This document shows positions 1-33,972 of a stretch of 33,972 bases of DNA, piece by piece (the first letter of the stretch is position 1; the number at the start of each line of letters is the position of its first letter). Origin of the DNA: an uncultured Lachnospiraceae bacterium (GTDB lineage: Bacteria; Bacillota_A; Clostridia; Lachnospirales; Lachnospiraceae); the NCBI GenBank assembly GCA_902801585.1, contig CADCIU010000030.1, positions 1-33,972 of the forward strand, written 5' to 3'. The position numbers and the translations under genes were made by a program. The notes under the pieces were generated by a model. That model did no database searches. It had not been told where the DNA came from and was given only the letters and a program-made list of their open reading frames with translations.

Positions 1-56
1 GGGGACGGTTCTTCTGACAACTTTTGCTTGCAAAAGTTGTCAGAAGAACCGTCCCC
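1..56. repeat. Perfect 27-bp inverted repeat, REP-like element
   Basis: Two 27-nt arms beginning GGGGACGGTTCTTCTGAC are perfect reverse complements separated by 2 nt. The same arm sequence recurs at 9403-9502 and, in part, at 66-86. The element starts at the window edge, so it may extend to the left. The form (short, palindromic, intergenic, repeated) resembles REP/MITE-type elements; mobility is an inference because no transposase is present here. Confidence 0.85.
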
Positions 57-65
57 TTGACACCT

Positions 66-86
66 TGAAGAACCGTCCCCTGTCTC
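66..86. repeat. Partial copy of the REP-like arm
   Basis: GAAGAACCGTCCCCTGTCTC is the reverse complement of the central segment of the element near 9436-9456. It lies directly upstream of the transketolase promoter, so the repeat cluster abuts but does not appear to interrupt that promoter. Confidence 0.7.
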
Positions 87-89
87 CTT

Positions 90-118
90 TTGACTGTGAG
101 GGCATAAGCGATTATAAT
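90..118 (+). promoter_or_regulatory. Sigma-A type promoter for the transketolase genes
   Basis: TTGACT at 90-95 and TATAAT at 113-118 are separated by 17 nt. Transcription would start near 125, upstream of the Shine-Dalgarno at 171-177. This supports translation starting at 182 rather than at the earlier in-frame ATG at 65, which precedes the promoter. Confidence 0.75.
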
Positions 119-181
119 ATGATAGAGACATTGGGAGCTGTAACGACCAAAGGAAACATAAGACGGCCTGGGAGGTGCCAG

Positions 182-1012
182 ATGAATGTACAGGAATTGA
201 AAAAAACAGCAAATCAGGTGAGAAAAAATATCATCACCTCCGTTTTTTATGCGAAAGCGGGACATCCCGGCGGATCACTTTCAGCCGCTGAGATTTTCAC
301 ATATCTTTACACGGAAGAAATGAACATAGACCCCGCCAACCCGGGAGATCCCGACAGGGACAGATTCGTCCTCTCCAAGGGACACACATGCCCCGGTCTT
401 TACGGGATCATGGCAGAGAGAGGATTTTTTGAAAGGGAAGAGCTTAAGACCTTCCGGCATGTGGGCGCGCGTCTGCAGGGGCACCCCTCTATGAACCTTC
501 TCCCCGGTATTGATATGAGCACCGGATCCCTGGGACAGGGAATCTCGAGTGCGGTCGGCATGGCTCTTGCAGCCAAGGTGTCGGGAAAAGGGTACCGCAC
601 TTATACTCTGCTCGGCGACGGCGAGATCGAGGAAGGCCAGGTATGGGAAGCCGCCATGTTCGCCGGCGCGAAGAAGCTCGACAATCTCTGTGTGATCGTC
701 GACAACAACAATCTGCAGATCGACGGACCGATCGATCAGGTCAATTCTCCTTATCCGATCGATAAGAAGTTCGAAGCATTCAATTTCCATGTCATTAACG
801 TGGCGGACGGGCACGATTTTGACCAGCTGGCAGCGGCGTTCGCGGAAGCGAGAAGTGTCAAAGGACAGCCGACCGCCATCATCTGCAAGACGACCAAGGG
901 CAAGGACGTCTCTTTCATGGAGAACAATGCTGGATGGCACGGCAAGGCGCCGAATGAAGAGGAGTACAAGATCGCAATGGCAGATCTGGAAAGGATTGGT
1001 GAATCATTATGA
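182..1012 (+). CDS. Transketolase, N-terminal subunit
   Basis: 276-residue thiamine-diphosphate-binding half of a split transketolase, which moves two-carbon ketol units between sugar phosphates in the non-oxidative pentose phosphate pathway. Visible motifs: GHPGGSLS (27-34), SKGH (65-68), GHP (100-102), STGSLGQG (113-120) and the ThDP/Mg motif starting GDGEIEEGQVWEA at 145 and ending in NNN near 175-177. The ATG at 182 is preceded by GGAGGTG at 171-177, which fixes the start; an in-frame ATG at 65 lies upstream of the promoter. It overlaps the C-terminal subunit gene by four bases (ATGA), so the two are translationally coupled and should form one enzyme. Length is normal for the split form found in many Bacillota and archaea. 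A related split DXP-synthase-like function is less likely. Confidence 0.93.
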   Translation: MNVQELKKTANQVRKNIITSVFYAKAGHPGGSLSAAEIFTYLYTEEMNIDPANPGDPDRDRFVLSKGHTCPGLYGIMAERGFFEREELKTFRHVGARLQGHPSMNLLPGIDMSTGSLGQGISSAVGMALAAKVSGKGYRTYTLLGDGEIEEGQVWEAAMFAGAKKLDNLCVIVDNNNLQIDGPIDQVNSPYPIDKKFEAFNFHVINVADGHDFDQLAAAFAEARSVKGQPTAIICKTTKGKDVSFMENNAGWHGKAPNEEEYKIAMADLERIGESL

Positions 1013-1953
1013 GTGACGTGAAAAAGATTGCGACCCGTGAAGCCTACGGAAGCGCGCTTGTGGAACTGGGCGCCGAGATCCCCAATATGGTAGTGCTGGA
1101 TGCGGATCTTGCAGGGTCGACCAAGACCGGTATGTTCCAGAAAGCTTATCCTGACAGATTCTTTAACTGCGGCATCGCTGAGGGCAACATGATGTCCATC
1201 GCGGCAGGACTCGCGGCGGCGGGCATGGTCCCGTTTGCAAGCTCTTTTGCCATGTTCGCGGTAGGACGCGCCTATGAACAGATCCGCAATTCCATCGGTT
1301 ATCCTCACTTGAATGTCAAGATCTGTGCCTCCCATGCAGGAATCAGCGTGGGCGAGGACGGTGCCTCCCACCAGTGCCTTGAGGATATTGAGCTGATGCG
1401 CGGGATCCCCGGCATGGTCGTCATGTGCCCCGCAGATTATGTGGAAGCCAAGGCGTGTGTGAGGGCGGCCGTGGAGCACAACGGCCCGGTCTACATCCGC
1501 TTCGGACGCGCGGCAGTGCCGATCGTATTCGGAGATGACTATAAATTTGAAATCGGCAAGGGAAGCGTTCTTCGCGAAGGCAAGGATGTCAGTATTTTCA
1601 CCAACGGCCTGTGCGTAGCCTCCGCGCTGGAAGCTGCCAAGATGCTGGAAAAAGACGGCATCGACGCTGAGGTCATCAATATCTGCACAGTCAAGCCTCT
1701 CGATGAGGACCTGGTCGTGAAGTCGGCAGCCAAGACCGGCAAAGTAGTGACGGCGGAAGAACACAGCATTATCGGCGGCCTCGGCAGCGCGGTCGCGGAG
1801 TGCCTGTCCGAGAAATGCCCCACCAGGATGTACCGCATCGGCGTGCGCGATATGTTCGGCGAGTCCGGACCCGCAGGTGAGCTGCTCCACAAGTATCAGC
1901 TGGACGGCGAGGGCGTCTACAAACAGGTCAAAGCGTTTGTGGAGGGCTGCTGA
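1009..1953 (+). CDS. Transketolase, C-terminal subunit
   Basis: 314-residue partner of the preceding gene, holding the pyrimidine-binding and C-terminal domains of transketolase. The segment FFNCGIAEGNM (51-61) contains the glutamate (E58) that activates the thiamine cofactor, and the aromatic-rich SSFAMFAVGRAYEQIRN stretch (78-94) follows as in the family. ATG at 1009 overlaps the upstream stop codon. The EamA transporter gene begins three bases after the stop, giving an apparent three-gene operon. Start and length agree with split-transketolase C subunits. Confidence 0.93.
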   Translation: MSDVKKIATREAYGSALVELGAEIPNMVVLDADLAGSTKTGMFQKAYPDRFFNCGIAEGNMMSIAAGLAAAGMVPFASSFAMFAVGRAYEQIRNSIGYPHLNVKICASHAGISVGEDGASHQCLEDIELMRGIPGMVVMCPADYVEAKACVRAAVEHNGPVYIRFGRAAVPIVFGDDYKFEIGKGSVLREGKDVSIFTNGLCVASALEAAKMLEKDGIDAEVINICTVKPLDEDLVVKSAAKTGKVVTAEEHSIIGGLGSAVAECLSEKCPTRMYRIGVRDMFGESGPAGELLHKYQLDGEGVYKQVKAFVEGC

Positions 1954-1956
1954 TCG

Positions 1957-2856
1957 TTGAAGGATCGAAGAATTCTGGGCAACGCGCTTCTCATATTGAC
2001 TGCCATGATCTGGGGCACCGCGTTTGTGTTCCAGCGAACCGGGATGGAGCGCATAGAGCCGATCACATTCAACGCGGCGAGAATGGCGCTGGCCGCAGCA
2101 GCGGTCGGCATTGTCTCCGCCATTCCGACGGCGGCAGAGGCGAAGCATCTGTCCGGGCGCAGCGCCTCAGAAATCAAAGCTTATCGGAAGAACACGGTGA
2201 TCGGAGGCATTTGCTGCGGATCGGTTCTGGCGGCGGCCAGTATTTTCCAGCAGATGGGCATCGTGTATACGACAGCTGGAAAAGCCGGATTCATCACAGC
2301 GATGTACATGCTGCTGGTCCCGGTGATCGGGTTTGTTTTCCTTGGGAAAAGGAATTCGTGGATCGTGTGGCTGTCGGTGCTGATCGGCGTTGTCGGGATG
2401 TATCTGCTCTGCATGACGGAAGGGTTTCGCCTGACGAGAGGAGATACGCTCGTCTGCATCTGTGCAGTGCTGTTCAGCGTACATATTCTGTGCTGCGACT
2501 ACTTTGTTCAGATCGGAAATCCCATCCGGATCTCTGCCATTCAGTTCGCGGCCTGCACAGTGATCTCCGCAGCGGCAGCGCTGGTGCTTGAGCAGCCAAG
2601 CCTCGAAAAGATCGTTTCCGCGGCGGTCCCCATTCTCTACTGCGGGCTGATCTCCGGCGGCGTCGGCTATACACTGCAGATCGTCGCGCAGAAATATACG
2701 GATCCGGCGATAGCGTCGCTCCTGATGAGCCTGGAATCGGTATTTGCCGTGATCGCGGGTGCACTCCTTCTGAGTGAGAGGATGCGGCCGCGTGAACTTA
2801 TGGGATGCGTGATCATGTTTGTCGCAATTGTGCTGGTACAGATTCGGGGAGAGTGA
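1957..2856 (+). CDS. EamA/DMT-family transporter
   Basis: 299-residue integral membrane protein with about ten hydrophobic helices arranged as two EamA-type repeats: the first begins GNALLILTAMIWGTAFVFQR, and the second begins near DTLVCICAVLFSVHILCCDY and ends with the typical PAIASLLMSLESVFAVIAGA block. Members of the drug/metabolite transporter superfamily move amino acids, nucleosides or other small metabolites; the substrate cannot be told from sequence. The start is TTG at 1957, with GGAGG about 11 bases upstream inside the end of the transketolase gene. Spacing of three bases implies co-transcription with transketolase, but a shared pathway is not established. Confidence 0.88.
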   Translation: MKDRRILGNALLILTAMIWGTAFVFQRTGMERIEPITFNAARMALAAAAVGIVSAIPTAAEAKHLSGRSASEIKAYRKNTVIGGICCGSVLAAASIFQQMGIVYTTAGKAGFITAMYMLLVPVIGFVFLGKRNSWIVWLSVLIGVVGMYLLCMTEGFRLTRGDTLVCICAVLFSVHILCCDYFVQIGNPIRISAIQFAACTVISAAAALVLEQPSLEKIVSAAVPILYCGLISGGVGYTLQIVAQKYTDPAIASLLMSLESVFAVIAGALLLSERMRPRELMGCVIMFVAIVLVQIRGE

Positions 2857-3067
2857 GGACTTGCAGCAAACGGATCGGCCCCAAAAGGTCAGGAAATTGG
2901 CGGCAGAGGCTGACAAAATAGTGCAATCCTTAAAGTCGTGATCAAATTTGAGAAATCTCTGTTTTGTCCATATTTGTTATGGAAACAGCCATGGCTGAGC
3001 AAAACAGTGTGATGGTATAGTAAGGTTAATTGAATTGCTATATACGTATCATAAAGGAGACACGAAA

Positions 3068-3706
3068 ATGAGAATTGCACTGATCAATGAAAACAGCCAG
3101 GCAGCTAAGAACGGGATCATTGAGAAGGCCCTCCGCAAAGTTGTGGAGCCCATGGGATTTGAAGTTAAGAACTACGGCATGTACGCGGCGGATGACGAGG
3201 CACAACTCACATATGTGCAGAACGGCATCCTTGCAGCTACTTTGCTGAATGCCGGCGCATGCGATTATGTCATCACAGGATGCGGCACCGGAGAGGGCGC
3301 TATGCTGGCACTCAACAGCTTCCCCGGTGTGATCTGCGGCCATGTGGAGACTCCTCTGGATGCCTATACATTTGCACAGATCAACGACGGCAATGCGATC
3401 GCCCTTCCTTTTGCTCTCGGATTTGGCTGGGGCGGAGACCTCAATCTCGAGTATATCTTCGAGAAGCTCTTCTGCGAGCCTGCCGGCGGCGGATATCCCA
3501 AGGAGAGGGCTGTGCCGGAGCAGAGAAACAAGAAGATCCTCGACCAGGTCAAGCTTGTCACTTACAAGACGATGGAAGAGATCCTTCCTGCACTGGATCA
3601 GGAGCTCGTCAAGGGCGCGTTTGCAGGCAAGAACTTCAAGGAATACTTCTTCGCAGATGCGACGAATGAGAGCCTGAAGGCGGTTGTAAAGGATATTATC
3701 GGCTGA
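3068..3706 (+). CDS. RpiB/LacA/LacB-family sugar-phosphate isomerase
   Basis: 212-residue protein of the ribose-5-phosphate isomerase B / galactose-6-phosphate isomerase family. It starts MRIALINENSQAAKNGII and carries the family signature around YVITGCGTGEGAMLALN (about residues 70-86), with the conserved cysteine of the GCGTGEG loop. It is longer than typical RpiB (about 150 residues), with extra C-terminal sequence, a variant seen in Clostridia. ATG at 3068 follows AAGGAGA at 3054-3060; an upstream in-frame ATG at 3035 lacks a comparable site. A strong terminator follows at 3726. With transketolase nearby, a role in pentose phosphate interconversion is reasonable, but the exact sugar phosphate is uncertain. 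The 211-base gap before it shows no clear promoter. Confidence 0.85.
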   Translation: MRIALINENSQAAKNGIIEKALRKVVEPMGFEVKNYGMYAADDEAQLTYVQNGILAATLLNAGACDYVITGCGTGEGAMLALNSFPGVICGHVETPLDAYTFAQINDGNAIALPFALGFGWGGDLNLEYIFEKLFCEPAGGGYPKERAVPEQRNKKILDQVKLVTYKTMEEILPALDQELVKGAFAGKNFKEYFFADATNESLKAVVKDIIG

Positions 3707-3725
3707 TGCAGTGATGACCAGGGCG

Positions 3726-3760
3726 GCCGCGCTAAGAAATTCTTAGTGCGGCGCTTTTTT
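3726..3760 (+). terminator. Rho-independent terminator after the isomerase gene
   Basis: An 11-bp stem (3726-3736 with 3742-3752, one G-U pair), a 5-nt loop and a run of six T at 3755-3760. It lies 20 bases after the stop codon. Confidence 0.9.
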
Positions 3761-3768
3761 ATTGGAAC

Positions 3769-3818
3769 GCTCCTTGAGCCCGAGGCCAATATATTCCCGA
3801 GTCTGAGGCACAAGGAGC
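3769..3818 (+). promoter_or_regulatory. Stable hairpin upstream of mntP
   Basis: GCTCCTTG-A-GCC (3769-3780) pairs with GGC-A-CAAGGAGC (3807-3818): eleven pairs with one A-A mismatch, enclosing 26 nt. It sits 80 bases before mntP and has no U-tract, so it is not a simple terminator. It could be part of a structured leader. The conserved loop sequences of the yybP-ykoY manganese riboswitch were looked for and are not visible. Confidence 0.4.
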
Positions 3819-3898
3819 AGGTTACGGTTGACTAATCAGCATAGCTTGTGATAGCCATAATAAATATGATAGTCATAATGAAGAAGATAGAATAAGAA

Positions 3899-4501
3899 AT
3901 GGTACAAGCTATGGACTTTTTATTTGTGATCAACAGCGCGGCACTGGGAGTCGGACTTGCAATGGATGCATTCTCTGTATCATTGGCAAACGGACTTCAC
4001 GAGCCGCAGATGAGAAGAGGAAGAATATGTGCGATCGCGGGCGTCTATGCCTTTTTCCAGTTCATCATGCCGATGATCGGCTGGGTGTGCGTACACACGA
4101 TCGTGGAAGCATTTTCAGCGTTCGAGAAACTGATTCCCTGGATCGCCCTGCTCCTGCTTCTGTATATCGGCGGCAAGATGCTGCTGGAAGGATGGAACGA
4201 CCGGAACAGCTCCGACGAAGAGCTCTCGCATGACGCCGCATCTAGGAAAGATCTGCTGGTGCAGGGGATCGCCACATCGATCGACGCGCTGTCCGTCGGA
4301 TTTGCCATCGCGGAATACAACGCAGTCATGGCTCTCACCGCAGGACTGATCATCGCTGCCGTCACTTTTGTGATCTGTGTCGGCGGGCTTCTGATCGGCA
4401 GGAAAGCAGGAACAAAACTGTCGTGGAAGGCTTCGGTTCTGGGCGGCTGTATTCTGATCGCGATCGGAATTGAGATCTTTATAAAGGGCGTGATCGGATA
4501 G
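3899..4501 (+). CDS. mntP: MntP-family manganese efflux pump
   Basis: 200-residue membrane protein with six predicted helices in two homologous halves. Each half carries the family's conserved acidic motif: GLAMDAFSVSLANG (19-32, D23) and ATSIDALSVGFAIAEYN. These match the paired Asp-containing motifs of MntP (formerly DUF204/YebN), which exports Mn(II) from the cytoplasm. ATG at 3899 and ATG at 3911 are both possible; neither has a strong Shine-Dalgarno (AAGAAGATAG is the best upstream match), so the first is used. The gene stands alone between the isomerase terminator and a HAD hydrolase gene 76 bases downstream. Confidence 0.9.
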   Translation: MVQAMDFLFVINSAALGVGLAMDAFSVSLANGLHEPQMRRGRICAIAGVYAFFQFIMPMIGWVCVHTIVEAFSAFEKLIPWIALLLLLYIGGKMLLEGWNDRNSSDEELSHDAASRKDLLVQGIATSIDALSVGFAIAEYNAVMALTAGLIIAAVTFVICVGGLLIGRKAGTKLSWKASVLGGCILIAIGIEIFIKGVIG

Positions 4502-4577
4502 ACACAGACCTCGGCGAAGCGGCATGATAAAGGGGGCGGCGTCGATGTCGTCGACGCTGTGACAGAGGGAACGATTC

Positions 4578-5237
4578 ATGGATAAAGGTGCGATTTTTGA
4601 TGTGGACGGGACGCTGATCGACTCCATGCCCATTTGGGAAGATGCCTCAGCGAGATGGCTCAGGGAAATCGGCGTGAAGGCGAAGGAGAAGCTGGGTGAA
4701 GCCATGTTCAGGATGAGCCTGGACGAGGGCGCTGAGTATTTGAAAGAGGCGTACCGCCTCAGAGAGTCGGAAAGAGAGATCAAAGACGGCATACTGGGCG
4801 TGATCCGCGATTTCTATGAAAAAGAAGTGCAGGCCAAACCCGGAGCGGCTGACTTTCTGGAAAACATGTCCGCGCGGGGGATCCCCATGTATCTGGCGAC
4901 GTCCAGTGGCCGCGAGCAAGTCAAAGCGGCGCTGGAAAGGCTCGGGCTTTATCACTATTTTGACGGAATGATCACCTGTGAAGAAGCCGGAGCGAGCAAG
5001 CGTGAACCGCGGATTTTCCTGATGACGGCGCAGCAGATGGGCATTCCGCCTAAGGACATTTTCGTGTTTGAAGACGTCATTCACGCGGTGCGGTCGGCCA
5101 ACCGCGCGGGATGCGTGTCGGTCGGTCTCTACGATGCGGCGAGCGATGCAGACAACGCGGCGATGCGCGCGGAGAGCGGCATCTATCTGCACACGCTGGA
5201 GAATTGGGCGCTGTTCGAGACGAGAGCAGGGTTGTGA
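4578..5237 (+). CDS. HAD-superfamily hydrolase, beta-phosphoglucomutase-like
   Basis: 219-residue phosphatase or phosphomutase of HAD subfamily I. Motif I is FDVDGTLID (residues 7-15; D8 and D10 are the nucleophile and acid/base pair), the helical cap follows, motif II is LATSSG, the motif III lysine is in ASKREPRIF, and motif IV is VFEDVIHAV. Substrates of such proteins are usually small phosphorylated metabolites; the cap type resembles the beta-PGM/phosphoglycolate phosphatase group, but no specific substrate can be assigned. ATG at 4578 has GAGGGAAC about seven bases upstream. A terminator lies 36 bases after the stop. Confidence 0.88.
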   Translation: MDKGAIFDVDGTLIDSMPIWEDASARWLREIGVKAKEKLGEAMFRMSLDEGAEYLKEAYRLRESEREIKDGILGVIRDFYEKEVQAKPGAADFLENMSARGIPMYLATSSGREQVKAALERLGLYHYFDGMITCEEAGASKREPRIFLMTAQQMGIPPKDIFVFEDVIHAVRSANRAGCVSVGLYDAASDADNAAMRAESGIYLHTLENWALFETRAGL

Positions 5238-5272
5238 TCATCCAAGATATTATGAGAAAATATAATGAGATA

Positions 5273-5300
5273 AGAGACCCTACTTGCGGGTCTCTTTTTT
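5273..5300 (+). terminator. Rho-independent terminator after the HAD gene
   Basis: AGAGACCC and GGGTCTCT form an 8-bp stem with a 7-nt loop, followed by six T. The minus-strand reading frame at 5280-5534 ends inside this hairpin, so its last residues are encoded by terminator sequence. Confidence 0.88.
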
Positions 5301-5534
5301 CTGTGCTGACAGAAGGTGATCCAGATAGACGGATTTGAACTGCTTGCTGGCCAAGGCCTGCTTGAGGGGCGGGAGCTTCAAAATGGTGCCGAAGACAGCT
5401 GCCATGGCTCTGTGGTTTGCGAAGGCCTGATTGTCAAAAATCAGATTCTGCAGGGTACCTTTCTCAATGGCCTGCAGGACAAAGCGGTGTGTGCTGTTGA
5501 CAGGTGTGATCACCTCGATCGGACGGCGTGACAC
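5280..5534 (-). CDS. Unrecognised short ORF, possible C-terminal gene remnant
   Basis: 84 codons from GTG at 5534 (open from TTG at 5570). The translation from SRRPIEVITPVNSTHRF onward looks protein-like and uses codons similar to the neighbours (many GC-ending codons). The first dozen residues of the longer version are AT-rich and cross a 20-base palindrome near 5532-5551. No good Shine-Dalgarno is visible. The C-terminus KKETRK is encoded within the HAD terminator hairpin. I do not recognise the family. It may be the tail of a gene whose 5' part was lost, or a short intact protein. Confidence 0.4.
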   Translation of the reverse strand: MSRRPIEVITPVNSTHRFVLQAIEKGTLQNLIFDNQAFANHRAMAAVFGTILKLPPLKQALASKQFKSVYLDHLLSAQKKETRK

Positions 5535-5600
5535 AGGGAAATTTTCCCTGTAATATAAATACAATAACAAAAATCTGATCGGAAACAGGGAACAAATCTA

Positions 5601-7331
5601 ATGAAAGTATTCCAATATATCTATTTATCCATTTGCGCGATGGCGGAAGCGGCGCTGCTCATATTCGGTATTTTGAGTCTGGTCATTTTTATACTCGATC
5701 CGGATCCGGATGTACCGATCGCAATGGTGGCGGCGGTCACCGTCTGCGCCTTGATCCTTCTCGGCATTACGGTCAGGAGCTTCATAAAGGCAGCAAAAGA
5801 CAGAGAGCACCCGATCCTTTACGGCTTTTTGTTCAAGGGTCCGGTGCTGATCTTTACCCTTGGGATCATCTGGTTTACCTTGGGCATCCCGGAAGCGGGC
5901 TGGATCGCTGTGATTCCCTCAGTCCTTCTGGGAGCGCTCATTCTCTGCATCCCCAAATTGAAGGAGAATGACAAGAAACTGCAGGCCGCACAGAATGTCC
6001 GGTCAATGACGCAGTTTACCGGGGAGAAAGCAGAATGGGCCTGGGAGGACGCCGCGGCTGAGTATCGGCGAATTTATAAACGCAGTCTTGATAACCGTAT
6101 TGACAATCAGGAGCTTCATGATCAGCTGCTTAAGGCGAAAGAGGCCGGGAAGGAGCTCTCGGATGAAGAAAATGAGAAGATCTACGCATACGCGGGAACG
6201 CCGACCGCTTATTTTCTCGGATGGCTGATTAGAAACGATCTGGTCAGCGACAGTTTTCGCAGGGCGATTGACCATGAAAGCATTCAGTCCGTGCGGGACA
6301 AGAACCTGACACCGGTGGAGTTTTACGCCGGATCTATGGACTATGTTCTTTCGAGAGACGACATCGCGCCTGAGATCCTGCCTTTCGTGGATCTGTATTA
6401 CCGCGACGGGTCAAAGGAGATGGCATTTAATCACAGGATGCAGAGATATTTTTTTGATTACTACAAGGCAGTCTGCAGCAGTTTCGATGTTCCGCGTTAC
6501 TATTGCGTGGATTTCACCTGGGAGAGTTTCGAGCGGCTCTCCCGGATCCTGGACAAGCGGCTTTATGAATTCCGGCGGAGCGGCTTCGATGAGGACACCT
6601 TGGAAGATCTGGGAGAGCGGCTGGGGGCGCGGTATTTTGATACGACAGCCGAGTTGTACATGGAACCGGGCACGCCATATGCGTATATAAAAAAGTGTTC
6701 AGCCTCGTTCACAGACATGAGCGAGGGGCTGCGGCATGAGATCGCCGAGTTTCTGATCGAATACTGCGACGAGGAGCTGCCTGAGGAGCCGACAGCGGAG
6801 TGGGTGCTGCGGCATCTGGCGCCGTGCAAAGTGGTGGTGTTTAGGCCGGAGGCGCAGATGCCTGCTGATGAGGTACCTGTAGATGCGGTACCTGCTGATG
6901 CGGTGCCTGCTTACGTGGTGCTCGGCGAGAGTGATTGGGACCCTGAACACGGGATTTCTTTTACGGTGATCGGAGACCATGCAGTGGCTTTCGGAGGATA
7001 TGGGGACGCTGAGCCTCCTTATAAAGAAGAGCTGCAGTGGAGATTCAGGATCCTTGAAGACGCGGCGCAGGGAAATGTTTGCGCAGCGGAAGTGATCCCC
7101 TCGCGGTTCGGCGGAAAACGGGACTCTGCAGACAATCAGGTCACGATCCCCAAAGCGGCGGCGGAGCGCAAACAGCAGTATGAGGATCTCATTGAGGCGC
7201 TCTATGTTTTGAAATTGGCAGAACGCTATGACTGTAAGATCACATATCATGAGGGCAAGCCGAATTACCTGTTTCTGGAGGCGACGTCCGGTGACCGGAG
7301 GACTTTTGCGGATTCGATCGCGCTGGAGTGA
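5601..7331 (+). CDS. Membrane-anchored protein of unknown function
   Basis: 576 residues. Four hydrophobic helices occupy roughly residues 7-31, 38-60, 73-92 and 96-115; the remainder (about 460 residues) is hydrophilic and probably cytoplasmic. Residues near 420-440 form a short tandem repeat (PADEV, PVDAV, PADAV, PAYVV). The segment after it, LGESDWDPEHGISFTV through AFGGYGDAEPPY, resembles small domains of unknown function seen in Bacillota cell-surface or stress proteins, but I cannot name one with certainty. The start is ATG at 5601, with CAGGGAAC upstream as a weak ribosome site. NagZ follows 47 bases later on the same strand, so the two may be co-transcribed. No enzyme motif is evident. 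Confidence 0.75.
   Translation: MKVFQYIYLSICAMAEAALLIFGILSLVIFILDPDPDVPIAMVAAVTVCALILLGITVRSFIKAAKDREHPILYGFLFKGPVLIFTLGIIWFTLGIPEAGWIAVIPSVLLGALILCIPKLKENDKKLQAAQNVRSMTQFTGEKAEWAWEDAAAEYRRIYKRSLDNRIDNQELHDQLLKAKEAGKELSDEENEKIYAYAGTPTAYFLGWLIRNDLVSDSFRRAIDHESIQSVRDKNLTPVEFYAGSMDYVLSRDDIAPEILPFVDLYYRDGSKEMAFNHRMQRYFFDYYKAVCSSFDVPRYYCVDFTWESFERLSRILDKRLYEFRRSGFDEDTLEDLGERLGARYFDTTAELYMEPGTPYAYIKKCSASFTDMSEGLRHEIAEFLIEYCDEELPEEPTAEWVLRHLAPCKVVVFRPEAQMPADEVPVDAVPADAVPAYVVLGESDWDPEHGISFTVIGDHAVAFGGYGDAEPPYKEELQWRFRILEDAAQGNVCAAEVIPSRFGGKRDSADNQVTIPKAAAERKQQYEDLIEALYVLKLAERYDCKITYHEGKPNYLFLEATSGDRRTFADSIALE
6861..6920 (+). repeat. Four in-frame 15-bp tandem repeats
   Basis: Units start at 6861, 6876, 6891 and 6906 and read CCTGCTGATGAGGTA with variations, coding for P-(A/V)-(D/Y)-x-V pentapeptides. 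Because the unit is a multiple of three, copy-number change would keep the frame. It probably forms a flexible linker between the helical part and the C-terminal domain of the host protein. Confidence 0.8.
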
Positions 7332-7378
7332 TATGCTGAAATAATAAAATAGGAATAGTGTATCAGGAGCAGTTTATT

Positions 7379-9394
7379 ATGAAAAAACAGATTGGAAGGA
7401 AAGTACTGTCACTTATGCTTGGATTGACTTTGACATTATCCTTAGCCGGATGCGCTGCGAACTCTTCCGGAACCGGAGCGGATCAGGCGAGCGAAAGCGA
7501 CACGGCCCAGGCTGCTTCAGGTGGCGCGCAGGCGGACGACGCCCGGGACGCGGCAAGTGAAGCACAGGCAGGCGATACAGAGAAAGACGACGCGGAGATC
7601 CGCAATCTGATCTCCGAAATGACGGTGGAAGAAAAATTGACGCAGATGATGATCGTCGCCTTGAGGTCCGACGGGGCCAACACAGATACGGCGACCGGGA
7701 TCGATGAGGATTACGCTGACCTGCTGCAGAAGCACGATTTTGGCGGGATCATTCTGTTTGCCGGCAATATTACAGACCCGGCACAAACGGTGACACTCAT
7801 CCGTGACTGCCAGGATGCGGCTATAAGTTCCGCGCACGGCATTCCCATGTTCATCTGCGTCGACCAGGAAGGCGGCGCGGTAAACCGTGTCGGTTTCGGG
7901 ACGACGGGCTCCGGAAATATGGCTCTTGCGGCCACGGGAGACCCTGCCCTTGCTCAGGAGAGTGCCCGGATGATGGGGGATGAGATTTACGCACTCGGTT
8001 TCAACATGGATTTTGCACCGGTGTCAGATGTCAACAGCAATCCGGCCAACCCGGTCATAGGTGTGCGCTCCTTCTCCGACGACCCGCAGATCGCGGCTGA
8101 CTATGTCACATCCTTTATCAAAGGACTTGATGCCTCCAATATATCGGCGGCTCTCAAGCATTTTCCGGGCCACGGCAATGTGGGAGAGGACAGCCACACA
8201 CATCTGCCCTGTTCGGATTTTGACCTCGAGGAGATCAAAAACTGTGATCTCATTCCCTTCCAGGCGGGTATTGACGCGGGCGCGGACATGATCATGACAG
8301 CCCACATACAATTCCCCAAGATCGAGAAGGAGACGTATGTTTCTATCGAGGACGGCGAGGAAGTTAACCTCCCGGCGACGCTGTCCCGCACGATCATCAC
8401 CGGCCTTCTGCGTGAACAGATGGGCTATGACGGGATCGTGATCACGGATTCTATGGAGATGGATGCAATCGCAGCGCACTTCGACCCGATCGATGCGGCG
8501 GTCTTGGCGATCAATGCCGGCGACGATATTTTGCTGTGCCCGGCGGACTTGTATAAGAGTCAGGACACAAATACTTTTGAGTCTTTTGAAACCTATCTGG
8601 CCGCACTGGCGGCGAGAGTGGAAGCGGGAGATATCAAAGAAGAAGAGTTGGACGATTCGGTCTACAGGATTTTGAGCCTCAAGAAGAAAAAGGGACTTGT
8701 GAAAGATGCCGCTCAGGTTTCCGTGCAAGAGCAGATCGCGCAGGCTGAGGCCTCGGTCGGCACGGCGGCCAATCACGCGAGAGAGTGGGAGATCGCGCAG
8801 GCCGGCATGACGCTCCTCAAGAACGAGAGCCATGCGCTCCCGCTGGATGGAAGTGCGTCCGCGCTCATCCTGTACCCGAGTGAGAGAAGACAGGCTTCCG
8901 TTGAATACGCGGTCGACCGGCTAGGCGAAAAGGGCCTTCTGGATCCTTCCAAAGTGACATCGATCTGCTATGCGGACCTCGCCGCGGATGACGCGGAGCT
9001 TGCGGGGGCATTGGAGCAGAGCGAGAAACTCATCGTTCTCTCGCAGTCGACCGACAGAAACGAAGCAGCTGCTGAGGCGATCGAGCAGTTCCATGAAGAC
9101 GGCAAACAGGTGGTGCTCCTATGCCTGAACCTGCCCTACGATGCGGCCTGCTATGAGGAGGCGGACGCGGTGCTCTGCGCGTACCAGCCTTACGGCAGTG
9201 CGCATGACGAAGAAGGAAATGGTCCTTTTAACCTGAATGTGGCGGTCGCGATCTGTACCGCTTACAACGAGTCGGTGCCTTCCGGGAAGCTGCCCGTCAA
9301 TGTTCCGAGGGTCACGGTGAGTGACGGAGAGGTCTCGTTTGAAGATGAGCTGCTCTACGAGAGGGGATTCGGGCTGGAGCTCTGGGGAGACTGA
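7379..9394 (+). CDS. nagZ: Lipoprotein beta-N-acetylhexosaminidase, GH3 family (NagZ-type)
   Basis: 671-residue secreted lipoprotein. A signal peptide ends in a lipobox LAGC with acyl-accepting C25, followed by a Ser/Ala/Asp-rich linker to about residue 70. The GH3 TIM barrel carries the NagZ-specific loop KHFPGHGNVGEDSHTH (260-275), whose Asp-His pair acts as acid/base, and the nucleophile D357 in GIVITDSMEMDAI. A C-terminal GH3 alpha/beta domain (from about residue 480, AGMTLLKNESHALPL) follows, as in Bacillus NagZ. It should cleave GlcNAc-beta-1,4-MurNAc fragments outside the membrane for cell-wall recycling. The start at 7379 is chosen because AGGAGC lies eight bases upstream and the signal peptide begins there; a GTG at 7358 is less likely. 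A REP-like element follows. Confidence 0.92.
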   Translation: MKKQIGRKVLSLMLGLTLTLSLAGCAANSSGTGADQASESDTAQAASGGAQADDARDAASEAQAGDTEKDDAEIRNLISEMTVEEKLTQMMIVALRSDGANTDTATGIDEDYADLLQKHDFGGIILFAGNITDPAQTVTLIRDCQDAAISSAHGIPMFICVDQEGGAVNRVGFGTTGSGNMALAATGDPALAQESARMMGDEIYALGFNMDFAPVSDVNSNPANPVIGVRSFSDDPQIAADYVTSFIKGLDASNISAALKHFPGHGNVGEDSHTHLPCSDFDLEEIKNCDLIPFQAGIDAGADMIMTAHIQFPKIEKETYVSIEDGEEVNLPATLSRTIITGLLREQMGYDGIVITDSMEMDAIAAHFDPIDAAVLAINAGDDILLCPADLYKSQDTNTFESFETYLAALAARVEAGDIKEEELDDSVYRILSLKKKKGLVKDAAQVSVQEQIAQAEASVGTAANHAREWEIAQAGMTLLKNESHALPLDGSASALILYPSERRQASVEYAVDRLGEKGLLDPSKVTSICYADLAADDAELAGALEQSEKLIVLSQSTDRNEAAAEAIEQFHEDGKQVVLLCLNLPYDAACYEEADAVLCAYQPYGSAHDEEGNGPFNLNVAVAICTAYNESVPSGKLPVNVPRVTVSDGEVSFEDELLYERGFGLELWGD

Positions 9395-9402
9395 TGCTGA
9401 GG

Positions 9403-9502
9403 GTGTCAAGGGGACGGTTCTTTTGACAACTTTAGTGCCGGGGAGACAGGGGACGGTTCTTCTGATACTGAAAAGTTGTCAGAAGAACCGTCCCCTTGAC
9501 AC
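9403..9502. repeat. REP-like palindromic element with internal arm copy
   Basis: 31-nt terminal arms (9403-9433 and 9472-9502) starting GTGTCAAGGGGACGGTTCTT pair with one mismatch. Between them is another directly oriented arm copy (9449-9465). The arms match the element at 1-56. It lies exactly between the convergent nagZ and ACT genes and could serve as a two-way transcription barrier, though it has no U-tract. Confidence 0.88.
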
Positions 9503-9506
9503 TAAC

Positions 9507-9938
9507 TTAAAGGATCTCTTCTATATCCGCATCGGAAAGCGTCTTGATTCCGTTTCCTCTCAGGACTGTCTCAGCCTCATCTATATCGTCCACTCGGAGG
9601 ACCACGTAAGCGGATCCCGCGACAGCAGCAGTAAAAGCATAGATATATTCAATATTGACGCCGGTCTCCTGTATGATCTTGAGGATCTCCTTGAGGGCGC
9701 CTGCCTTGTCGCTCATCTTGACTGCGATGACTCTGGTCTCCTTGACAACAGTGTCATCAGAGAGGACCTCTTTGGTCTTACCGATATCGGAGACGATGAC
9801 GCGGAGAATGCCGAAGTCCTTGGTATCCGCGACGGAGAGCGCGCGGAGATTGACGCCGGCGTCAGAGATCGCGCTTACAGCTTTGTATAGAGTTCCGGGT
9901 GTGTTTTCAAGAAATGCGGACAACTGTGTGATAGCCAT
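9507..9938 (-). CDS. Tandem ACT-domain amino-acid-binding protein
   Basis: 143 residues made of two ACT domains (about 1-68 and 70-143), the first starting TQLSAFLENTPGTLYKAVSAI and the second VIAVKMSDKAGALKEILKII. ACT pairs bind amino acids and regulate enzymes or transcription; no catalytic domain is attached. AAGGAGG stands eight bases before the ATG. The gene follows the phenylacetate-CoA ligase by 26 bases on the same strand and should be under the same Phe attenuator. Such ACT proteins are commonly paired with arylacetate-CoA ligases in anaerobes, so an aromatic amino acid is the likely ligand; that is an inference. Confidence 0.9.
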   Translation of the reverse strand: MAITQLSAFLENTPGTLYKAVSAISDAGVNLRALSVADTKDFGILRVIVSDIGKTKEVLSDDTVVKETRVIAVKMSDKAGALKEILKIIQETGVNIEYIYAFTAAVAGSAYVVLRVDDIDEAETVLRGNGIKTLSDADIEEIL

Positions 9939-9964
9939 TGATTTATCCTCCTTAGTTTAAAAAC

Positions 9965-11272
9965 TTAGTCATGCAGTTTGCGCTTGTCGATGACGCGTAC
10001 AGCTTTGCCCTCAGATCTTGTGATGGACTTGGGCGCCACCAGGTGGATCTTGGGGCCGATCCCCAGCATGGAACGCATTGCGCCGTTCAACGACTTTTCG
10101 AGCGCCTGGACGTCCGCGATCTTGTCGGAGAACTGCTCGGGAGAGAACTCGACATAGATGTCGAAGGTATCCGTGTTGTTGGCGCGGTCCACGACGATCT
10201 GGTAGTTGGGAGTGTAGCCTTCCTTGAGCAGCACAGCCTCGATCTGGCTCGGGAATACGTTGACGCCGCGGATGATCATCATGTCGTCGCTTCTGCCCAG
10301 AGGCTTGGTCATCTTGACATGGGTGCGTCCGCAGGAGCATTTCTTTCTGGACAAAATACAGATGTCCTTGGTGCGGTAGCGCAGGAGCGGGAAGCCTTCT
10401 TTGTCCAAAGAAGTGAAGACAAGCTCACCCTTGGCGCCTTCGGGCAGCACTTCGCCGGTCTTGGGGTCGATCACTTCCGCGTAGAAGTGGTCCTCGTTGA
10501 TATGCATGCCGGTCTGCTCTTCGCACTCGAAGGCAACGCCGGGGCCGGAAGTCTCTGTGAGGCCGTAGATGTCATAAGCTTTGATTCCCAGGCTCTTCTC
10601 AATACTATGACGCATTTCCTCGGTCCAGGGCTCCGCGCCGAAAATGCCGGCTTTGAGCTTATTGTCTTCCGGCTTGTAACCGCGCTCTGCGAGGGACTCG
10701 CCGAGATAAGCCGCATAAGAAGGCGTGCAGCAGAGGATGGTCGCGTTCAGGTCCATCATGAACTGGAGCTGGCGGTCAGTGTTGCCGGAGGACATGGGAA
10801 GGGTCAGGCAGCCGACTTTGTGGGAGCCGCCGTTGAGGCCGGGGCCGCCGGTGAACAGACCGTAGCCGTAAGCGACCTGCACGACATCTTCATCGGTGCC
10901 GCCCGCAGCGACGATCGCTCTTGCGCAGCACTCTTCCCACATATCGACATCTTTCTGTGTGTAGAAAGCGACAACGCGCTTTCCGGTAGTACCGGATGTG
11001 GACTGGATGCGGACACAGTTCTTCAGGTCGGTGCCCAGAAGGCCGTAGGGATATGCTTCGCGAAGGTCATCTTTGGTAAGGAAAGGAAGCTTGCGGATGT
11101 CGTCGGTGCTCCGGATGTCTTCGGGTTTCACGCCTTTCTGGTCCATGAGATGGCGGTAGTAGGGAACATTGTCATAGACATATCTGACCTGCTTTACAAG
11201 CTTCTCATTTTGGATCTTGAGGATCTCTTCGCGGGAAGCGGTTTCGATCTCTTTCTGGTAATAGTGTTTCAT
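9965..11272 (-). CDS. paaK: Phenylacetate-CoA ligase (arylacetate-CoA ligase family)
   Basis: 435-residue adenylate-forming enzyme that activates phenylacetate, or a related arylacetate, with ATP and CoA. The family start YYQKEIETASREEILKIQ is followed by VRYVYDNVPYYRHLMDQKGV, the nucleotide loop STSGTTGKRV (91-100), a YGLTETSGPG motif that contacts the adenylate, and a C-terminal domain with GRSDDMMIIRGVNVFPSQIE. ATG at 11272 follows AAGGAAAGGAG; extending to 11353 would add unrelated residues. The preceding leader (11393-11611) contains a Phe-rich peptide and terminator, so expression should rise when charged Phe-tRNA is scarce. That favours a role in making phenylalanine from phenylacetate over degradation. 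The indolepyruvate:ferredoxin oxidoreductase that would be needed is not in this window. The substrate could also be indole- or hydroxyphenylacetate. Confidence 0.9.
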   Translation of the reverse strand: MKHYYQKEIETASREEILKIQNEKLVKQVRYVYDNVPYYRHLMDQKGVKPEDIRSTDDIRKLPFLTKDDLREAYPYGLLGTDLKNCVRIQSTSGTTGKRVVAFYTQKDVDMWEECCARAIVAAGGTDEDVVQVAYGYGLFTGGPGLNGGSHKVGCLTLPMSSGNTDRQLQFMMDLNATILCCTPSYAAYLGESLAERGYKPEDNKLKAGIFGAEPWTEEMRHSIEKSLGIKAYDIYGLTETSGPGVAFECEEQTGMHINEDHFYAEVIDPKTGEVLPEGAKGELVFTSLDKEGFPLLRYRTKDICILSRKKCSCGRTHVKMTKPLGRSDDMMIIRGVNVFPSQIEAVLLKEGYTPNYQIVVDRANNTDTFDIYVEFSPEQFSDKIADVQALEKSLNGAMRSMLGIGPKIHLVAPKSITRSEGKAVRVIDKRKLHD

Positions 11273-11392
11273 AATAGCTCCTTTCCTTGTTAAGAGGTTG
11301 TTGCCGCGGCGTTTGCCGCATGTGCCCGGCCGGAAAACCATACTTGAATGCATCCTCGTGCAAGCACGAGATGCGCCCCCAGCCTATCGCAC

Positions 11393-11426
11393 AAAAAAAG
11401 GCGCGGCACTTGTTGAAGTGCCACGC
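11393..11426 (-). terminator. Attenuator terminator in the paaK leader
   Basis: On the minus strand GCGTGGCACTT (11426-11416), loop CAAC and AAGTGCCGCGC (11411-11401) form an 11-bp stem with one G-U pair, followed by seven T (11399-11393). It stands 120 bases before the ligase start and 41 bases after the leader-peptide stop codon. Its 5' arm plus loop can instead pair with the leader segment at 11484-11470. Confidence 0.88.
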
Positions 11427-11466
11427 TCATGTTGAACGGATCTGAAGATCCCTGCTCCCACATTCT

Positions 11467-11559
11467 TTAGCATAGCAAATCAACCTTACTGCGTGTATCA
11501 GTAAAGCTAAAGCTAAAGAAGTTAAAGAAGAAGTTTGTGGTGCAGAGTGTGCGATTCAT
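11467..11559 (-). CDS. Phe-rich attenuation leader peptide
   Basis: 30-codon ORF with ATG at 11559 and TAA at 11469-11467. AAGGAG at 11572-11567 lies seven bases upstream. Residues 9-19 read NFFFNFFSFSF: seven Phe codons within ten positions and no Tyr or Trp. The Phe-codon segment TTCTTTAGC (11520-11512) is perfectly complementary to GCTAAAGAA (11471-11463), which contains the stop codon; CTTTACTG (11506-11499) pairs with CAGTAAGG (11491-11484) inside it. GTTGATTTGCTATGC (11484-11470) can pair 13 of 15 with GCGTGGCACTTCAAC (11426-11412), the terminator's 5' arm and loop. This is the classical 1:2, 2:3, 3:4 layout of ribosome-mediated attenuation known from enterobacterial pheA and pheST. Confidence 0.85.
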   Translation of the reverse strand: MNRTLCTTNFFFNFFSFSFTDTRSKVDLLC

Positions 11560-11617
11560 CTCGAATCTCCTTGTCATCAGTGTCATGAATAAAAATTGCT
11601 GCTGTAATTTGAAATGA

Positions 11618-11647
11618 ATGATAGCACCGGGAAGATAAATGTGTCAA
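11618..11647 (-). promoter_or_regulatory. Promoter of the attenuated paaK operon
   Basis: On the minus strand TTGACA (11647-11642), an 18-nt spacer and TATCAT (11623-11618). Transcription would start near 11611, about 40 bases before the leader peptide's Shine-Dalgarno. The position matches a leader transcript that includes the whole attenuator. Confidence 0.78.
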
Positions 11648-11699
11648 TACGAATTTTTACGATAATTTGACCGAAAAACCGTAAATTTAACGAAGCGCA

Positions 11700-11727
11700 G
11701 TGAAAAAGCACCCTGAAAGAGTATAAT
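11700..11727 (+). promoter_or_regulatory. Probable promoter of the MATE gene
   Basis: TATAAT at 11722-11727 with GTGAAA at 11700-11705 as the best -35 match (spacer 16). It diverges from the paaK promoter 50 bases away. Confidence 0.5.
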
Positions 11728-11781
11728 GGGCATAGCGATATCCCAAGGGGAAATCTTGATAAACAGGAGCAGCGCAGCATC

Positions 11782-13146
11782 ATGGAAGAGACATCGAAAA
11801 CGAATAAAGAAGACAAGCGCATATATATACTCAGTCGGGAGAAACCGGCGAAAGCGGTGGTGAAACTCGGTGTTCCGCTGATCGCCGGGATGTTCATTAT
11901 GGTCCTCTACAACCTGGTGGACACGTATTTCATCGGCCTTATGCGGGACGACTATCAGCTGGCGGCGGTCAACCTGGCGTACCCGGTCATGATGATCATG
12001 ATCGCGCTTTCCAACATGATCGGCACCGGGGCCTCCTCCCTGATCGCGAGAAGTCTGGGGGCGGGTGACAACGAGAAAGCCGATCACACGGTCACAGTCG
12101 GCTTTGTGCTGACGGTGATCAACAGTGCGGTCGTGGCGGCTCTGGGCCTTATTCTTTTGTCACCGATCGTGAAGGGGCTCGGCGCGCAGGAGAACACGTT
12201 CGGATACACAAGGCAGTATGTGCAGGTGATCCTGGCCGGGAGCCTCTTTACGATGGGAAACTATACGTTCGGTCAGCTTCTGAGGAGTGAGGGCTCGGTG
12301 AAGCAGTCCGTCGCAGGGATGATCGCCGGGACACTGGTGAATATTGTCCTCGATCCGATCTTCATCTTCGCTCTGGGGCTGGAGATCCGCGGCGCCGCGA
12401 TCGCGACGATCCTGGGCAATGCTGCCGGCATGTGCGTCTCCCTGTGGTTCTATATGAGCGGCAAAACACTGCTCAAACCCTCGTTTTCTTACATGCTTCC
12501 GACAGCGGAGATCCTGAGGGAGATCTTCTGGGTGGGCGTCCCCGCGACGCTGGAGACACTTCTGACCTCTGCCGCATATATCGTGAACAATAATCTCGCA
12601 GTCGGTTATGGTGAGCTGACCGTCGCTGCAATGGGGATCGCACAGAAGATCCTGTCCCTCGGAAACTATGTGTATCAGGGTTTTGCCGCAGGGACGCAGC
12701 CGATCATGGGATACAACTACGGCGCCCGCAGCTACAGGCGCATGATCGATGTGTTAAAAGCCGGCGTCATGGTCGTGAGCGCGACGGAGCTCTGCATCAT
12801 GGCCGTTTACGGGATCTTCGCGCCTTCGCTGATCGGAATTTTTACAGATTCGGCGGAAGTGATCGCGACGGGAAGCAGAGTGCTGCGGACCATCATGTGC
12901 ATCCTGCCCTTTGTCGGATCGACCTCTATGAGCAGAATGTCCTTCCAGGCCATGGGAAAGCCCCAGTACGCCTTCGGCATCACGCTTGTACGTCAGCTGA
13001 TCCTGTATGTGCCGCTGCTGCTGATCCTGAACAAACTGTTGGGATTTGGCGGCATGATCTGGGCGCAGCCCGTCAGCGAAGCCATCATGATGGCCGTGTC
13101 GGTGAGCCTCCTGTATCGGGTGATCCGGCTGGAGGAGACAAAGTGA
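11782..13146 (+). CDS. MATE-family multidrug efflux transporter
   Basis: 454-residue membrane protein with about twelve helices in two MatE halves. The N-terminal half has the family pattern GVPLIAGMFIMVLYNLVDTY and GTGASSLIARSLGAG; the second half has VNNNLAVGYG and YQGFAAGTQPIMGYNYGA, typical of MepA/NorM-like exporters that use Na+ or H+ gradients to expel cationic drugs and metabolites. ATG at 11782 follows AGGAG at a rather long spacing (12 bases). It converges with the dehydrogenase gene downstream; no terminator is obvious in the 73-base gap. Actual substrates are unknown. Confidence 0.9.
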   Translation: MEETSKTNKEDKRIYILSREKPAKAVVKLGVPLIAGMFIMVLYNLVDTYFIGLMRDDYQLAAVNLAYPVMMIMIALSNMIGTGASSLIARSLGAGDNEKADHTVTVGFVLTVINSAVVAALGLILLSPIVKGLGAQENTFGYTRQYVQVILAGSLFTMGNYTFGQLLRSEGSVKQSVAGMIAGTLVNIVLDPIFIFALGLEIRGAAIATILGNAAGMCVSLWFYMSGKTLLKPSFSYMLPTAEILREIFWVGVPATLETLLTSAAYIVNNNLAVGYGELTVAAMGIAQKILSLGNYVYQGFAAGTQPIMGYNYGARSYRRMIDVLKAGVMVVSATELCIMAVYGIFAPSLIGIFTDSAEVIATGSRVLRTIMCILPFVGSTSMSRMSFQAMGKPQYAFGITLVRQLILYVPLLLILNKLLGFGGMIWAQPVSEAIMMAVSVSLLYRVIRLEETK

Positions 13147-13219
13147 GTGTGTCAGACGGACATCCTTTAACCCTGCAGAGCCCCGCCCCAATCCGGCAGA
13201 GCTCCGCTCCGAAATTACG

Positions 13220-14185
13220 TCACCCATTCACAACATTGACAGGATGGCCGTCTATGAAAGCTTTGATGTTGTCGACCGTGATGTCCATGATCCTCTGCCT
13301 TGCCGCCTGCGCCGCCCAGGAGATGTGGGGCGTGATGATGCAGTTCTTCGCAGTCAGAAGCGGGTTGTCCCCCTTGATGGGCTCTGTGGACACGACATCG
13401 AGACCGGCGGCGTAGACCTTCCCGCTGTTCAAGGCATCCGCAAGATCCTGCTCATGGACCAGGCCTCCGCGGCTGTTGTTGATGATGATCACGCCGTCCT
13501 TCATCCTGGCGATGCTGTCTTTGTTGATCATCTCCTTGTTTTCCGCAAAGAGCGGGCAGTGCAGGAAGATGACATCCGACTGCGCGTAGAGGGTGTCGAG
13601 ATCCACATATTCCGCCACTTTTCTGCCGTCCTCTGACTGATAGGCGTCATATGCGAGCACTTTCATATTCAGGGCGCCCAGGATCCCGGCCGTCGCTTTG
13701 CCGATGCGGCCCAGGCCGACGATGCCTGCGGTCTTGCCGTATAGCTCGATCAGGGGATAATCCCAATAGCACCAGTCGATATTGTGCTCCCATTTTCCTT
13801 CTTTGACGGTCTTGTCGTGGTGGCCGATGTGAGAACAGATCTCCAGAAGAAGAGATACCGCGAACTGGCCGACGATCTGGGTCCCGTAAGTGGGCACGTT
13901 GATGACCGGAATATTCCGTTCCCCGGCGTACTTGTAATCGACGACATTGTACCCGGTCGCCAGAACAGCGACAGCCTTCAGGTTCGGGCAGCTGTCGATC
14001 GTCTGTGCGCTGATCGGGGTCTTATTGGTGACAACGATCTCGGCGTCGCCGATCCGCTGCGCGATCAGGGGAGATTCCTCGTAGGAAGTGCGGTCGTATA
14101 CGACCAGTTCGCCCAGCTGTGCAAGGCCTTCCCAGCTCAGATCGCCGGGGTTCTCTGTGTAGCCGTCAAGGACAACGATCTTCAT
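13220..14185 (-). CDS. D-isomer-specific 2-hydroxyacid dehydrogenase
   Basis: 321-residue NAD(P)-dependent oxidoreductase. The Rossmann motif GLGRIG is at 157-162 with D180 about 18 residues on, favouring NAD. The catalytic triad is visible: R239 in NNSRGG, E268 in VVSTEP and H287 in PHISWAA. The sequence resembles the glycerate dehydrogenase/hydroxypyruvate reductase branch more than D-lactate dehydrogenase, because of the TGYNVVDYKYA and HISWAA segments, but the substrate is not certain. ATG at 14185 is preceded by AAAGGAA. A short hairpin (CCCGCT with AGCGGG, 14201-14218) lies just before the ribosome site. Confidence 0.9.
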   Translation of the reverse strand: MKIVVLDGYTENPGDLSWEGLAQLGELVVYDRTSYEESPLIAQRIGDAEIVVTNKTPISAQTIDSCPNLKAVAVLATGYNVVDYKYAGERNIPVINVPTYGTQIVGQFAVSLLLEICSHIGHHDKTVKEGKWEHNIDWCYWDYPLIELYGKTAGIVGLGRIGKATAGILGALNMKVLAYDAYQSEDGRKVAEYVDLDTLYAQSDVIFLHCPLFAENKEMINKDSIARMKDGVIIINNSRGGLVHEQDLADALNSGKVYAAGLDVVSTEPIKGDNPLLTAKNCIITPHISWAAQAARQRIMDITVDNIKAFIDGHPVNVVNG

Positions 14186-14259
14186 ATCTGATTCCTTTCT
14201 CCCGCTTGGAGCAGCGGGTCAAAATACTCATAAAAGCGTATAAACTTTCAACACTTTTC

Positions 14260-14289
14260 ATTATAGCGGCATCTTCTTGAGGGGTGCAA
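14260..14289 (-). promoter_or_regulatory. Possible promoter of the 2-hydroxyacid dehydrogenase
   Basis: On the minus strand TATAAT (14265-14260) is 18 nt downstream of TTGCAC (14289-14284). The -10 is perfect; the -35 keeps only the TTG triplet. Confidence 0.5.
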
Positions 14290-14357
14290 CTCTTGCGCAA
14301 TATGTGCATTTATGGTAATCTCAGTACAACTATCTTGAAGGAGTGTGATCGAGTCTT

Positions 14358-15782
14358 ATGGACGATGGCAGTCAATGGACCTGGCTGATCGTAATCTTGC
14401 TGCTTTTTGCCGCTATGTTTTTCGCAATTACGGAAACCGCATTTGCTTCGGTCTCCCGCGTGCGTCTCAAGACAGACGCAGAGAGAGGGGATCGGCGCGC
14501 AGAGCGGGCTCTTTTTGTGACGGAACACTTTGACCGGGCGATCACAACGCTCCTGATCTGCACGAATATCGTGCATCTTGCCACAGCTTCCATCGTGACC
14601 GTTTATGTGACGAAACGATGGGGAATCTCGGCAGTATCCATTTCTACATTAGTGACGACGCTGGTAGTGTTTTTCTTCGGAGAGATGCTACCTAAAAGCA
14701 TTGCGCGGAAATACAGCGAGCCCCTCAGTCTTGCCACAGCAGGCACGCTGAGTTTTCTTATGACGATCCTTCGGCCGGCGGCCGCACTGCTCACGATGAT
14801 CGGAAATGCGGCTTCGAAGATGACCAAAGGGGACGAAGAGGCGGCTGTGACGGAAAACGATATCTACGATATCATTGAAGACATGGCCGAAGAGGGCACG
14901 ATCAATGAAGAACAGAGCGATCTGATCTCGTCCGCGCTGCAGTTCGGCGATGTCACGGTGGAGAGCATACTGACCAGCCGCGTCGATGTGGCGGCGATCG
15001 ACATCAATATGCCCCAGGAGGAGATCCTGCAGTTCATCAAGGAGCAGAACCACAGCAGACTCCCCGTCTACGAGGGGACGATCGACAATATCATCGGAAT
15101 TCTGCACATAAGAAAGTATATCCGGTATTACATCCGCAGAGGGGAGGCTTTGGACATCAAGCCGCTTCTGTATGAGCCGTTCTTTATTCATCAGTCGACC
15201 AAGATCGACGACCTTCTGACGATCATGTCGCGGAAAAAGATCAATCTGGCGGTGGTGACGGACAATTACGGCGGCACGCTGGGCATCGTGACGGACGAGG
15301 ACATTCTGGAGGAACTGGTCGGTGAGATCTGGGACGAGGATGACCGCGCAGTGCGCAACGTCGTGCCCATGACGGACGGATCTTACAGCGTCAATCCCGA
15401 GGAACACGTGCTGGACGTGCTGGACGAACTGGGCATCGAATACACGGAGGAAGAGGAGGACGAGATCGGGCGCAAGCTCATGAACGAGCTGGCCTATGAG
15501 GCCTTTCCCTCAATCCCTGTCGCCGGTGACAGTTTCCATTATCTGGGGACCAAGATCTCGGTGCTGGTCATGCGCCACAACCGCATCATGCGCCTCAAAG
15601 TGCGCCGCCTGACCAAGGAAGAGCTCAAGGAAGATCGGAAGATCCTGGATTCCGATACGACCGGCGAAGAAGAGCGCGAGAATTACGAGGGCATGGAAAA
15701 AGGCCGCGCGTATGCCGTGCAGCAGGAGGGAGGCAAGCACTATGCGCGTGCTATGGCTTCCTCTTCAGGGACAAGGAGGTGA
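14358..15782 (+). CDS. CNNM/CBS-domain (CorC/HlyC-type) membrane protein, first copy
   Basis: 474 residues. An N-terminal CNNM (DUF21) membrane domain with about four helices (first at 8-28, LIVILLLFAAMFFAITETAF) is followed by a CBS pair (about 200-320; segments ILTSRVDVAAIDINMPQEEI and LAVVTDNYGGTLGIVTDEDI) and a C-terminal CorC_HlyC domain (about 345-425). Such proteins are implicated in Mg2+/Co2+ export or cation homeostasis; the hemolysin label is historical. The charged tail after 430 is poorly conserved. ATG at 14358 has AAGGAG 14 bases upstream, a long spacing, and there is a stop in frame at 14346. A paralogue begins seven bases after the stop. Confidence 0.88.
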   Translation: MDDGSQWTWLIVILLLFAAMFFAITETAFASVSRVRLKTDAERGDRRAERALFVTEHFDRAITTLLICTNIVHLATASIVTVYVTKRWGISAVSISTLVTTLVVFFFGEMLPKSIARKYSEPLSLATAGTLSFLMTILRPAAALLTMIGNAASKMTKGDEEAAVTENDIYDIIEDMAEEGTINEEQSDLISSALQFGDVTVESILTSRVDVAAIDINMPQEEILQFIKEQNHSRLPVYEGTIDNIIGILHIRKYIRYYIRRGEALDIKPLLYEPFFIHQSTKIDDLLTIMSRKKINLAVVTDNYGGTLGIVTDEDILEELVGEIWDEDDRAVRNVVPMTDGSYSVNPEEHVLDVLDELGIEYTEEEEDEIGRKLMNELAYEAFPSIPVAGDSFHYLGTKISVLVMRHNRIMRLKVRRLTKEELKEDRKILDSDTTGEEERENYEGMEKGRAYAVQQEGGKHYARAMASSSGTRR

Positions 15783-15789
15783 CCGGTCT

Positions 15790-17040
15790 ATGAGTTTAAC
15801 TGTCTATGTGATCGGAATCATCGCCTGTGTCCTCTTTTCGGCATTTTTCTCGGCATCGGAGATGTCCTATTCCGCCTGCAGCAAAATGCGTCTGGAGCAT
15901 GAGCGCGACAACGGCAGCAAAAAGGCGGGCATTGCTTACAGGATCGCCGAGAAGTTTGACGACGCGCTGTCGACGATCCTCGTTGGAAACAACCTTGTGA
16001 ACATTGCAGCCTCATCAATGGGATCGGTCGCTGTGATGCTGGTCCTTTCTGAGAAATATACCTGGGTATCCACGGCAGTCATTACCGTGGCGGTCATCAT
16101 CTTCGGCGAGACGATCCCCAAGATCACCGCCAAGAAAAACGCGACGAAATTCGCGCTGTCTTTTGCCTATCCGATCCGCTTCCTGATGATCATTCTCAAA
16201 CCGGTGACCTTTATCGTCGTCGGCCTGGTGAACCTGATCACTGGGCTTCTGCCGGACATCGAAGACGCGGACAGTGATGCTGCCCTTGAGGAGCTCCACA
16301 CGATGATCGACATGGCGGAGGACGAGGACATTCTGGACGAGGACGCCTCGGAGCTGGTCAGCGCAGCCATCGATTTTGCGGATATATCGGCGTCGGAAGT
16401 CATGACGGCGCGCGTGGATATCGTTGCCATTGATATCGACGATCCCTGGGAGGAGATCCTGCGCACGATCGACTCGTCACCCTATTCCAGGATCCCCGTT
16501 TACGAGGACAGCGTGGATCATGTGATCGGTATTTTGTCACTCAACCGTTTCCTCAAGGCCATGATCGACAAGGACAAAGTAGAGATCCGTTCTCTTCTTT
16601 TGCCCACCTGCTACGTCTACAAGACTATGAAACTGCCGGCTGTCCTGTCGTCGCTCAGAAACGCGCAGCAGCACATCGCCGTCGTGACCGACGAATACGG
16701 CGGCACGCTGGGCGTCGTCTCGATGGAAGACGTGCTGGAAGAGCTGGTCGGCGATATTTGGGACGAGACGGACACGGTCGAGACAGACATCGTCAAACAG
16801 GGCGACGGCAAATATGAGCTGGACGGCGACACGCCGATCTCGGAGTTCATCGAGCTGATGGGCTGGAAGGAGGAAAACTTTGACTTCGACTCGGAGACGG
16901 TCGGCGGCTGGTGCATAGAGTTCAATAACGGTTTCCCCAACGTGAACAGCCGGTTTGAATACGAGGACATCCGCGTAAAGATCCTGGAGGTGTCGAAACG
17001 GCGCGTGCGCCGCGTGCTGGTGGAAGTGAAGAAGGATTGA
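15790..17040 (+). CDS. CNNM/CBS-domain (CorC/HlyC-type) membrane protein, second copy
   Basis: 416-residue paralogue of the preceding gene with the same order: CNNM membrane domain (VIGIIACVLFSAFFSASEMSY at the start), CBS pair (MTARVDIVAIDIDDPWEEIL; IAVVTDEYGGTLGVVSMEDV) and CorC_HlyC domain. ATG at 15790 follows GGAGGTGA at 15775-15782, which overlaps the upstream stop codon, so translation is coupled. An upstream in-frame extension to 15712 would overlap the first gene and lacks homology. The pair may form a heteromer or arose by tandem duplication; clear divergence shows the duplication is not recent. Confidence 0.9.
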   Translation: MSLTVYVIGIIACVLFSAFFSASEMSYSACSKMRLEHERDNGSKKAGIAYRIAEKFDDALSTILVGNNLVNIAASSMGSVAVMLVLSEKYTWVSTAVITVAVIIFGETIPKITAKKNATKFALSFAYPIRFLMIILKPVTFIVVGLVNLITGLLPDIEDADSDAALEELHTMIDMAEDEDILDEDASELVSAAIDFADISASEVMTARVDIVAIDIDDPWEEILRTIDSSPYSRIPVYEDSVDHVIGILSLNRFLKAMIDKDKVEIRSLLLPTCYVYKTMKLPAVLSSLRNAQQHIAVVTDEYGGTLGVVSMEDVLEELVGDIWDETDTVETDIVKQGDGKYELDGDTPISEFIELMGWKEENFDFDSETVGGWCIEFNNGFPNVNSRFEYEDIRVKILEVSKRRVRRVLVEVKKD

Positions 17041-17084
17041 CAGGCGATGCTTTCCGCTGCCGGCGGATATACAGTGATCTGCAT

Positions 17085-17110
17085 AAAAATCCCGCGGTCC
17101 TGGCCGCGGG
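17085..17110 (-). terminator. Terminator of the soluble kinase gene
   Basis: CCCGCGG and CCGCGGG form a 7-bp stem with a 6-nt loop; on the minus strand it is followed by TTTTT (17089-17085). It lies just after the kinase stop codon. Confidence 0.82.
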
Positions 17111-17116
17111 ACGATG

Positions 17117-18148
17117 TTACAGAAGAGTCGGCTTTCTGAGTCTTCTCGATGTGAGGAAACCGAAGGGAGATCGCTTTTCATTGATCAGCCTGGCAGAGAC
17201 GGAGGTGTTGCCGGTCCCGGCGACCGGTGAAACGCTGAATATCACCTCGCGGTTTATGATCTCCAGAAGCTCATCTGTGGACTGAGGCCGGTCTTCGGGG
17301 TTCATTTCAAGACCGTGCGTCAGCATATCCGTGACAAACTTCGGCAGATCAGTGACATGGACGTTGGGAGGCACAAGAAATTCCCCGTTCAGGCGCTCCA
17401 GCGCCTGTCTGGGCGGTTCGCCGCAGATGGCGTCATAAATCGTGGCGCACAGACAATAGATATCTGTGGCGGTCGTCAGCTGATGCCCGCTGATCTGCTG
17501 CTCCGGTGCGGCGTATTGAACATTGACGGCCTGCCGGACCACATGGTCTTCCATACTGCCCTCAAGGTCGACGGCATTGCCCCAGTCGATCAGGTAGATC
17601 CCGCCGTCGCGGCATAAAAAGCTGTTGATGGGACTGATATCGCAGTGGATATAGCCTCTGGCATGGGTCTCCTTTAAGATCTCCAGCGTCCCTTTCATGA
17701 TATAGAGCGCCAGTGTGAAGGGAATCCGGCCGCGGAACCGGTTCATATAGTCTCTGCAGGTCATTCCCTCCAGATATTCTTTGACAAGATAGAAGGTGTT
17801 GTTCTCTCTGAACGTCTCGACATACTCCGGAACGCCCGGAATATCGCCGAACAGCTCCAGCATTTCCGCTTCGTGGCGTACCTGCATGAGGCCTCTGGAG
17901 AGCTTCTCTTCGCCGGAGAGATTGGAGGGATCCTCTACAGGCTGAGGTTCCGACTGACTTGCAACACTGTAAGCATTGGCGCGCAGGACGGTCGCTATAC
18001 CGTCCATGTGCTCAGCCGTGAACTCCTTGATGGAACACTCCTGTCCTGTTTGAGTATTGACGGCATGATAGACTGTGCTGAACCCCCCGGTGCCAAGTAC
18101 AGTATCCGGTTTGTAATATCCGTGAAGAAGTTCTGTGTTTTGACTCAT
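17117..18148 (-). CDS. Atypical Ser/Thr protein kinase, soluble
   Basis: 343 residues with a Hanks-type kinase fold: glycine loop GTGGFSTV (19-26), lysine K41 in CSIKEF, catalytic loop HCDISPINSF (168-177, catalytic D170, N175), metal-binding loop DWG (188-190) and PEQ after the activation segment (215-217). The usual HRD is HCD and DFG is DWG, so it is a non-RD kinase with intact catalytic Asp, Asn and Lys; activity is expected but not proven. An insertion rich in Ser/Gln/Pro at 60-80 separates early strands. No membrane helix or sensor domain is visible, so regulation must come from partners. GGAGG lies before ATG 18148. A second kinase, with HRD and DFG, is encoded at 21975. Confidence 0.88.
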   Translation of the reverse strand: MSQNTELLHGYYKPDTVLGTGGFSTVYHAVNTQTGQECSIKEFTAEHMDGIATVLRANAYSVASQSEPQPVEDPSNLSGEEKLSRGLMQVRHEAEMLELFGDIPGVPEYVETFRENNTFYLVKEYLEGMTCRDYMNRFRGRIPFTLALYIMKGTLEILKETHARGYIHCDISPINSFLCRDGGIYLIDWGNAVDLEGSMEDHVVRQAVNVQYAAPEQQISGHQLTTATDIYCLCATIYDAICGEPPRQALERLNGEFLVPPNVHVTDLPKFVTDMLTHGLEMNPEDRPQSTDELLEIINREVIFSVSPVAGTGNTSVSARLINEKRSPFGFLTSRRLRKPTLL

Positions 18149-18216
18149 GGCAGCCTCCGTTCACTTCCGTGATGAATTACATAATAAGGATGGTGTCTGG
18201 TGGTATTGATATGACG

Positions 18217-18244
18217 ATATTTATTTGATGGTATTTATTTGATG
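18217..18244. repeat. Two 14-bp AT-rich tandem repeats
   Basis: ATATTTATTTGATG and GTATTTATTTGATG are adjacent in the divergent gap between the kinase gene and the NifX-SlyD gene, where an operator could sit. Confidence 0.6.
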
Positions 18245-18289
18245 ATACTTATATTGTAACATGTGAGATTATTGCGGAAAGGAAATTTT

Positions 18290-19192
18290 ATGAAAATTGC
18301 AGCAACCTACGAAAACGGTAATATCTTTCAGCACTTCGGGAGAACGGAATTCTTCAAGGTGTATGAAGTGGAAGATGGCAGGATCGTGTCAAGCACAGTT
18401 GTCGGCTCAAACGGAGTAGGACACGGTGCCCTGGCCGGGCTTTTGGCGGATCAGGATATTCAGGTGCTGATCTGCGGCGGTCTGGGCGGCGGAGCGCTGA
18501 GTGCGCTCAGCAGTGCGGGGATCGAAGTCTGTGCAGGCGCATCCGGCAATGCGGATGAAGCAGTGGAAGCCTATTTGAGGGGTGAACTGGTGGATACCGG
18601 TGCAAACTGCGACCATCACGGCGAGGGCCATGAGTGCGGCCATGAGCACGGGGAAGACCACGAGTGCTGCGGCGGCGAAGGTCACGGCCACGACGAAGAA
18701 GGCGGATGCTGCGGCGGACACGGCGGCGGATGCTGCGGACACAGCGAGCCTCAGCTCACTGTGGAAGGAAAGAATGCGGGCAAGAGCGTCAAGGTCCACT
18801 ACAGAGGTACGTTTGATGACGGGACGCAGTTCGACTCTTCTTACGACCGCGGCGAGCCTCTGGCTTTTGTCTGCGGCACAGGCATGATGATCAAGGGATT
18901 CGACAAGGCTGTCGCGGATATGGAAGTCGGCCAGGTCGTGGACGTGCATCTGATGCCGGAAGAGGCCTACGGTCCTGTGGACCCCGAAGCGATCATCACT
19001 ATTGAGATCCGGCAGCTCCCCGGTTCCGAGAACCTGAATGTCGGCGAGAGAGTCTTTCTCAGAAACATGATGGGCCAGCCTTTCCCGGTCACAGTTACGG
19101 CGAAGGACGACACCAACATCACGCTCGACGCCAACCACGAGATGGCCGGCAAAGAGCTGAATTTCCGCATCGAGCTTGTGGAAGTTCAGTAA
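18290..19192 (+). CDS. NifX-like domain / His-Cys linker / SlyD-type FKBP fusion
   Basis: 300 residues in three parts. Residues 1-103 match the NifX/NafY-type Fe-Mo-cofactor-binding domain (MKIAATYENGNIFQHFGRTE; VLICGGLGGGAL). Residues 104-152 are a metal-binding linker with ten His and eight Cys, including CC pairs at 126-127, 140-141 and 148-149. Residues 155-300 form an FKBP prolyl isomerase of SlyD type: VHYRGTFDDGTQFDSS, IKGFDKAVADMEVGQ, then an inserted flap and a C-terminal strand. In SlyD the His-rich segment is a C-terminal tail; here it is central. It probably acts as a metallochaperone, perhaps for nickel or Fe-S/Mo enzymes, but no client gene is adjacent. AAAGGAA precedes ATG 18290; the extension to 18263 lacks support. 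Confidence 0.88.
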   Translation: MKIAATYENGNIFQHFGRTEFFKVYEVEDGRIVSSTVVGSNGVGHGALAGLLADQDIQVLICGGLGGGALSALSSAGIEVCAGASGNADEAVEAYLRGELVDTGANCDHHGEGHECGHEHGEDHECCGGEGHGHDEEGGCCGGHGGGCCGHSEPQLTVEGKNAGKSVKVHYRGTFDDGTQFDSSYDRGEPLAFVCGTGMMIKGFDKAVADMEVGQVVDVHLMPEEAYGPVDPEAIITIEIRQLPGSENLNVGERVFLRNMMGQPFPVTVTAKDDTNITLDANHEMAGKELNFRIELVEVQ

Positions 19193-19234
19193 AACATTCC
19201 ATACATGAATAAATGGGACTATCAAAAAAGTTCC

Positions 19235-19305
19235 AAAAAACAAGAACGCCTTTAGGTGAAACGGATCTTACGTTAAGTAAGTGAAACCCGGAGGCGTTCT
19301 TGTTT
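19235..19305 (-). terminator. Long-stem hairpin terminator between convergent genes
   Basis: 14-nt arms (19238-19251 and 19292-19305, core AACAAGAACGCCT) pair perfectly around a loop that holds a smaller hairpin (CTTAC/GTAAG at 19267-19281). Read on the minus strand it ends in TTTTTT (19240-19235), suiting the secreted-protein gene; on the plus strand the tail TTGTTTG is weaker but could also end the SlyD-fusion transcript. Confidence 0.65.
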
Positions 19306-19322
19306 GTCCTGTAAAGTGCCCG

Positions 19323-19354
19323 TTTGTCAGGGCCGGCTCTCAGCCCTGACAAAA
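19323..19354. other. Intergenic hairpin
   Basis: TTTGTCAGGGC pairs with GCCCTGACAAA around a 10-nt loop. There is no U-tract on either side. The rest of the 19193-19438 gap shows no gene. Confidence 0.6.
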
Positions 19355-19438
19355 CCGAAAAATGGCTGCAAGGAAGGGGCGGTCAATGGACAAGGGGGAT
19401 TCCCCGTCCCAGCCAGCTCTCCGGAGTAGGTTATCCTG

Positions 19439-20395
19439 TTATCTGATCTCAATGATATAGCTTCCGCTGTACATTTGGATATCGTACAGGCCGGGCCCCA
19501 GGGAGGACGTATCTACGATGAAGTATCCGTTTTGTGTTCTCTCGATGGGAAGCTTGAATGTAGTATCTTTGTCCTTGTCAAAGAGAGGCTGATAAGCGCA
19601 GTATTCCTCATCTGTAAATGTAGTCCCGTTGATCTGGTTCATTGTTATGCTGCTGTCAAATGCGGGACTGAGCATCCGCTTGAATTGTCCGTATCCATCG
19701 ACATCACATGTAAAGCCTATACCGGACAGCGCCTTGTTCAGAGCATTCTCGTCGTGCCAATCTACTCCGGCCAGGGATGCTCCTTCCACGCTTTGGATAT
19801 CTTCGATGTGAAAATAGGCTTCGTCAGATCCGTGGACCAGATAACCGCGCAGGGTGGCGGGATGGGCTTCAATCTCGTCCCGTCTTGCAGGAGCCCTGTT
19901 GCCATATTCCTCTCCGCAGATTACCAGAAGCTCTCCGGCTTTTGTATCCAAAGACGGAAGCGAAACTTGATCATTTCCGGTTCCGAGAATGCTCTGAGAG
20001 AGAAGCCAGTCACCCAGATAGTCTTTGGAAAACATCATTTCCAGCTCTTTTCCGTTGTGGAGCACAAACACTCCGTTCAGGGAGCCGGCCTGGGAAACAT
20101 CGTAAATGTTTCCGTAGTATGGCACGTTTCCGTAAAAGTCCGTTTTGTCGCCATAGCTGTAATCGTGCCATGTTCCGGTTGTCTGACCTGCGGATCCCCC
20201 GGACGAATCTCCTGAGGAAGGGTCATTGGGATCGATCCCCTGGCTTCCCCGGTCATATTCGTCCGGATCCGTTAATACAGTTGTAGGTCCTGCATATACG
20301 TATGCCGGTAAGAAGCCTGTGAGCGTACATGCCAGTATTACTGCAGCGCCCAGTCTGCAGAGATTCTTTTTGATTTTAATGATTATAGTTTTCAT
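19439..20395 (-). CDS. Secreted protein of unknown function
   Basis: 318 residues with a clear signal peptide: KIKK near the N-terminus, a hydrophobic core at about 15-30 and probable cleavage after AYVYA (residue 35). A Ser/Gly/Asp/Pro-rich linker (40-75) follows, then a globular domain with many aromatic and acidic residues ending in GLYDIQMYSGSYIIEIR. No LPXTG or other anchor is visible, so it is probably released or held by partners. AAAGGAC lies before the ATG. It is divergent from the helical-protein/kinase operon, with 185 bases between starts. I do not recognise its family; a ligand or client role for the neighbouring membrane kinase is only a guess from position. Confidence 0.75.
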   Translation of the reverse strand: MKTIIIKIKKNLCRLGAAVILACTLTGFLPAYVYAGPTTVLTDPDEYDRGSQGIDPNDPSSGDSSGGSAGQTTGTWHDYSYGDKTDFYGNVPYYGNIYDVSQAGSLNGVFVLHNGKELEMMFSKDYLGDWLLSQSILGTGNDQVSLPSLDTKAGELLVICGEEYGNRAPARRDEIEAHPATLRGYLVHGSDEAYFHIEDIQSVEGASLAGVDWHDENALNKALSGIGFTCDVDGYGQFKRMLSPAFDSSITMNQINGTTFTDEEYCAYQPLFDKDKDTTFKLPIERTQNGYFIVDTSSLGPGLYDIQMYSGSYIIEIR

Positions 20396-20413
20396 GAGTT
20401 TTGTCCTTTCTGA

Positions 20414-20437
20414 ATATTAAGTGTCATATTAAGTGCC
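20414..20437. repeat. Tandem 12-bp direct repeat in divergent promoter region
   Basis: ATATTAAGTGTC and ATATTAAGTGCC are adjacent, 11 of 12 identical, between the divergent secreted-protein gene and the kinase operon. The position would suit a regulator binding site. Confidence 0.55.
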
Positions 20438-20457
20438 GATTTGCGCCGATGTCCTAT

Positions 20458-20484
20458 GTGACCGTTCTCTTTATCCTGTATAAT
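20458..20484 (+). promoter_or_regulatory. Probable promoter of the helical-protein/kinase operon
   Basis: A perfect TATAAT stands at 20479-20484; the nearest -35 match is GTGACC at 20458-20463 with a short 15-nt spacer. The position favours translation from ATG 20581, not from upstream in-frame codons. Confidence 0.45.
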
Positions 20485-20580
20485 ATGACTATAGCAATCG
20501 GGACCTGCAGGTTTGTTGATCCGGACTGCTTCCTCAAAAAAAATAAAGACGATGGCCTGAACCCGCCACAGGAGGAACTG

Positions 20581-21948
20581 ATGGATTCCGGAAAGGAAAA
20601 ACTGTTTGATGAAATGGTAGGGCGTCTTGCGATAGATGTTTCTGAAGGAAAGATGCTGGATGACTGTATGGAGCTGGACGCAAAGATCATACGAAATGTA
20701 CCGCTGCGCTGCCGGCTGATCGCGCAGGCCTTTGTGATGCAGTACTCCCTGGACCGGTTGAATCAGAACCTTGCTTCCAGAGGCCTGGCAGAGCTGTATT
20801 CGAGAAGCCAGTGGGAAGCCGGCCTGATCTTTGCCTTTCAAAATGGCTGGTCCTATAATAGATGGAGGCAGATGAGCAGTGAGTATGCTGATCTCATGGC
20901 GGAGGCCGCTTTGGACAGGAGGGATTTTTCAGGGGCGTCTGTTACATATGCAGACCTGCGGAACTATCTGGTACACAATTCCGACGAAGAAGGCGGAAGG
21001 CTTTATACGCGCCGTCTTACACAGCGGCTCGAGAAAGAAATCCTCTCTGCAGCGCCGGACGAGGAGTCTTTTCGGGAGTTCATGCGGGCCAACGTGCAGT
21101 CTTTTACCCGCGTCCGGGAAAAGACCCGCTATTACCTCTGCAAATACCTCTATTATGATCTTACGACACGGATCGACCGCTATATCCTTGCCTTGCAGAA
21201 GGGACATGTAAGGGAGGAAGTCATGGAAAGTCTGTCTGTCTTTCGGGGAATTTCTGTTCTGAAAAGAAAAAAACAAAGTCCCGCACAGGCCAGGGAGATC
21301 CTTGAAAATTCAGCTGTTTCACTGGGGGAAGTCTTCGATTCTTTCAACTATTTTTACTTTGGCTACGCGACTTTGGACTGGATGGCAGTTCTGATCGAAG
21401 CCTGTGACAGTCCGGAAGATCTTACGGAACGTCAGAAAAAAGCGGTCCTCAGGTCAGCCCGCCGCTTTTCGCCTGCGCTCACCGCCGTTTCAGACAAGGA
21501 AGCTCTTGAAAGGGTCTGGCAGCTCGAGGATGAGAAGGAAGAGGAGCTGGACAGGGTCTACTCGCTGGATTCGAAAACCAGAGGATATCAGAGAGGACGG
21601 GGAGGAGAAAACACGCTCAGAAAATACCTGCAGGGACAGCTGGATCCTGACCGCACTACCCTCATCAGCTTTCTTCTCTTTTTTGGCAGTGAAGCAGAAC
21701 TTCCCGAAGGGCAGCAGATCACAAAGGACAGGCTGTCATCCATTCTAAAAGAATGCGGCTTTGCTCCTTTAAGAGAGCAGGAGGAATTTGACAGGTTCGT
21801 GATCGGTTTTCTTCAGAGCAGAAAATCCGCAGCATATCTGGTGGAACAGGTGCTGGCCTATGCACAGGAAGAGAAGAATTTCTTCCTCTACAAGACCTGG
21901 TTGAACTCTGACAGCGCATATGATTGGATGACCAAACTGCTGAGCTAG
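20581..21948 (+). CDS. Helical cytoplasmic protein of unknown function, kinase operon
   Basis: 455 residues, strongly helical and charged, with no signal peptide, membrane helix or recognised motif. Segments such as RLTQRLEKEILSAAPDEESF and REKTRYYLCKYLYYDLTTRI suggest an all-alpha fold; a Lys/Arg-rich stretch lies near VLKRKKQSPAQ. ATG at 20581 has GGAGG five bases upstream (20571-20575); an open frame runs back to 20401 but passes the TATAAT box. The membrane kinase gene starts 26 bases after its stop, so both are probably co-transcribed and functionally linked; it could be a substrate or adaptor of the kinase. I do not recognise the family. Confidence 0.78.
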   Translation: MDSGKEKLFDEMVGRLAIDVSEGKMLDDCMELDAKIIRNVPLRCRLIAQAFVMQYSLDRLNQNLASRGLAELYSRSQWEAGLIFAFQNGWSYNRWRQMSSEYADLMAEAALDRRDFSGASVTYADLRNYLVHNSDEEGGRLYTRRLTQRLEKEILSAAPDEESFREFMRANVQSFTRVREKTRYYLCKYLYYDLTTRIDRYILALQKGHVREEVMESLSVFRGISVLKRKKQSPAQAREILENSAVSLGEVFDSFNYFYFGYATLDWMAVLIEACDSPEDLTERQKKAVLRSARRFSPALTAVSDKEALERVWQLEDEKEEELDRVYSLDSKTRGYQRGRGGENTLRKYLQGQLDPDRTTLISFLLFFGSEAELPEGQQITKDRLSSILKECGFAPLREQEEFDRFVIGFLQSRKSAAYLVEQVLAYAQEEKNFFLYKTWLNSDSAYDWMTKLLS

Positions 21949-21974
21949 GAGCAGCAGGGCAGGAGTGTTGAAAA

Positions 21975-24887
21975 ATGTCGGCAGATATTGAATATTCCCT
22001 GAAAAACGAACAGATTCTGGGAGATAAGTATGTGATAAAGGAATGCCTCGGCGCGGGAGGCTTTGGCATCACCTATCTGGCAGAAAATCTGGATATCGGG
22101 ACTAAATATGCCATCAAAGAGCTTTTCCCGAAACATATGGTCCGCCGTGGAGAAGACGGGGTATCGGTTCTGCCGCTGTACGCGGAGCAGGATGAGTGGA
22201 ATAAACAGCTGCAGAGCTTTTTCCGGGAAGCAAAAATCCTGGGAAAATTCGCAGAGGAAGAGGCAATCATCAGGGTCTACGACTATTTCAGGGCCAACGG
22301 AACTGCCTATATGGTCATGGAGTATCTGGACGGAAGCACTCTGTTTGATATACAGAAGGCGAAGGGGCCGCAAAAGGCGGAGGATATAGTCCGTAAAATG
22401 ATCCCGGTGGCGGACTCTCTTTCACGACTCCACGCCTCCGGCCTTATCCATAGGGATATCAGTCCTGAAAATCTTATGGAAGTGAAGGACGGATCTGTAA
22501 AGCTTATGGATTTCGGGTCTGCAACAGAGTATTCATCTATGAGTGACAGGAAGCTTCTGCTCAAAGAGGGATTTGCCCCTCCGGAGCAGTATGCATCAGA
22601 CGGATCTCTGGGGCCTTGGACTGACCTCTATGCCTTCTGCGCTTCCATATATTACTGCATTACGGGGATCATACCTGTCAGTTCTATTTCAAGAGTGTTT
22701 GCAGATGACCTGAAAAAGCCGTCTGCCCTGGGGATCGGGATCGATCCTCGGCTGGAGGAGATCCTGATGAGAGGGATGGATCCTGACTGGTCGGCCCGTT
22801 ATCCGGATATGGAGTCCTTTTTGGCAGCGGTGCGCAGGGTCATGCCGGAACCGGATACAGCTAAAACAGGGGAAAAGCGCAGAAAGCACGCTTTTATTTC
22901 CGGTATCATGGCAGCTTTGATCTGTGCCGCTGTGCTGCTTGCGGGTTTCATGATCTATCAGAACAGGGCTCGTATTATGCTTTCCCGCGTCCCTGTGGTG
23001 GACGTACAGATCAGTCCTGCCGATGACGCGGGTGCTGTCGATTTTGCCCAAGCAGCTGATATGATCCATAAAAGGCTGGATATCTTTGCGGGAAAAGGCC
23101 GATATTTGTGGCAAGAGGACCATGGCAGCATATATGTCACCCTTGCACAGGACGTCCTGAATGAAAAAGGCGCAGAATACGCCTTCCGCAGTTACCTCTG
23201 CGCCCCGATGCATCTGTCATTGATCATGCTCAGGATAAATGCCGGACAGCTCAATAATGACGCCGGCAGCATCTATTCCCCGGATTTTCTTTCCGGCAGA
23301 GAAATTCCGGTCCAAAACGAGTGGATCCGGGATGCTGCTCTTGCAGATACAGATCCGTATACTGACGCCGGGGAAACAAATACTGCCAAGCTTCAGATCT
23401 TCCTTACAGAGGAAGGCGCGGAAGCCTTGAAAGAATACACGCAAACTGACAATCAATTCCCGATGACATTTTCCACTGATCCCTTTTTCTGCGTGGATGC
23501 AAAAATGACGGGAGACCGCAATTCTTTTATTCTTGAAATTCCGGACACGGAAGAAAACTATGTGGAAACAGTCCGGTACGCGCTCTCTTCAGGAGGGTTT
23601 GAAAAAAGTGCTGCAGCCAGGTGTGAACTTCAGACAGACTGGGAAAACGCCGGCGGTGAAAACAGAGGAGCATATCAGTGCGGCGCGGAAGATTTTGAAG
23701 GGGATACGGTCACGCTTGAATACAGGGCGGAGGATTACGGCGTATTCACAGAAGCACTGTACAATGAGGCGCTCAAGGAGAATGACCTGCCGGGAAAAGT
23801 ATTGTCTCTGCTGGTCCTCAAACAAAGACTTGATTCACTGAAGATTCCCTATGCGGTGGGATTCTCCCGGAGTGACAGCAGAGTCATACATCTGCGTTTT
23901 CCAAAAGGGAGTATTACACGGCTTGAAAGTGACCTGCTCTTTACCGATAATGATCTGCGGCTGCAGAGCACCTGGCTGTATGTGGATAAGACGATCTATA
24001 ATTCTGACACGATCAGATTCCGCTTTGATGACGGGAAGATGATCATGGAAGATGCGTCTGCGCTGAAGGATCTGCCTGCGGAGAGCTTTAATACAGCATC
24101 AAAGAATGGAGACAGCCTGGTCGGTGTATTTCTTGGCGGAAAGAAGATCGGAAGCTTTTCGGCAAAAGAACTTGAAACCGGACCTGTTTCAGAGATCTCT
24201 TTTCCGGCACCTCTATATGAAGGGACAAGCACGGATCAAGAAAAATATGAAACAGAAAAATCGGAGGCGCTGGCCCGCCTTCTGTCAGCGGTGCTGAAAA
24301 AAGACTATGATTCCTCGTATAATCTGAATTATTTCACGCTCTGCAAAGTCGAATATCGCACGCAGGACGGAAAAATTGATTGGAATCATTCCCTGCCGGA
24401 AGAGCTTCCGGACCTGACCGTTTCTGCCGACACGAGCTGGAAGAAAAATCTTGAGGAGCTCGTTCAGGAAAAAGGAGGAGAGCTGCAGCTCCGGTATGAG
24501 GATACGAACTCTGTCCGGGCATATATCCGGCTTTCAAATCTGGACAGAGAAGATCTGGCGTCAGCCGGAGCAGACATTCTGAAGACAGTATGGAACGATC
24601 CCGGATGCGGAGTGAGCAGTGGAGAGCTGAACCGGCTTGAGATCGACTGCACAGAGAATACGGGAGGAAGGCACGCCGAGGGAAACTATACGGTAAGACT
24701 GATTCTTCAAAAAACAGCAGAGACGCACAGGATGGAACCGGAGCAGCCGGAAGTGTACCGGGATACCTCGGATTGGATGTATGACTCTGTAATGGTGACT
24801 GACGAAACAGATCCCGTCCGTAGTACTGTAACAGCTCTGTTTGCGGATGGTGCAGACATGTTCGCCCGGCACAGTGCAGTCGAGTAG
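21975..24887 (+). CDS. Membrane Ser/Thr protein kinase with large extracytoplasmic region
   Basis: 970 residues. Residues 1-290 are a Hanks-type kinase: GAGGFG (26-31), K48 in AIKELF, HRDISPEN (159-166), DFG (179-181) and PPEQY (202-206), so all catalytic residues are present. One membrane helix (about 306-328) leads to an external part of about 640 residues without PASTA repeats. Its first section (340-400, VVDVQISPADDAG through DMIHKRLDIFAGKG to IYVTLAQDVL) resembles the first periplasmic domain of SecD, and further copies of that alternating pattern may follow (from about 605); this is a weak visual match. The external part is acidic and may sense ligand or protein. AGGAG lies nine bases before ATG 21975. 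A GAGTAGGG/CCCTACTC hairpin without U-tract follows the stop. Confidence 0.88.
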   Translation: MSADIEYSLKNEQILGDKYVIKECLGAGGFGITYLAENLDIGTKYAIKELFPKHMVRRGEDGVSVLPLYAEQDEWNKQLQSFFREAKILGKFAEEEAIIRVYDYFRANGTAYMVMEYLDGSTLFDIQKAKGPQKAEDIVRKMIPVADSLSRLHASGLIHRDISPENLMEVKDGSVKLMDFGSATEYSSMSDRKLLLKEGFAPPEQYASDGSLGPWTDLYAFCASIYYCITGIIPVSSISRVFADDLKKPSALGIGIDPRLEEILMRGMDPDWSARYPDMESFLAAVRRVMPEPDTAKTGEKRRKHAFISGIMAALICAAVLLAGFMIYQNRARIMLSRVPVVDVQISPADDAGAVDFAQAADMIHKRLDIFAGKGRYLWQEDHGSIYVTLAQDVLNEKGAEYAFRSYLCAPMHLSLIMLRINAGQLNNDAGSIYSPDFLSGREIPVQNEWIRDAALADTDPYTDAGETNTAKLQIFLTEEGAEALKEYTQTDNQFPMTFSTDPFFCVDAKMTGDRNSFILEIPDTEENYVETVRYALSSGGFEKSAAARCELQTDWENAGGENRGAYQCGAEDFEGDTVTLEYRAEDYGVFTEALYNEALKENDLPGKVLSLLVLKQRLDSLKIPYAVGFSRSDSRVIHLRFPKGSITRLESDLLFTDNDLRLQSTWLYVDKTIYNSDTIRFRFDDGKMIMEDASALKDLPAESFNTASKNGDSLVGVFLGGKKIGSFSAKELETGPVSEISFPAPLYEGTSTDQEKYETEKSEALARLLSAVLKKDYDSSYNLNYFTLCKVEYRTQDGKIDWNHSLPEELPDLTVSADTSWKKNLEELVQEKGGELQLRYEDTNSVRAYIRLSNLDREDLASAGADILKTVWNDPGCGVSSGELNRLEIDCTENTGGRHAEGNYTVRLILQKTAETHRMEPEQPEVYRDTSDWMYDSVMVTDETDPVRSTVTALFADGADMFARHSAVE

Positions 24888-24910
24888 GGGCAGGCTGGCC
24901 AACCCTACTC
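24882..24910. other. Hairpin at the end of the kinase gene
   Basis: GAGTAGGG (24882-24889) pairs with CCCTACTC (24903-24910), overlapping the stop codon. It lacks a U-run, so it may be an inefficient terminator or an RNA-stability element. Confidence 0.5.
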
Positions 24911-24923
24911 AATAATACCCGCA

Positions 24924-24957
24924 AATGATATGATGTTATTAATGATATGATGTTATT
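24924..24957. repeat. Perfect 17-bp tandem repeat
   Basis: AATGATATGATGTTATT occurs twice in a row, between the kinase and SGNH genes. It could vary in copy number or act as an operator. Confidence 0.75.
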
Positions 24958-25030
24958 ATTGTAGATATTTCAAAATGGAATCGCGTTGACTAAGACACAT
25001 TAACCGGAGTTTTTACGCATAGACAACTAT

Positions 25031-26149
25031 ATGACAGACAAACAACTTGATCACGTCACCGGCGGCGCACAGAACGCCGCGGCAGACGGGGGTAAGAACA
25101 CTGCGGCAGGCGGTGTGAGAAACTTCATAAAGATTGCCGGTTTCCTGGCCGGGCTGATCGCAATTTTGGCGGTTTTATCGATGTTTTTTGGCGGCGGATA
25201 CTGGGCGCAGAAGGGTTATGTGGCAGACAGGGACGCCAGGATCGCGCTGGTCACCACGGAGGAGCCGGGGACGATCGATGTCCTCAATGTCGGGGACAGT
25301 GTCTGCAACATTTCGCTGACACCCATGGAACTCTTTCAGGATTACGGCTATACGTCCTACAACATCGGGCGCGACCTTCAGAAAGCGATGGAATCCTATT
25401 TTTACATCCGGACGACGCTTAAGAAGCAGCCGGTGAAAGTGATCCTGTGGGAGGCGCACAACCTGTTTAGGGAGGAGAATATATTTGATTTCTGCGGGAT
25501 CATTCTGACCGAGTACATCAACTATAGGATCCCGTTCATCAAGTATCACTACATCTGGAAGAACTGGCTGGAGGGCCGGGGAATCCGCAAGTATTACAAG
25601 GGATATCTGGTCAACGAGGCGGTGAAGCCGTATTCCGGAGAGGAGTATTACTACTGGCCGGACAAGGAGATCTATCCCATTCACATGAGGCAGCAGCTGG
25701 TATTCAAAATGGTGCTCGCGTACTGCCGCCGCAGGGGGATCAAGGTCGTGCTCTACAGCGGCGCGTCGGCGGCCTGTTACGACATCCGGATGCACAACGC
25801 GGTCGCGCAGCTGGCGGAGGAGTGCGGCGTGGACTATATCGACGCCAACTACGACCGGGACAAAATACAGATCGACTGGGAGCATGATACATTTGACGGA
25901 GGCGACCACCTGAATCTGTACGGAGCCAGGAAGATGACCACATATCTGGGCGATTATCTCCGCGACAACTGCGATCTGACAGATCACAGGGACGATCCCA
26001 AGTACAGCTCCTGGCATGAACTGTGGGAAGACTATGTCCGTGAGGTCAGGGAGATGGAAGGAACCAGCTATCCGATCCTGGAAGAGGAGATCAAAGAAAG
26101 CAAGAAAGAAAACAAAAAAGAAAGGAATGAAAATGCAGTACAGAAATGA
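25031..26149 (+). CDS. Membrane-anchored SGNH/DltD-like protein
   Basis: 372 residues. A short cytoplasmic segment precedes one membrane helix (about 33-53), and the rest should be extracytoplasmic. The SGNH nucleophile block is VLNVGDSVCNISL (S90 in GDS) and the catalytic Asp/His block is FDGGDHLNLYGA (H293); this resembles AlgX/DltD-type proteins that acylate or de-acylate surface polymers, but the acceptor is unknown. The N-terminus LDHVTGG looks like a double-glycine leader, possibly by chance. ATG at 25031 has no good ribosome site nearby (CGGAG is over 20 bases away); GTG at 25115 with GGCAGGCGG upstream is an alternative. The Lys/Glu-rich C-terminus overlaps the next gene by 17 bases. 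Confidence 0.75.
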   Translation: MTDKQLDHVTGGAQNAAADGGKNTAAGGVRNFIKIAGFLAGLIAILAVLSMFFGGGYWAQKGYVADRDARIALVTTEEPGTIDVLNVGDSVCNISLTPMELFQDYGYTSYNIGRDLQKAMESYFYIRTTLKKQPVKVILWEAHNLFREENIFDFCGIILTEYINYRIPFIKYHYIWKNWLEGRGIRKYYKGYLVNEAVKPYSGEEYYYWPDKEIYPIHMRQQLVFKMVLAYCRRRGIKVVLYSGASAACYDIRMHNAVAQLAEECGVDYIDANYDRDKIQIDWEHDTFDGGDHLNLYGARKMTTYLGDYLRDNCDLTDHRDDPKYSSWHELWEDYVREVREMEGTSYPILEEEIKESKKENKKERNENAVQK

Positions 26150-27320
26150 CAAGTATGGAACTCCATTGTCAGTGCTGGGATACGGCTGCATGCGTTTTAC
26201 AAAAAAAGGGAACAGTATTGATATCGACAAGGCAGAGAAAGAGCTCATGGCCGCGTATGAGGCGGGCGTGAACTATTTTGACACAGCGTACATATATCCC
26301 GGGAGCGAGGCGGCGGTCGGCGAGATCTTCGAGCGCAACCACATCCGCGAAAAGGTCCATATCGCGACCAAGCTGCCCCAGTACATGATCGGCAGCAGAG
26401 CGGCGATCGACAAATACTTTAACGAGGAACTGGCGAGGCTGAGAACGACCTATATCGACTATTACCTGATGCACCACCTGACGGATGTGGCAATGTGGGA
26501 TAAGCTCAAGAAGGTCGGGATTCTGGAGTGGATCCGTGCCAAAAAAGAGTCGGGCGCCATTAAGAACATCGGGTTCTCGTATCACGGGAACACGGAGAAC
26601 TTCCTGAGGATCCTTGAGGATTACGACTGGGATTTCTGCCAGATCCAGTACAATTATCTGGACGAGGTGGCGCAGGCGGGCGTGAAAGGGCTTAAAGCAG
26701 CCGCTGAAAAAGGGATTCCCGTGGTGATCATGGAGCCCCTGCGCGGCGGAAAGCTTGTCAATATGCTGCCGGGCGGCGCGCTGGATGCTATGAAGAAGAG
26801 CGGCCGGGACTGGACACCGGCACAGTGGGGGCTGCGCTGGCTGTACAACCAGAAGGAAGTGACGGTCGTGTTGTCGGGCATGAACTCTTTGGAGATGGTC
26901 GAGGAGAACTGCAGGACAGCTTCGGAGGCCGCCGCCGGCCATCTCACTGAGGAGGATTTCGCCACGCTGGAGGTGGTCAAGGCGAAGATCCGCGAGAAAG
27001 AAAAGGTCGGCTGCACAGGCTGCCGGTACTGCATGCCCTGTCCCAAGGGTGTGGATATTCCGGGAATCTTCCGGTGCTACAATACGATGTTCACGGAGTC
27101 CAAATCACAGGGGAGATTCCAGTTCGCGCAGACCGTCGGACTTACCAAGGAGCCGGCGTTCGCTTCGCAGTGTGTTAAGTGCGGGAAGTGCGAGAAGCAC
27201 TGCCCTCAGGGCATTCCCATCCGGGAGAAGCTGGTTGAGGCGGATAAAGCGCTGCGCCCGCTGCCCTACAAGATCGGGATCGGAATCGCAAGGAAATTTA
27301 TGTTCAGAGGGGCGAAATAG
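26133..27320 (+). CDS. Aldo/keto reductase with C-terminal 4Fe-4S ferredoxin domain
   Basis: 395 residues. The AKR barrel carries the catalytic tetrad in FDTAYIYPGSE (D50, Y55), K80 in IATKLP and H114 in YLMHHLTD. The C-terminus carries two cysteine clusters, C294/C297/C300/C303 and C347/C350/C353/C357, typical for the subgroup with two 4Fe-4S centres. It probably reduces an aldehyde or ketone with electrons from ferredoxin or NAD(P)H; the substrate is unknown. AAAGGA precedes ATG 26133, within the 3' end of the SGNH gene (17-base overlap), so translation may be coupled. An earlier ATG at 26127 lies too close to the ribosome site. Confidence 0.92.
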   Translation: MQYRNDKYGTPLSVLGYGCMRFTKKGNSIDIDKAEKELMAAYEAGVNYFDTAYIYPGSEAAVGEIFERNHIREKVHIATKLPQYMIGSRAAIDKYFNEELARLRTTYIDYYLMHHLTDVAMWDKLKKVGILEWIRAKKESGAIKNIGFSYHGNTENFLRILEDYDWDFCQIQYNYLDEVAQAGVKGLKAAAEKGIPVVIMEPLRGGKLVNMLPGGALDAMKKSGRDWTPAQWGLRWLYNQKEVTVVLSGMNSLEMVEENCRTASEAAAGHLTEEDFATLEVVKAKIREKEKVGCTGCRYCMPCPKGVDIPGIFRCYNTMFTESKSQGRFQFAQTVGLTKEPAFASQCVKCGKCEKHCPQGIPIREKLVEADKALRPLPYKIGIGIARKFMFRGAK

Positions 27321-27324
27321 GCGC

Positions 27325-27345
27325 CCTCGAGCCTCGGGCTCGGGG
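27325..27345. repeat. GC-rich hairpin, copy 1 of an intergenic family
   Basis: CCTCGAGCC, loop TCG and GGCTCGGGG form nine pairs with one G-U. It is located five bases after the AKR stop. Related hairpins occur at 27654, 28214 and 28251. Confidence 0.75.
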
Positions 27346-27370
27346 AAAGCCCGGGACGGAGAGTATAGTC

Positions 27371-27652
27371 ATGGACACGAAGCTTGAAGCAGCAAGAAAG
27401 AAAATTCAGGACATAGACCGGGAGATGGCTGTGCTCTTCGAACAGAGGATGCAGGCGGTGAGTGAGATCGCCGCATTCAAAAAAGAGCACGGTCTTGCAG
27501 TGACAGACGAGGCGCAGGAGCGCAGAGTACTGGCGAGAAATGCCGCGTATATCCGGGATGAGCAGCTGAAGCCGTATTATCTGGCATTCATGAGAGACAC
27601 TATGACCGTGTCAAAACAGTACCAGGAACAGTTGATGAAGGGAAAAGAGTAA
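27371..27652 (+). CDS. Chorismate mutase, AroQ class
   Basis: 93-residue helical enzyme converting chorismate to prephenate, the branch step to Phe and Tyr. The pattern matches the AroQ/PheA-N family: R9 in the first helix, DIDREMAVLFEQRMQAVSEIAAFKK (14-38) with R26 and K37/K38, D46 and E50-R51-R52 in DEAQERRVL, and the end SKQYQEQ (81-87). No prephenate dehydratase or dehydrogenase domain is attached. ATG at 27371 follows CGGAGA at about ten bases. It is flanked by GC-rich hairpins and lies in the same direction as AKR and PfpI genes. It offers an aromatic amino acid link to the Phe-attenuated operon elsewhere in the window, though no shared control element is seen. Confidence 0.88.
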   Translation: MDTKLEAARKKIQDIDREMAVLFEQRMQAVSEIAAFKKEHGLAVTDEAQERRVLARNAAYIRDEQLKPYYLAFMRDTMTVSKQYQEQLMKGKE

Positions 27653-27653
27653 G

Positions 27654-27672
27654 ATTCCCGAGGCTCGGGAAT
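27654..27672. repeat. GC-rich hairpin, copy 2
   Basis: ATTCCCGA, loop GGC and TCGGGAAT form an 8-bp perfect stem right after the chorismate mutase stop. It is followed by AAAACAAAAG, not U, so it is not a plus-strand terminator. Confidence 0.75.
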
Positions 27673-27696
27673 AAAACAAAAGAAGGGAGACGAATC

Positions 27697-28212
27697 ATGA
27701 GCAAGAAAATATTGCAGCTGATCAGTGCGGACTTCGAAGATCTGGAAGTCTGGTACCCTGTCTACAGATGCAGAGAGGAAGGCTGGCAGGTGGATTTTGC
27801 CGCGGAGAAGCCCGGCCTGTATCACGGCAAATACGGTGTTCCCTGCGAGGTGGCCCTCAGCTTTAAGGACCTGGATCCCGACGACTACGACGGACTGCTT
27901 GTCCCCGGCGGGTGGGCTCCTGACAAGCTCCGCCGCTTTCCGGAGGTCCTGGGTATCGTCCGCAAGATGAATGCGGACGGAAAAGCCATCGGTGAGATCT
28001 GCCATGCGGGCTGGGTCCTGATCAGCGCGGACATTCTCAGAGGCAAAAAAGTGACCAGCACCCCCGGTATCATGGACGACATGCGCAATGCGGGCGGCAT
28101 CTGGGTCGACGAGGAGACCGTTGTTGACGGCAATATCGTCTCCGGCAGAAGACCTCCGGATCTTCCCGCTTATGCGAAAGCATTTATTGAGGTGGTTAAC
28201 AAGCACAGCTGA
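27697..28212 (+). CDS. DJ-1/PfpI-family protein
   Basis: 171-residue class-I glutamine-amidotransferase-like fold. The nucleophile elbow is GEICHAGW (99-106; C102, H103), with E14 in SADFEDLEV as the partner glutamate and GGWAPDKLR (71-79) as the family loop, all typical of PfpI/YhbO-type proteins involved in protein protection, protease-like or deglycase-like activity. The exact activity is disputed for the family. AAGGGAGA lies ten bases before ATG 27697. Neighbours are chorismate mutase and an FtsX permease, separated by hairpins, so it may be its own unit. Confidence 0.9.
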   Translation: MSKKILQLISADFEDLEVWYPVYRCREEGWQVDFAAEKPGLYHGKYGVPCEVALSFKDLDPDDYDGLLVPGGWAPDKLRRFPEVLGIVRKMNADGKAIGEICHAGWVLISADILRGKKVTSTPGIMDDMRNAGGIWVDEETVVDGNIVSGRRPPDLPAYAKAFIEVVNKHS

Positions 28213-28213
28213 C

Positions 28214-28239
28214 GCTCCCCGAGCTGCGGGCTCGAGAGC
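28214..28239. repeat. GC-rich hairpin, copy 3 (imperfect)
   Basis: An imperfect stem formed by GCTCCCCGAGC and GGGCTCGAGAGC immediately after the PfpI stop. Confidence 0.55.
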
Positions 28240-28250
28240 GAAACTGCTCC

Positions 28251-28269
28251 CCCGAGCCTCGGGCTCGGG
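28251..28269. repeat. GC-rich hairpin, copy 4
   Basis: CCCGAGCC, loop TCG and GGCTCGGG form a perfect 8-bp stem 32 bases before the GTG of the permease gene. It is the cleanest member of the family. Confidence 0.75.
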
Positions 28270-28301
28270 AACACACAGGAACACAAAGGAGTCCCTCCAC
28301 A

Positions 28302-31001
28302 GTGGCTAAACGCAGAAAAGCAAGCAGGCTTCTTGTGGACACGATCCGCGAGATCGTGCACACGAAAAAGCGCTTTCTGTCGCTGTTCGTGATGAGTCTG
28401 CTGGCCGTCGGGTTTCTCGCAGGCCTTCGCATGACAGCGCCGGACATGCAGTATACAGTGGACCGCTACTACGACCGGCAGCATTTCATGGATGTGCGGC
28501 TTGTCTCAATGCTCGGGCTCACGGAAGAAGACCTGAAGGCTGTTTCACAGCATCAGGGCGTGAGCGCGGCTGAGGGAAGCTGCTCTTTTGATGCACTTTT
28601 GGAGGAAGACAGCGTCAATGTGTTCTCGATCCCCGAGCAAATCAACCTTCTCGACCTGACAGACGGCCGGATGCCGCAGTCGCCGGACGAGTGCGTCACA
28701 GAAATCAAAATTTTGGAGACCACCCACAAGCAGATCGGCGACACGATCACCATCGACACCAAGGAATCCTTTGACAGCGCCCTGGGCGAGGACCCGCTCA
28801 GGCAGAACACCTCGGCATCTCATCCGGAAACCAATAAATCTACAAAGCACACTTACACGATCGTGGGCATCGTCCGCAGTCCTCTCTATATATCAAGAAC
28901 AAGAGCAAACTCCAGCGTGGGCAGCGGCAGCGTCAGCGGTTTTGTAGCCCTGCCAAAAGACTGCTTCACCCAGGATTATTATTCGTCGATCTATCTGAAA
29001 CTCGAAGGTCTGGATCAGTACAACTGCTACAGAGATGATGAATATCAGGAGAAAGTGGACGATTTCATTGATGCGCTGGAGCCTTTGGCCAAAGAGCGCG
29101 GAAGGATCCGCCGCGAACAGATCAGCAGTGATACGACGTTTACCGATATGATCGCCGCCCTGATCAAGGGAATCGCTGAGTCAGGCAGTGCAGCAGGCGG
29201 CGGGGAAGCCTTCTCCGGCTTGGAAGTTCCCTCCGGCGAGTGGTTCATCCTCAGCCGCGAGACGATCCGCAGCTATGTGGAGTTTTCCTCGGACGCGGAG
29301 AGAATGGGAAACCTGGCGGATGTCTTTCCGCTGATCTTTTTCCTTGTGGCAGCGCTCAGTTCACTCACTTCCATGACCAGAATGGTCGAAGACCACCGCT
29401 CTGAGATCGGTACACTGAAATCGCTGGGCTTTTCGACCTTTGCCATTTCCATCAAGTACATCGGCTATGCCCTGGCCGCAAGCCTGACAGGAGGCGGGGC
29501 GGGCCTCATCATCGGCTGCACGGCGCTCCCTGCGCTCATCTATTATGAATGGGGGATCCTCTATATTTTGCCAAAGCTGGAGATGAGCATTTCGCCGCTG
29601 GTTGCGCTCTATTCACTGGGATCCGCCATCCTCGCGACGGCCGGCGCTGCTTTTGCGGCCTGCTATGCGACTCTTCTGGCCAAACCGGCGGAGCTGCTGC
29701 GGCCCCGCGCCCCCAAGCCCGGCAAACGGATCTTCCTGGAATACATCGGAGCAGTCTGGAAGAGGCTCTCTTTTATCCAGAAGGTCAGCGTGCGCAACTT
29801 CTTCCGCTATAAAAAGCGCTTCTGGATGACGATCGCCGGTATCGCGGGCTGCACAGCGCTTCTGGTGACCGGCTATGGCCTGCGAGACTCGATCTTCGAC
29901 GTACTGACTTGGCAGTTCGACGACCTGATGCCCTACAATGCGACCATTTCCATCAGCAGCGACCTGACGCCATCGGATCGCGCGGACCTCATGGCAGCGC
30001 TGGAGGCGGAACCGGGGATCGCGTCCTTTGCCGGATGTTATGAGGGAACGATCAGTGTGCGAACCGATAAGGGTACTGTGGACAATGTGATCCTGAAGGC
30101 CTCCTCGGAATGGCGGCCTGCCGGAACGGATACCGATCCTGACGGCAATTATATCGATGATTACGTCAACCTCTATCCGCGCGCAGACGGCCTGCGCCGC
30201 TATGGCAAAATACCGCCCCTGCCCCGCCTTGCCCCCACGGACAGCACGATCATCATCGATGAGAAACTGAGCGACCGCCTGGGCATTTCGGAGGGCGACA
30301 CGGTCGCTCTCGTGGACGACGAAGTGGAGTACGAGGCGGTCGTCGGCGGCATCTGCGAGAACTATGTCAACCACCATATTTACATGACTTCTTCCTACTA
30401 CAAGAAGCTCTTCGGCATCAAGCCTGCGAACAATCTTCTGATGGTCAAAACGGCGGATGCGTCATCCGAATCTGCGGAAGAAACATCTCTCGATCTCAGC
30501 CCTCAGGCTGTTGCAAAGCGCGTTTCCGAGATCAAAGGCGTTGTGACCTACAGCCGCATCGATGAGACCCGCGACCACTTCGAGGAGAGTATGAAGAGTC
30601 TGGACATCGTGGTCTGGATCATTATTTTCGCAGCAGCTATGCTGGCATTCCTTGTGCTGTTCAATCTCACGAATATTAATGTGACGGAACGCGTCCGCGA
30701 ACTTGCCACGCTCAAAGTGCTGGGGTTCTATGACGGTGAGACCGCATCTTATGTGTATCGAGAGAACATGGTCCTGACGCTGTTGGGAGCGCTGCTCGGC
30801 ATGTATGCCGGTAAGTGGCTGCACCGCTGGCTGATCGGAACGATCGAGATGGAGTATATGATCTTCGGGCACGGACTACATGGCCGCAGTTATTTGTATG
30901 CTGTTGTATTGACCGCGGTCTTTTCGCTTTCTGTGAACTTTTTCTCTTATTTTTACATCCGAAAGATCGACATGGTCGAATCGCTCAAATCGGTGGAGTA
31001 G
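28302..31001 (+). CDS. FtsX-type ABC transporter permease, two-domain
   Basis: 899-residue permease of the MacB/FtsX class. An N-terminal helix (about 25-43) leads to an external domain, then a first FtsX core (about 330-470, with SSLTSMTRMVEDHRSEIGTL), a second helix near 510-530, a second external domain and a final FtsX core (about 760-895, with NLTNINVTERVRELATLKVL). These permeases move lipids or peptides or transmit force, powered by a separate ATPase; none is encoded beside it here. The start is GTG at 28302, with AAAGGAG about ten bases upstream. A clear promoter for the next gene begins 17 bases after the stop. Confidence 0.88.
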   Translation: MAKRRKASRLLVDTIREIVHTKKRFLSLFVMSLLAVGFLAGLRMTAPDMQYTVDRYYDRQHFMDVRLVSMLGLTEEDLKAVSQHQGVSAAEGSCSFDALLEEDSVNVFSIPEQINLLDLTDGRMPQSPDECVTEIKILETTHKQIGDTITIDTKESFDSALGEDPLRQNTSASHPETNKSTKHTYTIVGIVRSPLYISRTRANSSVGSGSVSGFVALPKDCFTQDYYSSIYLKLEGLDQYNCYRDDEYQEKVDDFIDALEPLAKERGRIRREQISSDTTFTDMIAALIKGIAESGSAAGGGEAFSGLEVPSGEWFILSRETIRSYVEFSSDAERMGNLADVFPLIFFLVAALSSLTSMTRMVEDHRSEIGTLKSLGFSTFAISIKYIGYALAASLTGGGAGLIIGCTALPALIYYEWGILYILPKLEMSISPLVALYSLGSAILATAGAAFAACYATLLAKPAELLRPRAPKPGKRIFLEYIGAVWKRLSFIQKVSVRNFFRYKKRFWMTIAGIAGCTALLVTGYGLRDSIFDVLTWQFDDLMPYNATISISSDLTPSDRADLMAALEAEPGIASFAGCYEGTISVRTDKGTVDNVILKASSEWRPAGTDTDPDGNYIDDYVNLYPRADGLRRYGKIPPLPRLAPTDSTIIIDEKLSDRLGISEGDTVALVDDEVEYEAVVGGICENYVNHHIYMTSSYYKKLFGIKPANNLLMVKTADASSESAEETSLDLSPQAVAKRVSEIKGVVTYSRIDETRDHFEESMKSLDIVVWIIIFAAAMLAFLVLFNLTNINVTERVRELATLKVLGFYDGETASYVYRENMVLTLLGALLGMYAGKWLHRWLIGTIEMEYMIFGHGLHGRSYLYAVVLTAVFSLSVNFFSYFYIRKIDMVESLKSVE

Positions 31002-31017
31002 AGTTTGTACCATTTAC

Positions 31018-31046
31018 TTGAAGCGAGTCTGAAAACACCTTATAAT
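31018..31046 (+). promoter_or_regulatory. Promoter of the coiled-coil/signal peptidase pair
   Basis: TTGAAG at 31018-31023 and TATAAT at 31041-31046 with 17 nt between. Confidence 0.72.
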
Positions 31047-31082
31047 TGGTCTGATTAAAAGAAGGAGATCTGTATTTCGGAT

Positions 31083-31427
31083 ATGGACGAGAAAAAGACA
31101 AAGAATAACAGCGAAAGTGCAAAAGACGGAAAGAGAAATACAGGTGAAGGACCGGGAAGCGGCTTCAGGAGAATCGAGAGCATGTTTGGGTCTATACGGG
31201 GTTCCTCGAAGAGCGAAGGCGATCTGAATAAGGACCTGCACAAGCTCACCAGGACGGAACTTCTGGAGATGCTGGTCGATGAGACCAAGGAAGCGGACAG
31301 GCTTCGTCTCGAGAACCGCCGGCTGAAGAAAGAGCTGGCAAGATGCAGGGAAGACCTGGACAAGACAGCCTCTCTCGACATCGTGATCCGCAGACTGGAG
31401 GAGATCGCAGACCGCGCAGGCAGATGA
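31083..31427 (+). CDS. Small coiled-coil protein of unknown function
   Basis: 114 residues: a polar, Gly/Ser-rich N-terminal half and a C-terminal coiled coil (from about residue 55, LTRTELLEMLVDETKEADRL, to the end) rich in Leu/Glu/Arg heptads. No signal peptide or membrane helix is present. AAGGAGA (31062-31068) is far from ATG 31083 (about 14 bases); an ATT codon in frame at 31074 is better spaced, so a rare ATT start is possible. The last codons are part of a 41-bp tandem duplication that runs into the signal peptidase gene. It may assist secretion, based only on its position before signal peptidase I. Confidence 0.7.
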   Translation: MDEKKTKNNSESAKDGKRNTGEGPGSGFRRIESMFGSIRGSSKSEGDLNKDLHKLTRTELLEMLVDETKEADRLRLENRRLKKELARCREDLDKTASLDIVIRRLEEIADRAGR

Positions 31428-31466
31428 TCCGCAGACCTGAAGAGATCGCAGACCGCACGGGCAGAT
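31385..31466. repeat. 41-bp tandem duplication across a gene end
   Basis: Units 31385-31425 and 31426-31466 begin GATCCGCAGAC and agree at 36 of 41 positions; a third partial unit begins GATCTGCA at 31467. The first copy encodes the last residues of the coiled-coil protein; the stop codon spans the boundary into copy two. Confidence 0.85.
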
Positions 31467-31485
31467 GATCTGCATGGAGGGAAGA

Positions 31486-32136
31486 TTGAGCGACGAGAAG
31501 AAGATTCCGGAAGCAGAACAGAATATAAAGGGACAGGAACACACGCCGGATGACGCCAACAAACGTAAGCGCCCAAGACCGGAACTCTCAGAATTGGAAG
31601 AAGAGCTGAAGAGAGAGCGGTACAAGAGAAGATACAGGAACACAATACGGAGTACCGTCTTTACGCTCATTACCGTCGCAGCCGTCGCCATTCTGATCGC
31701 AACACTGTGGATGCCGGTCCTGCAGATCTACGGCTCATCGATGACGCCTACACTTTCAGACGGCGACATCGTCGTATCGAAGAAGGCCGGCCGCTTTGAG
31801 CAGGGAGATATCATAGCCTTCTATTATAACAACAGGCTTTTGGTAAAACGCTGCATCGCGGGCCCCGGCGACTTAGTGGATATCGACAAGGACGGATACG
31901 TATACGTCAACGGCGAGCAGCTCGATGAACCGTATGTGGACGAGCACGCTTTCGGCGAGACCAACATAGAGCTCCCCTATCAGGTGCCCGAGAGCAGGAT
32001 CTTTGTTATGGGAGATCACAGAGCGGCCTCCATCGACTCGCGGAACGCGGCGGTCGGATGCATTGCCGCAGACCAGATCGTCGGGGAACTTGTGTTTAAG
32101 GTATGGCCGGTGAAAGCTTTCGGCCCGGTGAAATAA
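31486..32136 (+). CDS. lepB: Signal peptidase I
   Basis: 216-residue type I signal peptidase that cleaves Sec/Tat signal peptides at the outer face of the membrane. A charged, Lys/Arg/Glu-rich cytoplasmic tail (1-52) precedes one membrane helix (about 55-78). The catalytic Ser is S85 in YGSSMTPTL, the general-base Lys is K121 in VKRCIAGPGD, and the conserved GDHRAASIDSR box (177-187) follows. The start TTG at 31486 is chosen because GGAGGG lies five bases upstream; an ATG at 31465 lies inside the duplicated segment without a ribosome site. The catalytic dyad is intact. No clear terminator follows. The 32137-32335 stretch is AT-rich and shows no gene. Confidence 0.9.
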   Translation: MSDEKKIPEAEQNIKGQEHTPDDANKRKRPRPELSELEEELKRERYKRRYRNTIRSTVFTLITVAAVAILIATLWMPVLQIYGSSMTPTLSDGDIVVSKKAGRFEQGDIIAFYYNNRLLVKRCIAGPGDLVDIDKDGYVYVNGEQLDEPYVDEHAFGETNIELPYQVPESRIFVMGDHRAASIDSRNAAVGCIAADQIVGELVFKVWPVKAFGPVK

Positions 32137-32335
32137 CAGAAAAATAACAGTGAAGTGATATCAGAAATGACGCCGGAAATGATATCCGTTAAATTTATAA
32201 AAAAAATGTGTTACCTTTTCTGTTTTTTTGCGTATGTAATAGTAGAGGGAAAAAACAAACTAAAAACAAATTAAGACAAGATACATTTGTGATTCCCGCC
32301 TGCAATAACACAGAAAGTTTTATACTACGAGTTTA

Positions 32336-32364
32336 ATGACAGCCTAAGCAATAAGTGCTATAGT
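32336..32364 (+). promoter_or_regulatory. Promoter of a short transcript
   Basis: ATGACA at 32336-32341 and TATAGT at 32359-32364 with a 17-nt spacer. Transcription would run through the 32408 ORF to the terminator at 32608. Confidence 0.65.
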
Positions 32365-32407
32365 GAGCGTAGTAAAAAAAGGACTACAGGTCCGGAAAGG
32401 AGAGGCA

Positions 32408-32578
32408 ATGCTGCAGATACATTCAAACAGAATTGAAAATACATATCGCTTGTTTGATCTTCAGGGGACAGTTATGCCGACCGCCAAGCGCGCGGAATGG
32501 CTTATTTGTGTATGCCTTCATATGACCGGATCGAGTGGATGTCTGGAACCGGGCGCTTTATCGCCAGCCACGGAATAA
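32408..32578 (+). CDS. Small ORF of unknown function in a short transcription unit
   Basis: 56 codons. ATG at 32408 has a strong GGAAAGGAG about seven bases upstream, a promoter lies about 45 bases upstream and a terminator 30 bases after the stop. The protein begins MLQIHSNRIENTYRLFDLQG and shows no known domain, signal peptide or helix. A competing frame (32497-32715) runs through the terminator and lacks a ribosome site. It may be a real small protein, or the transcript may act as RNA. Confidence 0.5.
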   Translation: MLQIHSNRIENTYRLFDLQGTVMPTAKRAEWLICVCLHMTGSSGCLEPGALSPATE

Positions 32579-32607
32579 CCAGATCGATAGCAGTGATTAA
32601 TGCTGAG

Positions 32608-32645
32608 AAAGCCGCTTGTCCGAAAAGACAAGCGGCTTTTGTATT
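32608..32645 (+). terminator. Terminator of the short transcript
   Basis: AAAGCCGCTTGTC and GACAAGCGGCTTT form a 13-bp perfect stem with loop CGAAAA, followed by TTTTGTATTT. Confidence 0.88.
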
Positions 32646-32695
32646 TCCTGAGAATAAGAAGACTGAGATTACAGTAGAAAAAAGAGGAAAATCAG

Positions 32696-32797
32696 ATGAG
32701 AAAGCTCTATTTTGACATTCACCGCGCGATCCTGAACCCCTCAGGGGAGATAAGTAAGGATGAACCGAATGGAAAAGTAATAAAAGAGGCAGTATGA
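32696..32797 (+). CDS. 33-codon small ORF
   Basis: ATG at 32696 follows AGAGGAAAATCAG; the frame reads MRKLYFDIHRAILNPSGEIS and ends at TGA 32795-32797. Its composition looks protein-like but homology cannot be judged here. It stands 45 bases before the HTH regulator and may be its leader ORF. Confidence 0.35.
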   Translation: MRKLYFDIHRAILNPSGEISKDEPNGKVIKEAV

Positions 32798-32805
32798 CCG
32801 GCCCC

Positions 32806-32832
32806 CTGTGTGCCGGTGCTGCCGGCATACAG
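32806..32832 (+). promoter_or_regulatory. Hairpin next to the HTH gene's ribosome site
   Basis: CTGTGTGCCGG (32806-32816) pairs with CCGGCATACAG (32822-32832): eleven pairs, one G-U, loop TGCTG. The 3' arm overlaps the first bases of the AGGAGG at 32831-32836. There is no U-tract, so translational control or mRNA protection is likelier than termination. Confidence 0.6.
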
Positions 32833-32842
32833 GAGGTGCGGT

Positions 32843-33091
32843 ATGATGAATTTCCCTATGGTCAACACTGTCGCTACCGGACAGAACATCAACCGTATGC
32901 GTATCGGAGCAGGTATGACTGTGAGGGATATGCAGGAGGTGTTTGGTTTCACAACTCCTCAGGCAATCTACAAGTGGATCCACGGAACAGCTATGCCTAC
33001 GATCGACAACATGGTGATCTTGGCTGCAATGTTCGACGTAACGGTGGATGAGATCATCGCAGTCGATATGATCGACATGGAGTGCGGTTAA
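32843..33091 (+). CDS. Small helix-turn-helix (Cro/CI-type) regulator
   Basis: 82 residues, essentially one HTH domain: GQNINRMRIGAGMTVRDM (13-30) then EVFGFTTPQAIYKWIHG (32-48), with the recognition helix at about 38-46 and supporting helices to residue 75. It is predicted to bind DNA, probably as a dimer. GGAGGTG at 32832-32838 precedes ATG 32843 and ATG 32846; the second gives better spacing. The gene follows a stable hairpin and precedes a tRNA cluster. It resembles small regulators common in mobile or accessory DNA, but also in clostridial chromosomes. Confidence 0.82.
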   Translation: MMNFPMVNTVATGQNINRMRIGAGMTVRDMQEVFGFTTPQAIYKWIHGTAMPTIDNMVILAAMFDVTVDEIIAVDMIDMECG

Positions 33092-33187
33092 TGAATACAT
33101 GATTTATTAAAAATTGCATATAGGAAAACACAGACAGAAAAAACAAAGATAAAAATGCGGGCCGGGATCCGCCGGCCTGCACAATAC

Positions 33188-33259
33188 AGCTTCATAGTAT
33201 AACGGCGAGTACGCCGGACTGTCGCTCCGGAGGCGCGGGTTCGATTCCCGTTGAGGCTG
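33188..33259 (+). tRNA. tRNA-Asp (GTC)
   Basis: 72 nt. The acceptor stem AGCTTCA pairs with TGAGGCT (one G-U); the D arm is GTAT/GTAC with a GG-containing loop; the anticodon stem CCGGA/TCCGG holds loop CTGTCGC with GTC at 33221-33223; the T arm has TTCGATT. It starts with A1-T72, unusual for Asp, and has no encoded CCA. Confidence 0.8.
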
Positions 33260-33260
33260 C

Positions 33261-33333
33261 TGAGAATGTGGTGTAATGAGTAAGCACGCTGCGCTTGGGA
33301 CGCAGAGGCGCGGTTCGAATCCGACATTTTCAA
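33261..33333 (+). tRNA. tRNA-Pro (TGG), divergent
   Basis: Acceptor TGAGAAT/ATTTTCA (7 bp, one G-U) and anticodon stem CTGCG/CGCAG with loop CTTGGGA (TGG at 33296-33298) are good. The T stem has only three standard pairs around TTCGAAT and the D arm is poor and lacks the usual GG. It starts one base after tRNA-Asp. It may be a working non-canonical tRNA or a decaying one. Confidence 0.55.
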
Positions 33334-33363
33334 TCATCGTTAGAATATCGTCAGAAGAATATG

Positions 33364-33447
33364 TGACCCTCACAGCAATCAGTTAAATGGTAAAAATAAG
33401 CCTGTCACGCTTTAAATACGGTTCGAATCCGAAAATCAAAAGGGTCA
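33364..33447 (+). other. tRNA-like sequence, Asp-type anticodon loop, probably degenerate
   Basis: A D-loop-like AAATGGTAAAA, an anticodon loop CTGTCAC (GTC at 33404-33406) on a 4-bp stem and a T-loop TTCGAAT on CGG/CCG are present in the right order. The inner acceptor does not pair; an outer 7-bp helix TGACCCT/AGGGTCA encloses it with seven extra bases on each side. Not a normal tRNA. Confidence 0.4.
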
Positions 33448-33470
33448 TGGATCAGAAGGAGAAATGAGAG

Positions 33471-33635
33471 ATGATGAACACAATGATGACTATTATGAAC
33501 ACAAGCATTTTGATCTGCAAGAATAAAGAACACGAAGCGAAGCGATTCCGGGGAACCCGGAAACGTCTGTTAACTATACCCTTATCAGAAAAGCAGAGCA
33601 CCTTTGCAGCAGGGGGATCTTATATGGATGCATAA
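33471..33635 (+). CDS. 54-codon small ORF
   Basis: ATG at 33471 follows AAGGAG by nine bases. The product begins MMNTMMTIMNTSILICKNKE and then is basic (RFRGTRKRLL). It is followed by a small hairpin (GGATGCA/TGCATCC) and a terminator at 33668. No known domain. It might be a short peptide or part of a structured RNA. Confidence 0.4.
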   Translation: MMNTMMTIMNTSILICKNKEHEAKRFRGTRKRLLTIPLSEKQSTFAAGGSYMDA

Positions 33636-33667
33636 GTGCATCCGGATGTCCCGTACTGCAGACTCAG

Positions 33668-33704
33668 ACCGCTTTCCTGACCAAAGGGAAAGCGGTTTTC
33701 TTTA
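33668..33704 (+). terminator. Terminator between tRNA groups
   Basis: ACCGCTTTCC and GGAAAGCGGT form a 10-bp stem with a 9-nt loop, followed by TTTTCTTT. Confidence 0.85.
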
Positions 33705-33735
33705 TTTACAGAGCTGTTTATCAATAGATTTTTAT

Positions 33736-33808
33736 GGGTTACTCGTATAACGGTTATTATACCAGACTCTTAATCTGTGAGATCAGGGTTCGAATCCCTG
33801 GTGACCCA
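33736..33808 (+). tRNA. tRNA-Lys (CTT)
   Basis: Acceptor GGGTTAC/GTGACCC, T stem CAGGG/CCCTG with TTCGAAT, and anticodon loop CTCTTAA (CTT at 33769-33771). The anticodon stem is short (4 bp) and the junction to the D stem is a base tight. No encoded CCA. Confidence 0.78.
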
Positions 33809-33812
33809 TTAA

Positions 33813-33887
33813 CGCCCCATCGTACTAACGGAAGCAGGTTGCCACATTCTCAGTGTGGAGATACGGGTTCGAATCCCGTTGGGGTGT
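33813..33887 (+). tRNA. tRNA-Glu (CTC), weak D arm
   Basis: Acceptor CGCCCCA/TGGGGTG, anticodon stem CCACA/TGTGG with loop TTCTCAG (CTC at 33849-33851) and T stem ACGGG/CCCGT. The D stem is weak (best AAC/GTT). No encoded CCA. It follows tRNA-Lys after four bases. Confidence 0.68.
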
Positions 33888-33958
33888 GCGACGTGAAGTC
33901 GCTTAAGTTAACTGTTTGGCAGCAAAAGCCGACCAAACCAGCCATTCCGTTGGCTGAA

Positions 33959-33972
33959 GCCGGTGTTGCCGG
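33959..33972 (+). repeat. Truncated copy of the hairpin core seen before the HTH gene
   Basis: GCCGGTGTTGCCGG at the window end matches 32812-32825 at 13 of 14 positions. The sequence stops here, so whether another regulator follows is unknown. The 33888-33958 stretch holds short hairpins (GCGAC/GTCGC, CAGCCA/TGGCTG) and no gene. Confidence 0.45.

Follow-up and report, generated by a model that had tools for sequence, protein, structure and literature searches.

The locus analysed here raises the question of why a gene for a phenylacetate-CoA ligase-like enzyme should stand behind a short open reading frame (ORF) crowded with phenylalanine codons, how such a leader could control the gene, and which metabolic end this control would serve. 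The window, i.e., the whole stretch of DNA under analysis, comprises 33,972 nt from an uncultured Lachnospiraceae bacterium (GCA_902801585.1, contig CADCIU010000030.1), in which the leader occupies the minus strand between a divergent MATE gene (11782-13146) and paaK. The reading advanced below, with a probability of about 0.9, is that the paaK leader is a ribosome-mediated transcription attenuator of the trp/phe type, a member of a family built on aromatic codons, with phenylalanine synthesis from phenylacetate as its probable use.

Leader anatomy and alternative pairings

On the minus strand, a sigma-A/70-type promoter, TTGACA-18-TATCAT (11618..11647; TTGACA begins at 11647 and TATCAT ends at 11618), scored 11/12 in a consensus scan, and comparable promoters were read by eye upstream of the leaders of relatives. 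A Shine-Dalgarno sequence, AAGGAG (11567..11572), is followed by an ORF (11467..11559) that starts with ATG and runs for 30 codons plus a stop, with MNRTLCTTNFFFNFFSFSFTDTRSKVDLLC as its putative translation, conserved in relatives. Its seven Phe codons, at residues 10, 11, 12, 14, 15, 17, and 19, form the regulatory run (11503..11532), and the leader closes with an intrinsic terminator (11393..11426) consisting of an 11-bp stem of -18.2 kcal/mol and seven T. The promoter, ribosome site, 30-codon ORF with seven Phe, stop codon, and 11-bp terminator before paaK had been described in a first-pass annotation of this DNA, and all of them were recovered. The paaK gene itself (9965..11272, minus strand, 435 aa) carries a Shine-Dalgarno sequence AAGGAG at 11278..11283 and most likely starts at 11272, which leaves approximately 120 nt between terminator and gene.

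Three mutually exclusive pairings, drawn in the same annotation, proved exact: a Phe-codon helix of 11520-11512 with 11471-11463 (9/9 bp), an antiterminator of 11484-11470 with 11426-11412 (13/15), and the terminator stem of 11426-11416 with 11411-11401 (11/11). Segment 2, GTTGATTTGCTATGC (11470..11484), forms the 5' arm of the antiterminator, and segment 3, GCGTGGCACTTCAAC (11412..11426), serves both as its 3' arm and as the 5' arm and loop of the terminator; both assignments rest on pairing and covariation. The Phe-codon helix exists as proposed but is only partly conserved (in five leaders, 32/37 gap-free cells). The 1:2 hairpin with the best conservation is instead a 12-bp stem (11480..11510), identified by folding and five-leader comparison, in which 11510-11499 pairs with 11491-11480; 100% of its cells are paired in the five leaders, and one pair has both partners changed. 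The minimum-energy fold stacks the Phe-codon helix on this hairpin.

Folding of 11611-11390, which the annotation had put forward as a check, gave -65.1 kcal/mol (z -4.45), and 0/200 shuffles were as good. Its companion proposal, masking of the Phe segment, was modelled on a transcript ending at the terminator loop, in which a ribosome blocked 15 nt from the A-site codon during folding and kinetics were ignored. The predicted antiterminator probability in the window is 0.00 without a ribosome and 0.82-1.0 with a ribosome at any Phe codon (0.82-0.87 at Phe 10-12; 1.0 at Phe 14-19); the near-zero value for a ribosome at the stop codon is set by the masking itself, by construction. In this model, the position of the ribosome would free or hide segment 2, and the switch is equally clean in three related leaders (L001, L003, and L004). 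It is softer in L002, where the antiterminator is half formed without a ribosome (0.52), and in L014, where a quarter is; in L108, it reaches only about 0.5 when the ribosome is stalled, and L012, L028, and L107 antiterminate without any ribosome (0.85-1.0), against the model.

From these elements we infer ribosome stalling, read-through, and their physiological effect as follows. When Phe-tRNA is plentiful, the leading ribosome would reach the stop codon and cover segment 2 (11484-11470), the 3:4 terminator would form, and transcription would stop before paaK. Under a shortage of charged Phe-tRNA, the ribosome would stall on the Phe codons, covering segment 1; segments 2 and 3 could then pair, and RNA polymerase would enter paaK-ACT. 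In the absence of translation, the 1:2 hairpin would retain segment 2, and transcription would also end.

Conservation and the wider leader family

The paaK loci used for comparison were the best 80 of 595 relatives from a genome scan, the nearest belonging to metagenome-assembled genomes labelled Lachnospiraceae, Ruminococcus, or Eubacteriales. Among these best 80 of 595, a Phe leader with a Shine-Dalgarno sequence lies within the first 700 nt upstream (or in the shorter stretch available) in 4/80; the carriers, L001-L004, are the four closest of the 80 listed loci, with PaaK 88-95% identical. The annotation had named loss of the Phe run and stems in relatives as evidence that would speak against it; in the comparison, the Phe runs, antiterminator, and terminator are conserved, with compensatory changes. 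The 700-nt scan missed leaders lying before the first gene of an operon; it was widened with covariance models and with a scan that took operons into account. Covariance model R2 placed the motif in 7/80 loci (L001-L004, L012, L028, and L014; best 80 of 595), and in the sequence examined the other 73/80 had no R2 match with E under 1. In L012 and L028, a Tyr/Phe leader precedes a symporter-like gene and then paaK; in L014, a Trp/Tyr/Phe leader precedes trpB2 and then paaK. On a PaaK tree of 81 rows, one change suffices for the five genes with a direct leader; in L010, their sister, a leader was looked for and none was found.

Two further arrangements were seen among these loci. A different, unrelated-looking Phe/Tyr leader, MRSIVKGFGFYGYFYRKVDACSSPS, with a terminator (L034, 251-387) stands before an AMP-ligase-iorA-iorB-paaK-ACT operon, and in L012 (7911-8523, genome G012), a purE-like gene and further purine-like genes follow paaK-ACT, with a ZMP-ZTP riboswitch between them at 7911-7991.

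Association of leader and enzyme was followed in 61 genomes of the genus of the nearest relative, G001. Covariance model R3 found the motif in 23/61 (E up to 0.001), and PaaK at least 88% identical was found in 23/61 (E up to 1e-100), 20 of them whole and three (G641, G643, and G682) contig-edge fragments. The motif-bearing and close-PaaK genomes are an identical set of 23, and the motif occurs in 0/38 of the others (E up to 0.001); in G661, the leader stands before trpB2, with paaK farther down the same strand. A second PaaK (67-70%) is listed in 18 of the 23 and a third (44-45%) in 10. The third adjoins iorAB in G001 and G002, the two inspected, where the iorAB-linked enzyme is a 44-46% paralogue distinct from the leader-controlled PaaK. 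Genomes lacking the close copy contributed ten further PaaK loci (69-75%); inspection of these for an aromatic leader was negative, and four have iorB upstream.

The wider searches used overlapping genome sets: 14 genomes for R1, sets of 35 and 299 for R2, and sets of 300, 61, and 391 for R3. At E up to 0.001, matches occur in 7/299 genomes with R2 and in 32/300, 23/61, and 4/391 with R3; the last figure, which includes the centre G014 and one match judged chance, marks the motif as rare class-wide. Of the 35, 12 genomes match R2 with E no higher than 0.05, and two of these matches were put down to chance. The R2 and R3 searches scored 14-123 and 11-70 first-look candidates per genome, respectively, and are so shallow that absence of the motif from a genome is weak evidence. 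Inspection of L141 (E 0.012), L142 (E 0.036), L234 (5.5e-4), L114, and L116 revealed no leader, and these were judged chance; remaining R1 matches with E above 0.02 were covered by a general scan, which confirmed L115, and 6 of the 36 matches of the R3 search over 300 genomes, having no locus, were left out of inspection.

Near the leader end, nearly all members have GTAAGG..ATTTG..TGC in common, which pairs with the terminator 5' arm and loop. The antiterminator was tested on MAFFT alignments, made without structure, of 5, 10, 18, and 49 sequences, in which 95.7%, 93.5%, 89.5%, and 90.6% of cells are paired, respectively, against 23-50% in slid controls over all sets (34-50% in the 49 set). 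The percentage for the 49 set leans to the helix, because its sequences were found with a model that holds it; 48/49 were outside the training, and the set omits earlier R3 members except the window, the duplicate L186, L199, and L201. The five leaders alone are insufficient, as 48/500 shuffles do as well. In the sets of 10, 18, and 49, cells paired and covariation score exceed 500/500 shuffles, and 4, 6, and 6 pairs, respectively, are changed on both sides, a count reached by 64/500 shuffles in the 10 set and by 13/500 in the 18 set. In the 49 set, these 6 pairs comprise 76 cells changed on both sides, and 0/500 shuffles reach any of five measures. Antiterminator and terminator are mutually exclusive structures with covariation.

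Codon identity was then set against the downstream gene in 66 leaders drawn from 68 matches; L161, L167, L183, and L199 were dropped because the downstream gene was not reached or not seen, the window and L115 were added, and the peptides of L156, L158, L159, and L189 were trimmed manually to an internal ATG. Genes were labelled by blastp against reference proteins, those of L155, L160, L165, L175, L176, L178, L196, and L201 being assigned from sequence; among representatives, TrpB-like TIGR01415, DAHP synthase, AroB, and IOR alpha and beta pass the NCBIfam cut-offs, and the symporter-like proteins and a truncated PheS fall below them. Leaders before paaK (n = 24) hold on average 6.4 Phe, 0.5 Tyr, and near 0 Trp; those before aroF (n = 21, tyrA next in 19) hold 3.6 Tyr and 3.5 Phe, with at least two Tyr in 20/21; and those before trpB2 (n = 10) hold 2.1 Trp, which is present in 10/10 of them versus 1/24 paaK and 1/21 aroF leaders. 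The other targets are symporter-like genes (6), aroB (3), and pheA (2). None of 5000 gene-label permutations over the 66 leaders reaches the observed Trp, Tyr, or Phe differences, the kinship of the genomes being uncorrected. Later members are consistent, with Phe before paaK in L232 and Tyr/Phe before aroF-tyrA in L233; an instructive exception is L140 (G015), in which a paaK-type leader (Phe only, tail VNLLC) precedes aroF. As far as sequence can tell, this is a family in Clostridia with a shared terminator/antiterminator core, in which the choice among Phe, Tyr/Phe, and Trp codons matches the controlled gene; the codon run is conserved and corresponds to the amino acid that the pathway yields.

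Chance could place a Phe-rich small ORF near an unrelated terminator, given that Phe codons arise in T-rich DNA. A mechanical scan for a Shine-Dalgarno sequence, a Phe-rich ORF, and a terminator over both strands of the window and L001-L080 (920,508 bases) returned six cases with at least five Phe per 12 residues, every one preceding a paaK operon, and 12 first-order Markov randomisations returned one case summed over all; the randomisations, the co-occurrence in the genus sample, and the covariation oppose coincidence, which the comparison already refutes and whose probability is negligible. Nascent-peptide arrest or a small functional peptide, conserved for its amino acids and not as a codon-reading attenuator, would account for the tail S(K/R)V(D/N/S)LLC that recurs in many paaK leaders. 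This conserved tail is explained by RNA constraint, because the antiterminator arm encodes it; L107, L144, and L146 have an earlier stop with the nucleotide pairing kept, and the aromatic content switches with the target, which makes a peptide function very unlikely.

The leader might also bind a ligand or tRNA, the RNA being a T-box or an unknown riboswitch and its ORF accidental, and T-box matches (E up to 0.001) do exist in all four nearest genomes, above the gathering score only in G003, where one precedes a pheS-like gene. The leaders searched, however, gave no T-box or other Rfam match: no leader family of Rfam 15 reached its gathering score, the sole match at E up to 10 was an sRNA family at 16.4 bits, and T-box model RF00230, which does match in related genomes, gave no match upstream of paaK. 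The leader ORFs of the family were chosen by aromatic content, and with the same picking at random positions as control, at least 4 aromatic residues per 12 occur in 68/68 examined matches versus 60/680 random positions, and at least 5 in 66/68 versus 22/680. A ligand- or tRNA-binding leader of this sort is extremely improbable. The attenuator interpretation of the first-pass annotation is favoured by the Phe runs, stems, and covariation in the comparison and by the masking fold, and membership of the paaK leader in this mechanism class appears well supported.

The T-box matches, at L085 (1501-1727), L086, L088, and L092, lie before pheS in G003 (above the gathering score) and, below that score, before trpE-like (G001), trpD-like (G002), and trpB2 (G004) genes, the first two of these three being named by eye. 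At trpB2, which has a T-box in G004 and a Trp leader elsewhere, two tRNA-charging systems seem to have been exchanged at one gene.

Probable role of the paaK-ACT unit

The window PaaK has its best solved matches in 2y4o, 2y27, and 4r1l, named phenylacetate-CoA ligase, and is an AMP-forming phenylacetate-CoA ligase-like enzyme. Against TIGR02155, it scores 512.9 bits, under the equivalog cut-off of 646.3; because this cut-off is not reached, phenylacetate as its substrate is deduced from the leader and the kin. The following gene of the unit (9507..9938, minus strand) encodes a protein with a pair of ACT domains (PF19571, profile match), and in relatives paaK has an ACT gene downstream in 72/80 (contig ends disregarded) and iorB immediately upstream in 30/80, with iorA-iorB-paaK adjacent in 27/80, all among the best 80 of 595; in L032, pheA comes after paaK-ACT. 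Adjoining iorAB were not found at paaK within the window. In the four nearest genomes, IOR alpha is above the cut-off in one and split or contig-cut in two, with none convincing in G004 (best 67.6 bits); prephenate dehydratase is present in 3/4 and was not found in G003, which may simply be incomplete.

Elsewhere in the window, nearly identical inverted repeats, GGGGACGGTTCTTCTGACAACTTTT..., occur at 1-63 and 9403-9502, one abutting the 3' end of the ACT gene, apparently as a small dispersed repeat; a free-standing type II chorismate mutase (PF01817, 27371-27652) adjoins a DJ-1/PfpI gene; and four tRNA genes (Asp, Pro, Lys, and Glu) lie at 33188-33889.

Phenylacetate is a common gut metabolite. 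PaaK would convert it to phenylacetyl-CoA, an IOR-type enzyme would carboxylate this to phenylpyruvate, and transamination would yield Phe. PaaK probably serves this synthesis, because it resembles AMP-forming ligases and its relatives often stand beside iorAB; a switch opened by Phe shortage fits the same direction. Alternatively, the Phe attenuation could be real and paaK-ACT could serve phenylacetate breakdown, detoxification, or a side route: PaaK is elsewhere the entry enzyme of phenylacetate degradation, and the window paaK is without adjoining iorAB. In the passages of PMC13285125 on Bacteroides thetaiotaomicron, moreover, IOR participates in the conversion of Phe to phenylacetate. Induction by Phe shortage would, however, be senseless for a Phe-consuming route; AMP-forming ligases usually favour acyl-CoA formation, as stated in the same source; the same RNA family precedes pheA, aroF-tyrA, aroB, and trpB2, all biosynthetic; and the iorA-iorB-paaK adjacency noted above points the same way. 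A role outside Phe synthesis is thus unlikely, and Phe synthesis from phenylacetate remains the preferred reading.

It is likely that these leaders constitute a modular attenuator family of gut Clostridia, with one core in front of six or more kinds of gene (paaK, pheA, aroF-tyrA, aroB, trpB2, and sodium-solute-symporter-like) that is retuned by its aromatic codons, and that the Phe-only version marks PaaK as biosynthetic. If true, this would be regulatory evidence that the IOR/arylacetate-CoA ligase route makes an amino acid from scavenged phenylacetate, and leader codon content may be read as an indication of substrate, namely phenylacetate for the window PaaK. Whether the pairing of IOR with an AMP-forming arylacetate-CoA ligase in gut Bacteroides serves synthesis or degradation is weighed in a 2026 paper (PMC13285125); control of a related ligase by Phe starvation would favour synthesis and opens the matter to testing.

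Comparison with known systems

Ribosome-mediated attenuation is already known in Bacillota. The ilv-leu leader Rli60 of Listeria monocytogenes (PMC5864092), experimentally supported there, is likewise of this kind and, by its description, has branched-chain codons and other genes. Predicted leader-peptide attenuators include the His attenuators of the Bacillus cereus group, Eubacteriales, and Erysipelotrichales (PMC9413887), likewise found by comparison, and the His and lysQ attenuators of Firmicutes (PMC4833913); these concern His codons with his genes, and lysQ, and the portions of both sources bearing on them present no aromatic leader. The proposed uORFC-13-1 of Acholeplasma (PMC8632094), compared by description, also combines a uORF, in which a U run codes for Phe, with a terminator before aroF, but is described for that genus only. 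A candidate attenuator of trpB2A in Corynebacterium diphtheriae (PMC1262725) similarly sets Trp codons before a trpB gene; the trp attenuators of this actinobacterium, as outlined there, use a conserved complementary triple, gGCC-rGCy-GGCC, and not the paaK-leader core. The formation of Phe from phenylacetate by rumen bacteria (Allison 1965, as cited in PMC7356843) represents the same physiology, the relevant passage naming neither gene nor regulation. In the open-licence literature searched, which leaves out most subscription papers, no earlier description was found of Phe or other aromatic leaders forming a family in Bacillota, of paaK under Phe control, or of a single core with exchanged aromatic specificity.

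The closest counterparts are the enterobacterial pheA/pheST leaders (Rfam Phe_leader), which likewise have a Phe-run peptide, 1:2, 2:3, and 3:4 pairings, and a terminator before a Phe-related gene. The paaK leader differs in its Bacillota host, its phenylacetate-CoA ligase-like target, the lack of an Rfam match, and a core common to Trp and Tyr leaders. The usual picture of Bacillota, given also in the first-pass annotation, is one of T-box control of amino acid genes; here, leader-peptide attenuation of the enteric type appears as a multi-target family, in genomes that also give T-box matches.
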